Shown here: positions 1-64,000 of the stretch, one piece after another
How positions within the stretch are numbered: the stretch's first letter is position 1
How the letters are laid out: every line of letters begins with the position of its first letter
Assembly (NCBI RefSeq): GCF_014653945.1
Contig: NZ_BNAU01000008.1
Span: 248,001-312,000 of the forward strand
DNA length: 64,000 bases
From: Amycolatopsis deserti
GTDB taxonomy: Bacteria > Actinomycetota > Actinomycetes > Mycobacteriales > Pseudonocardiaceae
Direction of reading: 5' to 3'
Made by a program: the position numbers and the translations under genes
Notes under the pieces: model-generated
Seen by the model: only the letters and a program-made list of their open reading frames with translations
What the model was told of the DNA's origin: nothing
Databases searched by the model: none

Positions 1-155
1 CCGGGGTCGCCCCCGAGGAGGTCACGGCGGCGAGCGGCTTCGAGATCGATCTCTCCAGTGCGCTCACCAGCCGCGAGCCCACTGAGGAGGAGCTGCGGCT
101 GATCCGCGAGGTGCTCGACCCGAAGGGCCTGCGGGACAAGGAAGTCCCGTCATGA
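1..155 (+). CDS. ipdB: CoA-transferase-family beta subunit, C-terminal fragment (IpdB-like)
   Basis: Only the last 50 residues are present, in frame from base 3, ending with TGA at 153-155. The tail, rich in Glu/Arg with an SREPTEEELRLIREVLDP stretch, looks like the C-terminus of beta subunits of the CoA-transferase fold. In steroid degraders IpdAB uses this fold to hydrolyse the ring-C cyclohexenone of COCHEA-CoA. The stop overlaps the start of the next gene by four bases (ATGA), so the two are translationally coupled. The IpdB identity rests mainly on the ipdC, fadA6 and fadD3 neighbours, since the fragment itself is short. Confidence 0.7.
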   Translation, partial: GVAPEEVTAASGFEIDLSSALTSREPTEEELRLIREVLDPKGLRDKEVPS

Positions 156-1201
156 CACTGGACACCGCGCTGACCCGCCTGGTCGGGGTGCGGCACCCGG
201 TCGTGCAGACCGGAATGGGCTGGGTGGCGGGACCGCGGTTGGTGTCGGCCACCGCCGAAGCAGGCGGGCTGGGCATCCTGGCGTCGGCCACCATGACGTT
301 TCCCGAACTCGAAGCCGCCATCGCGGAAGTCAAGCAGCGCACCAACCAGCCCTTCGGGGTCAACCTCCGCGCGGATGCGAGGGACGCAGGAGACCGGGTG
401 GACCTGCTGATCCGGGAGGGCGTGAAAGTCGCGTCCTTCGCGTTGGCTCCCCGCAAGGAGATGATCGCGAAGCTGCGGGACCACGGGATCGTGGTGATCC
501 CGTCCGTGGGGGCGGCCCGGCACGCGGAAAAGGTCGCCGCCTGGGGCGCGGACGCCGTGATCGTCCAGGGCGGCGAGGGCGGCGGGCACACCGGGGGCGT
601 AGCCACCACCCTGCTGTTGCCCTCGGTCCTGGACGCGGTCGACATCCCCGTCGTCGCCGCGGGCGGCTTCTTCGACGGACGCGGGCTCGCCGCCGCACTC
701 GCCTACGGAGCCGCGGGCGTGGCGATGGGGACGCGGTTCCTGCTCAGCAAGGAAAGCACCGTGCCGGAGGAGGTCAAGCGCGTGTACCTCTCCCAGGGGC
801 TCACCGGCACTGTCGTCACCCGGCGCGTGGACGGCCTCCCGCACCGCGTCCTGCGCACCGACCTCGTCGAGCGCCTGGAATCGACGGGCCGCGTCCGGGG
901 ACTGGTGCAGGCGGCACGCAACGCGGTGCGGTTCCGGCGGATCACCGGGCTGTCGCTGCCCGCGATGGTCCGCGAGGGCTTGGCGATGAAGCACGGCAAC
1001 GAGATGACGTGGAGCCAGATCCTGATGGCGGCCAACACGCCGATGCTGCTGCGCGCCGGCCTGGTCGAAGGCCGCACCGACGCCGGAGTGCTGGCCTCGG
1101 GCCAGGTGGTCGGCCTGATTGATGACCTGCCCACGGTGGCCGAGATCGTGGAGGGCATGGTCGCCCAGGCGGAGGAGATCCTTCACCGCTTGGGTGGATG
1201 A
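152..1201 (+). CDS. ipdC: IpdC-like flavin-dependent reductase (nitronate monooxygenase/2-nitropropane dioxygenase family)
   Basis: 349 residues, TIM-barrel NMO-family flavoprotein. The glycine-rich FMN phosphate motif GGEGGGHTGG lies near residue 133, and AAGGFFDGRG near residue 170 is the second family signature. In the HIP pathway IpdC reduces the 5-hydroxy indanone-carboxyl-CoA intermediate before IpdAB opens ring C. The start overlaps the upstream ipdB stop (ATGA), supporting an ipdAB-C operon. The 3' end is unusual: the last ~100 bp plus the following spacer are repeated twice more downstream with a 163-bp period. A nitronate monooxygenase role is possible in isolation, but the steroid context favours IpdC. 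Confidence 0.85.
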   Translation: MTLDTALTRLVGVRHPVVQTGMGWVAGPRLVSATAEAGGLGILASATMTFPELEAAIAEVKQRTNQPFGVNLRADARDAGDRVDLLIREGVKVASFALAPRKEMIAKLRDHGIVVIPSVGAARHAEKVAAWGADAVIVQGGEGGGHTGGVATTLLLPSVLDAVDIPVVAAGGFFDGRGLAAALAYGAAGVAMGTRFLLSKESTVPEEVKRVYLSQGLTGTVVTRRVDGLPHRVLRTDLVERLESTGRVRGLVQAARNAVRFRRITGLSLPAMVREGLAMKHGNEMTWSQILMAANTPMLLRAGLVEGRTDAGVLASGQVVGLIDDLPTVAEIVEGMVAQAEEILHRLGG

Positions 1202-1519
1202 GGGGCTTCGGGCGCCGCGCCTCGGCGGGGGCGGTTTTCCGCCGGGGTGCTCCGGGTTCCGGTGCCAGGTGGTCGGCCTGATTGATGACCTGCCCACGGT
1301 GGCCGAGATCGTGGAGGGCGCGGTCGCCCAGGCGGAGGAGATCCTTCACCGCTTGGGTGGATGAGGGGCTTCGGGCGCCGCGCCTCGGCGGGGGCGGTTT
1401 TCCGCCGGGGTGCTCCGGGCTCCGGTGCCAGGTGGTCGGCCTGATCGACGACCTGCCCACGGTGGCCGACATCGTGGAGGGCGCGGTCGCCCAGGCGGAG
1501 GAAATTCTCCACCGCCTGC
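1102..1519 (+). repeat. 163-bp tandem triplication of the ipdC 3' end
   Basis: Copies begin at 1102, 1265 and 1428 with the same CCAGGTGGTCGGCCTGAT opening, an exact 163-bp period. Copy 1 is the genuine ipdC end with its TGA. Copy 2 is nearly identical to it, the clearest coding change being ATG to GCG. Copy 3 covers only the coding part (to about 1519). It differs mainly at synonymous third positions (GAT/GAC, ATC/ATT, CTT/CTC, TTG/CTG) plus one E to D change. The spacer in copies 1 and 2 carries a GGCGG-TTTT-CCGCC hairpin. 163 is not a multiple of three, so the copies do not form one reading frame. This accounts for the gene-free stretch between ipdC and fadA6. Confidence 0.93.
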
Positions 1520-1529
1520 CGACGCGTGA

Positions 1530-2681
1530 TCAGATTCGTTCGATGATGGTCACGTTGGCGGTTCCGCCGCCTTCGCACATGGTTTGCAGGCCGTAGCGGC
1601 CACCGCGGCGCTCCAGTTCGTGCAGCAGGGTGGCGAGGAGTTTGGTGCCGGTGGCTCCGATGGGGTGGCCCAGGGCGATCCCGCCGCCGTTGACGTTGAC
1701 GCGGTCGGGGTCGGCGCCGGTTTCGTCGAGCCAGGCCAGCACCACGCTGGCGAAAGCCTCGTTGACCTCGAACAGGTCGATGTCGTCCACGGTGAGCCCG
1801 GTCTTGCGGAGGGCGTGGGCGGTGGCGGGGATGGGGCCGGTGAGCATCCACACCGGATCCGCCGCCCGCACGGAGATGTGGTGGATCCGGGCGCGTGGCG
1901 TCAAACCGTGTTCCCGTACGAAGGACTCGGAGGCGATCAGGGCGGCGCTGACGCCGTCGGAAATCTGGCTCGCCACCGCCGCGGTGAGCCGGGAGCCCTC
2001 GGAGAGGGGTTTGAGTCCTTGCATGCGTTCGAGGCTGGTGTCCCGGCGCGGGCCCTCGTCTACCGAGAAGTCATCGACGGGGGCGATCTCTGCGGTGAAT
2101 CGGCCGGTGTCGATGGCCTCGATCGCGCGCCGGTGGCTGCGCAGGGCGTAGGCTTCCATGGCTTCGCGGGTGATGTCCCAGTGCTCGGCGATCATGTCGG
2201 CGGAGCGGAACTGCGACACCTCGACGCTGCCGTACCGTTCCTGCCAGCCCTTGGAGCCGGAGAACGGATCGTCGAACCCGTACTCCCGCCCGGCGAGCAT
2301 CGCGGCGCTGATGGGGATGCGGCTCATGTTCTGCACCCCGCCCGCGAGCACCAGGTCCTGGGTTCCGGATAGCACGGCTTGGGCGGCGAAGTGCACCGCT
2401 TGCTGGCTGGATCCGCATTGCCGGTCGACGGTCACGCCGGGGACGTGGTCGGGGTAGCCGGCGGCGAGCCAGGCGGTGCGGGCGATGTTGCCGGATTGGG
2501 GGCCGAGGGTGTCGGTGCAGCCGAGGATCACGTCGTCGACCAGGTCCGGGTCCACCCCGGCCCGTGACACCACCGCCCGGATGATGTGTGCGCCCAGGTC
2601 GGCGGAATGCCACCCGGACAGCGCGCCACCACGCCGTCCGACGGGGGTGCGCACGGCGTCGAGGAGAAAGGCTTCGGGCAC
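1530..2681 (-). CDS. fadA6: Acetyl-CoA acyltransferase FadA6 (steroid-ring thiolase)
   Basis: 383-residue thiolase. The nucleophilic Cys89 sits in DRQCGSSQQA. The NEAFA motif, GHPIGATG and the C-terminal CEGGG with the second catalytic Cys are all present. FadA6 performs the terminal thiolysis of the ring-derived acyl-CoA in the HIP pathway. It starts with GTG at 2681, with AGGGAG five bases upstream, nine bases after the ipdF stop, as the last gene of the fadE30-ipdF-fadA6 operon. It converges on ipdC, and the repeat tract separates them. Full family length, no defects seen. Confidence 0.87.
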   Translation of the reverse strand: MPEAFLLDAVRTPVGRRGGALSGWHSADLGAHIIRAVVSRAGVDPDLVDDVILGCTDTLGPQSGNIARTAWLAAGYPDHVPGVTVDRQCGSSQQAVHFAAQAVLSGTQDLVLAGGVQNMSRIPISAAMLAGREYGFDDPFSGSKGWQERYGSVEVSQFRSADMIAEHWDITREAMEAYALRSHRRAIEAIDTGRFTAEIAPVDDFSVDEGPRRDTSLERMQGLKPLSEGSRLTAAVASQISDGVSAALIASESFVREHGLTPRARIHHISVRAADPVWMLTGPIPATAHALRKTGLTVDDIDLFEVNEAFASVVLAWLDETGADPDRVNVNGGGIALGHPIGATGTKLLATLLHELERRGGRYGLQTMCEGGGTANVTIIERI

Positions 2682-2690
2682 AACGGCTCC

Positions 2691-3461
2691 CTAGGGGTGC
2701 TGGCTGGACACGGACACGACCTCGCCGGTCATATAGGAGGCGTAGTCGCTGGCGAGGAACACCATCACGTTGGCGACCTCCCAGGGTTCGGCGGCGCGAC
2801 CGAACGCCTCTCGCTGCTCCAACTGGTGGAGGAGGTCGTCGCTGGTGACTTTGGCGAGGAAGGGGTGCATGGCCAGGCTGGGGGCGACGGCGTTGATCCG
2901 CACGCCGTGCTCGGCGGCATCCAGGGCGCTGCAGCGGGTCAACGCCATCACCCCGGCTTTGGCGGCGGCGTAGTGGGCCTGCCCGGCCTGCGCCCGCCAC
3001 CCGATCACCGAGGCGTTGTTGACGATCGCCCCACCGCCACCTTGGGCGACGAACTGCCGCAGCACCGCCCGGGTGCAGCGGAACGTGCCGGTCAACGTGA
3101 TGTCCAAGACCCGGGACCACTCGTCGTCGGTCATCTCCAGCACCGATCGGGTCCCGCCGAGCCCGGCGTTGTTGATCATCACGTCGATGCGGCCGAACTG
3201 CCCCACCGCGCCCGCCACCAACGCCTGCACCTGGTCCTCACGTGTGACGTCACAGGCGATGGCGTGCACCTTGCCCAGCTCCGCCAACTCGGTGGCCTTC
3301 TCCGCGAGCCGCCGCTCGTGCCAGTCGCTGATCACCACGTGCGCGCCTTCTTCGAGACAGCGTTTCGCGACCGCGGAGCCGATGCCGGTGCCGGCGGCGG
3401 CGGTGACCACCACGACTTTGCCGGCGAGCAGGTCGTGTCCGGGTGGGTAGTGGGGGATCAC
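2691..3461 (-). CDS. ipdF: IpdF-like short-chain dehydrogenase/reductase
   Basis: 256 residues when started at the GTG at 3461, which overlaps the fadE30 stop as GTGA. Longer upstream frames run through fadE30 and are not real. Classical SDR: nucleotide motif TAAAGTGIG (about 20-28), NNAG (97-100), Ser151, Tyr164 and Lys168 as catalytic residues. IpdF acts on the 5-oxo/5-hydroxy group of HIP-CoA early in the pathway. It lies between fadE30 and fadA6 as in the mycobacterial Rv3560c-Rv3556c region. The assignment relies on sequence class plus context; SDR substrate cannot be read from sequence alone. Confidence 0.8.
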   Translation of the reverse strand: MIPHYPPGHDLLAGKVVVVTAAAGTGIGSAVAKRCLEEGAHVVISDWHERRLAEKATELAELGKVHAIACDVTREDQVQALVAGAVGQFGRIDVMINNAGLGGTRSVLEMTDDEWSRVLDITLTGTFRCTRAVLRQFVAQGGGGAIVNNASVIGWRAQAGQAHYAAAKAGVMALTRCSALDAAEHGVRINAVAPSLAMHPFLAKVTSDDLLHQLEQREAFGRAAEPWEVANVMVFLASDYASYMTGEVVSVSSQHP

Positions 3462-4597
3462 CGGGCCTCCTTGGGCAGGCCGAGCACCCGCTCGGCGATG
3501 ATGTTGCGTTCGATCTCGTCCGAGCCGCCGTAGATGGTGTCGGCCCGGGTGAACAGGAACAGCCGCTGCCACTCGTCCAGCTCGCCGTCGGCCACCAGCG
3601 ACCGCGCGCCCCGCGCCCGCACCGCCAACTCGCCCAGGCGGCGGTGCCACTGCGCCCACAGCAGCTTCCCGACCGCCACCTCCGGCCCCGCGGCCTGCCC
3701 CAGGGTGCGCAACGCGTGCGCCCGCAGCACCCGCAAACCGATCCGGGCGCGCTCCAGATCGGCGCGCAGCAACGGATCCTCCCACGTCCCCAGCCGGCGA
3801 GCCTCCGCCTCGATGCCGTCCAGCTCGCGGCGGAACCCGATCTGCTGCCCCAGCGTCGACACGCCCCGCTCGAACCCGAGCGTGGCCATCGCGATCCGCC
3901 ACCCCTCACCCGGCTCACCGACAACCATGCCAGCCGGGGTGCGGGCGTCGTCGAAGAACACCTCGTTGAACTCCGAGGTGCCGGTCAGCTGCTGGATCGG
4001 CCGCACCGTCACCCCCTCCTGCCGCAACGGCACCAGCAGATACGACAACCCCCGATGCCGCTGCGACCCCCGCTCCGTGCGGGCGACCACGAAACACCAG
4101 TCCGCCACGTGCGCCAGCGACGTCCAGATCTTCTGGCCGTTGACCACCCACTCGCCGTCCCGCAGCTCCGCCGAGGTGGACACCGCCGCCAGATCCGACC
4201 CGGCCCCGGGCTCGGAGTAGCCCTGACACCACAGCTCCTCCACCGCCACGATCCGCGGCAGGAACCGCGCCCGCTGCTCCGGCGTGCCGAACGCGATCAA
4301 CGTCGGCCCCAGCAACTGCTCCCCGATGTGATTCACCCGCGCCGGCGCCCCCGACGCCGCATACTCCTCGTGAAACGCCACCTGCTCATCCAGCGACAAC
4401 CCACGCCCGCCGAACTCGCTCGGCCAGCCCACACACGTCCACCCGGCCCCAGCCAGGTGCCGCTCCCACGCCAACCGCAGCTCGAACGCCTCGTGCTCCC
4501 GCCCCGGCCCGCCCAGACCACGCAGCTCCGCGAACTCACCGGTCAGGTTGTCCGCCAGCCACTCCGCGACCTCACGGCGGAACCGCGTCAGCTCCAA
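3458..4597 (-). CDS. fadE30: Acyl-CoA dehydrogenase FadE30-like
   Basis: 379 residues from a TTG at 4597, chosen because a perfect AAGGAGG (4604-4610) lies six bases upstream. The in-frame ATG further out has no such site. Acyl-CoA dehydrogenase signatures include YSEPGAGSDLA near residue 120 and the C-terminal YGGSDEIERNIIAERVLGLPKE. FadE30 is thought to dehydrogenate the propionyl side chain of 5-OH-HIP-CoA. It is the first gene of its operon and is divergent from fadD3, sharing the control region that holds the 4643-4654 palindrome. Length is close to the mycobacterial enzyme. Confidence 0.85.
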   Translation of the reverse strand: MELTRFRREVAEWLADNLTGEFAELRGLGGPGREHEAFELRLAWERHLAGAGWTCVGWPSEFGGRGLSLDEQVAFHEEYAASGAPARVNHIGEQLLGPTLIAFGTPEQRARFLPRIVAVEELWCQGYSEPGAGSDLAAVSTSAELRDGEWVVNGQKIWTSLAHVADWCFVVARTERGSQRHRGLSYLLVPLRQEGVTVRPIQQLTGTSEFNEVFFDDARTPAGMVVGEPGEGWRIAMATLGFERGVSTLGQQIGFRRELDGIEAEARRLGTWEDPLLRADLERARIGLRVLRAHALRTLGQAAGPEVAVGKLLWAQWHRRLGELAVRARGARSLVADGELDEWQRLFLFTRADTIYGGSDEIERNIIAERVLGLPKEAR

Positions 4598-4642
4598 CGC
4601 ACGCCTCCTTGCTGCCGGGCCTCCCACGCACCTAGGGTAATG

Positions 4643-4654
4643 AGAACATGTTCT
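4643..4654. promoter_or_regulatory. Palindromic operator between fadE30 and fadD3 (KstR/KstR2-type)
   Basis: AGAACATGTTCT is a perfect 12-bp palindrome in the 83-bp gap between the divergent fadE30 and fadD3 starts. It fits the KstR consensus TnnAACnnGTTnnA at all positions except the first base (G for T). The mycobacterial KstR2 box is instead described as an AAG/CTT type palindrome. The site is placed to control both arms of the HIP cluster, but no TetR-family regulator gene is present in the window. Confidence 0.65.
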
Positions 4655-4680
4655 AGTTTCTCGGTCCAGGGGAGGGTGCG

Positions 4681-6207
4681 GTGGGACAGACCACGATCCC
4701 GGCCGTCGTCCGCGACGCAGCGGCGAAGTTCGGCACGTCCGAGGCGCTGGTCGACGGCGACGTCAGGCTCGGGTTCGACCAGCTTCTGGAACGTGTTCAG
4801 ACCGCCGCCAGGGCCTTCCTGGCCCGCGGGATCGCGCCCGGCGACCGGGTCGCGATCAACCTCCCGAACACCTGCCACTGGGTCCTGTCGGCCCTGGGCG
4901 CGCTCTATGCGGGCGCGGTGCTGGTGCCGGTCAACACCCGATTCACCGCCGCCGAGACCGTGGACCTGCTGGTCCGCAGCCGGGCGAAGGCGCTGGTCGT
5001 CGCGGCCGACTTCCTCGGCGCCGACCGGCACGCCGCGATCCAGGCGACCGGCGCCGCCCTGCCGGACCTCGCCACCGTCGTCCGCGTCCCGCTCGAACAA
5101 CCGCACCGGCCGGCCAGTGGCACCCTCGGCTGGGACGAGTTCCTCGCCCTCGCCGAGCGGGTGCCCGCGGCCGACGCCGAAGCGCGCGCCGACGCCGTGC
5201 GGCCGGACGACGTCAGCGACATCCTGTTCACCTCCGGCACCACCGGCCGCTCGAAGGGCGTGCTGTCGGCGCACCGGCAGGTGGTCGACGTGGCCGCCGC
5301 GTGGGCGGAATGCGGCCGCGTCACCGCCGACGACCGGTACCTGGTGATCAACCCGTTCTTCCACAGCTTCGGCTACAAGGCCGGGATCGTGGTCGGGCTG
5401 CTGACCGGGGCCACGATCGTGCCGCAGGTGGTGTTCGACGTGCGGGCGACCCTGGCCGCGATCGAACGCGAACGCATCTCGGTGCTGCCCGGCGCGCCGA
5501 CGATCTTCCAGTCACTGCTGCGGGAACCGGACCGCGGGGACACCTCGTCGCTGCGGCTCGCGGTCACCGGCGCGGCGACCGTGCCCGCGTCGCTGGTCAG
5601 GCGCATGCGCGCCGAGCTGGGGTTCGACACGGTGCTGACCGCCTACGGGCTCACCGAAGCGGTGGTGGTGACCATGTGCCGCCCCGGCGACGATGCCGAG
5701 CTGGTCGCGAGCACGTCCGGGCGCGCGACCGCCGGGTTCGAGGTGGCGATCCGCGGGGCGGAGGTCGTCGTCCGCGGGCCGAACGTCATGCTCGGCTACC
5801 TCGACGACCCCGAGGCGACCGCGCAGGCGATCGACGAGCAGGGCTGGCTGCGCACCGGTGACGTCGGCGTGCTCGATGACGACGGCAACCTGACCATCAC
5901 CGGCCGGCTCAAGGACATGTACATCTGCGGCGGGTTCAACGTCTACCCGGCCGAGGTCGAGCACGCCCTCACCGAGCTGGCCGGCGTGCGTGACGTCGCC
6001 GTGGTCGGGGTGCCGGACGAGCGCCTGGGCGAGGTGGGCAAGGCGTTCGTCGTCGGCGCCGGGCTGACCGCGGAGCAGGTGATCGGGTTCTGCCGGGAGC
6101 GGCTGGCCAACTACAAGGTCCCGCGGCTCGTCCAGTTCGTGGACGAGCTGCCCCGCAACGCTTCCGGCAAGGTGCTGAAGCGACTTCTGACGGAGGAGAG
6201 GGCATGA
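4681..6207 (+). CDS. fadD3: HIP-CoA ligase FadD3
   Basis: 508 residues, ANL-superfamily acyl-CoA synthetase. The AMP-binding motif FTSGTTGRSKG lies near residue 182, YGLTEA near 320, GWLRTGDVG near 389, and the C-terminal PRNASGKVLK carries the adenylation lysine. FadD3 activates the HIP propionate left after side-chain and ring A/B removal, which commits it to rings C/D degradation. GTG start with GGGGAGG upstream. First gene of a five-gene operon whose members overlap by 1-4 bases. Similar in length to mycobacterial FadD3. Confidence 0.87.
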   Translation: MGQTTIPAVVRDAAAKFGTSEALVDGDVRLGFDQLLERVQTAARAFLARGIAPGDRVAINLPNTCHWVLSALGALYAGAVLVPVNTRFTAAETVDLLVRSRAKALVVAADFLGADRHAAIQATGAALPDLATVVRVPLEQPHRPASGTLGWDEFLALAERVPAADAEARADAVRPDDVSDILFTSGTTGRSKGVLSAHRQVVDVAAAWAECGRVTADDRYLVINPFFHSFGYKAGIVVGLLTGATIVPQVVFDVRATLAAIERERISVLPGAPTIFQSLLREPDRGDTSSLRLAVTGAATVPASLVRRMRAELGFDTVLTAYGLTEAVVVTMCRPGDDAELVASTSGRATAGFEVAIRGAEVVVRGPNVMLGYLDDPEATAQAIDEQGWLRTGDVGVLDDDGNLTITGRLKDMYICGGFNVYPAEVEHALTELAGVRDVAVVGVPDERLGEVGKAFVVGAGLTAEQVIGFCRERLANYKVPRLVQFVDELPRNASGKVLKRLLTEERA

Positions 6208-7046
6208 CTGAAGACGTCGTCCGCTACGAGCGCCGGGGTGCGGTGGCGGTGGTGACGATGAACCGGCCTGAGTACCGCAACGCGCAGAACTCGGCGATGA
6301 CCTACGCGCTGGACGATGCGTTCACCCGGGCGGTGAACGACGCCGGGGTGAAGGTGATCGTGCTGGCGGGGGAGGGCAAGCACTTCTCGGCGGGCCATGA
6401 CATCGGCACGCCCGGGCGCGATGTGGATCAGTCGTTCGAGCGGCGTGCGGTGGTGTGGTGGGATCACACCACGCGTGAGGGCGGGGATCAGCGGTTCGCC
6501 CGGGAGTCGGAGGTGTACCTGGGGATGTGCCGCCGGTGGCGGGAGATCCCGAAACCGATGATCGCGTCGGTGCAGGGGGCGTGCATCGCGGGCGGGTTGA
6601 TGCTGGCGTGGGTGTGCGACCTGATCGTGGCTTCCGACGACGCGTTCTTCGCTGATCCGGTGGTGCGGATGGGTATTCCCGGGGTGGAGTATTTCGCGCA
6701 CCCGTGGGTGCTGGGGCCGCGAGCGGCGAAAGAAGTCCTGTTCACCGGGGAACGGTTCAGCGTGCAGCAGGCCAAGGAATGGGGCATGGTCAACCGGGTC
6801 GTGCCCCGTGCGGAATTGGCGGAGCGGACGTTCGAGCTGGCGGACAAGATCGCGCAGATGCCGCAGTTCGGGCTGGCGCTGGCGAAGAAGGCGGTCAACC
6901 AGGCCGAGGACCTGATGGGGATGCGGTCCGGGATGGACTCGGTGTTCGGGTTGCACCACTTCGCCCACGCGCACAACGCCGAGACCTCGGCGGATTCGCT
7001 GGGTGGGCAGGACGCGCGGTCGATGCGGGACGGGGCGCAGCGCTGA
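6204..7046 (+). CDS. Enoyl-CoA hydratase/isomerase inserted between fadD3 and fadE31
   Basis: 280-residue crotonase-fold protein. The oxyanion-hole segments are FSAGHDIG (about 62-69) and the GACIAGGLMLAWVCDL stretch (about 131-146). The start overlaps the fadD3 stop (ATGA), and its stop shares one base with the fadE31 ATG. Mycobacterial fadD3 is followed directly by fadE31, so this gene is an addition to the operon. It may hydrate an unsaturated ring-derived acyl-CoA. It is longer than EchA20, the ring-D hydrolase, so I do not assign that symbol. Confidence 0.8.
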   Translation: MTEDVVRYERRGAVAVVTMNRPEYRNAQNSAMTYALDDAFTRAVNDAGVKVIVLAGEGKHFSAGHDIGTPGRDVDQSFERRAVVWWDHTTREGGDQRFARESEVYLGMCRRWREIPKPMIASVQGACIAGGLMLAWVCDLIVASDDAFFADPVVRMGIPGVEYFAHPWVLGPRAAKEVLFTGERFSVQQAKEWGMVNRVVPRAELAERTFELADKIAQMPQFGLALAKKAVNQAEDLMGMRSGMDSVFGLHHFAHAHNAETSADSLGGQDARSMRDGAQR

Positions 7047-8176
7047 TGGACCTCGACATCGATGCCGAGTCGGCGGCGTTCCGCGACGAGGTGCGGGAAT
7101 GGCTCGCCACGCATGTCCCCACGCTGCCGTCGATGGACACCGCCGAAGGTTTCGCCGCACACCGGAAGTGGGAGGCGACGCTGGCTGATGCCCGGTTGTC
7201 GGTGGTTTCCTGGCCGCGCGAGTACGGCGGGCGGGATGCGTCGTTGCTGCAGTGGGTGTTGTTCGAGGAGGAGTACTACGCCGCGGGCGCACCCGGGCGT
7301 GTCAGCCAGAACGGGATCTTCATGCTGGGGCCGACGCTGTTCGCGCACGGCACGGCCGAGCAGCGGGCCCGGATCCTGCCCGCCATGGCCCGCGGTGAGC
7401 AGGTGTGGGCGCAGGCCTGGTCCGAACCCGAAGCCGGCAGCGACATCGCCGCCCTGCGCAGCAGCGCGGTCCGGACCGAGGGCGGGTGGCTGCTGTCCGG
7501 GCAGAAGACCTGGTCCTCCCGCGCGGCCTTCGCCGACCGCGCGTTCGGGTTGTTCCGGACCGATCCCGCCGAGCAGCGGCATCGCGGGCTGACGTACTTC
7601 ATGTTCGACCTGCGCGCCGAGGGCGTGACCGTGCGGCCCATCCCGCAGCTGGACGGGGAGCCGGGGTTCGCCGAGATCTTCCTGGACAACGTGTTCGTGC
7701 CCGATGCCGACGTGATCGGCGAACCGGGCCAGGGGTGGCGGGTGGCGATGACCACTGCCAACAACGAACGCGGCCTCTCGCTGCGCAGCCCCGGCCGCTT
7801 CCTCTCCGCCGCGGACCGCCTGGTTGATCTGTGGCGTACGCAGGGGCAAGCCGCTGCGGCACGGGACCGGGTGGCGGATGCGTGGATCGGGGCGCGCGCC
7901 TACCAGCTCTACACCTTCGGCACCGTTTCCCGGCTGGCCGAGGGCGGCGAGCTCGGGCCGGAGTCCAGCGTCAACAAGCTGTTCTGGTCCCACCTGGACG
8001 TCGGCCTGCACGAGACCGCGCTGGACATCCTCGGCCCGGACGCCGAAACCGACCAGGCGTGGGTGGACGGTTATCTGTTCTCCCTGGCCGGCCCGATCTA
8101 CGGCGGCACCGACCAGATCCAACGCAACACCATCGCCGAACGACTCCTGGGACTGCCTAGGGAGGCCCGCCGATGA
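7046..8176 (+). CDS. fadE31: Acyl-CoA dehydrogenase FadE31-like
   Basis: 376 residues from the ATG at 7046, which shares one base with the upstream stop; the longer frame starting near 6704 is an artefact. Signatures are WSEPEAGSDIAALR (about 131) and the C-terminal YGGTDQIQRNTIAERLLGLPRE. In steroid degraders FadE31, FadE32 and FadE33 form heteromeric acyl-CoA dehydrogenases acting late in C/D-ring breakdown. The next gene overlaps by four bases. The FAD-contacting segments seen here are complete, consistent with this being the conserved partner of the smaller FadE32. Confidence 0.84.
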   Translation: MDLDIDAESAAFRDEVREWLATHVPTLPSMDTAEGFAAHRKWEATLADARLSVVSWPREYGGRDASLLQWVLFEEEYYAAGAPGRVSQNGIFMLGPTLFAHGTAEQRARILPAMARGEQVWAQAWSEPEAGSDIAALRSSAVRTEGGWLLSGQKTWSSRAAFADRAFGLFRTDPAEQRHRGLTYFMFDLRAEGVTVRPIPQLDGEPGFAEIFLDNVFVPDADVIGEPGQGWRVAMTTANNERGLSLRSPGRFLSAADRLVDLWRTQGQAAAARDRVADAWIGARAYQLYTFGTVSRLAEGGELGPESSVNKLFWSHLDVGLHETALDILGPDAETDQAWVDGYLFSLAGPIYGGTDQIQRNTIAERLLGLPREARR

Positions 8177-9108
8177 GATTCGCGCTTTCGGCCGAACAGC
8201 GGGACTTCGCCACCAGCTTGCACGACTACCTCACCGGCGCCGACACCCCCGCCGCCGCCCGAGCCTGGGCACAGGGGCGGCACGAACCCGGACTCAAGAT
8301 CCTGCGCGGCCTCGCCGAACTCGGCGTACCGGCCCTGCTGATCGACGAAGCCCACGGCGGACTCGGCGCCGGCCCCGTCGACCTGGTCGTGGCGTTCGAG
8401 GCGCTGGGCTACCACGCCGTCCCCGGCCCGCTGGTGGAAACCGCCGCGGTCGCGCCCGCCGTCAACGCGGCCGAGCCGTGGTGGCCGGCACTGGCGGCGG
8501 GAGAAGCCTTCGCCACGGTGCTGGCTCCGCCGTACGTCCCGCTCGCACTCGACGCCGACATCGCGAGCCTCACGCTCGTCCTGCGCGACGGTGCCGTGCA
8601 GGAGATCCAGTCACCCCAGCGGGAGTTCGTGCGGTCGATCGATCCGGCCCGGCGGTTGTTCCAGCTCACCGGGGAGCCGGTACCCCTGGGCGAGTCCGAG
8701 CGCGCTTTCGACCTGGGGGTTCTCGCCGTGGCCGCGCAACTGCTCGGCGCCGGGCAATGGCTGCTCGACGCCGCAGTCGCCTACGCCAGACAACGCGCAC
8801 AGTACGGCCGGCTGATCGGCGAATACCAGGCGGTCAAGCACCTGCTGGCCGACGTCGCCACCCACCTCGAACTCGCCCGGCCCCTCGTCCACGGCGCCGC
8901 GGTGACCCTGGACCCGCGGGACGTCTCCGCCGCCAAGGTCAAAGCGGGCGACGCCGCCTACCTCGCCGCACGTACCGCACTCCAGGTCCACGGCGCCATC
9001 GGCTACACCGCCGAACACGACCTCGGCCTGCGACTCACCAAAGTGCGGGCCCTGACCGGGTCGTGGGGCGACGGCGGGTTCCACCGCGAACGGGTGCTGG
9101 CGCGATGA
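8173..9108 (+). CDS. fadE32: Acyl-CoA dehydrogenase FadE32-like (short subunit)
   Basis: 311 residues, shorter than a standard acyl-CoA dehydrogenase. The N-terminal helical domain and the C-terminal domain with RQRAQYGRLIGEYQAVKH are evident, while the central beta domain is reduced. The end has HGAIGYTAEHDLGL, the region that aligns with the family C-terminus. Such short partners work as heteromers with FadE31 or FadE33, each contributing part of the active site. Overlaps fadE31 (ATGA) and fadE33 (ATGA). In mycobacteria FadE32 is linked to dehydrogenation of the MOODA-CoA intermediate. Confidence 0.82.
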   Translation: MRFALSAEQRDFATSLHDYLTGADTPAAARAWAQGRHEPGLKILRGLAELGVPALLIDEAHGGLGAGPVDLVVAFEALGYHAVPGPLVETAAVAPAVNAAEPWWPALAAGEAFATVLAPPYVPLALDADIASLTLVLRDGAVQEIQSPQREFVRSIDPARRLFQLTGEPVPLGESERAFDLGVLAVAAQLLGAGQWLLDAAVAYARQRAQYGRLIGEYQAVKHLLADVATHLELARPLVHGAAVTLDPRDVSAAKVKAGDAAYLAARTALQVHGAIGYTAEHDLGLRLTKVRALTGSWGDGGFHRERVLAR

Positions 9109-10133
9109 GCCGGATCGATCCGATGTGGACGGAGGAGGCGCGGGCGCTGCGGGAGTCCGTGCGGACGTTGCTGGCACGGCGGTCGGGGCCGGCGGAGGTG
9201 CGCGCCGCGATGGCGTCCCCGCTCGGATACGACGACAAGCTGTGGTCGACGCTGTGCGAGCAGATCGGTGTCGCGGCTCTCGCGATTCCCGAGGAGTACG
9301 ACGGCGCGGGCGCTTCGCTGGCCGAGGCGTGCGTGGTGTTGGAGGAGCTGGGGCGCACGCTGACCCCCGCCCCGATGCTCGGCTCGGCGGTGCTGTGCGG
9401 GCAGGCGCTGCTGCTGACCGGCAACGACGAGGCGTGCCGGCGGTTGCTGCCCGGCATCGCCGCGGGCAGCAGCGTGGCCGCGCTCGCGTGGTCCGATGAG
9501 GACGGACGGTGGTCCCCGGCGTGTGTCTTCGCGGACGGCCGCGTGGACGGCCGGGCGCACTACGTGCTCGACGGCGACCACGCGGACGTCCTCCTCGTGG
9601 TGGCGCGGACTCCCGACGGCGCTGGCCTGTTCGAAGTCGACCCGGCGGACGCCCGCCGCGAGCCCGTGACCACCCTCGACCCGACGCGGCGCCTCGCGGT
9701 CGTCTCGCTGGAGGCCGCCCCGGCGCGACGGCTGGACACCGGCGGATTCGACCTCGGGCGGCTGCGTGCGCTCGCGGTCGTGGCGCTGGCCGCCGAGCAG
9801 GTCGGCGCCGCGGCGAGGGCGCTGGAGCTGACTGTGGAGTACACCAAGCAGCGTCACCAGTTCGGCCGGCCCGTCGGGAGCTTCCAGGCGCTCAAGCACC
9901 GCATGGCCGACGTGCACGTGCACGTCGAGGCCGCCCGGTCGGCGCTGTACGGCGCCCTGACCGGCGACGACCTGCCGACCGACGCGGCGACCGCGAAACT
10001 CGTGTGCTCCGAGGCGTTCCAGCACGCCGCTGCCGAGATGATCCAGCTGCACGGCGGCATCGCGATCACCTGGGAGCACGACGCGCACCTGTACTTCAAA
10101 CGCGCGCACGGCAGCGCACTGCTGTTCGGCTAG
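9105..10133 (+). CDS. fadE33: Acyl-CoA dehydrogenase FadE33-like
   Basis: 342 residues, started at the ATG overlapping the fadE32 stop. Family signatures include RHQFGRPVGSFQALKHRMAD (about 250-270) and the C-terminal HGGIAITWEHDAHLYFKRA. Likely a heteromer partner of FadE31 or FadE32 in the HIP pathway. Last gene of the fadD3 operon. Its TAG stop lies inside CTAG, the same four bases that encode the TAG of the convergent hydrolase gene, so the two genes end on top of each other with no room for a conventional terminator. Confidence 0.82.
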   Translation: MSRIDPMWTEEARALRESVRTLLARRSGPAEVRAAMASPLGYDDKLWSTLCEQIGVAALAIPEEYDGAGASLAEACVVLEELGRTLTPAPMLGSAVLCGQALLLTGNDEACRRLLPGIAAGSSVAALAWSDEDGRWSPACVFADGRVDGRAHYVLDGDHADVLLVVARTPDGAGLFEVDPADARREPVTTLDPTRRLAVVSLEAAPARRLDTGGFDLGRLRALAVVALAAEQVGAAARALELTVEYTKQRHQFGRPVGSFQALKHRMADVHVHVEAARSALYGALTGDDLPTDAATAKLVCSEAFQHAAAEMIQLHGGIAITWEHDAHLYFKRAHGSALLFG

Positions 10134-10945
10134 GGAACGGGGTGCGGCTCCGGTTCGAAGGTCGCCAGCATCTGTTCCAGCGCCGCCTGGTCTGGGCCGA
10201 CCCACGGGTCCGCGTCCGGGGCCATGGCGAGGCGGTCGAGGAACTCGGCGGCGCGGCCTGGCGCCGGGGGCAGGTGGGTGCTCAGGATGACTGCCGGGTC
10301 GAAGGTCCGCAGCGGCGCCAGCGTGGCCAGGTACCGGTCGCGGTCGACGTTGTGCACCCACGGGCTGTCCACCGTGGCCCACAGCAGCTGGCCGGCGTGC
10401 AGCGCGTCGGCGGGGGCGTTCGCGACGTCGTCGCACGCGGCGAGTTCCGCGGTCGGCATGGGGGCGCCGAAGCAGTCCGAACTGACGCACACCCCGCTGC
10501 TGTGGTCGAAGAAGCCGACCGTCGCCGGGCTGTCGAACAGCGGCGGCCGGAAGGCGGTCAGCGTGCGGTCGCCCGCGTCGAGGGTCTGCCCGGGGTTGAG
10601 CAGGTACACCCGGTCGATCGGCAGCGGCCGCTCGGTCGACATGATGCCCATCGCGAGGTAGGTGGTGATCAGGCGGGCGCGTGGGGCCAGCTCGAGCAGG
10701 TCGAACAACGCGCCGGTGTGGTCGCGGTCCGGGTGGGTGAGCCAGATCCAGCGCACGTCGGCGGGATCGATCACCGTCCCCAGCGCGTCCAGGTAGCCGC
10801 GGCCGGGCAGGCTCAGCCCGGTGTCGACGACGACCGGTTCGGCGCCCTGCATGACGAACGCGTTGACCGGGAGGAAGCCGATGCCGGGCACCTCGAGCTG
10901 GTCGCACAGGACGCTCACGTCGCGCCCGATCCGGTTGATCTCCAT
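10130..10945 (-). CDS. Metallo-beta-lactamase-fold hydrolase
   Basis: 271 residues. The metal motif reads THPDRDHTG (His71, Asp73, Asp75, His76), so the usual second His of HxHxDH is Asp. Later elements VVVDTGL (about 38) and THLPPAPG near residue 223 fit the fold. The Asp-substituted motif resembles flavodiiron-type lactamase domains, but no flavodoxin domain is present. Substrate unknown. Divergent from the AurF-like gene, with two palindromes in the shared control region. The stop shares CTAG with fadE33. Confidence 0.75.
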   Translation of the reverse strand: MEINRIGRDVSVLCDQLEVPGIGFLPVNAFVMQGAEPVVVDTGLSLPGRGYLDALGTVIDPADVRWIWLTHPDRDHTGALFDLLELAPRARLITTYLAMGIMSTERPLPIDRVYLLNPGQTLDAGDRTLTAFRPPLFDSPATVGFFDHSSGVCVSSDCFGAPMPTAELAACDDVANAPADALHAGQLLWATVDSPWVHNVDRDRYLATLAPLRTFDPAVILSTHLPPAPGRAAEFLDRLAMAPDADPWVGPDQAALEQMLATFEPEPHPVP

Positions 10946-11009
10946 GGCATCCGCCCTTCTTCCGCTCGTGCCGGAAACGGTAGGCCGCTCCGGACGCCCG
11001 GCGATAAGG

Positions 11010-11027
11010 CCGAAATACCCGTTTCGG
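11010..11027. promoter_or_regulatory. Inverted repeat near the hydrolase promoter
   Basis: CCGAAA-TACCCG-TTTCGG is a perfect 6-bp inverted repeat with a 6-bp spacer, about 65 bp upstream of the metallo-hydrolase start, in the 245-bp gap between the divergent hydrolase and AurF-like genes. A regulator-binding site is plausible; the protein is not known. Confidence 0.4.
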
Positions 11028-11134
11028 TAAATCGCGGTGCTCGGTCACGGTCGGTCGCGGGCGCCGCCCAGCTGGGATCGGGCCGATCTCGCGGTGCTGG
11101 TGGACCGTGCCGGCTTGCACGCCCGCGGATGTGT

Positions 11135-11149
11135 GTTACCTTGGGTAAC
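11135..11149. promoter_or_regulatory. Palindromic operator upstream of the AurF-like gene
   Basis: GTTACC-TTG-GGTAAC is a perfect inverted repeat with 6-bp arms, 42 bp before the AurF-like ATG. A third GGTAAC half-site follows at 11160-11165. The pattern is typical of TetR-type operators. No TetR gene is nearby in the window, so the regulator is inferred to be elsewhere. Confidence 0.6.
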
Positions 11150-11190
11150 AGTAAACCGAGGTAACAGGCAGTCGTGTCAGGGAGGGTGCC

Positions 11191-12108
11191 ATGACCAGCG
11201 TCGGTACGCACGAGCACGCGGACACCGCGCAGCCTGACCGCCAGTCGGTCGCGCGGCGGTTGCTCGACTCGTCCGAGACGTTGTCCTACGACCCCGTCAC
11301 GGAGGTCGACTGGGACACCCCGCTGGACACGAGCTACCACGGCGCGAGCCCGGAGTGGAGCACCCTGTACGGCACCGCGTACTGGAACGAGATGACCCCC
11401 GAGCAGCAGCGCGAGCTGACCCGGCAGGAGGCCGCGTCGGTCGCCAGCACCGGCATCTGGTTCGAGATGATCCTGCAGCAGATGGTGCTGCGCGACTTCT
11501 ACGCCAAGGACCCGACCGACCCGGCGTTCCAGTGGGCGCTCACCGAGATCGCCGACGAGTGCCGCCACTCGATCATGTTCGCCCGCGGCGCCGCGAAACT
11601 GCGGGCCCCGGCCTACCGCCCGCGCCGCCTGGCCGTCGAGCTGGGCCGGTTCTTCAAGACCACCGCCAAGGGCGAGGCGGCCTACGCGGCGATCCTGGTC
11701 GCCGAAGAGGTCCTCGACGTCATGCAGCGCGACTGGATGCGCGACGAGCGCGTGGTGCCGTTCGTGCGCACCATCAACAACATCCACGTGGTCGAGGAGT
11801 CGCGGCACATGAAGTTCGCCCGCGAGGAGACCCGCGAGCGGCTCAAGGGCGCGGGCCCGCTGCGGCGCCAGTACAACGCGCTGGTCGTGTCCATCGCGGC
11901 GTACTTCATCGTCAGCAGCATGTGGAACCCCGAGGTCTACGCCAACGCCGGGCTGGACACCCAGCGCGCGCTGCGTGAGGCGAAGGCCAACGAGCACCAC
12001 AAGTCGATGCTGCGGTCCAGCTGCGCCGGGCTGATGGAGTTCCTGGACTCCGCCGGCCTGCTGACCAAGGCCTCGACCGTGTTCTACAAGCGCGCCAACC
12101 TCCTCTAG
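11191..12108 (+). CDS. AurF-like di-iron oxygenase (Rv0885-type)
   Basis: 305 residues, predominantly helical. Carboxylate/His iron-ligand candidates are RQEAA (about 78), DECRHSIMF (about 119), AEEVLD (about 172) and VEESRHMKFAREE (about 202), matching the two E..ExxH sets of ferritin-like oxygenases. AurF relatives N-oxygenate arylamines or hydroxylate small molecules. Five bases separate it from an FprB-like reductase, the same pairing as mycobacterial Rv0885-fprB, so the reductase probably supplies electrons. ATG with GGAGGGTGCC upstream. The substrate is unknown. Confidence 0.8.
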   Translation: MTSVGTHEHADTAQPDRQSVARRLLDSSETLSYDPVTEVDWDTPLDTSYHGASPEWSTLYGTAYWNEMTPEQQRELTRQEAASVASTGIWFEMILQQMVLRDFYAKDPTDPAFQWALTEIADECRHSIMFARGAAKLRAPAYRPRRLAVELGRFFKTTAKGEAAYAAILVAEEVLDVMQRDWMRDERVVPFVRTINNIHVVEESRHMKFAREETRERLKGAGPLRRQYNALVVSIAAYFIVSSMWNPEVYANAGLDTQRALREAKANEHHKSMLRSSCAGLMEFLDSAGLLTKASTVFYKRANLL

Positions 12109-12113
12109 ACGCC

Positions 12114-13592
12114 ATGGCCTTCGCGATCACCCAGACCTGCTGCAACGACGCGTCGTGCGTGGCGGTGTGCCCGGTCAACTGCATCCACCCGACGCCGGAC
12201 GAACCCGACTTCGGGACCACCGAGATGCTCTACATCGACCCGCGCACCTGCATCGACTGCGGTGCGTGCGCCGACGCCTGCCCGGTCGACGCGATCTTCC
12301 CGGTGGACGCCCTGACCGCCGCGATGCGGCCCTACGCGGAGATCAACGCGGACTTCTACGCCGACCGGGAGCCGGCGGCGGCCGATCCCGCGCCGAACTT
12401 CCACCCGTGGGGCCCGCCGGTGTTCAGCCGCACCATCCCGAGCGACTTCCCGGCGCTGGAGGTCGCCGTGGTCGGCACCGGGCCGGCCGGCATGTACGCG
12501 GTCGAGGACCTGTTGCTGCACACCAGTTCCCGGGTCACGCTGATCGACCGGCTGCCGGTCGCCGGCGGGCTGGTGCGCTACGGGGTCGCGCCGGACCACC
12601 CGTCCACCAAGAAGATCGGCGAGACGTTCGCGCGGTACCACCACCACCCGCGGCTGCGGATGCGGCTGGGGGTCGAGGTGGGCCGGGACGTCACCGTGGA
12701 CGAGCTGGCGCGGCGCTACGACGCGGTGATCTACGCGGTCGGCGCGTCCTCGGCGCGGCGGCTGGGGATCGCGGGGGAGGACCTGACCGGCAGCGTCGCG
12801 GCGACGACCGTGGTGGCCTGGTACAACGGCCACCCGGACGTGCCCGCGGACGCGGTCGACCTGTCGGCGGAACGTCTCGTCGTGGTCGGCACGGGCAACG
12901 TCGCGCTGGACGTGGCGCGGATCCTGACCACGGATCCGCGTTCGCTGGAGGGCACCTCGATCGCGCCGGCCGCGCTGGAGCGGCTGAAGTCGAGCCAGGT
13001 GCGGGAGGTCGTGCTGCTGGGCCGCCGTGGCCCGGAGGCCGCCGCGTACACCACGCCCGAGCTGCTGGCGCTCACCCGGCACGAGGACATCGACCTCGTG
13101 GTCGACGCGCACGACCCGCGCATCACGGCGGCGATCGATGCCGAGCCGCGGGCCGCCCTGCTGCGGGACTGCAAACAGGAGACGATCGACTGGACGTCGC
13201 CGCCGCAGCCCGGGAAGCGGCGCATCGTGCTGCGGTTCCACTCCGCGCCGCGGGAGATCCTGGGCGCGGACCGGGTGCGGGGGATCCGGGTGACCGGTGG
13301 GGTGGAGATCCCGGCGGGCGGCGTCGTGCGCGCGGTCGGCTACCGCGGCACGCCGTTGCAAGGGCTCCCGTTCGACGAGGACAGCGGCACGATCCCGAAC
13401 GACGGCGGACGCGTGCGGCCGGGGACGTACGTGGTGGGCTGGATCAAGCGCGGCCCGTCCGGCGGGATCGGGGCGAACAAGGCGTGTGCGGCGGAGACGG
13501 TGGGCCGCCTGCTGGAGGACGCCACCGCCGGACGCTTGCGGAGGGCGCGCCGCAAGCCGGGGCTGGTGGCGCGCCTGGCCCGCCGGGCCTGA
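12114..13592 (+). CDS. fprB: FprB-like ferredoxin/ferredoxin-NADP reductase fusion
   Basis: 492 residues. Residues 1-65 form a 7Fe/8Fe ferredoxin domain with CCNDASCVAVCPVNC and CIDCGACADACPVDA cysteine sets. From about residue 115 an adrenodoxin-reductase-type domain follows, with the FAD motif VVGTGPAGMYAVEDLL and NADP motif VVGTGNVALDVARIL. The C-terminal VVGWIKRGPSGGIGANK is typical of this family. Its role is NADPH-dependent electron transfer, here probably to the adjacent di-iron oxygenase. Shorter than mycobacterial FprB but complete in both domains. Confidence 0.87.
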   Translation: MAFAITQTCCNDASCVAVCPVNCIHPTPDEPDFGTTEMLYIDPRTCIDCGACADACPVDAIFPVDALTAAMRPYAEINADFYADREPAAADPAPNFHPWGPPVFSRTIPSDFPALEVAVVGTGPAGMYAVEDLLLHTSSRVTLIDRLPVAGGLVRYGVAPDHPSTKKIGETFARYHHHPRLRMRLGVEVGRDVTVDELARRYDAVIYAVGASSARRLGIAGEDLTGSVAATTVVAWYNGHPDVPADAVDLSAERLVVVGTGNVALDVARILTTDPRSLEGTSIAPAALERLKSSQVREVVLLGRRGPEAAAYTTPELLALTRHEDIDLVVDAHDPRITAAIDAEPRAALLRDCKQETIDWTSPPQPGKRRIVLRFHSAPREILGADRVRGIRVTGGVEIPAGGVVRAVGYRGTPLQGLPFDEDSGTIPNDGGRVRPGTYVVGWIKRGPSGGIGANKACAAETVGRLLEDATAGRLRRARRKPGLVARLARRA

Positions 13593-13727
13593 CCGCTTCC
13601 GGTCGCCGCGCCGGCGCTCGTGACGGGTACCGGCGAGCGGCTGCCTGCCGCTCTGTTGCTTGTGGCCGGGGCCGGCCCGCGGCCCTGCGCGGCTGCGCCG
13701 CTCATCGCTGTCTGGCGCTGGTCGCCC

Positions 13728-14372
13728 TCAGGACTTCACCAGCCGTCCGCGGACGAGGTCCAGCACCGAGCGGCCACCGGTGAAGCACCAGATCGCGATC
13801 ACCGGATCGCAGATCGCGCACCCGTAGGACGAGTGCTCGGCGAACGGGACGATCGGCTCGCCCCGCAGGTGGTGCACCACGTCCCACGCGGTGTGCATGA
13901 GCCAGCCGATGCCGATGAAGGTCCACGACTCCAGCCCGCGGTAGGCGACGTAGGTGGCGGCCGCGGTGAACACGAACTCCCAGACCCCCAGCCCGCCCCC
14001 GCTGAGGTAGGCGGCGCCGGCCCCGCCGACCATGAGCGCGTTGAACCGGCGGCGGTGCGCCTCCGGGACGAACGAGTTGACCAGGACGTAGGCGGCGCCG
14101 ATGAGCAGCGCGATAACGATCACGAGACCCGAAACTAGGCGTCCGCCACCGCGGTCAGTAGTGGCTGGAGTGCCAGGTTCCGACGGATTCTCGCCAGGAC
14201 CCGTACGGCTCGCTGGTGAGCCGAAGGTCGCGATGGCGACGGCGAGCGCGAGCTCGAGCGCGACGACGATCAGGAACAGCCGCACCGGATCGCCGACCGC
14301 CTTGAACACCCGCGCCAGCTCCACGGCCCGCGGCTGCGACAGCGGCTCCCGCGCCAATCGGCGAGCAAGCAC
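13728..14372 (-). CDS. Membrane protein (DUF6010-like) with an ArsR-like N-terminal remnant
   Basis: 214 residues as an open frame. Residues 1-32, with LSQPRAVELARVFKAVGDPVRL, look like the start of an ArsR repressor but stop before the recognition helix. After a hydrophobic segment and a Pro/Gly/Thr-rich linker, residues from about 77 form a multi-pass membrane protein ending in HSSYGCAICDPVIAIWCFTGG, as in DUF6010 proteins. The native membrane gene may begin at an internal GTG near residue 82. The composite is best explained by a deletion that joined an arsR 5' end to this gene. Whether the long form is made is unknown. Confidence 0.5.
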   Translation of the reverse strand: MLARRLAREPLSQPRAVELARVFKAVGDPVRLFLIVVALELALAVAIATFGSPASRTGPGENPSEPGTPATTDRGGGRLVSGLVIVIALLIGAAYVLVNSFVPEAHRRRFNALMVGGAGAAYLSGGGLGVWEFVFTAAATYVAYRGLESWTFIGIGWLMHTAWDVVHHLRGEPIVPFAEHSSYGCAICDPVIAIWCFTGGRSVLDLVRGRLVKS

Positions 14373-14422
14373 CCCGCCTGATTCGACGTGCTTCTATCTA
14401 ACACACATCTAATTGCCGCGCG

Positions 14423-14599
14423 GTGTTTCTCACGCCCGCCGAGCGCGGCTCGTACACCGGGTGCATCGCCGGAGCGCTCACGTTCGCCGAGTGCCGCGAC
14501 GGCCTCGCGGCGGCGGGCGTCACCGGCATCTCGGTGACGCCCGCGCACCCGGTCGCCGACGCCATGCACTCGGCGGTCGTGCGAGCCGTCAAGCTGTGA
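14423..14599 (+). pseudogene. arsM (arsenite methyltransferase) 3' remnant
   Basis: In the frame starting at GTG 14423, 58 codons read as the C-terminus of an ArsM methyltransferase: ERGSYTGCIAGALTFAECRD, then VADAMHSAVVRAVKL and stop. The GCIAGAL and MHSA-RA segments are characteristic. Everything upstream, including the SAM-binding domain and catalytic cysteines, is missing. It starts only 50 bp from the ArsR-like remnant on the other strand, so both probably derive from one decayed arsenic-resistance locus. Confidence 0.6.
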
Positions 14600-14788
14600 C
14601 GGTCTCGGCGCGGTCCGGACCCGGCCGGCTCACCGGTGCGCCGGCGTTCGGTGCTGGAGGCCAGGTGGGTGGCCGAGATCGGCGGGCGGCCGCGACCCGG
14701 CGTGGTGCGGCGGGTGCGGGAGCGCCCGGCGGGACGGGGTCTGGCACGACACCGTCCCGTTGGAACGGCGCTCCGCCGTGGCTCGAGG

Positions 14789-15064
14789 TCAGCCGAGGCG
14801 TTCGGTGAGCCGGACGTGCACCGTGTCGCCGGCGTCCTTGCCGATCGCGCGGCGCACGTCGGCCTTGACGGGCAGCTTGTGCGTGCCGTCGCCGAGGGCC
14901 ATGAACGAGCTGCGGAACGGGTGGCCGTCGATGGTGCCGCGGATCTTCACCAGCCCGCGGGTGCCGAAGTACTCGGCGGAGCCGGGCATCACGACGTAGG
15001 TCCAGCCGCCCTCGGCCGGGCTCTTCACCAGCGTCGCGTCGAACTCCTTGTCCAGTGCCGCCAT
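14789..15064 (-). CDS. DUF1905-family small protein
   Basis: 91 residues with the DUF1905 pattern: [20 protein letters not shown], then [20 protein letters not shown] and [20 protein letters not shown]. This beta-barrel family often occurs alone or fused to YdeI-type domains; biochemical function is not established. ATG at 15064 with GAGGAC upstream. It stands alone; the roughly 190 bp upstream of its 3' end show no supportable gene. Confidence 0.75.
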
Positions 15065-15173
15065 GACGTCCTCCTCGGGTGCGGTGCCATTGTCACCCGG
15101 AACGTCGAGGCCGTCGCCCGCGTTTCGACATCGGAACCCGATCGGCGCCGCGCGACGTTGTCAGAGCGGGGTG

Positions 15174-15449
15174 ATGAGGATGGACCCGTACGCCGTGCTG
15201 GGCGTCCCACGCGAGGCGACGCCCGCCGAGATCACCGCCGCGTACCGGCGCCTGGTGCGCGCGCTGCACCCCGACGCGCCGGAGCCGGATCCCGAGCGGC
15301 TGGCGGAGGTGCTGGCGGCCTACCGCGAGTTGCGGGACCATCCCGGCCCGGCCCAGCGCACGGAGCGCCCGGAGCCCCCGCCCGTCCGGCGCGCCGCCCG
15401 GCGGTGGGAGCCGGACATCCGCGCCGGCCCAGTACGCCGCGAGCGCTAG
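15174..15449 (+). CDS. Miniature J-domain protein
   Basis: 91 residues from ATG 15174; in-frame GTG 15171 and ATG 15180 are alternatives. DPYAVLGVPREATPAEITAAYRRLVRALHPDAPE contains helix I-III of a J-domain with the HPD tripeptide that stimulates DnaK ATPase, and the rest is a Pro/Arg-rich tail. There is no G/F, zinc or substrate domain, so it would act as a DnaK recruiter for an unknown client. The stop codon is part of a 17-bp tandem repeat and is followed by a strong hairpin. Confidence 0.75.
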   Translation: MRMDPYAVLGVPREATPAEITAAYRRLVRALHPDAPEPDPERLAEVLAAYRELRDHPGPAQRTERPEPPPVRRAARRWEPDIRAGPVRRER

Positions 15450-15493
15450 TACGCCGCCAGCGCTAGTACGCCGCGAGCGCTAGTACGCCGCGC
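15431..15493. repeat. 17-bp tandem repeat spanning the J-domain gene stop codon
   Basis: The unit AGTACGCCGCGAGCGCT occurs at 15431, 15448 (one mismatch) and 15465, followed by a partial fourth copy from 15482. The first copy supplies the last codons and, with the next base pair, the TAG stop of the J-domain gene. Slippage of a short unit at a gene's end is the simplest origin. Confidence 0.9.
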
Positions 15494-15503
15494 ACATGCG
15501 GCG

Positions 15504-15533
15504 GTGCCGGGTGCTGCCCCCAGCACCCGGCAC
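15504..15533. terminator. Bidirectional terminator between convergent genes
   Basis: GTGCCGGGTGCTG pairs perfectly with CAGCACCCGGCAC (13 bp) around a CCCC loop. It lies between the J-domain gene and the convergent methyltransferase gene, where a two-way terminator is expected. There is no T-tract, as is usual in high-GC actinobacteria. The distal arm is repeated directly downstream (CAGCACCCGGCACGC at 15537). Confidence 0.8.
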
Positions 15534-15559
15534 GCCAGCACCCGGCACGCCGGTACGGG

Positions 15560-16387
15560 TCAGCTTCCGCCGATCCGCGACCACCCGCCGACGAGCGTCG
15601 GCGGGCGGAAGACGGCCCCGCTGCGCACCTGGTCCTCGAACAGCCGCTGCCCCAGCGTGTCGATGCCGACCTCCTCGGCCGTCGCCAGCCCGGTGCGGGT
15701 CAGCACGGGCAGGAGCGTCCGGAGGACGCCCGAGGCCATCCGGCCGCCGGTCGGGTCGCCCGGCGGGCGGTAGGCCTGCAGCCCCAGCACCGTCGCCCCG
15801 GCCAGCCCTGCGTCGGCGAACACCGTCTCCAGCCGAGCGCCCAGGTACGGGTCCAGCCCGGACCGCCGGAACGCCTCGTTGATCCAGTAGGTGATCCGCT
15901 CGCTCAGCGGGGTGGCCGGCAACAGCCCGGCGACGCTCATCTCGTACTCCATCGACACCACGACCCCGCCCGGCCGCACGTACCCGGCGAACTTCCGCAG
16001 CACCGCCGCCGGATCCGGGGTGTAGAGCAGCACCAGCCGCCCGACCACCGCGTCCACCTGGCCGGTCAGCCGCATCTGGTGCAGGTCGTCGTGCACGAAC
16101 GAGACGTTGCGCAGCCCCTGTGCCTCGCACCGGCCGGCCGCCCAGCGCAGCGCCTTCGCCGACTGGTCGATCCCGACGACGGACCCGGACGGCCCGACGA
16201 TCCGGGACAGCTCGAAGGCGACGTCGCCGGCGCCGGTGCCCAGGTCCAGCACCCGCATGCCGGGCTCGATGCCGGCCATGCCCAGGATCGCGCGCGTCGC
16301 GGGCGCCAGCGCGGCGGCCTGCTCCTCCAGGCGGCGCAGCTCGTCGGGCTCGTTGCCGAGCAGGTACGGGGTCTCGGTGGTGGTCAT
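15560..16387 (-). CDS. Class I SAM-dependent methyltransferase
   Basis: 275 residues. SAM motif I is VLDLGTGAGDVAFELSR (about 46-62), the acidic motif II residue lies in VVGIDQSAKAL, and a motif IV-like DAVVGRLVLLYTPDP follows at about 112-126. The family methylates small molecules; substrate unknown. Divergent from a winged-helix/hydrolase regulator with a 110-bp gap, so that protein may control it. ATG at 16387 with AGGAGGACGCC upstream. Confidence 0.78.
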   Translation of the reverse strand: MTTTETPYLLGNEPDELRRLEEQAAALAPATRAILGMAGIEPGMRVLDLGTGAGDVAFELSRIVGPSGSVVGIDQSAKALRWAAGRCEAQGLRNVSFVHDDLHQMRLTGQVDAVVGRLVLLYTPDPAAVLRKFAGYVRPGGVVVSMEYEMSVAGLLPATPLSERITYWINEAFRRSGLDPYLGARLETVFADAGLAGATVLGLQAYRPPGDPTGGRMASGVLRTLLPVLTRTGLATAEEVGIDTLGQRLFEDQVRSGAVFRPPTLVGGWSRIGGS

Positions 16388-16497
16388 GGCGTCCTCCTGC
16401 CGGGGGTGTGTCCGGGTTCAGGGTGACCCGCGAGGGGGTCTGGTGGCTTGGCGGATTCGTGGGGATGATGTGGAGATTCGGTGGCGAGGTGGCCCGG

Positions 16498-17667
16498 ATG
16501 TACGAGTTCGAGGACTGTGCGGTGGACCCCCAGCGGTTCGAGCTGCGCCGCTGCGGGGAGCCGGTGCACGTCGAGCCGCAGGTGTTCGCCCTGCTGACGC
16601 ACCTGATCCGGCACCGCGACCGGGTCGTCGGCAAGAACGAGCTGCTCGACTCGGTGTGGGGCTACCGGCACGTCAGCGAGTCCGCGCTCACCAGCCGCGT
16701 CAAGGCGCTGCGCCGCGCGATCGGGGACAGCGGGGAACAGCAGCGGATCGTGGCGACCGTGCACGGCGTCGGGTACCGGTTCGTCGCCGACGTCCGGGAG
16801 AACGGCGCGGCCCCGCCCCGCACCCGCGCCCCGCAGCAGATCCGCTACTGCCGCTCGGCCGACGGCGTGCGGGTCGCCTACGCGCTGTCCGGGTGCGGGC
16901 CGCCGCTGGTCAAGGCGGCGAACTGGCTGACCCACCTGGACCTGGAGTGGACGAGCCCGATCTGGGCGCACTGGCTGGACGGCCTGGCCCGGCGGCACAC
17001 CCTGGTGCGCTACGACGAACGCGGCTGCGGGCTGTCCGACTGGGACATCGGCGAGTTCCGCTTCGACGACTGGGTCGACGACCTGGAGCTGGTGGTCGAC
17101 GGGCTGGGCCTGGAGCGGTTCCCGCTGCTGGGCATCTCGCAGGGCGGCGCGGTCGCGATCGCCTACGCCGTGCGGCACCCGGAGCGGGTGTCCCGGCTCG
17201 TGCTCGCCGGCGCCTACAGCCGCGGCCGGTTCGCGCGCGCGGCCACCCCCGAGGAGAAGGAGGAGGCCGAACTCGACCTCGTCCTGGGCCGGATCGGCTG
17301 GCGCCACGACGATCCGACGTTCCGCCAGGTGTTCGCCAGCCAGTTCCTGCCGGACGCGTCCCGCGAGCTGTGGGACGCCTTCAACGACCTGCAGCGCGCC
17401 ACCACCTCCAACGACAACGTGGTGCGGTTCCTGGACGTCTTCGCCCACATCGACGTCTCCGCGATCGCGCCGTCCGTGCGCTGCCCGACGCTGATCCTGC
17501 ACTCCCGCGGCGATCTGCGCGTGCCGAAGGCGCAGGCGCAGGAACTGGCCGCGCTCATCCCGGACAGCAGGCTGTGCTTCCTGGACAGCCGCAACCACAT
17601 CCTCACCGAGCAGGAGCCGGCGTGGCCGGAATTCCTCGACGAACTGGACGCCTTCCTCGGCAGTTGA
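16498..17667 (+). CDS. OmpR-type winged helix fused to alpha/beta hydrolase
   Basis: 389 residues from ATG 16498; in-frame ATGs at 16465/16468 are alternatives. Residues 1-100 are a Trans_reg_C winged helix (HVEPQVFALLTHLIRHRDRVV, then the VATVHGVGYRFVADV wing). From about 115 an alpha/beta hydrolase follows, with DERGCGLSD, the nucleophile elbow GISQGGAVA, and a late Asp/His pair (HSRGDLRVP, SRNHILTE). DNA-binding plus hydrolase on one chain suggests a one-component regulator that senses, and perhaps hydrolyses, a small ester or lactone. Divergent from a methyltransferase gene. Confidence 0.8.
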   Translation: MYEFEDCAVDPQRFELRRCGEPVHVEPQVFALLTHLIRHRDRVVGKNELLDSVWGYRHVSESALTSRVKALRRAIGDSGEQQRIVATVHGVGYRFVADVRENGAAPPRTRAPQQIRYCRSADGVRVAYALSGCGPPLVKAANWLTHLDLEWTSPIWAHWLDGLARRHTLVRYDERGCGLSDWDIGEFRFDDWVDDLELVVDGLGLERFPLLGISQGGAVAIAYAVRHPERVSRLVLAGAYSRGRFARAATPEEKEEAELDLVLGRIGWRHDDPTFRQVFASQFLPDASRELWDAFNDLQRATTSNDNVVRFLDVFAHIDVSAIAPSVRCPTLILHSRGDLRVPKAQAQELAALIPDSRLCFLDSRNHILTEQEPAWPEFLDELDAFLGS

Positions 17668-17690
17668 CAACGTGATGTTGAACAGCGGCC

Positions 17691-19217
17691 GTGACGAAAA
17701 CCCTCCGCCTGCTCGTGGTGGCGCTGGTGGCGTGCGGTCTGCTGGCCGCGCCCGCGACCGCGTACGCCGACACGCTCGCCGACGCCGCGCCCACCCCGGT
17801 CCTCGCGTGGTCCGGGTGCGGTGACGGCTTCGAGTGCGCCACCGCGGCGGTGCCGTTGGACTACCGGCGCCCGCGCGGGCGCACCATCGACCTGGCCGTG
17901 ATCAAGCTGCCCGCCGCCGACCGCGCCCGGCGGATCGGCACGTTGTTCGTCAACTTCGGCGGCCCCGGCCCGTCGGGCGTCGACCGGTTGCGCGCCAGGG
18001 CGAAGTGGCCGTGGCTGTTCTCCGACGAGCTGCGCGCCCGCTTCGACCTCGTCGCGTGGGATTCGCGCGGCGCCGCCAACAGCACCGCCGTCCGCTGCTT
18101 CGCCACCAGCGAGGAGCAGCAGGAGTACTTCGCGTCGTTCCCCGCGATGCCCGGTGGCGCCGAGGCCGAGCCCGCCTTCTACGCGGCCTCGCGCGACCTC
18201 GCCGACCGGTGCCAGGACCAGGCCGGCGACCTGCTGCCGCACACCTCGTCGGTGAACACCGCCCGCGACCTGGACCTGCTGCGCCGCGCCGTGGGCGACG
18301 CGAAGCTGACCTACCACGGCATCTCCTACGGTACGCACATCGGCGCGATCTACGCCAACCTGTTCCCGGGCCGGGTCCGTGCCCTGGCGATGGACGGCAC
18401 GATGGACTTCCAGGGCAGCGCGACCGGGCACGGCGGCGCCGGGCGGAAGCTCCCGGTCGACACCCGGCAGGACGTGTCCACCGGCATCGCCGACACCTTC
18501 GGCCAGTTCCTGAGCCAGTGCGCCGCCGCGGGCCCGCGCTGCGCGTTCTCCGGTGGGGACGTCCACGCCAAGTGGTCCACGCTCGCCGAGCGCGTGCGGC
18601 GCGGTCCGGTCACCATCACGGTCGACGGACGATCCGTGACCTACGACTACACGGCCCTGATCGCCACCGCCGCCGATCTGTCCAAACCGGACGGATGGCC
18701 GGATCTGGCGGACACCCTGCAGCGCTTGTACCAGGCGCCGGAAAGCGCTTTCCGAACGGCTGCCGCCACGTACCCGGACAACGGGACCGAGGCGTTCAAC
18801 GCGATCCAGTGCGCGGACAGCCTGGTGCCGCGGGAGGAAGCCACCTACAGCCGTCTGGCCGTCAGCGAGGACGAGCGCGTGCCCTACTTCGGGCGGATCG
18901 GCGTGTTCGACATGATGTCCTGCGCGTACTGGCCGTCGAGCGCGGTGCAGCCCTACACCGGGCCGTGGAACCGGCCCACGGCGAACCCGGTCCTGGTCAT
19001 CAACACCCGGTTCGACCCGTCCACCCCGCTCGCCGGCGCCGTCGACGGCATGCGCGAACTGGCCGACGCGCGGCTGCTCGTCGTGGAGGGCGCCGGGCAC
19101 AGCACGATGTACGTGCACAGCACCTGCGCGGAGAAGGTCAAACGGGATTACCTGATCGGTGGAAAGCTGCCCGCGGAAGGTGCGACCTGCGGAATCGACG
19201 CGGGACCGTTCGGATAG
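17691..19217 (+). CDS. Secreted alpha/beta hydrolase, tripeptidyl-aminopeptidase type
   Basis: 508 residues with a Sec signal peptide (TKTLRLLVVALVACGLLAAP, cleavage probably after ATAYA near residue 25). The nucleophile elbow is in GISYGTHIGAIYANLFPGRV (about 209), and NTRFDPSTPL and GAGHSTMYV near the end carry the Asp and His. The C-terminal TAP-like domain places it with actinomycete Slp/Tap exported peptidases that trim N-terminal tripeptides. GTG start. Not obviously part of an operon. Confidence 0.83.
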   Translation: MTKTLRLLVVALVACGLLAAPATAYADTLADAAPTPVLAWSGCGDGFECATAAVPLDYRRPRGRTIDLAVIKLPAADRARRIGTLFVNFGGPGPSGVDRLRARAKWPWLFSDELRARFDLVAWDSRGAANSTAVRCFATSEEQQEYFASFPAMPGGAEAEPAFYAASRDLADRCQDQAGDLLPHTSSVNTARDLDLLRRAVGDAKLTYHGISYGTHIGAIYANLFPGRVRALAMDGTMDFQGSATGHGGAGRKLPVDTRQDVSTGIADTFGQFLSQCAAAGPRCAFSGGDVHAKWSTLAERVRRGPVTITVDGRSVTYDYTALIATAADLSKPDGWPDLADTLQRLYQAPESAFRTAAATYPDNGTEAFNAIQCADSLVPREEATYSRLAVSEDERVPYFGRIGVFDMMSCAYWPSSAVQPYTGPWNRPTANPVLVINTRFDPSTPLAGAVDGMRELADARLLVVEGAGHSTMYVHSTCAEKVKRDYLIGGKLPAEGATCGIDAGPFG

Positions 19218-19299
19218 GCGGTTCCCGGCCGGGGCTTCGCGGCGACCGCTAGTATTCGCGCTATCGGTGTTGATCTCCGCAGGCGGAAAGCAGGCTGTG

Positions 19300-20163
19300 A
19301 TGGCGAAGTCCCGGTTCGAGCAGTTCCCGATGGAAGGCGTCGACCTGGACCACCCGAACGTGGCCCGGGTGTACGACTACTACCTCGGCGGCAAGGCCAA
19401 CTACGCGGTCGACCGCGTGTTCGCGGAAAAGGCGCTCGAGCGGTTCCCGTTCGTGCGCCCGGCCGCCAAGTCCAACCGGCTGTTCCTGCACCGGGCCGTG
19501 CGGTACCTGGTCAAGCAGGGCGTGCGGCAGTTCATCGACGTCGGCTCGGGCGTGCCCACGATGGGCAGCACGCACCAGGTCGCCGACGAGCTGGACACCA
19601 CCACGCGCGTGGTCTACATCGACAACGAGCCGGTGGCCGTCGCGCACTCGCAGATGCTGCTGGAAAAGGAGGGCGACCTCGACCGGCACGCGGTCATCCA
19701 GGCCGACCTGCGCGACCCGGACCTGTTGTGGAACAAGGTCGCCGAATCCGGCGTGGTCGACTTCTCGCAGCCGGTCGCGTTGTTGCTGATCGCGGTCCTG
19801 CACGTCACCCAGCCCGGCCCGGACGGCACGGACATCGGCCCGGCCGCGGTGGCCCGCTACCGGGAACTGCTCGCGCCCGGCTCGTACCTGGTGCTCTCGC
19901 ACGGCACGGCCGACGGCGTGCCGGAGAGCCGCGCTCAGGAGATGGCCGAGTTCGGCAAGATGTACGACGCCACGGCGACCCCGGTGATCTGGCGCCCGCG
20001 CGCCGAGATCGAGGCGCTGTTCGGCGACCTGGAGATGGTGGAGCCGGGCGCGACCTGGACGCCGCTGTGGCACCCGGAGGAGAACGGTGCCAACGCCCCG
20101 GAGATCGAATTCGACTCGCCCAACGACTCGGTGGTGTGGGCCGGGGTGGCGCGCAAGGCCTGA
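19300..20163 (+). CDS. SAM-dependent methyltransferase, DUF574 (SAM_MT) family
   Basis: 287 residues. The family opening NVARVYDYYLGGKANYAVDR (about 19-38) is diagnostic, and the SAM motif is FIDVGSGVPTMGSTHQVA (about 78-95) with VVYIDNEPVAVAH next. This family is expanded in actinomycetes; most members have no known substrate. ATG 19300 is preferred; a GTG three bases earlier is in frame. Its stop falls inside a 17-bp palindrome that also contains the stop of the convergent MFS gene. Confidence 0.85.
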   Translation: MAKSRFEQFPMEGVDLDHPNVARVYDYYLGGKANYAVDRVFAEKALERFPFVRPAAKSNRLFLHRAVRYLVKQGVRQFIDVGSGVPTMGSTHQVADELDTTTRVVYIDNEPVAVAHSQMLLEKEGDLDRHAVIQADLRDPDLLWNKVAESGVVDFSQPVALLLIAVLHVTQPGPDGTDIGPAAVARYRELLAPGSYLVLSHGTADGVPESRAQEMAEFGKMYDATATPVIWRPRAEIEALFGDLEMVEPGATWTPLWHPEENGANAPEIEFDSPNDSVVWAGVARKA

Positions 20164-20173
20164 CGGTCAGGCC
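20157..20173. terminator. Palindrome containing the stops of both convergent genes
   Basis: GGCCTGA-CGG-TCAGGCC is a perfect 7-bp inverted repeat with a 3-bp loop. The left arm holds the TGA of the methyltransferase gene and the right arm, read on the other strand, the TGA of the MFS gene. It may serve as a compact two-way terminator, though the stem is short. Confidence 0.5.
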
Positions 20174-21288
20174 CCCGGCAGGGTGCTCCGTCGTGTCACC
20201 GCGACCCCGGCCGCGAGCACCAGGGCCGCGCTGACGAGCAGGAACGCCGGCCCGCCGCCGTAGCGGTCGCCGAACGGGCCGGCCACCGCCGAGCCCGCGG
20301 CGCTGCCGATCTGGCCCAGCGTGGTCAGCCAGCCGTACAGCTCACCGCTGCGCTCGTCGGCGGTGGCGGCGACCAGCTGGTCGTGCACCGCGAGCCACGG
20401 CGCCAGGGCGAGCCCGAACACGGCGATCACCACGGCCATCGCCGCGATCGTGCCGGGCAGCGCCAGCGGCAGCGACGTCAGGGCGAGCGCGCCGAGCAGC
20501 AGGGTGTAGCTGTCGCGCTGGGCGGCCCGGGGCGGGCGCAGCGCCAGCGCCAGCCCGCCGGCCAGGCTGCCCGCCGACCACACCGCCACGAGCAGGCCCG
20601 ACTGCCCGGCCGCGCCCGCGTGCTCGGCGAACGCCGGCACCAGCACCCACATCGCGCCCATGCACACCCAGTAGGCGAGGTAGGCCGCGCCGAGCGTGTG
20701 CACCGCGGGGTCGCTCAGCAGGCGGCCGCGCCGTGGCCGGGACCGCGCGAAGGCGGGCACCAGCGCGACACCGGTCGCCAGGCCCGCGGCGCCGGTCAGG
20801 GTCGTGGCGACCAGTGCCGCCGACGGCCCGGCCAGCGCCGCCCAGCCGCTCACCCACAGCGGGCCGCCGATGTAGACCGTCTCCAGCGCGACCGAGTTCA
20901 CCGCGTAAGCCCTGGTCAGGTGTGGTTTCGCGAGGCGGGGGAGCATGGCGCGCACGCTCGCCGACACCGGCGGGGTGACCAGTCCCGAGGCCGCCGCGAG
21001 GCCGGTGAACAGGGCGGGCCCGTGCGCGGCGGCGAGCGCCAGCTGGGCCGCGGTGAAGAGCGCGCCGGACAGCACGAGCACGCGGCGGTCGCCCGAGGCC
21101 GGCAGCGCGCGGGCCCACAGGGGAGCGGCGACCGCGGTGCCCACGGCCGCCGCCGCCCCGGCCAGGCCCGCGGCGGCGAAACTGCCGGTGGCCTCGACGC
21201 CGGTGAGCGTGACGAGCAGCGGCCGCATCGCGATGGGCAGCTGGGCGAGGTTCAGGCAGCCGATCAGGACCAGAGCCCGTATATTCAT
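20167..21288 (-). CDS. MFS transporter (drug-efflux-like)
   Basis: 373 residues with roughly 10-12 hydrophobic segments and the GELYGWLTTLGQIGSAAGSA segment typical of MFS exporters in the C-terminal half. It diverges from a MarR regulator with only 5 bp between start codons, so it is probably repressed by that regulator and induced by the exported compound. The ATG lies inside the operator palindrome and no ribosome site precedes it, implying a leaderless mRNA. Confidence 0.8.
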   Translation of the reverse strand: MNIRALVLIGCLNLAQLPIAMRPLLVTLTGVEATGSFAAAGLAGAAAAVGTAVAAPLWARALPASGDRRVLVLSGALFTAAQLALAAAHGPALFTGLAAASGLVTPPVSASVRAMLPRLAKPHLTRAYAVNSVALETVYIGGPLWVSGWAALAGPSAALVATTLTGAAGLATGVALVPAFARSRPRRGRLLSDPAVHTLGAAYLAYWVCMGAMWVLVPAFAEHAGAAGQSGLLVAVWSAGSLAGGLALALRPPRAAQRDSYTLLLGALALTSLPLALPGTIAAMAVVIAVFGLALAPWLAVHDQLVAATADERSGELYGWLTTLGQIGSAAGSAVAGPFGDRYGGGPAFLLVSAALVLAAGVAVTRRSTLPGA

Positions 21289-21299
21289 AACTTATGAAT
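21283..21299. promoter_or_regulatory. MarR-type operator overlapping both start codons
   Basis: ATTCATAA-C-TTATGAAT is a perfect 17-bp palindrome. Each arm contains one start codon: CAT at 21286-21288 (MFS, minus strand) and ATG at 21294-21296 (MarR, plus strand). Both transcripts must start at or near the palindrome, so repressor binding would block both initiation sites at once. It is an AT-rich island in very GC-rich DNA. Confidence 0.8.
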
Positions 21300-21809
21300 G
21301 AGCCGGAAGCGCGGAGCGCAAACCTGCTCGGCGCGATGTCGTTGCTGGTCGCCGGCGCGGTGCGGGACGCGGTCACGGAGGCCGTCGGGGCCGGTGGCGC
21401 GCTGGGGGAGGCGCTGATCGCGATCAAGGACCAGCCGGGCCGGACGGCGGACTGGCTGGCCGGGGTGCTGCACATCTCCCAGCCCGGGACGGCCCACCTG
21501 GTGCGGCGGCTGACCGAGCAGGGCTGGATCACGCGCGACAGCGAGGGCCGCCGCCGCCCGCTGAGGCTGACCCCGGAGGGCGAACGCCGCGCCGCGGACG
21601 CGCTGGCCGCCCGGCAGGCGGTGTTGACCCGCCTGGTGGGGCGGTTGTCGGGGGAGCAGCGGGCGCAGCTGGCGGCGGTGGCGGAGGCGGTGCTGGGCCC
21701 GGAGGCGCGCAGCGAGCAGACGCTGGCGGAGTTGTGCCGGCTGTGCGACCGCTCGGTGTGCCGGGAGTGCCCGGTGCACGCGGGACTCCTGCGGGCGTGC
21801 GGAGGTTGA
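21294..21809 (+). CDS. MarR-family regulator with cysteine-rich tail
   Basis: 171 residues. The winged helix is in the middle (GVLHISQPGTAHLVRRLTEQ as recognition region, GRRRPLRLTPEGERRA as wing). The tail LCRLCDRSVCRECPVHAGL has four closely spaced cysteines, which could bind metal or respond to oxidants. Likely represses itself and the divergent MFS exporter through the shared palindrome. Start at 21294 is leaderless; a start at the later Met (LLGAMSLL) is possible but would trim the dimerisation helix. Confidence 0.82.
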   Translation: MNEPEARSANLLGAMSLLVAGAVRDAVTEAVGAGGALGEALIAIKDQPGRTADWLAGVLHISQPGTAHLVRRLTEQGWITRDSEGRRRPLRLTPEGERRAADALAARQAVLTRLVGRLSGEQRAQLAAVAEAVLGPEARSEQTLAELCRLCDRSVCRECPVHAGLLRACGG

Positions 21810-21839
21810 GCACGGACCCGCGGCAGCCCCGCGCCCGGC

Positions 21840-22607
21840 TCAGCGGCGGTCCAGCACCGCGCTGAGGAACCGCTTCGTGCGTTCCTCCCGCGGCTCGTGG
21901 AAGATGACCGACGGCGGGCCGGCCTCCACGACCGCACCCGAGTCGAACATCAGCACCCGGTCGGAGATGTCCTCGGCGAAGCGCATCTCGTGGGTCACCA
22001 GCAGCATCGTCATCGACTGCGAGTGCGCCAGCTCCCGGATCACGCCGAGCACCTCGCCCACCAGCTCGGGGTCCAGCGCGGAGGTCACCTCGTCGAACAG
22101 CATCACCCGCGGCCGCATCGCCAGCGCCCGCGCGATCGCGACCCGCTGCTGCTGACCACCGGACAGCTGCCCCGGTTTCTTGTCCACGTGCCGCTCCAGC
22201 CCGACCAGCCCGAGCAGCTCGCGGGCGTGCGCTTCGGCCTCCTCGCGCCCCTGGCCGAGCACGTGGACCGGCGCCTCCGTCACGTTGCGCAGCACCGTCA
22301 TGTGCGGGAACAGGTTGAAGTGCTGGAACACCATCCCGATCCGGCGGCGCACCAGCTTCATCTTCCCGGTGTCGAAACCGCCGGCGTCCCACAGGGTTTC
22401 GCCGTCGACCTCGATGCGCCCGGCGTCGGGTTGCTCGAGGGTCATCAGCAGGCGCAGGATCGTCGTCTTGCCCGACCCGCTGGGCCCGATGATCGACACC
22501 TTCTCCCCGGCACCCACCTCCAGGTCCAGACCGGTCAGGACCTCGTGGCTGCCGAAGGACTTGCGCACGCCGCGGAAGGCGATCATCGGGTCAGCGGGGC
22601 TGGGCAA
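21840..22607 (-). CDS. ehuA: Ectoine/hydroxyectoine ABC transporter ATP-binding protein EhuA
   Basis: 255 residues. Walker A GPSGSGKTTILRLLMTLE, Q-loop FQHFNLF, signature LSGGQQQRVAIARAL, Walker B VMLFDE and H-loop VTHEMRF are all present. NVTEAPVHVLGQ is typical of EhuA. TTG at 22607 is chosen because GGAG lies seven bases upstream; ATG 22586 (MIAFRG) is an alternative without such a site. Last gene of ehuBCDA; it starts within the ehuD 3' end. Energises uptake of compatible solutes for osmoprotection or nutrition. Confidence 0.85.
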   Translation of the reverse strand: MPSPADPMIAFRGVRKSFGSHEVLTGLDLEVGAGEKVSIIGPSGSGKTTILRLLMTLEQPDAGRIEVDGETLWDAGGFDTGKMKLVRRRIGMVFQHFNLFPHMTVLRNVTEAPVHVLGQGREEAEAHARELLGLVGLERHVDKKPGQLSGGQQQRVAIARALAMRPRVMLFDEVTSALDPELVGEVLGVIRELAHSQSMTMLLVTHEMRFAEDISDRVLMFDSGAVVEAGPPSVIFHEPREERTKRFLSAVLDRR

Positions 22608-23247
22608 GGCGGAGCTCCAATCGTCGGATCAGCTTGGCTGCGGGGTAGCTCACGAGCAGGAACAGCACCCCGACCAGCGTGTACGGCTCGAGGTAGCGGT
22701 AGCTGCCGGAGCCGATCGCGGTCGCGTGCCCGAGCAGTTCCAGCACCGTGATGGCGGACAGGATCGCCGAGTCCTTGAACATCTGCATCAGGTAGTTGCC
22801 CAGCGCCGGCACCACGGCCCGCACCGCCTGGGGCAGGATCACGGCCTGCCACCGGCGGTGCCACGGCAGGCTCAGCGCGGTCGCCGCCTCCCACTGTCCA
22901 CTCGGGACGCTGTCGATGCCGGCCCGGTACACCTCGGCGGTGTAGGCGCTGTAGTTGAGGCCGATGACGATGATCCCGGTGACCATCGCGGAGAACGTGA
23001 CCCCGTACAGCGGCAGCACGTAGAAGGCGAAGTAGGCCTGCACGAGCAACGGCGTGCCGCGCACGAACTCGACGTAGAACCACAGGATCTGCCGCAGCAC
23101 GGGGATCCGCAGGTGCCGCAGGATCGCCACGACCAGCCCGACGACGAGCGCGATCACGATCCCGGCGAGCGTCACCTGCACGGTCACCCACAGCCCGCGC
23201 ACCAGCTCGGGCAGGATGCTCAGCGCGAAGTTCCAGTCCCAGACCAT
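22591..23247 (-). CDS. ehuD: Ectoine/hydroxyectoine ABC transporter permease EhuD
   Basis: 218 residues with about five membrane segments and the EAA loop in SGQWEAATALSLPWHRRWQA. The ATG at 23247 shares one base with the ehuC stop (TGATG). A longer upstream extension in frame overlaps ehuC and is rejected. Histidine/glutamine-type amino-acid permease fold (HisMQ family). Pairs with EhuC to form the membrane channel of the ectoine importer. Confidence 0.83.
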   Translation of the reverse strand: MVWDWNFALSILPELVRGLWVTVQVTLAGIVIALVVGLVVAILRHLRIPVLRQILWFYVEFVRGTPLLVQAYFAFYVLPLYGVTFSAMVTGIIVIGLNYSAYTAEVYRAGIDSVPSGQWEAATALSLPWHRRWQAVILPQAVRAVVPALGNYLMQMFKDSAILSAITVLELLGHATAIGSGSYRYLEPYTLVGVLFLLVSYPAAKLIRRLELRLAQPR

Positions 23248-23945
23248 CACTGCACCACCCCGCCGGCGGCCCGGCGGACCAGGCTCGCGCGGGTGGGCGC
23301 GATCCGGTCGGGCGCCACCCGCTTCTCCAGCCACCCGCGGCCCAGGGACAGCAGGTAGGACACCACGAAGTACATCACCAGGATCGTGCCGAACACCGCC
23401 GTCGTCGCGCCGGTGCTGGTGCGGACCATCTGCGCGCGGAACGTCAGGTCGGCGACCGTCACCAGCGAGACCAGGGAGGTGTTCTTGAGCAGGTCGATCA
23501 GCACGTTGCCGAACGACGGGAGCATCACCGGGATCGCCTGCGGCAGCAGGACGCGGCGCATCTTCAGCGACGGGCTCATGCTCAGCGTGGCGGCCGCTTC
23601 GTGCTGCCCGCGCGGCAGCGAGTTGATCGACCCGCGCACGATCTCGGCGGCGTAGGCGCCCTCGTTGAGGCCCAAGGCGAGCACACCGGCCGCGAACGGG
23701 GTGAGCTGGACGCCGAAGAACGGCAGCGCGAAGAACAGCCAGAACAGCTGGACCAGCATGGACGTGCCGCGGAACACCTCGACGAAGATCCCGGCGGGCC
23801 AGCGCAGCAGCCGTCGCGGCGACAGCCGGGCCAGGCCGGCGGTGAACGCGACGGCGAGCGCGAGCGCCATGCCGCAGACGGTCAGCGCCAGCGTGATCAG
23901 CAGGCCGTCGAGCAGCAGCGGGAGGTAGGGGGCGATGGCGGACAT
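23247..23945 (-). CDS. ehuC: Ectoine/hydroxyectoine ABC transporter permease EhuC
   Basis: 232 residues from ATG 23945, five bases after the ehuB stop. The HisMQ-family permease fold has FVEVFRGTSMLVQLFWLFF after the second segment and the EAA loop in GQHEAAATLSMSPSLKMRRV. It is a paralogue of EhuD and both are needed for a heterodimeric channel. Order ehuB-C-D-A matches described ectoine uptake operons. Confidence 0.83.
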   Translation of the reverse strand: MSAIAPYLPLLLDGLLITLALTVCGMALALAVAFTAGLARLSPRRLLRWPAGIFVEVFRGTSMLVQLFWLFFALPFFGVQLTPFAAGVLALGLNEGAYAAEIVRGSINSLPRGQHEAAATLSMSPSLKMRRVLLPQAIPVMLPSFGNVLIDLLKNTSLVSLVTVADLTFRAQMVRTSTGATTAVFGTILVMYFVVSYLLSLGRGWLEKRVAPDRIAPTRASLVRRAAGGVVQ

Positions 23946-23950
23946 CGCGG

Positions 23951-24832
23951 TCAGCCGCTCACCGCGCAGAGCTGGTCGCGGGTGACCCCGCGGACGTCGT
24001 CCGCGGAAAAGCCCCACTTGGCCAGCGTGTCGGCGTACTCCGGGGTCTGCTTGAACGCGGCGAGCTGCTCGTCGTAGGCCTTCTGGAAGTCGGTGTCCTT
24101 CTTGCGGAACCCGGCGCCAGCGCCGGTCTGCTGGACGTCCTTGATCGCCGCGGTGATCTCGATGCCGTCGGTCTTCAGCGAGTTCAGCGACAGCGTGGGC
24201 AGGAAGAACGCGTCGGCGCGGCCGGCCAGGATCGCCTCCACGCCGCTGCGGCCGTCGGGCACGCTGACGATCTGGCCCGCGGGCACCTTCTCGGTCTTGA
24301 GGACGCCGTCCTCGAACCCGCCGGGCAGCACGGCGACGCGCACGGCCGGGTCGGCCTTGACGTCGGCGATCCCGGCGAGCTCGCGCGGGTTGCCCGCGGG
24401 CACCGCGAACGATTCGGTGGAGACGATGTCCGGCTCGGAGTACAGGATCTCCGCGCAGCGCGACTGCTTCATGAACAGCCCGGCCGCGATGATGTCCCAG
24501 CGGTTGGCGTTCAGGCCCGGGATCATCGACTCGTACGGCGTCACGACGCCCTGGATGCTGCCGATTCCCATCCGCTTCAGCACGGCCGAGACGACGTCCG
24601 GCTCGACGCCGGTGACCGAGCCGTCGGCGTTCACCTTGGTGTAGGGCGGTTCGTTGGCGATGGCGACGCGCGCGTACCCCTGGCTCCTGATCTGGTCCAA
24701 AGTGGAGTTCGGCTGCCCGGTGCCGGGCTGCGTGAAGCTGCACCCGGCCAGGAAGCCGGTGAGCGGCGCCGCCACGACGGTGGCGCCCGCGCCACGCAGC
24801 AGGCCTCGGCGGGAGATTCCGGTACGGCGCAT
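23951..24832 (-). CDS. ehuB: Ectoine/hydroxyectoine-binding lipoprotein EhuB
   Basis: 293 residues. The N-terminus has a twin-arginine-like RRTGISRRGLLRGAG followed by hydrophobic residues and the lipobox LAGC, so it is an exported lipoprotein, possibly Tat-dependent. The type-3 solute-binding fold contains ANEPPYTK and IPGLNANRWDIIAAGLFMKQ, which closely follow the EhuB pattern including the RC of SRCAEIL. First gene of the operon, with GAGGAAGG before ATG. It captures ectoine or hydroxyectoine outside the membrane. Confidence 0.84.
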   Translation of the reverse strand: MRRTGISRRGLLRGAGATVVAAPLTGFLAGCSFTQPGTGQPNSTLDQIRSQGYARVAIANEPPYTKVNADGSVTGVEPDVVSAVLKRMGIGSIQGVVTPYESMIPGLNANRWDIIAAGLFMKQSRCAEILYSEPDIVSTESFAVPAGNPRELAGIADVKADPAVRVAVLPGGFEDGVLKTEKVPAGQIVSVPDGRSGVEAILAGRADAFFLPTLSLNSLKTDGIEITAAIKDVQQTGAGAGFRKKDTDFQKAYDEQLAAFKQTPEYADTLAKWGFSADDVRGVTRDQLCAVSG

Positions 24833-24908
24833 GGACGTGCCTTCCTCGGGAGCTCGGCCACCCGAACGGGTGACGTGATCGCGATCAAGCTAGGTGCGCG
24901 CTCGTAGG

Positions 24909-24935
24909 ATTGTCAATGCAGAGATTGTTGACAAT
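24909..24935 (-). promoter_or_regulatory. Operator/promoter of the ehu operon
   Basis: ATTGTCAA and TTGACAAT are perfect inverted arms separated by 11 bp, about 77 bp before ehuB. On the minus strand the proximal arm supplies a consensus -35 TTGACA (24916-24911). A weaker -10 candidate TAGCTT follows after 18 bp. The TTGTC/GACAA half-sites are like those of GntR-family repressors, the class (EnuR, MocR/GntR) known to control ectoine use in other bacteria. No such gene is adjacent. Confidence 0.6.
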
Positions 24936-24976
24936 ACGTAAACCCGCAGCTGGCCGAGAAAGGTCGGGGGCGAGCC

Positions 24977-24996
24977 CCTCACGCGCGGGGGTGAGG
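24977..24996. terminator. Hairpin downstream of the MFS gene
   Basis: CCTCAC and GTGAGG pair around an 8-base loop, about 115 bp after the end of the minus-strand MFS gene and before the ehu promoter. It probably separates the two same-strand units. Confidence 0.4.
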
Positions 24997-25111
24997 ATCG
25001 CCGGTCCGGCTTCACCCAGATGGCGGTGCCGGCCCGGGGCGGTCGGGCGGACGGCCCGCGACGGCTCGGACCCGCGGCACCCGCACGAGCTGCGCCTGCC
25101 CGAGCCGGTGG

Positions 25112-26308
25112 TCACGCCCGGATGAGCCGCGTCCCGGCCGCGACCACCACCGCGACCGCGCCCAGCACCAGCAGCGCCGAGGACAGTCCGGTCAGGACGC
25201 CGGCCAGCCCGAGCACCGCCAGCGGGCAGACGAACTGGCCGACGAACAGCGCCGAGGTCCACACGCCGGTGCCGCGGCCGCGCTGCTCGAACGTCAGCGA
25301 TCCCAGCGCCCAGGTCAGCAGGGCGGGCAGCAGCAGCCCGTTGCCCAGTCCGGCGACCACAGCCCCGGCGACCGCGACCGGCAGCGACCCGGCCAACCCG
25401 AGCCCGAGGATGCCGAGTCCGGACAGGACGAACGCGGCCGGGATCGTCACCCGCGGCCCGAACCGGGCCACCCTGGCGAACGCCCACGCCGCGACAGCTG
25501 TGGCGAGCGAGGCGATCGCGCTCACGAACCCGATGGTGCTGCTGGACTTCACGCCGATCCCGTCGAGCACATAGGACAGTTCGACGATCAGGACGTAGAA
25601 CACCAGACCACCGATGAGCGTCACCCCGACCGGCGCGAGCAGGCGGCGCCACGGCAATGGCGGCAGCTTCGCCGTCGTGGTCCGGTGCGGCTGCCAGATG
25701 TGACGTGCGGCGAGGAACGCCAGCGGCAGGCTCGCGGCGTAGAGCCAGAACGGGGTCCGCCAGCCGTGCGCGCCGAGCAGGCCGCCGACGGCGAGGAACA
25801 CGGTCGCGGCGACGGTGGTGAAGACCGTCTGCAGCCCGAAGTAGCGGTCGCGCAGCGGCCCGGCGAAGTAGTCGGCCAGCAGCGTGGTGCAGCACGTCAT
25901 GATCGCGGCCTCGGTGAGACCGACGAGCACCCGGCTGACCAGGATGAGGTGCAGCGAGTCCAGCCACAGCGGCGCCGTGCCGACGACGGCGTAGACGACC
26001 AGCGCGCCGACCAGGAGACGCTTGCGGCCCAGGCGGTCCACGATCCGCCCGGCCACGGTCGCGGTGAGCCCGATGACCAGCGCCGGCACGGTCAGCACGA
26101 CCGGGGTGAGCGCCGCGACGCCGGGCGTGCCGGCGAAGGCCTGCTGGATGCTGGGCAGCACGGGCGCGAGCAGCACCGAGCCCAGTACGGACAGACAGCT
26201 GGCGAACAGCAGGACGAGCGCCTGCGCCCGCCCGGCGGGCCGCCCGGTGGCGGGGTCGGTGGCGATCCCGGCGGAGCCGGGCGGGGTGGACAGGACGCGG
26301 TCCGACAC
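25112..26308 (-). CDS. MFS transporter
   Basis: 398 residues from GTG 26308, chosen for a GGAG six bases upstream; an earlier in-frame start at 26356 adds a polar 16-residue extension. Twelve hydrophobic segments, with the MFS loop motif AGRIVDRLGRKRLLVGAL between segments 2 and 3. Looks like a drug:H+ antiporter or nutrient permease; substrate not assignable. It diverges from the glycosyltransferase gene and precedes ehuB on the same strand but has its own hairpin. Confidence 0.75.
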   Translation of the reverse strand: MSDRVLSTPPGSAGIATDPATGRPAGRAQALVLLFASCLSVLGSVLLAPVLPSIQQAFAGTPGVAALTPVVLTVPALVIGLTATVAGRIVDRLGRKRLLVGALVVYAVVGTAPLWLDSLHLILVSRVLVGLTEAAIMTCCTTLLADYFAGPLRDRYFGLQTVFTTVAATVFLAVGGLLGAHGWRTPFWLYAASLPLAFLAARHIWQPHRTTTAKLPPLPWRRLLAPVGVTLIGGLVFYVLIVELSYVLDGIGVKSSSTIGFVSAIASLATAVAAWAFARVARFGPRVTIPAAFVLSGLGILGLGLAGSLPVAVAGAVVAGLGNGLLLPALLTWALGSLTFEQRGRGTGVWTSALFVGQFVCPLAVLGLAGVLTGLSSALLVLGAVAVVVAAGTRLIRA

Positions 26309-26521
26309 GGGGTGCTCCGGGGAAGTCGCGTGCCGCTCTCCGCTGACCGGCACCACTGTCGTGGAAGTCTCGGTCCTGTTCGGCCGGAGGGGAAATCACT
26401 TGTGCTGAGGGACGGCATCAGCGGCGCCGATGACGCACCGAAAACCATCCGCCGGGTGCGGGCCGCGGTCGTGAATGGATTTCCGTTGTGTAACGGCGGG
26501 AAACAGGGGAACAGACCGCCG

Positions 26522-27667
26522 ATGCGGGTGTTGCTGAACGCCGGCCCCTGGTTGTCCGTGCCGCCTGCCGGGTACGGCGGGATCGAAAACGTCGTGGCCA
26601 CCTTGGTTCCGGCGCTGCGGGACCGGGGCGTGCAGGTCGTGCTGGCCACCGTCGGGACGAGCACGATCCCCGCCGACGAGGTGGTGTTCCGCCATCCCGT
26701 GCCGCAGTTCCCGTTGCTGCAACTGCCCTACAACCGCGTCATGGGCTGCGTGATGGCGCACATGGACCACGTGGTGCGGGAACTGGCCCGGCGCGACGAC
26801 GTCGACCTGGTGCACGACCACGTCGAGGCGGTCGGGCCGGTGGTGCTGGCCGCGCTCGGCTCCGCGGCGCCGCCCGCGCTGCACACCCTGCACTGGGACC
26901 TGGGCAAGCACCCGGCGCTGTACGAGAACTTCGACGGCCGCGGCCGCGTGTGGGTCAACGGCGTGTCGGCCGACCAGCTGTCCCGGGCGCCGGCGGCGCT
27001 GCGCGCGGTGAGCCTCGGGCACGTGCACCTGGCGACACCGCTCGCCGGACGGCGGGTCGACGTGGACAAGGGCCGGTACGCGATCGTGCTCGGCCGGATC
27101 ACGCCCGGCAAGGGACAGGACGTCGCGGCGCGCCTGGCCCACGCTGCGGGGCAGCAGCTGGTGCTCGCCGGTCCGGTGGGTCCCTACGACCGGCCGGCGG
27201 CGCTGGCCCGGGCGCTGCGGGACGACCCCGACGCGACGCGCAACCCCGACGTCCAGTACTGGCAGGAGCGGGTGCGGCCGTGGGTGGACGGCCGGTGCGT
27301 GCGGTGGGTCGGCTCGGTGGGCCCGGCGGAGCGGGACGAGCTGCTGGCCGGCGCGATGGTGAGCCTGTGCCCGCTGCAGTGGGACGAACCGGGTGGCACC
27401 GCGGTGGTCGAGTCGCTCGCGCTGGGCACCCCGGTCGCCGGCTACCGGCGCGGCTGCCTGCCCGAACTGGTCCACGACGGCGTGACCGGGCTGCTGGTGG
27501 ACCCCGGCGACGAGGACGGGCTGGTGGCCGCCTGGCGCGACGCGCGACGGCTGGACCCGCGGGCGTGCCGCCGGGTGGCCGCGGAGCGGTTCGCCCCGTC
27601 CCGCATGGCCGACGACTACGTGTCCCTGTACGAAAAGGTGCGCGCCGGGCAGGACCCGTTCGCCTGA
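26522..27667 (+). CDS. GT4-type glycosyltransferase
   Basis: 381 residues. The GT-B N-terminal loop PPAGYGGIENVVATLVPAL is typical of GT4 enzymes. The donor domain has VLGRITPGKGQDVAA and the EX7E-like region near DEPGGTAVVESLALGTPVAG. Likely transfers a sugar from a nucleotide donor onto a lipid, metabolite or polysaccharide. Its stop abuts the stop of the convergent zinc dehydrogenase with no gap. The long in-frame extension upstream of ATG 26522 overlaps the MFS gene and is rejected. Confidence 0.8.
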   Translation: MRVLLNAGPWLSVPPAGYGGIENVVATLVPALRDRGVQVVLATVGTSTIPADEVVFRHPVPQFPLLQLPYNRVMGCVMAHMDHVVRELARRDDVDLVHDHVEAVGPVVLAALGSAAPPALHTLHWDLGKHPALYENFDGRGRVWVNGVSADQLSRAPAALRAVSLGHVHLATPLAGRRVDVDKGRYAIVLGRITPGKGQDVAARLAHAAGQQLVLAGPVGPYDRPAALARALRDDPDATRNPDVQYWQERVRPWVDGRCVRWVGSVGPAERDELLAGAMVSLCPLQWDEPGGTAVVESLALGTPVAGYRRGCLPELVHDGVTGLLVDPGDEDGLVAAWRDARRLDPRACRRVAAERFAPSRMADDYVSLYEKVRAGQDPFA

Positions 27668-28753
27668 CTACCCGAACGTGAACACCGCCTGCAGCACGTG
27701 CCTGCGCCGCCGCGCCAGGGCCATCAACAGCTCGGGCGCCTCCTCCACCGGCACCACGTCCGTCACCACGTGCGCGAGGATCCCGGCGCCCTCGGCGCGC
27801 AGCAGGTCGATGGTCCGCGCGGACAGCCGTTCGCGGTCCCACGTGTGCGCCAGCCCCCGTGGCACGCGGCCGATCTGCGCGCACCGGATAGCCAGCCCGT
27901 TGTGGTGGAACTCCTCGCCGAGCCGCACCGCGTCCGCGCCGTCCTGGTAGAACGCCAGGTCGATCACCGTTCCCTGCGGGCGGGCCGCGCGCAGCGCCAT
28001 CGCCAGGCTGGACGGCTGCCCGCGGCACTGGAACACCACGTCCGCGCCGCGGTCGCCCGGCCCGTGCCGCCACCGCGTCTTCAGCAGCACCGCCGGATCC
28101 ACCGCCCCCGGATCGAGCGCCTCGATCCCGAACCGCTCCACGACGGCGCGCCGCTGCGGCGTCGGCTCCACCACGACGACCTCCTCGGCCCCGTGCCGCC
28201 GCGCGAACAACGCCGTCAGCAGCCCGACCACCCCCGCCCCGGTCACCACGACGCGCCGCTCGCGCACCCCGTCGGCCAGCGACCGCACGTCCGTGCCGTG
28301 CAGGTCGGCCGCCGCGTGCAGCAGCCCGTTCGCGCAGATCGGGCCCATGTGGGCGACGTAGATGCCGAGCAGCGGGTCCAGGTCGGCGGGCAGCCGCACC
28401 ATCCGTTCCGACCGCGGGTCGGCGCGGTAACCGTCCCGGTGCCCATACGTCATGGCGAGCAGCTCGCCCTCGGCGAACGCCGGATCACGGCTCGCGGTCA
28501 CGCGCGCGACCTGCATGTACCCCCACCGCCGCACCGGGTAGCCCCGCTCCGGCCCGCGCGCGTCGAACAGGCCCAGCTCGGCGTCCCAGCCCGCGCGCAG
28601 GCTCGGGTGCGTGCCCTTGACGAAGCTCAGGTCGGTGCCCGCGGACAGTCCACTGTAGAGCGTCCGGACCTCGACGTCGCCGTCCGGCGCGGGTTCGCGG
28701 ACCAGGCTGACCTCGCCCGGCCCGGTCACCACGAGCACCCGGTCCTCACCCAT
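27668..28753 (-). CDS. Zinc-binding-type dehydrogenase (MDR superfamily)
   Basis: 361 residues. The Rossmann motif is VVVTGAGVVGLLTALFARRHGAEE (about 168-191), within an MDR architecture. The usual catalytic-zinc motif GHE is not evident, and CANGLL precedes the nucleotide domain. Such proteins often pair with Gfo/Idh/MocA dehydrogenases in sugar or inositol modification. It overlaps the upstream Gfo/Idh/MocA gene by 8 bp, so they form one operon. Function in detail unknown. Confidence 0.75.
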   Translation of the reverse strand: MGEDRVLVVTGPGEVSLVREPAPDGDVEVRTLYSGLSAGTDLSFVKGTHPSLRAGWDAELGLFDARGPERGYPVRRWGYMQVARVTASRDPAFAEGELLAMTYGHRDGYRADPRSERMVRLPADLDPLLGIYVAHMGPICANGLLHAAADLHGTDVRSLADGVRERRVVVTGAGVVGLLTALFARRHGAEEVVVVEPTPQRRAVVERFGIEALDPGAVDPAVLLKTRWRHGPGDRGADVVFQCRGQPSSLAMALRAARPQGTVIDLAFYQDGADAVRLGEEFHHNGLAIRCAQIGRVPRGLAHTWDRERLSARTIDLLRAEGAGILAHVVTDVVPVEEAPELLMALARRRRHVLQAVFTFG

Positions 28754-29702
28754 CGAGCCGCACCGGAATCCCGCGGGTGGCCGAGCGCGCGATCGCGTGG
28801 GCCAGCCGGAGCGTGCGCACCGCCTCCGCGTAGGAGGTCCGGACCCCCGCGGTGCGGCCGAGCACCGCGTCGACGAAGTCGCGATCCGCCGCGCGCTTGG
28901 CGTCGTCCGGATCGACCCGCCGCACCTGCGCGCCGTCGCCGTCGCGGACCTCCAGGACGTCCTCGGCCACCGACAGGGCCAGCCCGTCGGCGAACACCTC
29001 CAGCCCGGCGCGGTGCTTCCACCCGAGCAGGCAGGTCGCCACGAGCGTCCCGACCGCACCGCCGGCGAACCGCAGGGTGGCTACGGTGGCGCCGTCCACG
29101 TCGGCGTCCGGGGCGCTCGGCGGCGCCCCGTCGGCGACCGCGTGCACCTCGGTGACCTCGCCGGCCAGCAGGCGCGCCAGGTCGAGCACGTGGATCGCCT
29201 GCTCGATCACCTGCCCGCCGGAGCTGTCCCGCCGCACCCACCACGGCACCGGCGGCACCTTGTCCAGCCACGCGCCGATCGCCAGCCGCACCGGGTGGCC
29301 GTCCAGCACCTCCCGGGCGCCTTCGACCGCGGCCGAGTAGCGCCAGTGGTGGCCGACCGAGGCGAGGACGCCGGCCCGGTCCAGCGCGGCGGCGACCCGG
29401 TCGGCGACGCCGGTGTCCAGCGCGATCGGCTTCTCCACGAACATCGGGATCCCGGCCTCGGCGAGGGCCTCCTCGGCCGGGCCGTGCGCCATCGGCGGCA
29501 CGCACACGTACGCCGCGTCGATGCCGCAGTCGATCAGCTCCGGCACCCCGGGCACGGCACGCGGGCCGAACGCCCGCGCCCGGTCCGGATCGAGGTCGGT
29601 GACCGCGGCCAGTTCGACGTCGTCGAACCCGGCGAGCATGCGCGCGTGGCGGGCGGCCACCCCGCCCGCGCCGACGAACCCGATCCGGCACCTCGTCACC
29701 AT
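28746..29702 (-). CDS. Gfo/Idh/MocA-family oxidoreductase
   Basis: 318 residues. The N-terminal Rossmann motif IGFVGAGGVAARHARML and the hallmark EKPIALD (about 89-95), whose lysine takes part in catalysis, are present, then a C-terminal alpha/beta dimer domain. Acts on a sugar, inositol or similar polyol with NAD(P). ATG 29702 has GGAGGAG upstream. Operon partner of the zinc-type dehydrogenase. Much longer frames on this strand are antisense to the SRPBCC gene and are not real. Confidence 0.82.
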   Translation of the reverse strand: MVTRCRIGFVGAGGVAARHARMLAGFDDVELAAVTDLDPDRARAFGPRAVPGVPELIDCGIDAAYVCVPPMAHGPAEEALAEAGIPMFVEKPIALDTGVADRVAAALDRAGVLASVGHHWRYSAAVEGAREVLDGHPVRLAIGAWLDKVPPVPWWVRRDSSGGQVIEQAIHVLDLARLLAGEVTEVHAVADGAPPSAPDADVDGATVATLRFAGGAVGTLVATCLLGWKHRAGLEVFADGLALSVAEDVLEVRDGDGAQVRRVDPDDAKRAADRDFVDAVLGRTAGVRTSYAEAVRTLRLAHAIARSATRGIPVRLDG

Positions 29703-29792
29703 CGCTCCTCCACGCGGCCGGGTTCCCGCCGCCGCAGGAGTGAAACGACGGCCACCGGGTACCACGCCCACTCGTGCCGAAGGGAACCCGAG

Positions 29793-30635
29793 ATGAAACG
29801 ACAGCTTTCCCGCAGACTGGCCGACGGCCTCGGCGTCTTCAGCATCAGCCTCGGGACCGTGCAGCTGGCCGCGCCCGGCGCGCTCAACCGGCTGATCGGC
29901 GCCCGCGACGACCCGCGCACCCGCGCGCTGCAACGCTGGGCCGGTGGCGCGCGTGAGCTGACCGCGGGCGTGGGGCTGGAGTCGCGGCGCAAACCGGCCG
30001 CCTGGCTGTGGACCAGGGTCGCCGGTGACGCGCTCGACCTGGGCATGCTCGCCGCGCTGCGCGACCGCGCCCGCGACACCGGCGCCCGGCGGCGCGCGAC
30101 CGTGGCGACCGCCGCCGTGGCCGGGGTGGCGGTCGCCGACGTCGTCGCCGCGGTGATGACTTCCCGCGACGGCGACCGCGCCCCGGTCGAGGCCACCGGG
30201 CGCATCACGGTGAACCGGCCGGTCGCCGAGGTGTACGCGGCCTGGCGCGAATTGGAGAACCTGCCGCGCGTCCTGAGCCACCTGGAATCCGTGCGGCCAC
30301 TGGGCGAGGGCCGCACCCGCTGGCGCGCCCGCGGCCCCGCCGGTGTGGACGTCGAATGGGACGCCGAGATCACCAGCGAGGAGGCCTGCGAGCACCTCGA
30401 ATGGCGGTCCGTGGGCGAGGCGGCGGTGCGCAACTCCGGTCGCGTCGAGTTCCGCCCGGCACCCGGCGGGCGCGGCACCGAGATCCGCGTGCACCTGTCG
30501 TTCGACCCGCCCGCGGGCAAGCTCGGCGCCGCCGTGGCGAAACTCTTCGGTGCGGAGCCGAACCAGCAGATCCGCGACGACCTGCGCCGCCTCAAGCAGA
30601 CGCTGGAGATCGGCGAGGTCGTCCGGTCCGTCTGA
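29793..30635 (+). CDS. Membrane-anchored SRPBCC/polyketide-cyclase-like protein
   Basis: 280 residues in two parts. Residues 1-125 are hydrophobic with ISLGTVQLAAPGALNRLIGA and a conserved-looking ARELTAGVGL, like small cyclase-associated membrane domains. Residues 135-275 are a START/SRPBCC domain (ITVNRPVAEVYAAWRELENLP, then VEFRPAPGGRGTEIRVHLSF). The domain would bind a hydrophobic ligand at the membrane. Twelve bases before the alcohol dehydrogenase gene, so probably co-transcribed with it. Confidence 0.75.
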   Translation: MKRQLSRRLADGLGVFSISLGTVQLAAPGALNRLIGARDDPRTRALQRWAGGARELTAGVGLESRRKPAAWLWTRVAGDALDLGMLAALRDRARDTGARRRATVATAAVAGVAVADVVAAVMTSRDGDRAPVEATGRITVNRPVAEVYAAWRELENLPRVLSHLESVRPLGEGRTRWRARGPAGVDVEWDAEITSEEACEHLEWRSVGEAAVRNSGRVEFRPAPGGRGTEIRVHLSFDPPAGKLGAAVAKLFGAEPNQQIRDDLRRLKQTLEIGEVVRSV

Positions 30636-30647
30636 TCGGAGTGAACA

Positions 30648-31823
30648 ATGCGAGCCAACACCTGGATGGGCCGGACCCACCTCGAGGTCCGGGACGTGCC
30701 GGACCCGGAGATCCGCAACTCCGGCGACGCGATCGTGCGGGTCACCTCGACCGCGATCTGCGGCTCCGACCTGCACCTCTACGACGGGTTCATCCCGACC
30801 GTGCGCAAGGGCGACATCCTCGGCCACGAGTTCATGGGCGAGGTCGTCGAGGTGGGACCGCACGTCACGAAGCTCAAGCCCGGCGACCGGGTCGTCGTGC
30901 CGTTCCCGATCGCCTGCGGACACTGCCGGGCGTGCGAGCGCGGGCTGACGTCGCTGTGCGAGAACTCCAACCCGAACGCGGCGATCGCCGAGAAGCTGAT
31001 GGGCCACTCGCCGTGCGGGATCTTCGGGTACTCCCACATGCTGGGCGGTTTCGCGGGCGGGCAGGCCGAGTACGTGCGGGTGCCCTTCGCCGACTTCGGC
31101 CCGCTCAAGATCCCCGACGGCATCCCGGACGAGCAGGTGCTGTTCCTGTCCGACATCCTGCCGACCGGCTACATGGGCGCGGAGATGTGCGACCTCAGCC
31201 CCGGTGACGTGGTCGCGGTGTGGGGCGCCGGTCCGGTCGGCCAGTTCGCCATCGCCAGTGCCCGGATGCTGGGCGCGGAACGGGTCGTCGCGATCGACCG
31301 GTTCGGCTACCGGCTGGACATGGCGCGGGAGCGGGCCGGCGCCACCGACGTGATCGACTACGCCGAGACGCCCGTGCTCGACGCGCTGGACGAGATCACC
31401 GCCGGGCGCGGGCCGGACGCCTGCATCGACTCGGTCGGCATGGAGTCGCACATCGACGTCGGCCCGCTGCGCGTGTACGACCGGGCCAAGCAGAGCGTCA
31501 AGGCCGAGACGGACCGCCCGCACGCCCTGCGCGAGGCGATCATGGCCTGCGCGAACGGCGGGGTCGTGTCCGTCATCGGGGTCTACGGCGGGTTCGTCGA
31601 CAAGTTCCCGATGGGCGCGTTCATGAACAAGTCGCTGCGCATGCGCACCGGGCAGTGCCACGTGCACCGGTACCTGCGGCCGCTGATGAACCGCATCACG
31701 GCGGGCGAGATCGACCCGTCCTTCGTCATCACGCACCGCATGAAGCTCGGCGACGCGCCCAAGGCCTACCGGATGTTCCGGGACAAGAAGGACGGCTGCG
31801 AAAAGGTGGTGCTCACCCCATAG
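30648..31823 (+). CDS. Zinc-dependent alcohol dehydrogenase (formaldehyde-dehydrogenase-like)
   Basis: 391 residues. Catalytic zinc region [11 protein letters not shown] and [12 protein letters not shown]; structural zinc cysteines in [15 protein letters not shown]; Rossmann [18 protein letters not shown]. The long insertion with [20 protein letters not shown] and the end [11 protein letters not shown] place it in the glutathione-independent formaldehyde dehydrogenase-like group of MDR enzymes. Start ATG with GGAG upstream. The 3' end overlaps the convergent LLM gene by 11 bp. Pairing with a cyclase-like protein is common in actinomycetes; substrate uncertain. Confidence 0.82.
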
Positions 31824-32826
31824 CGGGCGACCAGCCCAGCTCGGGGCCGAGCTTGGTCGCGATGTCGGTCAGGATCTGCACGTAGTCGGCGTGCTCGAAG
31901 GTGAACGGCAACGCGAAGGCGACCTCGTCGACCTCCCGGTAGGCGGCGTGCGCGTGCAGCCGCTCGGCGATCTCGGCCGAAGTGCCGACCAGGTCGGGCG
32001 CGAACATCAACCGCGCCGGGCCTTGCGGCGTGGCGGTGCGGGGCGTGCGTTTCGCCGCGTAGGCGGCGTACTTCGCGCGCTGTTCGGCGGTGGCCGAGTC
32101 GGTCGGGATGACCACCAGGCCCTGCGACACCCGCGCCCGGTCGCCGTCGGGGTGGTGGGCGCGGAACGCGCGGATGAGGGCGAGCTGGATCTCGGCGAAG
32201 TCCTCCGACTCCTCGGCCTTGACGACGCTGCTGGTCAGGAAGTTCATCCCGTTCTCGCCGGCCCAGCGCGCCGAGCCGAGGCTGCCGCCGCCGTACCAGA
32301 GGCGGCGGCCCAGGCCGGGGGAGTGCGGCTGGACGCGGTCGGAGTAGACCTCGAAACCCTCGGTGCCGCGGAACGTGCTGACCGGCTCGCCGCGGATCGC
32401 GTCGAGCAGGCGGCGGACGCGCTGGTGGCTGAAGTCCTCGGCGTCCGCGGTGTCCGGGTAGAGGGCGTCCTTGACGTGCTCCCAGTGCATCGGCGGGCCG
32501 ACGGACAGGCCGGGGTTGAGGCGGCCGCCGGAGAGGATGTCGACGGTGGCGAGGTCCTCGGCGAGGCGGAGCGGGTTCTCCCAGCCCAGCGGGATGACCG
32601 CGGTGCCCAGCTCGATGCGGCGCGTGCGCTGCGAGGCGGCCGCGAGGAGCGCGACCGGCGAGGAGATGCCGAACTGCAGGTGCCGGTGCCGCACCCAGGC
32701 GCTGTCGAACCCGAGCTGCTCACCCAGCTCGATGATGCCGAGGGTGTTCTCGTGGCCGGCGCGCGGATCGGCTTCGTCGAACAGGCCGATGGTGAGGAAG
32801 CCCAGCTTCCGCAACGGTCGTGACAC
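31813..32826 (-). CDS. LLM-class flavin-dependent oxidoreductase
   Basis: 337 residues of the luciferase-like TIM barrel. [15 protein letters not shown] (about 39-53), [30 protein letters not shown] and [15 protein letters not shown] follow the family pattern. Uses FMNH2 or F420H2; substrate unknown. GTG start at 32826. It overlaps the alcohol dehydrogenase gene tail to tail by 11 bp. Not clearly operonic with DUF6292 upstream (75-bp gap, same strand), though read-through is possible. Confidence 0.82.
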
Positions 32827-32901
32827 ACGTCCTCCCGGGGTCCGTGATCACGATTCTGACAGGACGACCCGGGAGGATGTGCCGTTCCCAAGGGGTGGGC
32901 G

Positions 32902-33333
32902 CTAGCTCGCGGCCAGCAGCTCGGGCACCGGGGCGTAGGCGGCCAGCTCGTCGTGCAGGCCGGGCGCTTCCAGGACCTCCGGTTCGGGGCTGCCGGGCAG
33001 CTCACCGCCCAGCGCGCGCCGCACGAACGCGGCCACCACGCGGGGCGCGGGGACCACCTGGCCGCCCAGGTAACCGAGGACCAGCAGGTCCTCGCCGCAG
33101 CGGGCTTCCACCGCCACGGCCCAGCCGTAGCGTTCGTCCCACAGCAGCGCCACGTCGCGGTCGGGGAACGCGGGTACGTGCCCGTCGATCGCGATGTAGG
33201 CGCTCAGCGGCGCCTCCAGTTGCACGCAGGAGCCCTGCCCGCTCAAGCCGAGCATCTCCTCGATCAATCCGATGTACCGGCGCAGGCCCCGCGCCGTTCT
33301 GCTCTGCGGGTCGAGACCCGGGTTCGGGAACAC
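32902..33333 (-). CDS. DUF6292-family protein
   Basis: 143 residues. TARGLRRYIGLIEEMLGL, then PDRDVALLWDERYGWAVAVE and VLGYLGGQVVPAPRVVAAFV match the small DUF6292 proteins common in Pseudonocardiaceae, of unknown function. No signal or membrane segment. GTG 33333 with GAGG upstream. It has its own strong promoter (TTGACT-N17-TATAGA) divergent from a MerR gene, with a MerR-like dyad in the spacer, so MerR probably controls it directly. Confidence 0.7.
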   Translation of the reverse strand: MFPNPGLDPQSRTARGLRRYIGLIEEMLGLSGQGSCVQLEAPLSAYIAIDGHVPAFPDRDVALLWDERYGWAVAVEARCGEDLLVLGYLGGQVVPAPRVVAAFVRRALGGELPGSPEPEVLEAPGLHDELAAYAPVPELLAAS

Positions 33334-33354
33334 CTGCCCTCACCTCCCGCGAAT

Positions 33355-33384
33355 ATCTATAGTGAGGACTGTAGATTGAGTCAA
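33355..33384 (-). promoter_or_regulatory. DUF6292 promoter with MerR-type dyad in the spacer
   Basis: On the minus strand TTGACT (33384-33379) and TATAGA (33361-33356) are separated by 17 bp. The spacer and -10 form the dyad ATCTACAGT-CCTC-ACTATAGAT, eight of nine positions symmetric. MerR proteins typically bind between -35 and -10. The predicted transcript begins about 15-20 bases before the GTG. A 30-bp element with 23 identical positions lies at 53958-53987. Confidence 0.8.
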
Positions 33385-33404
33385 GCAGCGAAAGCAGATA
33401 GACT
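33376..33404 (+). promoter_or_regulatory. Promoter of the MerR gene, leaderless
   Basis: TTGAGT (33376-33381), 17-bp spacer and TAGACT (33399-33404), six bases before the GTG at 33411, so the transcript should begin at or next to the start codon. Its -35 overlaps the -35 of the divergent DUF6292 promoter, so one bound regulator could affect both. Confidence 0.65.
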
Positions 33405-33410
33405 CGCCAA

Positions 33411-33740
33411 GTGGCTGTAGACAAGCTGGATGACGAGGACTACCCCGCCTGGACGATGGGTCAGGCGGCGGACGCGCTGGACGTGCAGCCGGCGTTCCTG
33501 CGCAGCCTCGACGCCGCCGAGGTCGTCCAGGCTCACCGCTCGTCGGGCGGCCACCGCCGCTACTCGCGCCGTCAGCTGCGGCTGGCCGCGCGGGTCCGCG
33601 AGCTGTTCGACGACGGGATGACCCTCGCGGCGGCGGAGCGGATCGTCCGGCTGGAGGACCAGCTGGCCGCCACGCGCGCCGAGAACGCGGAGCTGCGGCG
33701 CCGGCTGGGCGAGCAGAGCGAGACCGAACAGGAGGTTTGA
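33411..33740 (+). CDS. MerR-family transcriptional regulator
   Basis: 109 residues. The winged helix reads WTMGQAADALDVQPAFLRSLD, then SSGGHRRYSRRQL (wing), followed by a coiled-coil dimerisation helix (RIVRLEDQLAATRAENAELRRRL). There is no effector domain, as in short MerR members such as BldC/HspR-like proteins. GTG start, leaderless by promoter position. Next gene begins three bases after its stop. Best candidate to bind the dyads at 33355-33384 and 53958-53987. Confidence 0.85.
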   Translation: MAVDKLDDEDYPAWTMGQAADALDVQPAFLRSLDAAEVVQAHRSSGGHRRYSRRQLRLAARVRELFDDGMTLAAAERIVRLEDQLAATRAENAELRRRLGEQSETEQEV

Positions 33741-33743
33741 GGG

Positions 33744-34160
33744 ATGGCGCTGGAGAACGTCTGGATCCGCACGCTGGGCGACGGGCTGGTCCGGGCCGAT
33801 CAGATCATCGGGATCTCCAACCACCGCACGCCCTCCGTGACGGGCAAACCCGGGCGCTGGCTGCTGACGGTGGCCCTGCCCGTGCCGACGGGCAGCGGGA
33901 GCGCCGACGGCTGGGGGCTGACGAACCTGCACCGCACGCTGGTGCAGACCGACCAGGAGGTGGCGGGCGCGCCGGACCGCCTGGCGCGGCTGCTGGCCCA
34001 GCTGGCCGCGGTCGACACGGCGGGCGTCATCACGGCGACCCCGTGCGGCCCCGACCGCAGCGACGTGCGGTTCGAGTTCAGCCGGTTCGACGCGGAGGTG
34101 CCCCCGGCGGCGGAGCCCCAGGCGGAGCAGGCCGTACCGGACGTGGTCGGCGTCCGCTGA
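33744..34160 (+). CDS. Conserved hypothetical protein, MerR operon
   Basis: 138 residues, no recognised domain. The N-terminal half (NVWIRTLGDGLVRADQIIGI, then GRWLLTVALPVP) looks like a small beta-rich fold; the C-terminal 20 residues are Pro/Ala/Glu-rich. No signal peptide or membrane segment. Three bases after the MerR gene, so co-transcribed with it. Two strong hairpins follow within 130 bp. Function unknown; the linkage suggests it belongs to whatever process the MerR/DUF6292 module controls. Confidence 0.6.
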   Translation: MALENVWIRTLGDGLVRADQIIGISNHRTPSVTGKPGRWLLTVALPVPTGSGSADGWGLTNLHRTLVQTDQEVAGAPDRLARLLAQLAAVDTAGVITATPCGPDRSDVRFEFSRFDAEVPPAAEPQAEQAVPDVVGVR

Positions 34161-34222
34161 GTCGTTCACCCGGACCACCGCGGCGCACTCGGCGTTCCGG
34201 ATCGCCGCCGTGATCCCACGTA

Positions 34223-34252
34223 CCCGCCGGGCGATGCCTGCTGCCCGGCGGG
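34223..34252. terminator. Hairpin 1 after the MerR operon
   Basis: CCCGCCGGGC and GCCCGGCGGG form a perfect 10-bp stem with a 10-base loop, 62 bp after the hypothetical gene. No T-tract. Confidence 0.65.
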
Positions 34253-34259
34253 CGGTGCT

Positions 34260-34288
34260 CAGCGGCCCCGCCCGGCAGGGGGCCGCTG
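34260..34288. terminator. Hairpin 2 after the MerR operon
   Basis: CAGCGGCCCC and GGGGCCGCTG form a perfect 10-bp stem with a 9-base loop, eight bases after hairpin 1. The pair probably acts as a tandem terminator. Confidence 0.65.
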
Positions 34289-34365
34289 CTCGGTGGTGCC
34301 CGCTGCGCCGGCGCCCGGCCCGGCGGGCCGTGGTTCACCCGCCTCCGCGCGGGTAGCACTCGCCC

Positions 34366-34659
34366 ATGGCGAGGAAACCACCGCCCGCTACCGCGGCCTC
34401 GAGCACCTGGACCGACGACGACAACGTCCGCCAGCCCGCCGGCGACGCCCACGCCTGGCTGCCCGGCACCAACCAGACCCTCTGCGGCCTCCCGCTGCAC
34501 CGCGCCCGCCTGGGCCGCTTCCCCCACGTGCTGTGGATCGACACGCTCTGGCTCGCCGACACCTCGGCCCACCGGATCGCCCCGTGCCGCCGCTGCGTGG
34601 CCGCCGCGGGTGGACGCTCCGGGGCCCGCCGCTGGACGCGCGTCAACCCGCGTCCCTGA
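34366..34659 (+). CDS. Small cysteine-containing protein, putative zinc binder
   Basis: 97 residues. HAWLPGTNQTLCGLPL (Cys40) and APCRRC (Cys74, Cys77) give a C-x33-CxxC pattern with a nearby His45, which suggests a small zinc site. This type of short protein recurs in actinomycetes without known function. The ATG is six bases after a TAGCAC -10 candidate and has no ribosome site, fitting a leaderless mRNA. The 3' end overlaps the convergent MFS gene by 17 bp. Confidence 0.65.
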   Translation: MARKPPPATAASSTWTDDDNVRQPAGDAHAWLPGTNQTLCGLPLHRARLGRFPHVLWIDTLWLADTSAHRIAPCRRCVAAAGGRSGARRWTRVNPRP

Positions 34660-35929
34660 GCGCCTCCGCCACCGGCGGGTGGACGTTCAGAGCGGGCCCG
34701 TCACACCGCCGGGCGCGGGCCAAGCCGGCCAGCGCGGACACCGCCACCAGGCACACCCCGGCGGCGACGGCGAACGTCCCGAACACGGCGTGCGCACCGC
34801 CCGCCCCGATCGCCACGCCGCCCAGCGTCGGACCGAAGAACGCGCCGATGAACGACGTCCCGTTCGACCAGCCGAGCGCGGCGGCGCGGGCGGGCGCCGG
34901 GAACACCGACGACGCCGTGGTGTGCACCAGGTTCATCGTCGAGTGGCCGCCGATGCCCATCAGCGCGATGCACACCGCGGCGGTCACCGGCCCGGTCGGC
35001 AGGACGAGCATCCCGGCCAGGCCCGCGATCGTGCAGGTACCGGTGGCCACGGCGATCCGCGCGCTGCCGTGCCGGTCGGCGGCCCACGCGGTGACGAACG
35101 ACCCGAGCACCGCCGCGCCGGTGAGCGCGAAGGTGAACAGAAGCGCGCTGCTGAGCGAGAACCCGAGGTCGATCATCGCCTGCGCGGCCCACACGTTGAG
35201 CCCCTGCCAGGCGACCATGTTCGCGATGACGGCGCCCGCGACGGCCAGCAGGATCCACTTGCGCCGCCCCGCGACCAGGGCCGCGAGCTTGCGCCGCCCG
35301 GTCCACGCCTGGCCGGCCGCGGCCCGCGCGGGGTCGGCCGGAACGTGGATCGGCGCCAGGACGGCGAAGATCAGCACGCTCAGCCCGGCGCCGGTGAAGA
35401 ACAGCGCCCGCCAGCCGAACGCGGGCAGCACCGGGATCGCGAGCAGCGCGGCGACCACCCCGCCGAGCGGGATGCCGGCCATGGTGATGGTCACGACCAG
35501 CGAGGCCCGTCGCGCGGGGGCCTGGTCGCGGGCGATCGTCATCGCGGTGGTCAGCGCGGCGCCGACGCCGAGGCCGTTGAGCAGCCGGGCGAACGCGAGC
35601 ATCGTGCCGCCCGTGGCGACGGCGAAGGCCAGTGAGCCGAGCCCGAAGACCACGATGCCGGTGGCCAGGGTGGTTTTCGCGGTGGTGCGCTCGGCCAGCG
35701 CCGGGGCCAGGAGGGCGCCGAGCACCGCGCCGAGGTAGACGACCCCGCCGATGAGGCCGGTCTGGCCGCCGGTGATGCCGAGGGCCGGGTCGGCGAGCAG
35801 CAACGGCACGACCGAGCCGTAGACGATGAGGTTGTAGCCCTCGATGACGGTGACGATCATGCAGACGGCGACGACGACGCGCCGGTGTGCCGCGGACGCC
35901 CCGGTGCGGGGCGGGTTGGCCAGCTTCAT
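34643..35929 (-). CDS. MFS transporter, aromatic acid:H+ symporter type
   Basis: 428 residues, 12 segments. The N-terminal VIEGYNLIVYGSVVPLLL (about 30-47) corresponds to the D/E-GYD loop of the benzoate/4-hydroxybenzoate/3HPP importer family. AERTTAKTTLATGIVVFG is the 2-3 loop. ATG 35929 with GGAGGACACC. Probably imports an aromatic or related acid for the neighbouring catabolic genes. Same strand as IclR but separated by 206 bp containing a 9-bp inverted repeat. Confidence 0.8.
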   Translation of the reverse strand: MKLANPPRTGASAAHRRVVVAVCMIVTVIEGYNLIVYGSVVPLLLADPALGITGGQTGLIGGVVYLGAVLGALLAPALAERTTAKTTLATGIVVFGLGSLAFAVATGGTMLAFARLLNGLGVGAALTTAMTIARDQAPARRASLVVTITMAGIPLGGVVAALLAIPVLPAFGWRALFFTGAGLSVLIFAVLAPIHVPADPARAAAGQAWTGRRKLAALVAGRRKWILLAVAGAVIANMVAWQGLNVWAAQAMIDLGFSLSSALLFTFALTGAAVLGSFVTAWAADRHGSARIAVATGTCTIAGLAGMLVLPTGPVTAAVCIALMGIGGHSTMNLVHTTASSVFPAPARAAALGWSNGTSFIGAFFGPTLGGVAIGAGGAHAVFGTFAVAAGVCLVAVSALAGLARARRCDGPALNVHPPVAEALRDAG

Positions 35930-36036
35930 CGGTGTCCTCCGGGCGGGAGTGGTGGCCGTCCCAGGGTGCGGTGGCGGGGGCCGCGGCAGAACGGGTTCGT
36001 CCCGGTTCCCGGGACAGCTCCGGTGCCGGCGGTTCC

Positions 36037-36061
36037 ACCGGTCGTGTCCGAGACGACCGGT
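36037..36061. promoter_or_regulatory. Inverted repeat upstream of the MFS importer
   Basis: ACCGGTCGT and ACGACCGGT are perfect 9-bp inverted arms with a 7-bp spacer, between the IclR 3' end and the MFS 5' end. It is either the MFS operator, for which an IclR-family protein is the obvious candidate, or the terminator of the IclR operon. Confidence 0.5.
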
Positions 36062-36135
36062 CGCCCTTCTGTCCTTGATCTCCAGTGCGGGAGAAACCCA
36101 TGTGGCGTGGGGCAACGGCGCCCCAACGACGCAAC

Positions 36136-36876
36136 TCACCGTTCCAGCGCGGCCACCACGTCGATCTCCGGGTTGACGCGCCGCAGGCCGCGCACCGCGG
36201 TTTCGAACTTGGCCGCGAAGTCCTGGCTCGGCATCACCACGGCGACCGCCTGCCACATGCCGCCCGCGCCGAGCCGCGCCGTCGCCACCGCGGAGATCCC
36301 GCTGTCGTGCTCCTCCCGGTCCACCGCCACCCCGGCCCGGCGCACCCGCGCCAGCTCCGCCAGCAACGCGGCCCGCTCGGTCACCGTCGCCGGGGTGAAC
36401 CGGTCCAGGCGCTCCGGCAGCAGCTCCGCCACCCGCGCGTCCGGCAGCTGCGCCAGCAGCACCTTGCCGATGCAGCTGGCGTGCAGCGAGAAGCTCTTGC
36501 CCACCTGCGTCACCCCGCGCAGCCGGGCCGGGGCGGCGATCTGGTCCACCACCACGACCTCCCGCCCGCTGAAGACGGCCAGCTCGACCCGCTCCCGCAC
36601 CTCCCGCGCGAGCGCCACCAGATCGGGCCGGGTGGCGGCCAGCAGCCGCAGGTGGCTGTTCATCCCGAACTTCAGCAGCGCCGGCCCGAGCACGTACCCG
36701 GGCCGGTCCGGCTCCTGCGCCCGCACCACGTACAGCTCGCGCTCCAGGCTCCGCAGCACACGGTGCACGGTGGAGCGGGGGAGCCCGGTGCGCACCGCCA
36801 GCTCGGTGACGGTCAGCCCGCCCCGGCTCTCCGCCAGGGTGTCCAGCACCAGCGTCACGCGGGCGAGGTCGGCCAT
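36136..36876 (-). CDS. IclR-family transcriptional regulator
   Basis: 246 residues. The N-terminal winged helix has LTVTELAVRTGLPRSTVHRVLRSL (about 21-44); the C-terminal ligand domain has SLHASCIGKVLLAQLP and GVAVDREEHDSGISAVATA. IclR proteins usually control aromatic or acid catabolism. Its ATG is one base from the stop of the NTF2-like gene, so it belongs to the GntR-DUF3500-NTF2-IclR unit. May control the MFS importer downstream. Confidence 0.85.
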   Translation of the reverse strand: MADLARVTLVLDTLAESRGGLTVTELAVRTGLPRSTVHRVLRSLERELYVVRAQEPDRPGYVLGPALLKFGMNSHLRLLAATRPDLVALAREVRERVELAVFSGREVVVVDQIAAPARLRGVTQVGKSFSLHASCIGKVLLAQLPDARVAELLPERLDRFTPATVTERAALLAELARVRRAGVAVDREEHDSGISAVATARLGAGGMWQAVAVVMPSQDFAAKFETAVRGLRRVNPEIDVVAALER

Positions 36877-36877
36877 C

Positions 36878-37249
36878 TCACCGGGTCCAGGTCCGGGTCA
36901 CGGTCAGCGCACGGACCCGCCACCCGTCCTCGGCCACGACCAGTGCGTACTCACCCAACGTGTGCAGCTCGGGATACGGCCGCAACACCCACCGGGTGTA
37001 GTGCGCACGCGCCGACCACAGCCCGTCACCCGCGGGTTCCACGATCAGATTGCTCACGTCGTGCCGGTGCGGCGCAGGATCCGTCCACAAGCGACCGAAC
37101 AACTCCCGCGCGCCACCAGAACCGGCGCCCGGGAACACCACCCGCGCCGCGCCCAACAGCTCCACCACCGCGTCGACGTCCTTGCGGTCGGCGATCTCCA
37201 CGTAGGTGTGCAGCACGTTGGCGACGTGGTGCCGGGCGGTCGCGCTCAC
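36878..37249 (-). CDS. NTF2-like (SnoaL-type) protein
   Basis: 123 residues from GTG 37249, which overlaps the DUF3500 stop (GTGA). The cone-shaped NTF2 fold is suggested by VLHTYVEIADRKDVDAVVEL at the start, ARELFGRLWTD, the DVSNLIVEPAGDGLWSARAH strands and the final EDGWRVRALTVTRTW. Members act as small isomerases, cyclases or binding proteins. Tight overlap suggests it works with the DUF3500 protein. Confidence 0.75.
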   Translation of the reverse strand: MSATARHHVANVLHTYVEIADRKDVDAVVELLGAARVVFPGAGSGGARELFGRLWTDPAPHRHDVSNLIVEPAGDGLWSARAHYTRWVLRPYPELHTLGEYALVVAEDGWRVRALTVTRTWTR

Positions 37250-38484
37250 GCCTGCCGGTCCTGCCAGGCCCGCACGTACGCGCGCCCGTAGTCGTTGCCG
37301 TGCGGCGTGCGCAGCACGGTGTGGATGTGGAACGGCTTCGGCGTGTCGTAGTCGAGGAAGACCCCGCAGTGGTGGTCCAGCTCGGCGATCACCACCGGTG
37401 ACTGCACGCGGTAGTAGAACACGTCCCCCGGCTCGTGCCCGCCGATCCAGGAAAACCACGTCTCGTCCAGGAACGACCGCACCTCCCGCATCCGCGCCGC
37501 CCGCGGCCCCGTGGGCAGCAGCGACACGAACGACTCCACGATCGCCAGCACGATCTCCCGCGCCGCGGCCGGCATCTCCGCGACCCGGACGCCCTCGACC
37601 GGGATCACCCGGTTGTCCTGGAACGCGCCCGCCAGGTGCCGCTCGTCGCCGGGGTGCACGCGGCCGGGCGGCATCGCCGGGTCCACCATCCGCTCGTACA
37701 CCACCGCGGCACGGCGCTGGTCGGCGGGGAGCGCGGCCATCAGGTCGGTGCCGAGCCGGATGCGGTCGGTGTAGGCGGTGGTGCCGACGTGCGGGCCCTC
37801 GTCGATCTCGTTCGGCTCGGCGCCGAGGAACACCGGGCTGACCACCATGCGTCCCGCCACCACCAGGCAGTTGACCGCGCAGTGGTGCCCGAACAGCTGC
37901 CAGCCCCACGGCTCCACCGGGTCCGGCTCGCCGTAGAGCGCGACGTTGTAGCTGAACTCGTTGAGGATGCTCTCCAGCCCCACGACCTCGCCGAGGAAGC
38001 CGTTGATGCGCATCATGTCGTGCACCAGCCGGAACCCCTCCGGGCTCAGCGACGCCCGCACCAGCTCCAGGGCGGCGCGCTGCACATCCGGCGGCTGGAA
38101 CTCCAGCCGGATCCCGGTGTCGAACTGCATGAACTCCGGGTTGGCCCAGGTCTGCCACTCGACCGCGTCCACCGCGTACCGCAGCCGGCCGCGGCTCTCC
38201 TCGTCCAGCGCCGCCTCCAGCGCCCGGGCGGCGGCGATCATCGCCTCCACCGGCGCCTCCTCACCGGGCCGGGCGGGTTCGAACGGGTGGACGTCCGGGC
38301 GCAGCGTGCCGTCCTCGGTGACGCCGCGGAACTCCTGCAGCTGCAACGGTTTCCAGCCGCGGATCAGGCCGCCGGTGAAGGGGTCCTCCTTCGCGGCCTC
38401 GCGGTAGGCGTAGGCGTCCATCCCCTTGATGCCGGTGATGCGCGGGGAGCCCGGCGGGAACAGGTAACGGCGGAACTCGGCCAC
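37246..38484 (-). CDS. DUF3500-family protein
   Basis: 412 residues, no signal peptide. The C-terminal VIAELDHHCGVFLDYDTPKP and TVLRTPHGNDYGRAYV match DUF3500 proteins, and GHHCAVNCLVVAGRMVVSPVFLGAEP in the centre is also His-rich. The His/Asp clusters could hold a metal. No biochemical function is known for the family. In an operon with a GntR regulator upstream and NTF2-like and IclR genes downstream, opposite a FAH-family hydrolase and a flavin monooxygenase, so a catabolic enzyme is likely. Confidence 0.75.
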   Translation of the reverse strand: MAEFRRYLFPPGSPRITGIKGMDAYAYREAAKEDPFTGGLIRGWKPLQLQEFRGVTEDGTLRPDVHPFEPARPGEEAPVEAMIAAARALEAALDEESRGRLRYAVDAVEWQTWANPEFMQFDTGIRLEFQPPDVQRAALELVRASLSPEGFRLVHDMMRINGFLGEVVGLESILNEFSYNVALYGEPDPVEPWGWQLFGHHCAVNCLVVAGRMVVSPVFLGAEPNEIDEGPHVGTTAYTDRIRLGTDLMAALPADQRRAAVVYERMVDPAMPPGRVHPGDERHLAGAFQDNRVIPVEGVRVAEMPAAAREIVLAIVESFVSLLPTGPRAARMREVRSFLDETWFSWIGGHEPGDVFYYRVQSPVVIAELDHHCGVFLDYDTPKPFHIHTVLRTPHGNDYGRAYVRAWQDRQA

Positions 38485-38493
38485 GGTGCCTCC

Positions 38494-39165
38494 TCAGTCT
38501 GTGGTGTTGTGCCGGGCGACGGCGGCGCGGACGGCCGCCTCGTCACCGGAAGCGATGGCGTCGACCAGGTCGACGTGGACCTGCAGCCGCCGCGCCCGGT
38601 AGGCCTCGGCGTCGGTGTCGCCCAGGTGCGGTGCGGTGCTGGACAGGTGCCCGAGCGTGCCCAGGTAGACCGCGCGGGCCATGGCGTTGGGGCACAGCGC
38701 GGCGATCTCCTCGTGCAGCGCCCAGTTCGCGCGGACGAACTCCTCCCACGTGGGCGCCGCGGCCATCGCGTCGAGGCGGGCGCGCGGGCGGGGGATGTCG
38801 TCCGGCGTGCGGCAGCGGGCCGCGCCGACGTCGATCAGCTCCTCGAGGTGGTTGCGCAGCTCGACGGCGTCGGCCACGGACGAGGGGTCCTCGCGGACGC
38901 CGAGCAGCGTGTGCCGCATCCGCACCACCGGGCCCTGGTCGGCGACGAACAACCCGCCGCCGCGGCCCGGCCGGATCGCCAGCACCCCGCGGTCGCGCAG
39001 GAGCCGGATGGCCTCGCTGACGGTGGCCCGCGCCAGCCCCGACTCCCGGCGGATCTCCTCGATCGTGCCCACCGGGTCGCCCGGCGCGAGCCCGCGGATC
39101 CGCTCCTCGAGCAGGGCGGCGAGCTGCTCGGCGCGGGTGCGCCCGAGTCCCGTCAGGTTCGTCAT
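38494..39165 (-). CDS. GntR-family regulator, FadR/FCD type
   Basis: 223 residues from ATG 39165; an in-frame TTG at 39177 is an alternative. The winged helix has IEEIRRESGLARATVSEAIRLLRDRGVL; the helical FCD domain has LRNHLEELIDVGAAR and HVDLVDAIASGDEAAVRAAVARH. It senses an acid metabolite. Divergent from the FAH-family gene, with a perfect palindrome (39181-39198) between them, so it probably controls both directions. Confidence 0.85.
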   Translation of the reverse strand: MTNLTGLGRTRAEQLAALLEERIRGLAPGDPVGTIEEIRRESGLARATVSEAIRLLRDRGVLAIRPGRGGGLFVADQGPVVRMRHTLLGVREDPSSVADAVELRNHLEELIDVGAARCRTPDDIPRPRARLDAMAAAPTWEEFVRANWALHEEIAALCPNAMARAVYLGTLGHLSSTAPHLGDTDAEAYRARRLQVHVDLVDAIASGDEAAVRAAVARHNTTD

Positions 39166-39180
39166 AGTGCTATTCAACCA

Positions 39181-39198
39181 TAAAGGTTCTAACCTTTA
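39181..39198. promoter_or_regulatory. Operator between GntR and FAH-family genes
   Basis: TAAAGGTT-CT-AACCTTTA is a perfect 8-bp inverted repeat with a 2-bp spacer. It is AT-rich against its surroundings and lies 15 bp before the GntR ATG and 28 bp before the FAH ATG. Likely bound by the adjacent GntR protein. Confidence 0.75.
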
Positions 39199-39226
39199 GG
39201 AAGTTTTCTGGACCGAAGGAGCAACG

Positions 39227-40093
39227 ATGCGGATCGTGGGAGTGGCGCGCGGCGCCGGTGTCGAGGTCGCGAGCCTGGCCGAGGACGGGTCGGTGACCGT
39301 GATCGCCGGGCTCGAGGAGTTCTGGTCCGACCCGGAGGGCTTCCTGGCGCGCCCGCCGTCCGGCGAGACGCTGACGGACGCGCGGTTCGTGCCGCCGGTG
39401 CTGCCTGGGGCGCGGGTGATCTGCATCGGGCTGAACTATCTCGAGCACGTCGCCGAGGGCTCCTACCGCGACGCCGAGCTGCCCGAGTACCCGACGCTGT
39501 TCGCGCGCTGGACCCAGTCGCTGACCGTGGACGGCGCGGAGATCCCGGTCCCGGCGGACGAGGACGGGCTGGACTGGGAGGGGGAGATCGTCGCGTGGGT
39601 CGGCCGGCCGCTGGTCGACGCCTCGCCGGAGGAGGCGCTCGCCGCGGTGGTCGGGTACTCGGCGTTCAACGACGTCACCGCGCGGCGCGCGCAGAAGCTG
39701 ACCTCGCAGTGGATCCTCGGCAAGAACGCCGACTCCTCCGGGCCACTCGGCCCGATGGTGCCGGCCGCGGAGGTCGGCGACCTGCGCGACGGGCTGCGGG
39801 TGCGCACGCGGGTCAACGGCGAGACCGTGCAGGACGGCAACACCACCGAGATGGTCTACACCGTCGGTGAGACCCTGGCGCACATCTCACGGACGTTCAC
39901 CGTCCGGCCCGGCGACCTGCTCGCCACCGGCACGCCGTCGGGCGTCGGCTACGCGCGCACGCCGCGATGGCTGCTCCAGCCGGGTGACGTGGTCGAGGTC
40001 GAGGTCGACCGGCTGGGCGTCCTGCGCAACACGATCGTGGACGGCAAGCAGCGGCTGCTGTCCCGGGAACCGGGACGCGAAGGGGCCGCTTGA
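39227..40093 (+). CDS. Fumarylacetoacetate hydrolase (FAH)-family protein
   Basis: 288 residues. CIGLNYLEH (about 66), metal-binding DWEGEIVAWVG (about 115-125), SAFNDVTARR, and LLATGTPSGVGYARTP near the end define the family. Members cleave C-C bonds of 2,4-diketo acids, hydrate 2-oxopent-4-enoates or decarboxylate oxo acids. Ideal AAGGAG before ATG. First gene of the plus-strand catabolic arm; the flavin monooxygenase follows after 55 bp. Confidence 0.85.
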   Translation: MRIVGVARGAGVEVASLAEDGSVTVIAGLEEFWSDPEGFLARPPSGETLTDARFVPPVLPGARVICIGLNYLEHVAEGSYRDAELPEYPTLFARWTQSLTVDGAEIPVPADEDGLDWEGEIVAWVGRPLVDASPEEALAAVVGYSAFNDVTARRAQKLTSQWILGKNADSSGPLGPMVPAAEVGDLRDGLRVRTRVNGETVQDGNTTEMVYTVGETLAHISRTFTVRPGDLLATGTPSGVGYARTPRWLLQPGDVVEVEVDRLGVLRNTIVDGKQRLLSREPGREGAA

Positions 40094-40148
40094 CCCGGTC
40101 CCGCACCTATCTTCGCCCGGTCAGGTCAGAAGAGACCGGGAGGTCGAC

Positions 40149-41678
40149 GTGGACTTCGACGTCGCAGTCATCGGCTACGGGCCGGTGGGCAAGCTGCTGG
40201 CGATCCAGCTGGGCCGGCGCGGGCACCGGGTGGTCGTCCTCGACCGCAACGAGGCCGACTACCCGCTGCCCCGCGCGGTGACGCACTGCTCGGACTTCGC
40301 GCGGATCCTGCAGTCGGTGGGGCTGCCGCCGTCGGCGATCCCGGACATCACCGAGCCCTACGACGACCTGTACGTGTGGCGCAACGGCGACGGCGAGACG
40401 CTGGTCGAGGTCGACTGGAGCGGGCGCGGCGAATCCGGCTGGTACAACACGTACTTCTTCAGCCAGCCCGCGCTGGAGGCCCGGCTGGACTCGATCATCC
40501 GCGGCCTGCCGTCGGTGCGCGTGCTGCGCGGCTGGGAGGCGACCGGCGTGGACGCGGCCACCGGGGTGGTTTCGGCGTGCCGGGGGAGCGAGCGGCTCGT
40601 GGTGTCGGCGTCCTGGGTGGTCGGCGCGGACGGGGCGAACAGCCGCGTCCGCGGGTGGGCCGGGATCGGCTGGCACGACGAGGGGTACTTCCACGACTGG
40701 CTGGTGGTCGACGTCAAACCCCGGCCGGAGCTGCGTTTCCCGCACATCGCCACGCAGTCCTGCGACGTGCGGCGGCCCTCGACGATGGTGCCGGGCGGGC
40801 CCGGGCGGCGGCGGTGGGAATTCATGCGGCTGCCGCACGAGTCCAAACAGGACCTGAACTGCGTGGAGAAGGCGTGGGAACTGCTCGCGCCGCACGGGAT
40901 CACGCCCGAGAACGCCGAGCTGGACCGGCACTCGACCTACACCTTCCAGGCCGGCTGGGCGCGGCGGTGGCGGGCCGGCCGGGTGCTGCTGGCCGGGGAC
41001 GCGGCGCACCTGATGCCGCCGTTCGCCGGGCAGGGGCTCGGCGCGGGGGTGCGGGACGTGATGAACCTCGGGTGGAAGCTGGACCTGGTGCTGCGCGGCC
41101 TGGCGGGGGCGGAGCTGCTGGACACCTACGGCAGTGAGCGTCTGCACCACGCACGGGCGTTCGTGCGGTTCTCGGTGGAGCTGGGGAAGGTCATCTGCAT
41201 CGCCGACCCGGCGGAGGCCGCGGAACGGGACCGCCGGATGATCGCGTCCCGCGCGGCGGGCGGCAAGCCCCCGGCGCCCCCGCGGCCGGGGCTGGGGCCG
41301 GGCGTGCACACCGGCCCCGCGGGCGGCGGCCTGGCGCTGCAGGGCCGCGTGTCGGTGGGTGGCAGATCCGGCCTGTTCGACGACGTCTTCGGCGGCCCGG
41401 GAGCGCTGATCACCCGTGAACCGTGTGTGGTGGACGGCTTGGCGGAGCTGGACATCCCGGTGGTCGCGTTGAGCGAGGTGACCGATGTGGACGGCACCTA
41501 CACCCGCTGGCTGTCCGAACTGGACGCTCCTGCGGTGCTGATCCGGCCGGACTTCCACGTCTTCGGCACCGGCGAACCGGAGTGGCTCGCCGCGGAGTTC
41601 GTCGCGGCGGTTCAGGGTCGCCGCAGGCCCATGCCCCGCGAGATCGCCAGCGCCGTCGCGCGCACGACCTGCTCGTAG
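40149..41678 (+). CDS. FAD-dependent aromatic hydroxylase, MhpA/PHBH group
   Basis: 509 residues. FAD motif GYGPVGKLLAIQLGRRG (about 8-24), the DG motif WVVGADGANSRVR, and GRVLLAGDAAHLMPPFAGQG (about 278) with MNLGWKL define a group-A flavin monooxygenase. Closest in layout to 3-(3-hydroxyphenyl)propionate hydroxylase; substrate uncertain. GTG start with GGGAGG upstream. The last 67 bp overlap antisense with the IclR gene, and the final ~22 residues are Arg-rich and may be a read-through extension. Confidence 0.82.
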   Translation: MDFDVAVIGYGPVGKLLAIQLGRRGHRVVVLDRNEADYPLPRAVTHCSDFARILQSVGLPPSAIPDITEPYDDLYVWRNGDGETLVEVDWSGRGESGWYNTYFFSQPALEARLDSIIRGLPSVRVLRGWEATGVDAATGVVSACRGSERLVVSASWVVGADGANSRVRGWAGIGWHDEGYFHDWLVVDVKPRPELRFPHIATQSCDVRRPSTMVPGGPGRRRWEFMRLPHESKQDLNCVEKAWELLAPHGITPENAELDRHSTYTFQAGWARRWRAGRVLLAGDAAHLMPPFAGQGLGAGVRDVMNLGWKLDLVLRGLAGAELLDTYGSERLHHARAFVRFSVELGKVICIADPAEAAERDRRMIASRAAGGKPPAPPRPGLGPGVHTGPAGGGLALQGRVSVGGRSGLFDDVFGGPGALITREPCVVDGLAELDIPVVALSEVTDVDGTYTRWLSELDAPAVLIRPDFHVFGTGEPEWLAAEFVAAVQGRRRPMPREIASAVARTTCS

Positions 41679-42379
41679 GCCCGCGGCCGCGCCGCCCCGG
41701 CCGGCACCACCACCGACACCGCCGCGACGAGCGTGCCCGTGTGGTCGTGGATCGGCGCGGCCACCGACGACACCGGCGCCGGCTTGCGGCGGTCGAAGAT
41801 CGCCATGCCCTGGCGCCGCGTGTCGGCCAGGCGACGGCGCAACTTGACGCCCTCCGCGGCGGACAGCTCCGCGAACCGCTCCTCCAGAAGCTCCGGCGGC
41901 GCGCCCGACAGCAGCACGATCCCGACCCCCGTGTCGTGCAAGGGAAGCCGCCCGCCAACCCGGTACGCGATCTCCACCGCGCCACGCGTCGACAGCCGCT
42001 CCACCAGCAGCGCCTCGGCGCCGTCCCGCACCGCGAGCAGCACGTGCTGCCGCGTCACCTCGTGCAGGTCCTCCAGGTAGGGCAGCGCGACCTCCCGCAA
42101 CCCGTGACTGCGCGGCGCCAGCGACGCGATCTCGAACAGCCGCAGGCCCACCACGTACCGGCCGCGCTCGTCCCGTTCCAGCGCGCCCCACTCCCGCAAC
42201 CGCGCCGCCAGCCGCACCGCGGTGCTGCGCGGCACGCCCGCCCGGCGGCTCAGGTCCGCCAGGCCCAGCGCGCGGTGCTCCTCGTCGAACGCGGCCAGCA
42301 GCGACAGCGCCCGGTCCACCACCGGCGCGCCGCTCTTCGGCCGCTTGCCACGTCGCGCGACCGGGGGTTCGCCATCCAT
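41612..42379 (-). CDS. IclR-family transcriptional regulator
   Basis: 255 residues from ATG 42379. Winged helix LADLSRRAGVPRSTAVRLAARL; ligand domain with LPLHDTGVGIVLLSGAPPEL and AVSVVVPAG. Divergent from an esterase gene and tail-to-tail with the flavin hydroxylase, overlapping it by 67 bp. Likely controls the esterase-hydroxylase-MFS arm. Second IclR in the island; the two proteins clearly differ, so they are not recent duplicates. Confidence 0.83.
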   Translation of the reverse strand: MDGEPPVARRGKRPKSGAPVVDRALSLLAAFDEEHRALGLADLSRRAGVPRSTAVRLAARLREWGALERDERGRYVVGLRLFEIASLAPRSHGLREVALPYLEDLHEVTRQHVLLAVRDGAEALLVERLSTRGAVEIAYRVGGRLPLHDTGVGIVLLSGAPPELLEERFAELSAAEGVKLRRRLADTRRQGMAIFDRRKPAPVSSVAAPIHDHTGTLVAAVSVVVPAGAARPRAYEQVVRATALAISRGMGLRRP

Positions 42380-42485
42380 CCGTCGAGTCTGACAGACCCA
42401 ACCAATGGAACGCGCGCTGTCCCGCCGGAACCGACCGCCCGATACTGGGGCGCACCGGACCACCGCCGATCCGAACGAGGTGATC

Positions 42486-43286
42486 ATGACCCGCCGCACA
42501 CTCGAGTACGCCGCGGTCCCGGGGTTCCGGCCGCTGCTGCTGGACCTCCACCGCGGGCAGACACCGGGGCCGGCGCCCCTCGTGGTGTTCGTGCACGGCG
42601 GCGGCTGGCGCGTCGGCAGCCGGGAGAGCTTCGGCCCGATGTTCGCGGACTGGTCGCCCAGCCCGTTCGAGCGGCTCGCCGACGCCGGGTTCGCCGTGGC
42701 GAGCGTGGACTACCGGCTCACCGGCGAGGCGCCGTTCCCCGCCCAGCTCGACGACGTGTCCGCCGCCTTCGCCTGGCTACGCGACCACGCCGGCGAACTG
42801 GACCTGGACACCGACCGGATCGTCGTGTGGGGCGAGTCAGCCGGCGGGCACCTCGCCGCGCTGGCCGGGCTGCGAGAGCCGGGCGTGGTCGCGGTCGTCG
42901 ACTGGTACGGCCCCGCCGACCTGACCGCGCTGGAGGCGGACCTGGCCGAGGCCGGACTGGTCGCCCAGCCCGCGCCGGGATCCATCGAGACCCGCGAGGC
43001 ACTGCTGCTCCGCGACGCCTCCCCGGCCGACGCCAGCCCGGTCACGCACGTCCACACCGGAGCACCGCCTTTCCTGCTTCTGCACGGGAAATCCGACCGG
43101 TTCGTCCCGTGCGCCCAGTCGCGGCGGCTGGCCGAGGCGCTCACCGCGGCCGGCTCCGAAGTGGACCTTCGGCTGTTCGACGGCGCCGACCACATGTGGC
43201 TCGGCAATGCCGATCTCGCCGCCACCGCCTTCGACCTCTCACTCGAATTCGCCCGTACTCACTGCTTTGGGGGACACGTTGCCTGA
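42486..43286 (+). CDS. Alpha/beta hydrolase (carboxylesterase/kynurenine-formamidase-like)
   Basis: 266 residues. Oxyanion motif VFVHGGGWRVGS (about 33-44), nucleophile elbow WGESAGGHLAAL (about 117), then LHGKSDRFVP (Asp) and DGADHMWLG (His). This HGGGW type hydrolyses small esters or amides. It overlaps the next monooxygenase gene by 8 bp, suggesting that ester cleavage and hydroxylation act in sequence. ATG 42486 with GAGGTG upstream. Confidence 0.82.
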   Translation: MTRRTLEYAAVPGFRPLLLDLHRGQTPGPAPLVVFVHGGGWRVGSRESFGPMFADWSPSPFERLADAGFAVASVDYRLTGEAPFPAQLDDVSAAFAWLRDHAGELDLDTDRIVVWGESAGGHLAALAGLREPGVVAVVDWYGPADLTALEADLAEAGLVAQPAPGSIETREALLLRDASPADASPVTHVHTGAPPFLLLHGKSDRFVPCAQSRRLAEALTAAGSEVDLRLFDGADHMWLGNADLAATAFDLSLEFARTHCFGGHVA

Positions 43287-44883
43287 TCACTTTCCGGTTC
43301 TCATCGCGGGCGGCGGCCCCAGCGGGCTCGCCGTCGCGATCGAGCTGGGCCGCGCGGACATCCCGTGCCTGCTGGTCGAACCCCGCGAGACCGTCACCGG
43401 CGACCGGCCGCGCGCCAAGACGACCAGCGCCCGCACGATGGAGCTGCTGCGCCGCTGGGGACTGGCCGACCGGGTCCGCGCGGCCGCGCCGCTGCCCGTG
43501 TCGCACGCGCAGGACGTGGTGTTCTGCACCAGCCTCACCGGGCACGAGATCACCCGGTTCCCCAACGCGTTCGCGATGCACGCGGGGCGGCGGGACGAGT
43601 TCGCCGAGTGCGGCCAGCAGATCCCGCAGCCGATCGTGGAGCAGGTGCTGCGCGAGGCGGTCGCGGAACTGCCGTCGGTGCGGACCCGCTTCGGCTGGCG
43701 GCTGGTGTCCGCCGAGGACGGTGCCGCCGGGGTCCGGGCGTCGATCGCCGGGCCGGACGGCGCGGTCCGCGAGGTGACGGCCGACTACCTGATCGGCTGC
43801 GACGGGGCCGGCGGCATCACGCGGGACGTGATCGGCGCGCGGTACTCCGGCGGGAGCGGTGAGCTGCCCAACCTGAACATCACCTTCCGCGCGCCCGCCC
43901 TGACCGACGAGACGGTGTGCGCACGGGCGGTCCACTACTGGGTGCTCGGCGCCGAGCTCGGCGGGATCGTCGGGCGGATGGACACCGACGGCACGTGGTG
44001 GGCGATCGCGCAGGGCGTGGACGTTCGGGACGGCGACGTCGACCCGGCCGCTCTGGTGCGGCGGCTCATCGGGGCGGAGGTCGAGGTCGAGGTGCAGGCG
44101 ACCGATCCCTGGGTGGCGCGGATGCTGCTGGTGGACCGGTATCGCGGGGAGCGCACGTTCCTGGTCGGCGACGCGGCGCACCTGAACCCGCCGTGGGGCG
44201 GGCACGGGTACAACACGTGCGTCGGGGACGCGGTGAACCTGGCGTGGAAGCTGGTCGCGGTGCTGCGCGGCTGGGCCGGACCGGCGCTGCTGGACAGCTA
44301 CGAGCCGGAGCGGCGCCCGGTGGCGCGGCAGACGATCGCGGACGCGGCGGCGCAGGAGAACCACCTGGCGCGGGCGTTCGCGCACCCCGACATCGACGCC
44401 GCGACCCCGGCGGGCGCGGCGCGGCGGGCTCGCGTCGCCGAGGCGCTGTCCGCCAAACGCGGCGAGTTCCACAGCCTCGGCCTGGTGCTCGGCTACCACT
44501 ACGCCGGCTCGCCGATCGTCGTGGACGACGGCTCGCCGGTGCCCGCGCACGAACCGCTGACCTACCACGGCTCGGCGCGCCCGGGAACGCGCCTGCCGCA
44601 CCGGTGGCTGCCGGACGGTTCGTCGCTGTTCGACCACCTCGGACCGGGCTTCACCCTCCTGCGTCTGGATCCGGTGCCGGTGGAGTCCTTTGTGGAGTCG
44701 GCCCGTGCCCGTGGCCTGCCGCTGACGGTGCTGGACCTGCCCGGGCTGCCCGGCAAGGACTCCTACGGCGCCCCGCTGCTACTGATCCGCCCCGACCAGC
44801 ACATAGCCTGGCGCGGCACCACCCCGACCGCCGAGGTCCTCGACATCGCCCGCGGCGCGCACGCCGCTGTGCTCAGCCGCTGA
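43279..44883 (+). CDS. FAD-dependent aromatic hydroxylase (phenol hydroxylase/MhpA-like)
   Basis: 534 residues from TTG 43279, with GGGGGA upstream and an 8-bp overlap with the esterase. FAD motif IAGGGPSGLAVAIELGRA, YLIGCDGAGG, and RTFLVGDAAHLNPPWGGHGY with AVNLAWKL are intact. A C-terminal thioredoxin-like domain (GYHYAGSPIVVDDG to the end) is present, as in phenol hydroxylases. Substrate unknown. Followed by a short duplicated segment and then the MFS importer. Confidence 0.84.
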   Translation: MPDHFPVLIAGGGPSGLAVAIELGRADIPCLLVEPRETVTGDRPRAKTTSARTMELLRRWGLADRVRAAAPLPVSHAQDVVFCTSLTGHEITRFPNAFAMHAGRRDEFAECGQQIPQPIVEQVLREAVAELPSVRTRFGWRLVSAEDGAAGVRASIAGPDGAVREVTADYLIGCDGAGGITRDVIGARYSGGSGELPNLNITFRAPALTDETVCARAVHYWVLGAELGGIVGRMDTDGTWWAIAQGVDVRDGDVDPAALVRRLIGAEVEVEVQATDPWVARMLLVDRYRGERTFLVGDAAHLNPPWGGHGYNTCVGDAVNLAWKLVAVLRGWAGPALLDSYEPERRPVARQTIADAAAQENHLARAFAHPDIDAATPAGAARRARVAEALSAKRGEFHSLGLVLGYHYAGSPIVVDDGSPVPAHEPLTYHGSARPGTRLPHRWLPDGSSLFDHLGPGFTLLRLDPVPVESFVESARARGLPLTVLDLPGLPGKDSYGAPLLLIRPDQHIAWRGTTPTAEVLDIARGAHAAVLSR

Positions 44884-44891
44884 TCTTCCCC

Positions 44892-44947
44892 CGCTCCCCG
44901 TCTCAGTGTGGAGGCACCTTGAGCATCGAACCCACCGCCGCGCGCGC
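44892..44947 (+). repeat. Truncated upstream copy of the MFS leader and start
   Basis: This 56-bp segment is repeated at 45151-45206 with one mismatch. It contains the GTGGAGG ribosome site, the TTG start and the first 11 codons of the downstream MFS gene; beyond them the frame diverges. The 203 bp between copies hold no gene I can support. Confidence 0.85.
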
Positions 44948-45150
44948 AGCCTTCGGGGGCGGCTCTTTTCGTCCGGGTGCGCGCGGGCGAGATGGGCGTT
45001 CCCTGCGAGGCCGCATAGTCACGATCGCCAAGGGATGTGGGCGTTACCGCCGCACCTGCCACCCATGACGCGGCTCCGCTCGCCTGGGCCCGGCCGGCTG
45101 CGCCGCTTGCCAACCGCGCCACGTGCTTGCTCCCTCCATCCCCTCCTGTC

Positions 45151-45206
45151 CGCTCCCCGTCTCAGTGTGGAGGCACCTTGAGCATCGAACCCACGGCCGC
45201 GCGCGC
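45151..45206 (+). repeat. Functional copy of the duplicated MFS leader
   Basis: Second copy of the 56-bp repeat, 259 bp after the first. Here the TTG at 45178 opens the full MFS reading frame. Confidence 0.85.
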
Positions 45207-46566
45207 CACCGACGCCGCGGCCCTCCTCGCCCGCGTCGAGCGGATTCCGCTGACCCGCTACCACCTCCGGGTGGCCTCGATACTGGGCGTCGGCACGTTC
45301 TTCGACTCCTTCGACGCCCTCATCCTGTCCGTCGCGCTCACCGCGGTCCTCACCACGCTCGGCGCGCCGCTCTCGGTCGCCGGGACGCTCATCGCCGTCG
45401 GGTACGTCGGCCAGATCGCCGGCGCCATCCTCTTCGGCGTCATCAGCGAACGCTACGGCCGCAAGACCGCCTTCGTCGCCGCCTCCGCCCTGTTCGGCCT
45501 CCTCGCGCTGGCCTCGGCCATCGCCTGGAACGTCGAAAGCCTGATGGCCTTCCGCCTCATCCAGGGCATCGGCCTGGGCGCCGAAGTGCCCGTCGCCGCG
45601 ACGATCTTCAACGAGTTCGTCCGCGCCCGCGCCCGCGGCCGGATCGTGCTCGTCTACGAAAGCCTCTTCGTGTGGGGCATCCTCGGCGCCACGCTCGTCG
45701 GCGCGCTGTTCCTGTCCGTGTTCCCGCCCGAGGACGCCTGGCGCTGGCTGTTCGTGATCTCCGGCGTCCCGGTGCTCACCGCGGTGTGGGCGCACTTCCG
45801 CCTGCCCGAGTCGCCGCGCCACCTCATCCACCGCGGCGACCTGGCAGCCGCCACCGAGATCGTCGAGGCGATGGAGGCCAGCGCCCGCCGCGGCGGCCGC
45901 ATCCTGGAAGAACCGCACAAACCCGCCGACGTGCGGCCCGAGCCGCCCACCCGCTTCGGTGAGCTGTTCTCCCGCGACTACCGCGGCCGCACGCTCACCC
46001 TGTGGTGCATCTGGTTCACCACGTTCCTGCCGCTGGGCGGGTTCACGTCCTGGATGCCGACGCTGCTGGTCCGCGTCGGCCACCTCACCCCGGCCGTCGC
46101 GTCCCTGCTCACCGGCGGCATCGTGGTCGGCAACCTCATCGCCCTCTACGTCAGCGCGTCCTCTTTGGACAAGCTGGGCCGCCGGTTCTGGTTCGCCGCC
46201 GGGTACGGGCTGGCCCTGGCCGGCAGCGTCGGCGGCGTGCTGCTCGGCTCGACCGGCTGGGTGGCGCTGTTCGTGTGCGGCGCGCTGGTGCTGTTCGGCG
46301 TGAACATCAACGCGCCACTGGCCTACCTCTACACCGCCGAGCTCTACCCGACGCGGATGCGCGCCTGGGCCACGATGGTCGGCAGCACGATGCGCAACCT
46401 CGCGTCGGTCATCGCGCCGATCACCATCGGCCTGCTGCTCGGCGCCGCCACCGGAGTCGTGTGGAGCTTCGCGCTGACCGCCGCCGTGCTGTTGATCGGG
46501 CTGCTGGTCGTGCTCCGCTTCGGCATCGAGACCAAGCAGCGGCGGCTGGAGGAGCTGGCGCGATGA
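45178..46566 (+). CDS. MFS transporter, sugar/aromatic acid porter type
   Basis: 462 residues from TTG 45178, four bases after GTGGAGG. Twelve segments; FFDSFDALILSVAL after segment 1 is the D-x-x-D signature of the aromatic acid:H+ symporter branch, and SERYGRKTAFVAAS and PESPRHLIHRGD are MFS/sugar-porter motifs. Probably imports the substrate of the upstream esterase and hydroxylase. Ends five bases before the convergent MarR gene. Confidence 0.82.
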   Translation: MSIEPTAARATDAAALLARVERIPLTRYHLRVASILGVGTFFDSFDALILSVALTAVLTTLGAPLSVAGTLIAVGYVGQIAGAILFGVISERYGRKTAFVAASALFGLLALASAIAWNVESLMAFRLIQGIGLGAEVPVAATIFNEFVRARARGRIVLVYESLFVWGILGATLVGALFLSVFPPEDAWRWLFVISGVPVLTAVWAHFRLPESPRHLIHRGDLAAATEIVEAMEASARRGGRILEEPHKPADVRPEPPTRFGELFSRDYRGRTLTLWCIWFTTFLPLGGFTSWMPTLLVRVGHLTPAVASLLTGGIVVGNLIALYVSASSLDKLGRRFWFAAGYGLALAGSVGGVLLGSTGWVALFVCGALVLFGVNINAPLAYLYTAELYPTRMRAWATMVGSTMRNLASVIAPITIGLLLGAATGVVWSFALTAAVLLIGLLVVLRFGIETKQRRLEELAR

Positions 46567-46571
46567 CCCGG

Positions 46572-47003
46572 TCAGGAGGGCGGGCGGTCCCAGTCGGCGT
46601 GCAGCGCCGCGCGCAGGGCCCGCACCGGTTCACGCCCGATCCGGCGCGCCAGCGCCGCCTCGGCCCGGCGCAGGATGCCGACCGCGGTCCGGTGCGTCCG
46701 CTCGCCCTCCGCGGTGCGCCGCACCAGGCGCTGCCGTCCGGACGAGGGGTCCGGCACCTGTTCCAGCAGCCCGAGCCGGGTCAGCGCCTGGACGGCCTGG
46801 TGCGCCGTCTGCCGGGTCACGCCCATGCGGCGGGCCAGTTCGGACACCGTCGTGCCGCCCGCGTCGAGCACCGCGAACAGCCCGACCTGGGTGCCCGACA
46901 CCGGCGCCGCGCCCGCCCGGGCCAGCCCGGCGATCAGGGCCTCGTCGAACCACCGCCGTGCCTCGCCGAGCGACTGGGCGAGTGTGGGTTCTTGTTGCAC
47001 CAC
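46572..47003 (-). CDS. MarR-family regulator of the quercetinase gene
   Basis: 143 residues. Winged helix TTVSELARRMGVTRQTAHQAVQAL with wing DPSSGRQRLVRRTAEG. Divergent from the quercetinase gene, 50 bp apart, with a perfect 15-bp palindrome between them. By analogy with flavonoid-responsive MarR proteins it probably represses the dioxygenase until a flavonol binds. Confidence 0.83.
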   Translation of the reverse strand: MVQQEPTLAQSLGEARRWFDEALIAGLARAGAAPVSGTQVGLFAVLDAGGTTVSELARRMGVTRQTAHQAVQALTRLGLLEQVPDPSSGRQRLVRRTAEGERTHRTAVGILRRAEAALARRIGREPVRALRAALHADWDRPPS

Positions 47004-47015
47004 AACAGGATATAT

Positions 47016-47030
47016 GTCAGGCTGCCTGAC
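47016..47030. promoter_or_regulatory. MarR operator upstream of quercetinase
   Basis: GTCAGGC-T-GCCTGAC is a perfect palindrome with 7-bp arms, midway between the divergent MarR and quercetinase starts. A TATATG stretch lies just left of it, a possible -10 for the MarR gene. Confidence 0.75.
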
Positions 47031-47053
47031 GAAAGCACCGACCGGGAGACATC

Positions 47054-47614
47054 ATGACGGCAGAGTTCGCCACCCCCTACCGCCGCGCGTCGCGCATCCC
47101 CGCCGAGCCGGGCAAGCCGTACTTCATCGAAAAGGGCGAGGGCGACCGCGCCCACCTCTTCGGCGACCTGTTCACCATCTACGCGGGCGGCGAGCAGACC
47201 GAGGGCACGTTCAACTTCTTCACCTGCGAGGGCCCGAAGGGCGACATCATCCCGGCCCACCTGCACCCCGACACCTACGAGGTGTTCTACGTGACGGCCG
47301 GCGCGGTGCGGCTGTTCGTCGAAGACACCGAGGGCAACCAGCAGGAGAAGCTGCTCACCCCCGGCGACTTCGGGTTCGTGCCGAAGAACTGCCCGCACGC
47401 CTACCAGATGGAACGGCACCACAGCATGGTCGTCGGCGTGGCCGCCGGTCCGGGCGGGACGTTCGAGCGGTTCTTCGAAAACCTCGGCGTCCCGGCCGAG
47501 GAACTGGGGCTGCCGAAGGTGCCCGCGGTGCCGGAGCCGCACAAGTTCGGCACCGTGCCGCAGCGCTACGACGTGAAGTTCCTCCCGGAGCACCGCTGGC
47601 ACACCACGCCCTGA
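47054..47614 (+). CDS. Quercetin 2,3-dioxygenase (monocupin quercetinase)
   Basis: 186 residues, one cupin domain. The metal ligands are clear: His69 and His71 in PAHLHPDTYEVFYV with Glu76, and His115 in KNCPHAYQ. Length and ligand spacing match the Streptomyces monocupin quercetinases, which cleave the flavonol C ring, releasing CO and a depside. ATG 47054 with GGGAG upstream. Stand-alone under a divergent MarR regulator. The depside product would need an esterase; candidates exist elsewhere in the window but are not linked. Confidence 0.85.
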   Translation: MTAEFATPYRRASRIPAEPGKPYFIEKGEGDRAHLFGDLFTIYAGGEQTEGTFNFFTCEGPKGDIIPAHLHPDTYEVFYVTAGAVRLFVEDTEGNQQEKLLTPGDFGFVPKNCPHAYQMERHHSMVVGVAAGPGGTFERFFENLGVPAEELGLPKVPAVPEPHKFGTVPQRYDVKFLPEHRWHTTP

Positions 47615-47680
47615 CGGCGCCTGTACCGTGGGCCCATCCCGCGCCCGCTGCGGGTGGTCGTCCGGTCCACGAGGTGATGC

Positions 47681-49489
47681 ATGACCCTGCCCGTCGCCGC
47701 CGTCGTCGGCCTGCTCGAAGCAGCCGAGCAGGACACCGACGTCGCTGAGCTGCTGGCCGGCCTCGACCACGCCGACGCCGAGCGGATCGCCTCCGGGATC
47801 CGGCGCCTGCGGGCCACTTCGGACCGCCTGCGGCGCCGTGGGCAGGAACTCGCCGCCCTGTTCTCCTCCGCGCGGGAGCTGGCCGAGCTGCGGGACGTCG
47901 ACGAGCTGCTGGCCCGGCTGGTGGAGCGGGCCCACGACCTGGTCGGCACCGACGTCACCTACCTGTCGGAGTTCGACGTCGGCAGCCGGGAGCTGCGGGT
48001 GCGCACGACGCTGGGCACGGTCGCGCCGTCGTTCCCGGGCCTGCGCGTGCCGCCGGGGATGGGCCTGGCCAGCCAGGTGGTCGAAAGCCGCCGCCCGTGC
48101 TGGACCGCCCGCTACGACGCGATGACCCAGGCGCCGCACGACGACCGGATCGACGAGACCGTCGCCGCGGAGGGGCTCGTCTCACTGCTCGGGGTGCCGC
48201 TGCTGGCCGGGGACGAGGTCATCGGGGTGCTGTTCGCCGCCAACCGCGTCGAGCACGCGTTCTCCCCGGAGGAGATTTCGCTGCTGTCGGCGTTCGCCGA
48301 CCACGCCGCCGTCGTGCTGCAGACCGCCCGGCTGCTGGCCCGCGCCAACACCGCGGCCGACGAGACCCGCCGCGCCTACGGTGAGCTGGCCCGGCACGTG
48401 GAGGCGATGGAACGCGCCAGCGAGGTGCACGGCGACCTCACCACGCTCGTCCTCCAGGGCGGCGACGCCACCGAGGTGGCCGGGGCCCTCGGCCGGGCCC
48501 TGCGCTGCCGCGTCGCGCTGCTGGACACCGATCACCTCGACGGCGGCGTGCGGGAGGCCGTCGAGCAGAGCCGCCGCAGCGGACGTTGTGTGCCGGCGGG
48601 CGAAGGCGCCTTCGTGGTCGCCGTCGTGGCGGGGCCGACGCTGCTCGGCGCGCTGCTGCTGGAACAGGGCGCCGTCGAGTTCGGACCGGTGGAGTTCCGC
48701 ACCGCCGAGCGCGCCGCCCAGATCACGGCGCTGCTCAGCCTCAAACAGGACGCCCTGATCGAGGCCGAGCAGCGCGTGCGCGGGGATCTGCTCGCCGACT
48801 TGCTCTCCGCCGACGCCGACCGGCGCGCGGGTGCCGCCACCCGCGCCCGGGCCCGCGGCATCCGGCTGGACGGCCCGCGTTCGGTCGTGGTCGTCGCGGT
48901 CCCCGCCGATCTGCGCCACCAGGCGGCCCGCGCGCTGCGCCGGACCGGGGACCTGGTCGGTGAGCACGCGGACCACATCGTCGTCCTGACCCCGGCGGAG
49001 GACCCCGCCGCCGCGGCCCGGGCCGTGCACACCGCCGTCGCGCGCTCACTGGCCGCCCCGGTCCTGGCCGTCGGCGCCGCGGCCGAGGACGACCTGCGGG
49101 AACCCGTCGAGCAGGCCACCGCGTGCGTGCGCATCCTGCCCGCGCTGGGCGTGTCCGACGCGGCGGCCACCACCGACGAGTACCTGCCCTACACGGCGCT
49201 GTTCGGGCCGGGCGAGGCCCGCGTGTCCGCGTTCGTGCGCCGGGTCCTCGGGCCGGTCCTGGACTGGGACGCCGAGCACGCCGGCACCCTGCTGCCCACG
49301 CTCGCCTCCTATCTGGACAACCGCATGAGCCCGGTCGCCACCGCCCGAGCCCTGCACGTGCACAAGAACACCGTGCTGCAGCGGCTGGACCGCGCCGCCG
49401 AGCTGCTCGGGGAGGGCTGGCAGGACCCGGACCGGCTGTTCCGGCTGACCGTCGCGGTCCGGCTGACCCGCCTGGCCGAACGTCCATAA
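47681..49489 (+). CDS. GAF-domain PucR/CdaR-type transcriptional regulator
   Basis: 602 residues. A GAF domain (about 65-215: LARLVERAHDLVGTDVTYLS to LSAFADHAAVVLQTARLL), a central region with coiled-coil, then the PucR C-terminal HTH (TLASYLDNRMSPVATARALHVHKNTVLQRLDR, about 550-580). These proteins activate catabolic operons after ligand binding. It sits 100 bp upstream of the HMG-CoA reductase/lyase operon on the same strand, so it is the obvious regulator of it. ATG with GAGGTG upstream. Confidence 0.85.
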   Translation: MTLPVAAVVGLLEAAEQDTDVAELLAGLDHADAERIASGIRRLRATSDRLRRRGQELAALFSSARELAELRDVDELLARLVERAHDLVGTDVTYLSEFDVGSRELRVRTTLGTVAPSFPGLRVPPGMGLASQVVESRRPCWTARYDAMTQAPHDDRIDETVAAEGLVSLLGVPLLAGDEVIGVLFAANRVEHAFSPEEISLLSAFADHAAVVLQTARLLARANTAADETRRAYGELARHVEAMERASEVHGDLTTLVLQGGDATEVAGALGRALRCRVALLDTDHLDGGVREAVEQSRRSGRCVPAGEGAFVVAVVAGPTLLGALLLEQGAVEFGPVEFRTAERAAQITALLSLKQDALIEAEQRVRGDLLADLLSADADRRAGAATRARARGIRLDGPRSVVVVAVPADLRHQAARALRRTGDLVGEHADHIVVLTPAEDPAAAARAVHTAVARSLAAPVLAVGAAAEDDLREPVEQATACVRILPALGVSDAAATTDEYLPYTALFGPGEARVSAFVRRVLGPVLDWDAEHAGTLLPTLASYLDNRMSPVATARALHVHKNTVLQRLDRAAELLGEGWQDPDRLFRLTVAVRLTRLAERP

Positions 49490-49588
49490 CCGCGGCCCCT
49501 CGGATAGACGATCGGTCCATTCCGGCGACGAAGTGCGCGAGCTAGCGTCCTGGTCGTCACGCAGCCACACGGAAGTGGAAGGGGCGCT

Positions 49589-50863
49589 ATGGCGCGCACC
49601 AGTCGTATCCAGGGACTCCGGGATCTGCCCGTCGAGGCCCGGCGCAAGGCCGTCGCCGAGGCGGCCGGGCTCGACCCGGCGCTGGTCGCGGCGTTCGATC
49701 CGGCCCACGGGCTCGACACCGGCGCGGCCGACCACATGATCGAGAACGTGGTCGGCATCCTCGGCGTGCCGCTGGGGGTGGCCACCAACTTCGTGGTCAA
49801 CGGCGCCGAGGTGCTGGTCCCGATGGCGACCGAGGAGGCCTCGGTGGTCGCCGCCGCCAGCAACCCCGCCAAGATCGCCCGCGTCCGCGGCGGGTTCCGC
49901 ACGTCCTCGACCGCGCCGATCATGCAGGCGCAGGTGCAGATCGTCGGCGTGCGCGACCCGGAGGCGGGCCGCGTCCGCCTGCTGGAGGCCCGCGACGAGC
50001 TGATCGAGCTGGCCAACGCGCAGGACGAGAAGCTCGTCGAGTTCGGCGGCGGCGTCCGGGACATCTCGGTGCGGCTGGTGCCGTCCCGCGCGGGGACCTA
50101 CGTCGTCGCGCACCTGCAGGTCGACGTGCGCGACGCCATGGGCGCCAACGCGGTGAACACCATGGCCGAGGCGGTCGCCGCGCGCGCCGGGGAGATCGCC
50201 GGCGGCCGCGCGCTGCTGCGGATCCTGACCAACAAGGCCGATCTGCGGCTGTCCCGGGCCCGCGCGGTGTTCGACGCCGGATCCCTGGGCGGCCCGGCAG
50301 TCGTGGACGACATCGTGCACGCCGCCGCGTTCGCGGAGGCCGATCCCTACCGCGCCGCGACCCACAACAAGGGGATCATGAACGGCATCAGCGCGGTCGT
50401 GCTCGCCACCGGCAACGACACCCGCGCGGTCGAGGCCGGCGCCCACTCGCACGCCGTCTCCGCGCAAGGCCGGTACACGTCCTTGTCCCGCTTCGAAAAG
50501 GACGCCGACGGCAACGTGGTCGGCACGCTGGAACTGCCGATGCCGGTCGGGCTCGTCGGCGGTGCCACGCGCGTCCACCCCGTGGCGCAGGCCGCGGTCG
50601 CCCTGCTCGGCGTGCGGACCGCGACCGAGCTGGCGGAGATCATCACCGCGGTCGGGCTCGCGCAGAACTTCGCCGCCGTGCGGGCGCTGGCGACCGAGGG
50701 CATCCAGCGCGGGCACATGTCGCTGCACGCCCGCAACATCGCCACGACCGTGGGCGCGACCGCCGCAGAGGTCCCGGCGGTCGTCGCGCGGCTGGTCGCC
50801 GACCGGAAGGTCCGCGCCGACCACGCCGAGAAGGTCCTCGCCGAGCTGCGGGCGCGGGGCTGA
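49589..50863 (+). CDS. mvaA: Degradative (class II) HMG-CoA reductase
   Basis: 424 residues, the usual class II length. Residues matching the Pseudomonas mevalonii active site are present: Glu83 in ATEEASVV, Lys261 in THNKGIMNG, Asp277 in TGNDTRAVEAG, and the GHMSLHARN His segment (376-380). ENVVG and DAMGAN lie at about 52 and 182. Class II enzymes oxidise mevalonate to HMG-CoA in catabolism, using NAD, though some act biosynthetically. The next gene is HMG-CoA lyase and no other mevalonate-pathway gene is nearby, which supports the degradative direction. Confidence 0.9.
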   Translation: MARTSRIQGLRDLPVEARRKAVAEAAGLDPALVAAFDPAHGLDTGAADHMIENVVGILGVPLGVATNFVVNGAEVLVPMATEEASVVAAASNPAKIARVRGGFRTSSTAPIMQAQVQIVGVRDPEAGRVRLLEARDELIELANAQDEKLVEFGGGVRDISVRLVPSRAGTYVVAHLQVDVRDAMGANAVNTMAEAVAARAGEIAGGRALLRILTNKADLRLSRARAVFDAGSLGGPAVVDDIVHAAAFAEADPYRAATHNKGIMNGISAVVLATGNDTRAVEAGAHSHAVSAQGRYTSLSRFEKDADGNVVGTLELPMPVGLVGGATRVHPVAQAAVALLGVRTATELAEIITAVGLAQNFAAVRALATEGIQRGHMSLHARNIATTVGATAAEVPAVVARLVADRKVRADHAEKVLAELRARG

Positions 50864-50864
50864 C

Positions 50865-51785
50865 GTGACCGCCGATCAGCTGCCCGGTCTGCCGTCCGCG
50901 GTGACGATCTGCGAGGTCGGCCCGCGCGACGGGCTGCAGAACGAATCCGCGCTCGTGCCGGCCGCGGTGAAGGTCGAGCTGGTGGAGCGGCTCGCCGACG
51001 CCGGGCACACCGTGATCGAGACGACCAGCCTGGTCCACCCGGACCGGGTGCCGCAGCTGGCCGACGCCGAGGAGGTCCTGCGCCGCCTCGACCGCCGTCC
51101 CGGCGTGCGCTACCCGGTGCTGGTGCCCAACCAGCGCGGCCTGGCGCGGGCACTGGACCTCGGCGTCACCGACATCGCCGTGTTCGCCTCGGCCACCGAG
51201 AGCTTCGCCAGGGCCAACCTCGGCCGGTCCGTCGGCGAGTCGCTGGAGATGTTCGCGCCCGTGGTGGCCCGGGCCCGCGAAGCCGGGCTCGGCGTGCGCG
51301 GCTACCTGTCGATGTGCTGGGGCGACCCGGAGGAGGGCGTGGTCCCGCTGTCGCGGGTGATCGCGGTCGCCACCCGGCTGTTCGGACTCGGCTGCACCGA
51401 ACTGAGCCTCGGCGACACGATCGGCGTCGCCACCCCCGGCCGCGTCGTCGCGCTGCTCGATGGGCTCGTCGCCGCGGGCGTCCCGATCGGACGGATCGCG
51501 GTGCACTTCCACGACACCTACGGTCAGGCCCTGGCGAACACCCTCGCCGCCCTGCAGCGCGGTGTCACCACTGTCGACGCCTCCGCGGGCGGGCTGGGCG
51601 GCTGCCCGTTCGCCAACAGCGCCACCGGCAACCTCGCCACCGAAGACCTGCTGTGGCAGCTCGACGGGCTCGGCATCCACACCGGTGTCGACCTGACCAA
51701 ACTCGCCGAGACCAGCGTGTGGCTGGCCGGGCACCTGGGACGGCCCAGCCCGTCCCGCGCCCTGCGCGCGCTCACCGGCGCCTGA
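50865..51785 (+). CDS. mvaB: Hydroxymethylglutaryl-CoA lyase
   Basis: 306 residues from GTG 50865, one base after the mvaA stop. GPRDGLQNE (about 19-27) holds the catalytic Arg-Asp, HFHDTYGQALAN the metal-binding His pair, and GGLGGCPFA the active-site Cys; SLGDTIG precedes it. Cleaves HMG-CoA to acetyl-CoA and acetoacetate. The gene order matches the mvaAB operon of P. mevalonii. Leucine catabolism is another use of this lyase, but no leucine-pathway gene is present. Confidence 0.9.
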   Translation: MTADQLPGLPSAVTICEVGPRDGLQNESALVPAAVKVELVERLADAGHTVIETTSLVHPDRVPQLADAEEVLRRLDRRPGVRYPVLVPNQRGLARALDLGVTDIAVFASATESFARANLGRSVGESLEMFAPVVARAREAGLGVRGYLSMCWGDPEEGVVPLSRVIAVATRLFGLGCTELSLGDTIGVATPGRVVALLDGLVAAGVPIGRIAVHFHDTYGQALANTLAALQRGVTTVDASAGGLGGCPFANSATGNLATEDLLWQLDGLGIHTGVDLTKLAETSVWLAGHLGRPSPSRALRALTGA

Positions 51786-51804
51786 CCCCCAACGGAGGAA
51801 AACC

Positions 51805-52209
51805 ATGGCACTCAACGAAGAGCAGCCCTACGTCGTCGTCTGGAACGACGCCGTCGACCTGCGGCACCTGGCCGCGTCGGTCGTCATCTGCGTGGCCGCC
51901 GGCCTGCCGGTCTTCCTCGGCGCGAAGGCGCTGTTCGGATCACTGGTCGACACGCCGTCGCTGGCCGGAGGCTACGCGCTGCTGGCCGGACTGGCCGCGT
52001 GCGTGCTCGCCGCCGCCGTCTGCGCCCGCCTGTTCCGTCCGAAGCGGACGTTCGGCGCCGAGCAGGCCGCGGACCGGGAGGCCGCGCTCGCAGAACTGGA
52101 ACGGATGGGCGGCACCGCCGAGACCTTCGCCGAGCTGCCGCCGCGCGTGCGGGCCGAGATGACCGAGCTGGGCCTGGTCCGCGAGACCGCGCCGGAGGTG
52201 CGCGCATGA
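51805..52209 (+). CDS. Small membrane protein, TctB-like position
   Basis: 134 residues with two hydrophobic segments (about 24-43 and 52-72), then a charged cytosolic tail (AADREAALAELERMGG). It overlaps the TctA-type permease gene by four bases (ATGA). In tripartite tricarboxylate transporters a small membrane subunit TctB precedes or follows TctA, but TctB usually has four segments, so this would be a reduced or unrelated partner. AACGGAGG before ATG. Confidence 0.65.
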   Translation: MALNEEQPYVVVWNDAVDLRHLAASVVICVAAGLPVFLGAKALFGSLVDTPSLAGGYALLAGLAACVLAAAVCARLFRPKRTFGAEQAADREAALAELERMGGTAETFAELPPRVRAEMTELGLVRETAPEVRA

Positions 52210-53573
52210 CCCCGGATCTGCTGTGGGCCCTGGGCATGGGCCTGCTCGGCGCGGTCGTGTTCGCCGCGATCGGCCTGGTCTCCGGCACCGACGAGACCTC
52301 CACGCTCGCCCCGGTCACCCTGCTCGTCGTGCTGCTGGGCGTGCCGCCGGCCGGGGTGCTGACGTTCTTCATCGCCGGTGCCGTCAGCAAGCACATGACC
52401 CACGCGATCCCCACCACGCTGCTGGGCATCCCGGGCGACACGACCGCGGTGCCGCTGCTCGACGACGCGACCGCGTTGCGCCGCCTCGGCGCCCCGCACA
52501 TCGCGCTGCGCAAGGCACTGGCCGGCGGGCTGGTCGCCGCGTTCATCGCGGTGCCGGTCGCGGTCGGCGTGGCGTCCCTGCTCGCCCCGCTGGCCGGGCC
52601 GATCAAGACCGTGGCGCCGTTCGTGTTCGGCGCGGCCGCGATCTTCGTCGGCTACTTCTCGCCCGGCCGGTGGGCCAGCATCGCCGCGATCGTGCCGTTC
52701 GCGTTGCTGGTGACCGGGCTCAACACGGTCGCCACCGACCAGCTGGACAAGAGCCTGTCGATCAGCTTCTTCCTCGGCATCGCGATCGGGCCGCTCGTGG
52801 TGGACCTGCTCATCGCCTCGTCCCGGAACGGGCGGCGCACCCTGGAGCGCACTGGGCCGCGCCCGTTCTGGCTCGCCCCGGACAGCGGCGCGGGACGGCG
52901 CTGGATCCCGAACCCGCTGCGGATCCTCGACCGCGGGCAGGCGGCCGCGACCGCCGCCGCGGCCGGGGTCACCTCGACGACGTTCATGCTCAGCCCGGTC
53001 GCCGCGACGGTGCTCGCGGGGGAGATCACCGGGTCCCGGATCAGGCACCCGTACCGCAGGCTGACCACGTTGATGGCGGTCAAGAACGGCACCACGGAGT
53101 CGACCTACCTGGCCGAGACGCTCATCCCGCTCGTCGCGTTCGGGTTGCCGTTGAGCCCGGTCGCCGCCGGTCCCGCCGCGGCGCTGTTCAACGCGCCGCC
53201 GGTCTACACCGTCAAGGGACCGGACGGGGGCGTGCACAACCTGCACACCCTGCTCAGCTCCTGGCAGTTCCTGGTGTTCAGCCTGATCGGGGTGGCGATC
53301 GCCGGGCTGGTGGTGTACCCGTTCGCGATGCGCTACGCGCGCGCCGCCAGTGGCTGGGTCGCGCGGCGGATCAGCCACGAGGCGCTGATCGGCGCGTTCG
53401 TGGCGCTGATCGCGGTGGTGGCGTGGTACGAGGGCGGGCCGCTCGCGCTCGCGGTGAGCCTGACCGTCGGCGCCGTCGGCGGCCTGGCGAACCGGATGCT
53501 CGGCATGACCTCCGGCGTGCAGTTCATGGCCTACTACGTGGCCGTGCTGCTGGTGCCGCTCGTCCTCGGCTGA
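52206..53573 (+). CDS. TctA-type permease (tripartite tricarboxylate transporter family)
   Basis: 455 residues, about 11-12 membrane segments. ISLE-like opening, then the paired signature loops TTLLGIPGDTTAVPLLDDA (about 77-95) and a second half with LIPLVAFGLPLSPVAAGPAA, fitting the inverted-repeat TctA fold. TctA channels import carboxylates with a TctC binding protein, which is absent here. Operon position after mvaA-mvaB suggests mevalonate or a related branched hydroxy acid. A strong terminator follows nine bases after the stop. Confidence 0.78.
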   Translation: MTPDLLWALGMGLLGAVVFAAIGLVSGTDETSTLAPVTLLVVLLGVPPAGVLTFFIAGAVSKHMTHAIPTTLLGIPGDTTAVPLLDDATALRRLGAPHIALRKALAGGLVAAFIAVPVAVGVASLLAPLAGPIKTVAPFVFGAAAIFVGYFSPGRWASIAAIVPFALLVTGLNTVATDQLDKSLSISFFLGIAIGPLVVDLLIASSRNGRRTLERTGPRPFWLAPDSGAGRRWIPNPLRILDRGQAAATAAAAGVTSTTFMLSPVAATVLAGEITGSRIRHPYRRLTTLMAVKNGTTESTYLAETLIPLVAFGLPLSPVAAGPAAALFNAPPVYTVKGPDGGVHNLHTLLSSWQFLVFSLIGVAIAGLVVYPFAMRYARAASGWVARRISHEALIGAFVALIAVVAWYEGGPLALAVSLTVGAVGGLANRMLGMTSGVQFMAYYVAVLLVPLVLG

Positions 53574-53582
53574 GACGTGGAA

Positions 53583-53608
53583 AGCCCCGCCGCAGGGGCG
53601 GCGGGGCT
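53583..53608 (+). terminator. Terminator of the mvaAB-transporter operon
   Basis: AGCCCCGCCG and CGGCGGGGCT form a perfect 10-bp GC-rich stem with a 6-base loop, nine bases after the TctA stop. The same hairpin would serve the small minus-strand gene that converges from 53683. Confidence 0.85.
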
Positions 53609-53682
53609 CAGGAAGAGATCGCGGATGTTCCGGGAAACGATCGTTCGCGCATGTCCTCCTTTCGTCGTGGGCCACGGTTCGT

Positions 53683-53907
53683 TCACGCGCGCGGAGGCGA
53701 GCGCTGACGCCGCCACAGCTGGGTCACCCGCTCCGGGCCGCGTGGCCGCCCGGCGGGCTCGGGGAGTGGGATTCGCGGCGGCTGCGGTCGCGGACGCTCC
53801 GCTTCGCCGAAGTTGGCGTCGATGATCGCGGCGAACTCGTCCCGCAGCCAGTCCGGGTCGTCGCACACCAGGTCGGCGAACCCGAGCTGCTCCAGCACGT
53901 CCGGCAT
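53683..53907 (-). CDS. Small hypothetical protein under a MerR-like promoter
   Basis: 74 residues. PDVLEQLGFADLVCDDPDWL, then LRDEFAAIIDANFGE, and a Pro/Arg-rich tail; no signal or membrane segment. ATG 53907 is the first possible start after an in-frame stop, with GGGAG upstream. No family recognised with certainty. It is expressed from the 53958-53987 element, which is nearly the same as the DUF6292 promoter 20 kb away, so it may belong to the same MerR regulon. Confidence 0.55.
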   Translation of the reverse strand: MPDVLEQLGFADLVCDDPDWLRDEFAAIIDANFGEAERPRPQPPRIPLPEPAGRPRGPERVTQLWRRQRSPPRA

Positions 53908-53957
53908 CGCGAATCACTCCCGGGGGAGGTCCTGCGTTCCACACCGCTGACATCGAT

Positions 53958-53987
53958 ATTTGTAGCTCGCACTGTAGATTCAGTCAA
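53958..53987 (-). promoter_or_regulatory. Second copy of the MerR-type promoter
   Basis: On the minus strand TTGACT (53987-53982), 17-bp spacer and TACAAA (53964-53959). The block TTGACT-G-AATCTACAGT matches the DUF6292 promoter at 16 of 17 positions, and the full 30 bp match at 23. The left half-site ATCTACAGT is kept; the right half is weaker. Predicted transcript start is about 45 bp before the gene. Confidence 0.75.
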
Positions 53988-54027
53988 GTCCGGGAAGCAG
54001 GTTTGACCTGGAGCGCGCTCGAGCACC

Positions 54028-54033
54028 TAGCGT
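54028..54033 (+). promoter_or_regulatory. -10 element of a leaderless SDR mRNA
   Basis: TAGCGT lies seven bases before the SDR ATG, with TTGACC (54003-54008) 19 bp further up as a -35 candidate. No ribosome site precedes the ATG, in line with a leaderless transcript. Confidence 0.4.
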
Positions 54034-54040
54034 CGCCGCC

Positions 54041-55015
54041 ATGACCACGGCACAGCACAGCATCGGATCCGGTTTCGGCGCGTCGACCACCGCCGCCGAG
54101 GTCCTGCGCGGCATCGACCTGACTGGCAAGCTCGCGATCGTCACCGGCGGCTACTCCGGCCTCGGCCTGGAAACCACGCGGGCACTGGCCGTCGCCGGCG
54201 CGCACGTCGTCGTCCCGGCCCGGCGGCCGGACGCGGCCAAGGCGGCCCTGGGCGACCTGGCCGAGGTGGACGAGCTGGACCTGGGGGACCTGGACAGCGT
54301 GCGGGCCTTCGCCGAGCGGTTCCTGGCGTCGGGGCGGCGCATCGACATCGTCATCGGCAGCGCCGCGATCATGGCCTGCCCGGAGACGCGGGTCGGGCCC
54401 GGCTGGGAGGCCCAGTTCGCGACCAACCACCTGGGCCACTTCGCGCTGGTGAACCGCCTGTGGCCGGCGATCGCGCCCGGCGCCCGGGTGGTGTCGGTGT
54501 CCTCGCGCGGCCACCACTTCTCCGGCATCCGCTGGGACGACCTGTGGTTCGAGCGCGGCTACGACAAGTGGCAGGCCTACGGCCAGGCCAAGACGGCGAA
54601 CGCGTTGTTCGCGGTGCAGCTGGACAAGCTGGGGGAGCCGTCCGGGGTGCGGGCGTTCTCGGTGCACCCGGGCAGCATCCTGACCCCGTTGCAGCGGCAC
54701 GTCCCGCTGGAGGAGCAGATCGCGAACGGCTGGGTGAACGAGAACGGCGAGCCGATCGCGGACTGGTTCAAGAGCCCCGAACAGGGCGCGGCGACGCAGG
54801 TGTGGGCCGCGACCTCGCCGCGGCTGGCCGGAATGGGCGGCGTGTACTGCGAGGACTGCGACATCGCCGAGCCGGCCTCCGGCGACCCGCTCCCGTCGGG
54901 CCCCGGCCGCCCGGCGATGTTCCTGGGCGTCCGCGACTGGGCGAGCGACCCGGCCCAGGCGGAACGACTGTGGACGCTGTCGGCGGAACTGACCGGGGTG
55001 AACGCGTTCGCATAG
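54041..55015 (+). CDS. Short-chain dehydrogenase/reductase
   Basis: 324 residues, somewhat long for an SDR, like the retinol-dehydrogenase/oxidoreductase subgroup. TGGYSGLG (nucleotide motif, about 39-46), NNAG replaced by GSAAI at 106-110, Ser in VVSVSSRG, catalytic Tyr-x3-Lys in YGQAKTANALF (about 181). The changed NNAG is common in this subgroup. Substrate unknown; it converges on an NTF2-FMO gene. Leaderless ATG. Confidence 0.8.
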   Translation: MTTAQHSIGSGFGASTTAAEVLRGIDLTGKLAIVTGGYSGLGLETTRALAVAGAHVVVPARRPDAAKAALGDLAEVDELDLGDLDSVRAFAERFLASGRRIDIVIGSAAIMACPETRVGPGWEAQFATNHLGHFALVNRLWPAIAPGARVVSVSSRGHHFSGIRWDDLWFERGYDKWQAYGQAKTANALFAVQLDKLGEPSGVRAFSVHPGSILTPLQRHVPLEEQIANGWVNENGEPIADWFKSPEQGAATQVWAATSPRLAGMGGVYCEDCDIAEPASGDPLPSGPGRPAMFLGVRDWASDPAQAERLWTLSAELTGVNAFA

Positions 55016-55021
55016 CTGGAA

Positions 55022-55059
55022 CCCGGGTCCCGGCCGCCCCCTGATGGCCGGGCCCCGGG
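55022..55059. terminator. Hairpin A after the SDR gene
   Basis: CCCGGGTCCCGGCC and GGCCGGGCCCCGGG pair with one mismatch over 14 bp, loop 10. It begins seven bases after the SDR stop. A near copy lies at 55312-55348. Confidence 0.75.
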
Positions 55060-55311
55060 AGCCGAGCCAGTGGCGTGCCGCGCAGCGCCAGCCGTGGGCC
55101 GTCATCGCCAAAGTCGCGGAGCCGCGCGACCCGCCGGAGAAGACCGGCGCCTAGCGAGCGCCTCCACCCCGGTCTGTCGGCCGCGGCATCGGCCACCGGC
55201 CACGCGGGTGCAGCGCCGGTTCACCTCGGCGGAACCCGCGGCCCGGCCGCCCCCGCGCGACCGGGCCCCGGAAGCCGCGCCACGCGGAGCGGCGGTTCGC
55301 GTAGCTGGAAC

Positions 55312-55348
55312 CCGGGTCCCGGCCGCCCCGTCGACGGCCGGGACCCGG
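55312..55348. terminator. Hairpin B, duplicate of hairpin A
   Basis: CCGGGTCCCGGCC and GGCCGGGACCCGG form a perfect 13-bp stem, loop 11, five bases after the end of the minus-strand FMO gene. The preceding TTCGCGTAGCTGGAACCC repeats the SDR 3' end (TTCGCATAGCTGGAACCC), so the whole end-plus-terminator was duplicated. The 338-bp gap contains only these elements and a third degenerate copy near 55240. Confidence 0.8.
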
Positions 55349-55353
55349 AAGCC

Positions 55354-57171
55354 TCACGACAGGTGGTGCACCTCCTGCAGCCCGTACACCGGCGTCGGGA
55401 TCCCCTCGTACCGCGCCTTCAGCTGCAGCGCCAGGTACAGCGAGTAGTGCCGCGACTGGTGCAGGTTCCCGCCGTGGAACCACAACCCGGGTTGCCGCGT
55501 GGGCTTCCACATGTTCCGCTGCTCGCCCTCCCACGGGCCGGGGTCCTTCGTCGTCCCCGAGCCCAGGCCCCAGCACTTGCCGACGCGGTCGGCCATCTCC
55601 TGCCCGGCGATGTCGGCGACCCACCCGTTCATCGACCCGTACCCGGTCGCGTACACCACCAGGTCGGCCTTCAGCTCCGTGCCGTCGGAGAGCACCACGG
55701 CGTCCCGCGTCAGGTGGTCGACCTGCCCGCGCACCAGCTTGATGTCACCATTGGCGACCAGCTCGGACGCGCCGACGTCGATGTAGTAGCCGGACCCGCG
55801 CCGCAGGTACTTCATGAACAGCCCGGACCCGTCGTCGCCCCAGTCGTGCAGGAAACCGGCCTTCTCCAGGCGGTCGTAGAAGTCCGCGTCACGCTGCTTG
55901 ATCCGCTCGTACACCGGGATCTGGAACTGGTGCATGATCCGGTAGGGCAGCGACGCGAACACCATGTCGGCCTTGTCGGTGGTCATCCCGTTCGCCACCG
56001 CGCGCTCGGAGTACAGGTCGCCCAGGCCGATCTCCATCAGCGAGTCCGACTTCACCACGTGCGTCGAGGACCGCTGCACCATCGTCACGTCCGCGCCGTG
56101 CTCCCACAGCGCCGCGCAGATGTCGTGGGCCGAGTTGTTCGACCCGATCACCACGGCCTTCTTGCCGGCGTAGGCGTCCGGCCCCGGGTGTTGCGAAGAG
56201 TGGTGCTGGTCGCCTTCGAAGACATCCATCCCGGGGAACGACGGGATGTTCGGTTTGCCCGACATGCCGGTGGCGAACACGAGCTGTTTCGGCGTCAGCA
56301 CCACGGTTTCACCCGCACGGTCGACGGTGACCGTCCACTGTGCCGTCTCCTCGTCGTAGGACGCCGACTTCACCTCCGACCGCGTCCAGTACGGCACGTC
56401 CATCACCCGGGTGTACATCTCCAGCCAGTCCGCGATCTTGTCCTTCGGCGCGAACACCGGCCAGTTGTCCGGGAACGGCAGGTAGGGCAGGTGGTCGTAC
56501 CACACCGGGTCGTGCAGGCACAGGCTCTTGTACCGCTTGCGCCACTGGTCGCCGGGACGCTCGTGCCGGTCCAGCACCAGCGCCGGCACCCCGAGCTGCC
56601 GCAGCCGCGCGCCGAGCGCGATGCCGCCCTGCCCGCCGCCGATCACCACCACGTAGGGCTGGCGCTCGTAGCCCAATTCGGTGTTCTCCAGCTCGCGTTC
56701 CTCGGCCCACGACCGGCGGCCCCGGATGACACCGTGCCGCACGCCCTTCTGCCGGCGTTCGCGCTGCGGCTCCTCGAAGCCCTTCAGCTCACGCAGGCTC
56801 GTCAGGAACGTCCAGGCCCCCTCGTCGGTGAGCCGCAGGTGGCCCTTGCCGCGGCCGGTGGCGGTCTCGAACTCCAGCCACGCCTCGACGACACCGTCGG
56901 CCTCGGTGGGGGTTTCGGTGGTGCGGAAGCCCGACGGATCGGTGCCGTCCAGGCAGGCGGACAGCATGTCGGCGACGCCCTCGCGGCCCTCGACGGTCTT
57001 GATGTTCCAGGTGAACGCCACCAGGTCACGCCAGAAGCTGTCGACCGCGAACAGGCCGGCCGCCGCTTCGACGTCGCGGGCCGCGAGCGCGGCCTCGAAC
57101 CGCTCCAGCCAGGCGTCGACGCGCGCCTGCGGTGACCGCGCCGGCGCCTCCCGGTCGATCGTCTGTGTCAT
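55354..57171 (-). CDS. NTF2-like domain fused to flavin-containing monooxygenase
   Basis: 605 residues. Residues 15-140 form an NTF2/SnoaL-like domain (RFEAALAARDVEAAAGLFAV, FVWRDL-like FWRDLVAFTW). From about 172 an FMO/Baeyer-Villiger-like domain follows: FAD motif VVIGGGQGGIALGARLRQLG, a second Rossmann motif AVVIGSNNSAHDICAAL, and VVYATGYGS late. The BVMO fingerprint FxGxxxHxxxWP is not obvious (FEGDQHHSSQHPG is in place), so substrate class is open. ATG 57171 with GAGGAGGAG upstream. Divergent from a GAF-domain regulator. Confidence 0.82.
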   Translation of the reverse strand: MTQTIDREAPARSPQARVDAWLERFEAALAARDVEAAAGLFAVDSFWRDLVAFTWNIKTVEGREGVADMLSACLDGTDPSGFRTTETPTEADGVVEAWLEFETATGRGKGHLRLTDEGAWTFLTSLRELKGFEEPQRERRQKGVRHGVIRGRRSWAEERELENTELGYERQPYVVVIGGGQGGIALGARLRQLGVPALVLDRHERPGDQWRKRYKSLCLHDPVWYDHLPYLPFPDNWPVFAPKDKIADWLEMYTRVMDVPYWTRSEVKSASYDEETAQWTVTVDRAGETVVLTPKQLVFATGMSGKPNIPSFPGMDVFEGDQHHSSQHPGPDAYAGKKAVVIGSNNSAHDICAALWEHGADVTMVQRSSTHVVKSDSLMEIGLGDLYSERAVANGMTTDKADMVFASLPYRIMHQFQIPVYERIKQRDADFYDRLEKAGFLHDWGDDGSGLFMKYLRRGSGYYIDVGASELVANGDIKLVRGQVDHLTRDAVVLSDGTELKADLVVYATGYGSMNGWVADIAGQEMADRVGKCWGLGSGTTKDPGPWEGEQRNMWKPTRQPGLWFHGGNLHQSRHYSLYLALQLKARYEGIPTPVYGLQEVHHLS

Positions 57172-57319
57172 CGCCACTCCTCCTCGCCGTTGGGGATGTA
57201 ACACCGATCACAGCCGTCCGGCGGGGTGGCCGGCAACGGTTGCAGCGAATTGCACGTCTTGGCGCGGGCGTGAGCGGGACCTATGCTCGATCGTCGACGC
57301 AGTGGTGCGGAGGTGGAGC

Positions 57320-58486
57320 GTGAGCGTGCCCGGCGCAGTCCCGCCGGGCTGTAGCCTGCCCGCCTACGCCCGCGACCTGATCCGCATGCACGACGCCGTC
57401 ATCGCCGGCGGCCGCCCGCCGCTGCGCCCGCGCGACGTCGTCTCCCGGTCCTGGTCGCGCGTGATCGGGCTCGGGCTGAAGGCCGACGGCCTCAACGCGC
57501 GCGACTGGCTGAGCGAGGACGAGCTGGCCCGGCGGCGGGAGAACTCGCCGCTGCGCGACGCGGTCGGCGACCTCAAGCAGGTGCTCGGCGCGATGCCGCA
57601 CGTGCTGCTGGTGGTCACCGACGCCGACGGCGTCATCCTGTGGCGCGAGGGCACGCCGGGTGTGCGGCGCCGCGCCGACGAGCTGGGGTTCTTCGAGGGC
57701 GCGGAGTGGACCGAGGAGCGCGTCGGCACCAACGCGATCGGCACCGCGCTGGCCGAGGCCGCCCCGGTCGAACTGCTCGCGGGCGAGCACTTCGAGCAGA
57801 ACCAGCACCCGTGGTACTGCACCGCGTCCCCGGTGCACGACCCGCGCACCGGCGAACTGCTCGGCGTGATCGACGTCAGCGGCCCCGCGCTCACCCTGCA
57901 CCCGGCGATCGGGGCGCTGGTGGAGACCGGACGGCGGCTCGCCGAGGCGCAGATCTGGCGCTGGCACCAGCGGCGGCTCGACCGGTTGCGCCAGGTGGGT
58001 GAACCGCTGCTGGCCACCGGCCCCGCGCTGCTGGTCGACGACGACGGCTGGGTCGCGGCCGGAGCGGGTGTGTCGGTGGGTGACCGCATCGCCGCGCCGT
58101 CGGCGGGGGAGCCGATCGCGGTGCCCGGGCTCGGCGCGTGCCTGCCCGAGCGGCTGGCCGAGGGCTGGCTGATCCGCCCGGCCGGGCCGGACCGGCGCGT
58201 GACGCTCGACCTGGACCTGACGCACACGCCGCTGCTGACGCTGCAGGGCGGCGACACGGGCTGGCGGCGCAAGGTGACGCGCCGCCACACGGAAATCCTG
58301 GTGCTGCTGCACCGCGCCGGCCCCGCCGGGCTGTCGGCGGAGGCGCTGAGCCGCGCGCTGTACGGCGACGCCGAGCACGTCGTCACGGTGCGCGCGGAGG
58401 TCTCCCGCCTGCGGCGGCTGCTTGGCGCGCTGGTGGACACGCGCCCGTACCGGCTGGCCGAGGGCGTGCGGATGACGGTGCGCTGA
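57320..58486 (+). CDS. GAF-domain transcriptional regulator (AcoR-like N-terminus)
   Basis: 388 residues from GTG 57320 with GGAGG upstream. The N-terminal region has RDVVSRSWSRVIGLGL and the GAF core EWTEERVGTNAIGTALAEAA, then HPWYCTASPVHDPRTGELLGVIDVSG, as in AcoR-type activators. The sigma-54 AAA+ domain is missing; residues 315-388 form a winged-helix-like domain (RRHTEILVLLHRAGPAGLSAEALSRAL, EVSRLRRLLGALVDTRPYRL). Divergent from the NTF2-FMO gene, which it probably activates. Confidence 0.8.
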   Translation: MSVPGAVPPGCSLPAYARDLIRMHDAVIAGGRPPLRPRDVVSRSWSRVIGLGLKADGLNARDWLSEDELARRRENSPLRDAVGDLKQVLGAMPHVLLVVTDADGVILWREGTPGVRRRADELGFFEGAEWTEERVGTNAIGTALAEAAPVELLAGEHFEQNQHPWYCTASPVHDPRTGELLGVIDVSGPALTLHPAIGALVETGRRLAEAQIWRWHQRRLDRLRQVGEPLLATGPALLVDDDGWVAAGAGVSVGDRIAAPSAGEPIAVPGLGACLPERLAEGWLIRPAGPDRRVTLDLDLTHTPLLTLQGGDTGWRRKVTRRHTEILVLLHRAGPAGLSAEALSRALYGDAEHVVTVRAEVSRLRRLLGALVDTRPYRLAEGVRMTVR

Positions 58487-58523
58487 CCGATTCCTTTCCG
58501 GCTCCCCGCGAGTCGGTACCGGT

Positions 58524-58934
58524 ATGAGATTGCCCGAAACCATCCACCACCTCGTCGGCGAGCCGCACTTCGCGATCGTCGCGACCAGCAACCCCGACGG
58601 CCACCCCCAGTCGTCCGTCGTCTTCGTCAAGTGCGACGACGATGACACGATCGTGTTCAGCACGGTCCGCGGGCGCCGGAAGACCCGCAACCTCGAGCGC
58701 GACCCGCGGCTGAGCCTCCTCGTCGTGTCCAGGGTGACCGGCCACTACGCCGAGATCCGCGGCCGTGTGGAGATCACCGCCGACCCTGGCAAGGAGCTGC
58801 CGGTGGTCATGTACCGGCTCTACATGGACGGTCGGCAACCGCCGCCGGAACCGGACGCCGAGCGCGTGATCGTGCGGATCTTCCCGGACAAGGTGACCGT
58901 GTTCCCGCCTGCCGTGGTGAGGCAGAGTGCTTGA
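58524..58934 (+). CDS. PPOX-class (pyridoxamine oxidase-like) split-barrel flavoprotein
   Basis: 136 residues. FAIVATSNPDGHPQSSVVFV (about 16-35), then VFSTVRGRRKTRNLERDPRLSL define the split barrel that binds FMN or F420. GHYAEIRGRVEIT follows. Members include F420-dependent reductases of unknown substrate. The gene overlaps the sigma-factor gene by 8 bp, so they are co-translated. Confidence 0.8.
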   Translation: MRLPETIHHLVGEPHFAIVATSNPDGHPQSSVVFVKCDDDDTIVFSTVRGRRKTRNLERDPRLSLLVVSRVTGHYAEIRGRVEITADPGKELPVVMYRLYMDGRQPPPEPDAERVIVRIFPDKVTVFPPAVVRQSA

Positions 58935-59910
58935 GGTGGACCCGACCGGCGACTTCGCCCGGATGGCCGAGCCGTTCCGCGCCGAGCTGCTGGCGCACTG
59001 CTACCGGATGCTCGGCTCGCGCGACGACGCCGAGGACCTGGTGCAGGAAACGTACCTGCGCGCGTGGCGGTCCTTCGGCGCGTTCGAGGGGCGGGCGTCG
59101 GTGCGGACGTGGCTGTACCGGATCGCCACGAACGCGTGCCTGACGGCGTTGCGGGGCCGCGCTCGCCGGGTCTTGCCGTCCGGGCTGGCCCCGCCGTCGG
59201 ACGACCCGGCCGGGCCGATCGGCGAGGCCCCGGGAGTGGAGTGGCTCCAGCCGTTCCCGGCCGACCCCGCTGCCGTGGCCGAGTCGCGGGCGGGGATGCG
59301 GCTGGCGCTGATCGCGAGCCTGCAGGTGCTGCCGCCGCGGCAGCGGGCGGTGCTGATCCTGCGGGACGTGCTGGCGTTTCCGGCCGCCGAGGTCGCCGGG
59401 ATGCTCGACCTGAGCGTCGCGGCGGTGAAGAGCGCACTGCAGCGCGCGCGGGCGAGCCTGGCCGATCTGGACGCGCACGACGAGCTGGTGGAACCGTCCG
59501 CGCCGGAGGCCCGCGCGCTGCTGGAGCAGTACATGACGGCGTTCGAGAACGCCGACACGGCCCTGCTGGAACGCGTGCTGCGCCAGGACGCCGCCCTGGA
59601 GATGGTGGGCACGCCGACGTGGTTCGCCGGGATCCGCACCTGCCTGCCGTTCATCGCGACCCCCGCGGTGATCGGCAACCCCGGCGAGTGGCGCATGCTG
59701 GCGACGACCGCGAACAACCAGCCGGCGGCCGTGGCGTACCGGCTGGCCGGGGGCGCGTACCGCGCGTTCGGCCTCGCGGTCCTCACGGTGACCGCCACGG
59801 GCATCGCGAAGATCACCGTCTTCGGTGAACCGTCCCTGGTGCGGCGCTTCGGCTTCCCGGACGTCCTCCCGCCGAGGCCCGTTCCCCGGCACACTGGGAG
59901 CCCTCGGTGA
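58927..59910 (+). CDS. ECF sigma factor with C-terminal SnoaL-like domain (SigX5/SigG type)
   Basis: 327 residues. Region 2: LLAHCYRMLGSRDDAEDLVQETYLRAWRS; region 4: LPPRQRAVLILRDVLAFPAAEVAGMLDLS-type, followed by an NTF2-like domain (about 205-320: QYMTAFENADTALLERVLRQ to ITVFG). No anti-sigma gene is adjacent; in such ECF groups the C-terminal domain itself regulates activity. GTG start inside the PPOX gene. The hydrolase that follows 11 bases on may be a target. Confidence 0.86.
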   Translation: MLEVDPTGDFARMAEPFRAELLAHCYRMLGSRDDAEDLVQETYLRAWRSFGAFEGRASVRTWLYRIATNACLTALRGRARRVLPSGLAPPSDDPAGPIGEAPGVEWLQPFPADPAAVAESRAGMRLALIASLQVLPPRQRAVLILRDVLAFPAAEVAGMLDLSVAAVKSALQRARASLADLDAHDELVEPSAPEARALLEQYMTAFENADTALLERVLRQDAALEMVGTPTWFAGIRTCLPFIATPAVIGNPGEWRMLATTANNQPAAVAYRLAGGAYRAFGLAVLTVTATGIAKITVFGEPSLVRRFGFPDVLPPRPVPRHTGSPR

Positions 59911-59921
59911 AGGAGGACGGC

Positions 59922-60722
59922 ATGCGGACAGTGACCTCGGCGGACGGCACGACCATCGCCTACGAACGAGACGGCAGCGGGCCGCTCGTGGTGTTCCTCG
60001 GCGGTGCCTTCAACGACCGGACGGCGTGCGCGCCGGTCGCGGAGGCGTTGCGGGACCGGTACACCGTGGTGTGCGTGGACCGGCGCGGGCGCGGCGACAG
60101 CGGCGATGCCATCCCGCCGCACGAGGCCGGGGCCTACCAGGTCCAGCGTGAGGTCGCGGACCTGGACGCGGTGATCGCGGCCGAGGGCGGGCCGGCCGCG
60201 GTGTTCGGCTTCTCCTCCGGCGGCATCCTCGCGCTGCACGCCGCCGTCGCCGGATCGGCGGTCACCCGGCTCGCGCTGTACGAACCGCCGTTCGCGCTCG
60301 GCGGGCTGGCCGGCTCGGCCAAGGACCTGCCGGGGAAGCTCGCCGCCCTGGTCGCCGAGGGCAGGCGCGGGGACGCGGTGGCGACGATGCAGATCGAGGG
60401 CATCGGGCTGCCGCCGGAGTCGGTCGAGCAGATCCGGCGCTCCCCGATGTGGCCGGGGCTGGAGGCGGTCGCGCAGAGCCTGGTCTACGACGCGAAGCTG
60501 ACCGCCGCGCCCAACCTGCCCACGGACGCCATGCGCGCGCTCGACCGGGAGGTGCTCGTCCTCAGCGGCAGCGAGACCTGGCCGGGCCTGCGTTCCGCCG
60601 CCCAGGCTTTGCCCGCCCAGCTCGCCCGGGCCAGGTACGCCGAGGTGCCGGGCGGCGCCGGCCACGGCATCCCCGCGGAGGCGACGGCGAAGGTGCTCGA
60701 CGAGTTCTTCGGCGGAAAATGA
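59922..60722 (+). CDS. Alpha/beta hydrolase
   Basis: 266 residues from ATG 59922, which has AAGGAGG seven bases upstream; a GTG at 59907 is less likely. GGAFNDRTACAPV (oxyanion), DRRGRGDSGD, nucleophile elbow GFSSGGILALHAA (about 93), and GGAGHGIPAEAT with the His near the end. Third gene of the PPOX-sigma-hydrolase unit. Substrate unknown. Confidence 0.82.
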   Translation: MRTVTSADGTTIAYERDGSGPLVVFLGGAFNDRTACAPVAEALRDRYTVVCVDRRGRGDSGDAIPPHEAGAYQVQREVADLDAVIAAEGGPAAVFGFSSGGILALHAAVAGSAVTRLALYEPPFALGGLAGSAKDLPGKLAALVAEGRRGDAVATMQIEGIGLPPESVEQIRRSPMWPGLEAVAQSLVYDAKLTAAPNLPTDAMRALDREVLVLSGSETWPGLRSAAQALPAQLARARYAEVPGGAGHGIPAEATAKVLDEFFGGK

Positions 60723-60759
60723 CGGGCACGGCCGCGGCGCCGCACGCTACCGTCCGGCC

Positions 60760-61488
60760 ATGGACGACGGCTACTTCGGCGAGGACGTCGCCGCGACCTA
60801 CGACGAGTCGGAGGCGTCCGAGTTCGAGCCCGCCGTGGTGGAATCGACCGTCGGGTTCCTCGCCGGGCTGGCCGGCGACGGTGCGGCCCTCGAGCTCGGC
60901 ATCGGCACCGGCCGGATCGCGTTGCCGCTGGCGGCCCGCGGCGTGCCGGTGCACGGCATCGACCTCTCCCGCGCCATGGTGGCCCGGCTGCGTGCCAAAC
61001 CGGGCGGCGACGCGATCGGCGTGACCATCGGCGACTTCGCGACGACCACCGTGCCGGGGAAGTTCACGGTCGCCTACCTGGTGTTCAACACGATCATGAA
61101 CCTGACCACCCAGGCGGAGCAGGTCGCGTGCTTCCGCAACGCCGCCGCGCACCTCGAACCCGGCGGGTGTTTCGTCGTCGAGGTCGGGGTGCCCGCGCTG
61201 CGGCAGCTCCCGCCGGGCCAGACCGTCGTGCCGTTCCGCGTCGGCGCGACGAGCTGGGCCTACGACGTCTACGACGTGGCCACGCAGGCGATGAGCTCGA
61301 ACTACGTGGACGTCACCGGCGGCCGCGGCGCGTTCCGGTCGATCCCGTTCCGCTACGTGTGGCCCTCCGAGCTGGACCTGATGGCCGAGCTGGCCGGGAT
61401 GCGGCTGCGGGAGCGGTGGGCGGGCTGGGCGCGCGAGCCGTTCACCGGGGAGAGCCGCAAGCACGTCTCGGTATGGCAGAAGCCGTGA
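60760..61488 (+). CDS. Class I SAM-dependent methyltransferase
   Basis: 242 residues. Motif I ALELGIGTGRIALPLAARG (about 44-62), VHGIDLSRAMVARL, then VFNTIMNLTTQAEQVACFRN and LEPGGCFVVEV. Small-molecule methyltransferase of unknown substrate. ATG six bases after a TACCGT -10 candidate and no ribosome site, so probably leaderless. Its stop is one base from the end of the convergent small gene. Confidence 0.8.
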   Translation: MDDGYFGEDVAATYDESEASEFEPAVVESTVGFLAGLAGDGAALELGIGTGRIALPLAARGVPVHGIDLSRAMVARLRAKPGGDAIGVTIGDFATTTVPGKFTVAYLVFNTIMNLTTQAEQVACFRNAAAHLEPGGCFVVEVGVPALRQLPPGQTVVPFRVGATSWAYDVYDVATQAMSSNYVDVTGGRGAFRSIPFRYVWPSELDLMAELAGMRLRERWAGWAREPFTGESRKHVSVWQKP

Positions 61489-61489
61489 C

Positions 61490-61714
61490 TCACTCGCCGC
61501 GCATCGAGCGGCGGATCTCCTCCAGCTTGTCCCGCGCGGCGCGGTCCCGGTCGGCCAGCTTCTCCTCGAACTCCGCCGCCTCCGGGGTCTCGCCCGCCAG
61601 CTCGGTCGACCCGAGCGCCGTGGCGAAGCGGTTTTCGATGCGGTCGCGCACGAAGTCGAAGCTCGGCACGCCGGATTCGGTGTAGTCGCCCTCGGGCGTG
61701 GTCTCGTCGGACAT
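61490..61714 (-). CDS. Small conserved-type protein, charged, probably coiled
   Basis: 74 residues from ATG 61714 with GAGGGGACACC upstream. Acidic N-terminus, then FDFVRDRIENRFATALGS and a charged helix EFEEKLADRDRAARDKLEEI. No membrane or signal segment. Family not recognised. Convergent with the methyltransferase. Confidence 0.65.
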   Translation of the reverse strand: MSDETTPEGDYTESGVPSFDFVRDRIENRFATALGSTELAGETPEAAEFEEKLADRDRAARDKLEEIRRSMRGE

Positions 61715-61836
61715 GGTGTCCCCTCTCGTCGGTCTCCCCATTGTGCGCTCGATCGGCCGGCGGCGGGGCTGCGTCTACTGTGGACCTGCCCGGTCCGGGG
61801 CCGGAAATTGTCGGTGGTGCCGGTTAGCCTTCCCGC

Positions 61837-62214
61837 ATGCTGGATCATCTTGGAGTTCAGGTGGCCGACGTCGAGGCGTCCGCCGCCCTGTATCAGCGTG
61901 TGTTCGCCCCGATCGGGTTGCGGGAGGCGATGCGGTTCCCGGCGGGGGACGATGTGGTGGTGGGCATGGCCGGGCCGGAGGGGCAGCCGGAGTTCTGGCT
62001 CAGTTCCGCCCGCGGCGGTGAGACACGCGAACTGCACGTGGCCTTCCGGGCACCCGACCGGGACGCGGTGGACGCCGTGCACGCCGCGGCGGTCGACGCG
62101 GGTGTCGAGGTGCTGCACGAGCCGCGCGAGTGGCCGGAGTACCACCCGGGCTACTACGCGGTGTTCCTGCGCGACCCCGACGGCCACAACGTGGAGGCGG
62201 TGCACCACGGCTGA
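61837..62214 (+). CDS. VOC/glyoxalase-family protein
   Basis: 125 residues, two beta-alpha-beta-beta-beta modules. HLGVQVADVEASAALYQRVF at the start and YYAVFLRDPDGHNVEAVHH at the end carry the metal ligands typical of the fold (His4, Glu near 121). Possible isomerase, lyase or resistance protein. The ATG lies six bases after TAGCCT without a ribosome site, again leaderless. The 271-bp gap after it shows no gene. Confidence 0.8.
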   Translation: MLDHLGVQVADVEASAALYQRVFAPIGLREAMRFPAGDDVVVGMAGPEGQPEFWLSSARGGETRELHVAFRAPDRDAVDAVHAAAVDAGVEVLHEPREWPEYHPGYYAVFLRDPDGHNVEAVHHG

Positions 62215-62485
62215 GGTTCACCCGGTCATCGCCACGCCTCCAGGGTCGTGCACCAGGCCCGCCATCGGGCCGTGCGGGACGTTGCTGCTCGTGGCCTGCG
62301 AACTCGCCTCGCGCCAACGGCGAACCTGCCGCTGGGTACTGATCGGTTCGTCCACAGTGGACTGGTCAGGGCCACCTCGAGGTCGGCGTGCGGAGCAGGG
62401 GCCCGTGGCCCGGTTCAGGGGCTAGCGCAATTCGGAGATTGGGATATGCTCTTCGGCTAGTGAAACCCAATGAAGTCGAGGTCTC

Positions 62486-63349
62486 ATGATCGGTTCCGAG
62501 CGCAGCCCGGTGCTGTGCCAGGCGGAGTGCGTGAGCACCGCCGTCAGCGAACTCGGCGAGTCGCCGCTGTGGGATCCCGCCGGGGTCCTGTACTGGGTCG
62601 ACATTCCCGGCCTGCGGTTGCACAACGTGACGCCGTCGGGGTCGGGGATCTCGGTCGGCCTGGACACCCGGGTCAGCGCGGTCGAACTAGGGCCCGGCGA
62701 CCTGCTGGCGGTCACCGAACGCGGTCTGGCGTGGCTCGACCCGCGTTCGGGCCGGACGTCGCCGATCATCGAGTTGCCGCTCGAGGCGGGCGCGCGCATG
62801 AACGACGCCGCGATCGACCCGCGCGGGCGGTGCTGGGCCGGCTCGGCCACCCACGACGGCCGCCGGATCGGGGCGCTGTTCTGCGTCGCCGGGCGCAGTG
62901 TCGCGGTGGCGGTGCGGGGGCTGGGGATGTCGAACGGGCTGGACTGGTCACCCGACGGGGACGTGCTCTACCACGTCGACACGGCGGCGGGGGAAATCGC
63001 GGCGTGGCGCTACCGCCCGGCGACCGGCGAGGTGTCGGGACGGCGGGTGCTGCGGCGCGTGTCGCCGCGGGTGGGGCTGCCGGACGGGTTGACCGTGGAC
63101 GCGCAGGGATGCTTGTGGGTGGCGATCTGGGGCGCCGGGCAGGTCTGGCGCTTGGACCCGGTGTCGGGCGACCGCCTCACGACGGTCGACGTGCCTGCGG
63201 CCTGCCCGACGAGCTGCGCCTTCGGCGGGCCGGACCTGGACGAGCTGTACGTGACGAGCGCCAGGCAGGACGGCGAGGGCGGCCTGTTGTACCGAGCGGA
63301 GGTCGGCGTCCGGGGGCTGCCGCCGCGCCGTTTCGTGGAGGGCTTCTGA
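62486..63349 (+). CDS. SMP-30/gluconolactonase-family lactonase
   Basis: 287 residues, six-bladed beta-propeller. SELGESPLWDP with metal-binding Glu near residue 20, MNDAAIDPRGRCWAGS with Asn/Asp ligands, and SNGLDWSPDG (about 149-158) are diagnostic. Hydrolyses sugar lactones or similar. ATG with GAGGTC upstream. Its last bases (TTCTGACAGGAGGA) begin the repeat tract that follows. Confidence 0.84.
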   Translation: MIGSERSPVLCQAECVSTAVSELGESPLWDPAGVLYWVDIPGLRLHNVTPSGSGISVGLDTRVSAVELGPGDLLAVTERGLAWLDPRSGRTSPIIELPLEAGARMNDAAIDPRGRCWAGSATHDGRRIGALFCVAGRSVAVAVRGLGMSNGLDWSPDGDVLYHVDTAAGEIAAWRYRPATGEVSGRRVLRRVSPRVGLPDGLTVDAQGCLWVAIWGAGQVWRLDPVSGDRLTTVDVPAACPTSCAFGGPDLDELYVTSARQDGEGGLLYRAEVGVRGLPPRRFVEGF

Positions 63350-63560
63350 CAGGAGGATCGCTGCGCGCCAGCGGCGGGGGACGGTTTCTGACGGGAGGAT
63401 TCCCGCGGCCCGGCGGCGGGGACGGTTTCTGACGGGAGGTGGGCCGGAAGAATTCCCGCGGCCCGGCGGCGGGGATGGCCGCCGGGTGGTGGGGCCGGGA
63501 GGATTCCCGCGGCCCGGTGGCGGGGATGGCCGCCGGGTGGTGGGGCCGGAGGCTGGTGCG
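63345..63560 (+). repeat. GC-rich tandem repeats starting at the lactonase stop
   Basis: A unit of about 42 bp, opening TTCTGACGGGAGGATTCCCG and continuing with GGCCCGGCGGCGGGGACGG, begins at the lactonase stop, repeats at about 63386 and 63427, then changes into about 57-bp units with GATGGCCGCCGGGTGGTGGGG at about 63474 and 63526. The first copy is the most diverged. The rest of the 563-bp gap (to 63912) is GC-rich with a second short direct repeat CCCCTGACGGGACCCAGCC (63795-63840) and no supportable gene. Confidence 0.8.
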
Positions 63561-63912
63561 GCGACGGCAGCCGAGGGGGCTGCCGCCCCCGCCGTCGAGG
63601 CTTCTCCGGGCTGGTGGCGCGGACCGGCCCGGAGAAGCCCGCGCGCGGACAACCGCGCTGACGGTACCCCGGCAGCACCCGGGCGCGGCGGCGTAGCCCG
63701 CGCGGGAATCCGGCCGTGGGCGGCTGCTCACGTCGGGGGAGCACCTGCCCGGGAGGCGCCGTGCGAAGTCCGCTCGCGCTCAGGGGGGCGAGGAAGCCCC
63801 TGACGGGACCCAGCCCGGAAAGCCCCTGACGGGACCCAGCCCGGGGGAGACTCCGCACGCCTGGGAAGCCCCCGGCGAAGCCCACGCAGCCCCGCCCAAG
63901 GCCGGCCGCCTC

Positions 63913-64000
63913 CTACCTCTCCAGGCAGGGCCGCTTCGGGTCGAAGGTCCAGCCCTCGATCAGGTACTGCATCGCCGCGGCGTCGTCGCGTGTGCTCAGG
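63913..64000 (-). CDS. C-terminal fragment of an unrecognised protein
   Basis: 29 codons from the window edge to TAG at 63913-63915. The tail reads DDAAAMQYLIEGWTFDPKRP followed by CLER. Codon use fits a real gene. Too short to name a family. Confidence 0.5.
   Translation of the reverse strand, partial: LSTRDDAAAMQYLIEGWTFDPKRPCLER

Follow-up and report, generated by a model that had tools for sequence, protein, structure and literature searches.

The locus and the question

Mevalonate is a precursor from which cholesterol and other isoprenoids are built. The window analyzed in this study, a stretch of 64,000 nucleotides from Amycolatopsis deserti, contains genes for an HMG-CoA reductase (HMGR) and an HMG-CoA lyase beside those of a regulator, a small membrane protein and a TctA-like permease, and the question is whether these genes degrade mevalonate and how mevalonate would enter the cell. 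The enzyme pair resembles the mvaAB operon of Pseudomonas mevalonii, which encodes a class II HMG-CoA reductase and an HMG-CoA lyase; unlike that operon, the present one also encodes a regulator of the PucR/GAF type and a TctA-like transporter made up of two genes. In our judgment the locus is very likely best explained as an operon for mevalonate catabolism that brings its own importer. The degradation pathway itself is already known, and the transporter is the new variant.

PMC12405511 describes a mutant mammalian MCT1 as the only previously known mevalonate importer, yet states that bacterial import systems exist, and reports a yeast carrier evolved to fill this gap. The carriers named there, JEN1t Y180 and MCT1 F360C, are engineered or mutant monocarboxylate carriers; like them, the pair described here is proposed for mevalonate import, but it is encoded by natural genes. 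If the proposal is true, genes for natural mevalonate import can be named.

Gene organization

The open reading frames revealed five genes in one direction, as an earlier note on this DNA had described (Table 1). The intergenic gaps are 99, 1 and 19 bp, the 1-bp gap separating mvaA from the adjoining mvaB, and the small gene and the permease gene overlap by 4 bp (ATGA); the spacing of 1-100 bp previously given was thus nearly exact, except for the overlap. The strong terminator claimed for the end of the operon stood only in part. The hairpin has an 11-bp GC stem and a folding energy of -28.4 kcal/mol for a 56-nt stretch (z -3.3), but it lacks a U-tract and is not among the terminators listed by the terminator scan, and termination at this site is therefore only plausible.

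Table 1. Positions of the genes and other features of the operon in the window
Feature	Position	Strand	Description
pucR	47681..49489	+	602 aa, PucR-family regulator with GAF, proposed to be mevalonate-responsive; HTH_30 and GAF_2
inverted repeat GGATAGAC-N5-GTCCATTCC	49502..49523	.	imperfect, between pucR and mvaA; weak candidate operator
mvaA	49589..50863	+	424 aa, HMG-CoA reductase of class II and NAD type, interpreted as degradative; TIGR00532
mvaB	50865..51785	+	306 aa, GTG start, HMG-CoA lyase; NF004283
small gene	51805..52209	+	134 aa, membrane protein with two helices, proposed to be an obligate permease partner
permease	52206..53573	+	455 aa, TctA-like, proposed mevalonate importer; PF01970
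GC hairpin	53583..53608	+	possible transcript end without U-tract

MvaA and MvaB and the direction of the pathway

MvaA belongs to the HMG-CoA_red family and scored 411.5 bits against the degradative HMGR model TIGR00532 (cut-off 260), as against 66 for the NADP-type model TIGR00533 (cut-off 442). It is 55.8% identical to the P. mevalonii HMGR and conserves the key residues E83, K261, D277, H376 and D146. MvaB scored 370.5 bits against the HMG-CoA lyase model NF004283 (cut-off 246), its closest solved relative is the mitochondrial HMG-CoA lyase 2cw6 (E 1e-89), and the motifs EVGPRDG, IETTS, HFHDTYGQ and GLGGCPFA are all present. The residues that the earlier note regarded as active-site ones are conserved. 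The TIGR00532 model was also passed by one of 14 control genomes and in genomes G286 and G308, the HMGR of G308 appearing biosynthetic by eye; a match to this model alone is therefore no proof of direction.

We then considered the rest of the genome, in which other mevalonate-pathway genes might have pointed to a biosynthetic reductase. The HMG-CoA synthase family PF01154 had no match, and no mevalonate kinase (TIGR00549) exceeded the cut-off, the best score being 74.9 bits against a cut-off of 163. The genome contains dxs and a single HMG-CoA reductase. These sequence data support the view that mvaA lies outside any biosynthetic mevalonate pathway and that the operon is to be read as catabolic; this reading is based on the identity and key residues of the HMGR, on the lyase in the operon and, above all, on the missing biosynthetic pathway. 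The same findings support the route from mevalonate through HMG-CoA to acetyl-CoA and acetoacetate that had been proposed. Calling the operon self-contained was too strong, because acetoacetate needs activation from outside and an HMG-CoA lyase was not found in the examined stretch of 29 of the 80 permease relatives (the best 80 of 364) described below.

Linkage of the permease, the small gene and mvaA

By permease similarity alone, 364 permease relatives were collected from species genomes, and the best 80 of these were read. A homologue of the small gene lay directly upstream of the permease gene in all 80 loci, and mvaA was in the locus of 78, within 3 kb in 77 of those 78. The loci span 30 genus-level groups from Actinomycetota, Proteobacteria, and Selenomonadales and Acidobacteria MAGs; mvaA was present in every member of 28 groups and in at least one member of each of the 30, where genus labels were assigned from record titles and sampling was uneven (16/80 loci are from Brevibacterium). 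The HMGR neighboring the permease in B. cenocepacia (L026) is nearly identical to the solved 6p7k, and the title of a paper on the B. cenocepacia HMGR reportedly calls that enzyme oxidative.

Within the family of the window's genome, HMGR exceeded the cut-off in 17 of the 18 carriers with a strong permease match (the window's genome included; G004, with a weak match of 33% over query residues 20-159, was omitted). The eighteenth, G162, has HMGR fragments below the cut-off, one of them at a contig end. Linkage was loose or missing in individual cases: the HMGR of G187 lies approximately 100 kb from the permease, and Brevibacterium oceani (L125) has the permease and the small gene, with neither mvaA nor mvaB within reach. 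Conversely, 10 of the 27 same-family genomes with HMGR over the cut-off have no permease, and the HMGR therefore does not need this carrier. Hydantoinase-like genes accompany the HMGR in these genomes; the 10 loci were read as HyuA/HyuB by eye (L191 being the least clear), and Pfam confirmed the pair of L187. The gene caller used for the loci misses or misframes some high-GC genes.

Comparison with tripartite tricarboxylate transporters

The permease matched PF01970 (TctA) with 64.9 bits (cut-off 28.9), compared with 501.5 for the canonical TctA of the same genome, and this family was matched by all 57 aligned permeases at E 0.001. Its AF2 model had a pLDDT of 85.3 and a pTM of 0.87. As in TctCBA systems (TC 2.A.80) described in PMC5812351, a large PF01970 permease is preceded directly by the gene of a small membrane protein. 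The same text gives a repeated motif, G-Hy3-G-Hy3-G-Hy2-P-G-Hy-G, in TM1 and TM7 of TctA. By contrast, P-G-hydrophobic-G was found in none of the 57 aligned permeases, of which 55 have GTDET in the region of the first helix. The canonical TctA of the window's genome has PGIG, and the loose TctA motif occurred in some ORF of 30/30 TctB loci, a count made without a chance control.

The small partner likewise differs from TctB, the small subunit with four transmembrane helices (PF07331). The small gene matched no Pfam family over the cut-off and no NCBIfam family, and its product, which carries the signature EVWGDTVD, was modeled with two membrane helices (residues 19-47 and 51-76; AF2 pLDDT 79.7). 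In the window's genome PF07331 matched only a gene on contig C2 and not the small gene, and it was absent from the 25 listed of the 29 families matching 54 small proteins (E 0.1). A comparison of the small protein with TctB by hhalign yielded a probability of 20% over 27 columns, which is not a significant relation.

TctC (PF03401) was not found in or near the operon, as had been noted earlier, and the genome-wide search revealed one TctC, which sits with the only TctB match beside the canonical TctA on contig C2. TctC was present somewhere in 38 of 42 carrier genomes and was not found in four (G249, Actinomycetospora, Brachybacterium and Acinetobacter), completeness having been shown for G249 only. 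In the 17 same-family carriers searched, TctC was on the permease contig in 12, never closer than approximately 21 kb, and on other contigs only in 5. A weak search with one query, the TctC of the window's genome, gave a match inside the stretch of 2/80 loci, 6 kb downstream in L093 and beside a canonical TctA match in L122. Judged by the motif missing in 57/57 permeases, the partner that is not TctB and the four of 42 genomes in which no TctC was found, the pair does not belong to the canonical tripartite tricarboxylate transporters.

For archaeal TctA proteins that stand alone (arCOG04469; PF01970), PMC5898192 and PMC5812351 suggest a function without TctB and TctC. They are mostly single genes, whereas the permease of the window is tied to a fixed partner and stands among catabolic genes. 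If the proposed function is true, the pair offers a clean test of whether bacterial TctA-type permeases work without a binding protein, a question left open by PMC5812351.

Loci with other carriers or other enzymes

Two loci, L127 and L057, keep the permease and the small gene, show no mvaA within the stretch read and contain a Zn-ADH, an ALDH and a CoA-transferase III; L127 additionally has an HMG-CoA lyase. The mvaA route and the ADH/ALDH/CoA-transferase route can both start from mevalonate. An HMGR match was present in 37 plasmid records; 6 of these were already in the set, and 12 of the remaining 31 were examined. A TRAP transporter stood beside the HMGR in 6 of these 12, all from alphaproteobacteria (L228, L230, L231, L235, L236 and L238), with the TRAP genes downstream of mvaA in four loci and upstream in two, and a match to a MocR-type regulator in five of the six. 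As in the window, carrier genes adjoin mvaA; unlike the window pair, these come with a TRAP binding protein, and none of the loci matched the permease or the small gene. The nearest solved structures of the two TRAP binding proteins examined were 2zzv and the lactate-binding TTHA0766 constructs. An mvaA cluster of Shinella has an ABC transporter and a gene of the SMP-30/gluconolactonase family. If the proposed function is true, these arrangements suggest that mevalonate serves bacteria of several phyla as a nutrient, imported by exchangeable modules that are TctA-like, by position TRAP and perhaps ABC.

Proposed function and alternative explanations

In the proposed mechanism, the TctA-like permease and its small partner would form a two-subunit secondary transporter, presumably ion-coupled, that imports mevalonate with no binding protein of its own. 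MvaA would convert mevalonate, NAD+ and CoA to HMG-CoA, which MvaB would cleave to acetyl-CoA and acetoacetate; acetoacetate would be activated by genes elsewhere, and the PucR/GAF protein would activate the operon in the presence of mevalonate. The earlier note had guessed at a different two-part importer, and the 78/80 linkage, the two clusters with another oxidation route and the TRAP genes beside HMGR elsewhere now make the link between transporter and mevalonate well supported by gene context. A two-part carrier beside the same reductase in unrelated bacteria is a candidate natural mevalonate importer, and the pair in the window probably imports mevalonate free of a binding protein. It appears likely that natural mevalonate import is widespread in bacteria through a TctA-derived, binding-protein-free family of two-subunit transporters with a previously unnamed two-helix partner (EVWGDTVD). 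A structure comparison gave no convincing solved relative.

Gene association does not tell whether the substrate is mevalonate, mevalonolactone or 3-hydroxy-3-methylglutarate, and the import of such a relative in place of mevalonate is unlikely but has some indications in its favor. The CoA-transferase III of L127 and L057 could activate free 3-hydroxy-3-methylglutarate, and the SMP-30/gluconolactonase-family gene of Shinella hints at lactones in related clusters. However, a CoA-transferase query matched only 3/80 loci, compared with 78/80 for mvaA, the substrate of which is mevalonate, and the ADH and ALDH would be superfluous for free hydroxymethylglutarate.

Two further explanations concern the transporter's partners and its direction. 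That the permease is an ordinary tripartite transporter borrowing TctC, and TctB, from the canonical system elsewhere in the genome would agree with the single TctC on contig C2, with the 38/42 carrier genomes containing TctC and with the matches in L093 and L122; it is improbable in view of the four carriers in which TctC was not found, the same-family TctC genes lying at least approximately 21 kb away or on other contigs, the missing PG-hydrophobic-G motif and the permease's own fixed partner. A reductive MvaA producing mevalonate for export by the permease is more doubtful still, and we regard it as extremely improbable: PMC12292504 reports assays of the class II HMGR of R. pomeroyi in either direction, and the degradative HMGR model also accepts an HMGR of biosynthetic-looking context, but the genome has neither an HMG-CoA synthase match nor a mevalonate kinase over the cut-off, and the lyase of the operon would destroy HMG-CoA.

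Regulator and candidate operator

The C-terminus of the regulator contains a PucR-type helix-turn-helix (PF13556 HTH_30, 66.2 bits, cut-off 27, E 2e-18), and a GAF_2 domain was also identified (E 5e-17). PucR relatives were present in 47 of the 80 permease loci (the best 80 of 364), in actinomycete genera only; this count includes L102, in which a match of 39% over 349 residues lies at a distance of 7 kb. MocR matches were counted in 30 permease loci, including 4 of Brevibacterium, and with L125 matching at only 23%, approximately 26 appear real. PucR co-varied with MvaA in a Mantel test (r 0.93, 36 loci; rows more than 95% identical were dropped, and shared phylogeny remains in r). The inverted repeat between pucR and mvaA is a weak candidate operator: no single common motif was found in the other genera looked at, and the congeneric locus L044 has perfect arms of 9 bp at the same place.

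Organization of the operon and its surroundings

We examined the five genes that the earlier note had described as reading in one direction, and all were found to be real genes on a single strand (see table). The intergenic gaps from pucR to the small gene are 99, 1 and 19 bp, and the small gene and the permease gene overlap by 4 bp, which suggests that these two are translationally coupled. The claim of a strong terminator after the permease gene was retained in part: an 11-bp GC-rich hairpin is present, but a U-tract is absent and the terminator scan did not report it.

Coordinates of the operon features in the window
Feature	Position	Strand	Remark
pucR	47681-49489	+	regulator gene, first of five
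mvaA	49589-50863	+	HMG-CoA reductase (HMGR) gene
mvaB	50865-51785	+	HMG-CoA lyase gene
small gene	51805-52209	+	134 aa
permease gene	52206-53573	+	455 aa
GC-rich hairpin, 11-bp	53583-53608	+	3' of the permease gene

Upstream of the operon (43207-47614) lie genes for an FAD monooxygenase and a cupin protein, together with an MFS transporter that is closest to the aromatic-acid type and a divergently oriented MarR regulator; this set resembles genes of aromatic catabolism lying outside the mevalonate operon.

Enzymes and direction of the pathway

MvaA exceeded the cut-off of the degradative HMGR model (411.5 bits versus 260), fell below that of the NADP-type model, and was 55.8% identical to the Pseudomonas mevalonii enzyme (234 of 419 aligned residues). 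Both active sites had been described as intact, and the alignment agrees: MvaA keeps Glu83, Lys261, Asp277, His376 and Asp146, which we take to be the catalytic residues of HMGR, Asp146 presumably going with NAD preference, and MvaB exceeded the HMG-CoA lyase model and carries the conserved lyase motifs. The name of the degradative model is weaker evidence for direction because the model was also passed in 1 of 14 control genomes and in genomes G286 and G308; in the latter, the HMGR neighbors in locus L194 look biosynthetic by eye. A 751-aa HMGR reading frame over the degradative cut-off was observed at both L194:6964-9216 and L195:2728-4980, and the L194 copy adjoins apparent mevalonate kinase- and decarboxylase-type genes (by eye), a biosynthetic context.

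A biosynthetic role would involve other mevalonate-pathway genes, which the earlier note had proposed as a point against degradation. In the window's genome (7.74 Mb, 24 contigs), no match to HMG-CoA synthase was found, and no mevalonate kinase exceeded the curated cut-off, the best of four weaker matches at three places scoring 74.9 bits versus 163. The genome has one HMGR and contains dxs, a gene of the MEP pathway. No use of HMG-CoA in isoprenoid synthesis is therefore evident here, and the mvaA/mvaB pair reads as catabolic, predicted to convert mevalonate to HMG-CoA and then to acetyl-CoA plus acetoacetate. Activation of acetoacetate is not encoded within the operon.

Linkage of the permease to mevalonate genes

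Relatives were sought by permease similarity alone, and 364 were obtained from 84,980 species genomes, the nearest named being those of Amycolatopsis thermalba (98% identical) and A. tucumanensis (97%). Among the best 80 of the 364, which span 30 genus-level groups and include Burkholderia, Rhizobium, Acinetobacter, Pseudomonas, Selenomonadales MAGs and an Acidobacteria MAG, the small gene lay directly upstream of the permease in all 80, mvaA was present in 78 (77 within 3 kb of the permease, and one locus with mvaA on the opposite strand), mvaB in 51 and a PucR relative in 47. MocR-type regulators were counted 30 times, about 26 of which look real. The permease also matched 6 of 72,556 plasmid records, and all five that were read carry mvaA and the small gene. 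The HMGR encoded next to the permease and small gene in Burkholderia cenocepacia differs very little from solved chain 6p7k (889 bits over 423 residues), which we take to be the HMGR of that species; the title of one paper describes the B. cenocepacia HMGR as oxidative. At Pseudomonas viridiflava L112:5251-7372, a CoA-transferase III gene, an FAS1-dehydratase-like gene and an unassigned gene lie between mvaB and the small gene.

Among 200 genomes of the window's family, the permease gave 18 strong matches, including the window's genome, and one weak match. HMGR exceeded the cut-off in 27 genomes, comprising 17 of the 18 strong carriers (the other, G162, has HMGR fragments below the cut-off) and 10 genomes without the permease. 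Few genomes of the phylum sample carry the permease: of 396, only the window's genome and G249 do, and in G249 HMGR lies 1.6 kb from it. Permease divergences co-varied with those of the small protein (r 0.86, 57 loci) and of MvaA (r 0.68, 54 loci), neither value being reached in 2000 permutations, and shared phylogeny alone can produce both correlations.

Two loci retain the small gene and permease with mvaA absent from the stretch: Nocardioides lijunqiniae (L127:2-10258) and a congener of the window (G187, L057:4823-11943). Both stretches encode a zinc alcohol dehydrogenase, an aldehyde dehydrogenase, a class III CoA-transferase (cut by the stretch edge in L127) and a cupin. In L057, a LysR-like gene of opposite orientation stands between the alcohol dehydrogenase and the rest. 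An HMG-CoA lyase gene follows the permease in L127, and none was found in the L057 stretch; elsewhere in G187, at a distance of about 100 kb, an HMGR gene sits within a hydantoinase-type cluster. A possible route in these loci would lead from mevalonate through mevaldate and free 3-hydroxy-3-methylglutarate to HMG-CoA, and mevalonate is the compound common to this and the mvaA route. Brevibacterium oceani (L125) is another exception within the set of 80: neither mvaA nor mvaB was matched in its stretch, and a TauE-type gene adjoins the permease. As judged from genome sequences, the transporter is linked to mevalonate.

Comparison with tripartite tricarboxylate transporters

A review of tripartite tricarboxylate transporters (TTT; PMC5812351) describes a 12-TM TctA with a glycine-rich P-G-Hy-G motif in TM1 and TM7, a 4-TM TctB and the binding protein TctC. 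PF01970 was matched by all 57 aligned permeases, but the window permease scored 64.9 bits versus 501.5 for the canonical TctA of the same genome, and the P-G-hydrophobic-G of canonical TctA occurred in none of the 57; 55 carry GTDET in the first-helix region. The permease model (pLDDT 85.3, pTM 0.87) had no convincing solved relative in structure comparison. The small protein exceeded no Pfam cut-off, and its profile did not match TctB significantly (probability 20%, 27 columns); its model (pLDDT 79.7) has an N-terminal beta hairpin followed by two membrane helices, whereas TctB has four.

The suggested search for TctC elsewhere in the genome located canonical TctC, TctB and TctA together at L058 (G000:C2:920000-936000). 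TctC was found in 38 of 42 permease-carrier genomes and not in the other four, completeness of 100% being shown for G249 only. Among 17 same-family carriers, TctC was on the permease's contig in 12, never closer than about 21 kb, and only on other contigs in 5. Two of the 80 permease loci had a TctC match inside the stretch (L093 and L122), that of L122 beside a canonical TctA match. Because the motif is absent, the partner is not TctB and TctC was not found in 4 of 42 carriers, we regard the permease as a TctA-related transporter that probably needs no binding protein and do not class it as a TTT. The earlier proposal of a different two-part importer is supported by the mvaA linkage, by the two loci that retain the pair alongside another possible route and by the TRAP transporters next to HMGR in other bacteria. 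We infer mevalonate as the substrate, the import direction, the coupling ion and the subunit contact.

The same review notes that rare bacterial genomes have tctA but lack tctC, and it does not settle whether permeases of this kind can act alone. According to PMC12405511, several bacteria possess systems that import mevalonate, and the MCT1 F360C mutant was the only previously known importer. No bacterial importer of the present type was found in the literature searched, which left subscription papers mostly outside, and its absence is unproven.

Other contexts of HMGR

A plasmid search with the HMGR protein gave 37 records, 6 already known from the permease search; 12 of the other 31 were read, and none matched the permease or small gene. 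A TRAP transporter adjoined HMGR in 6 of the 12 (L228, L230, L231, L235, L236, L238), downstream in Tistrella, Ruegeria, Sulfitobacter and Paroceanicella and upstream in Sagittula and Nitratireductor. Among solved proteins, the Sulfitobacter and Ruegeria binding proteins are closest to 2zzv, followed by TTHA0766 constructs; nearness to lactate-binding TTHA0766 is in keeping with a hydroxy-acid substrate. These alphaproteobacterial transporters are candidates for TRAP-type mevalonate importers, and the importer slot beside HMGR looks exchangeable from such gene neighborhoods.

In a Shinella plasmid (L229:5465-12257), HMGR is followed by sugar-type ABC transporter genes and an SMP-30/gluconolactonase-family gene, a cluster possibly for mevalonolactone use. 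An Azospirillum plasmid has an ABC binding protein gene at HMGR, and Rhizobium CC-CFT758 has no annotated transporter there, where its annotation has a gap. In two haloarchaeal plasmids (L232, L237), HMGR, annotated as degradative, precedes an "acyclic terpene utilization AtuA" family gene and small hypothetical genes.

A Rhodococcus plasmid carries HMGR with hydantoinase genes, and hydantoinase A/B-like genes adjoin HMGR in the 10 permease-less same-family genomes (by eye; one pair confirmed). Thus either the carrier is not essential for handling mevalonate, or the HMGRs of these 10 genomes serve another pathway. Hydantoinase/oxoprolinase A and B genes form a second actinomycete HMGR context (L182-L192, L196, L233), to which some loci add PucR, CoA-transferase III, enoyl-CoA hydratase, HMG-CoA lyase and CoA-transferase genes; one guess is that the hydantoinase/oxoprolinase genes provide a lactone- or ketone-activating step.
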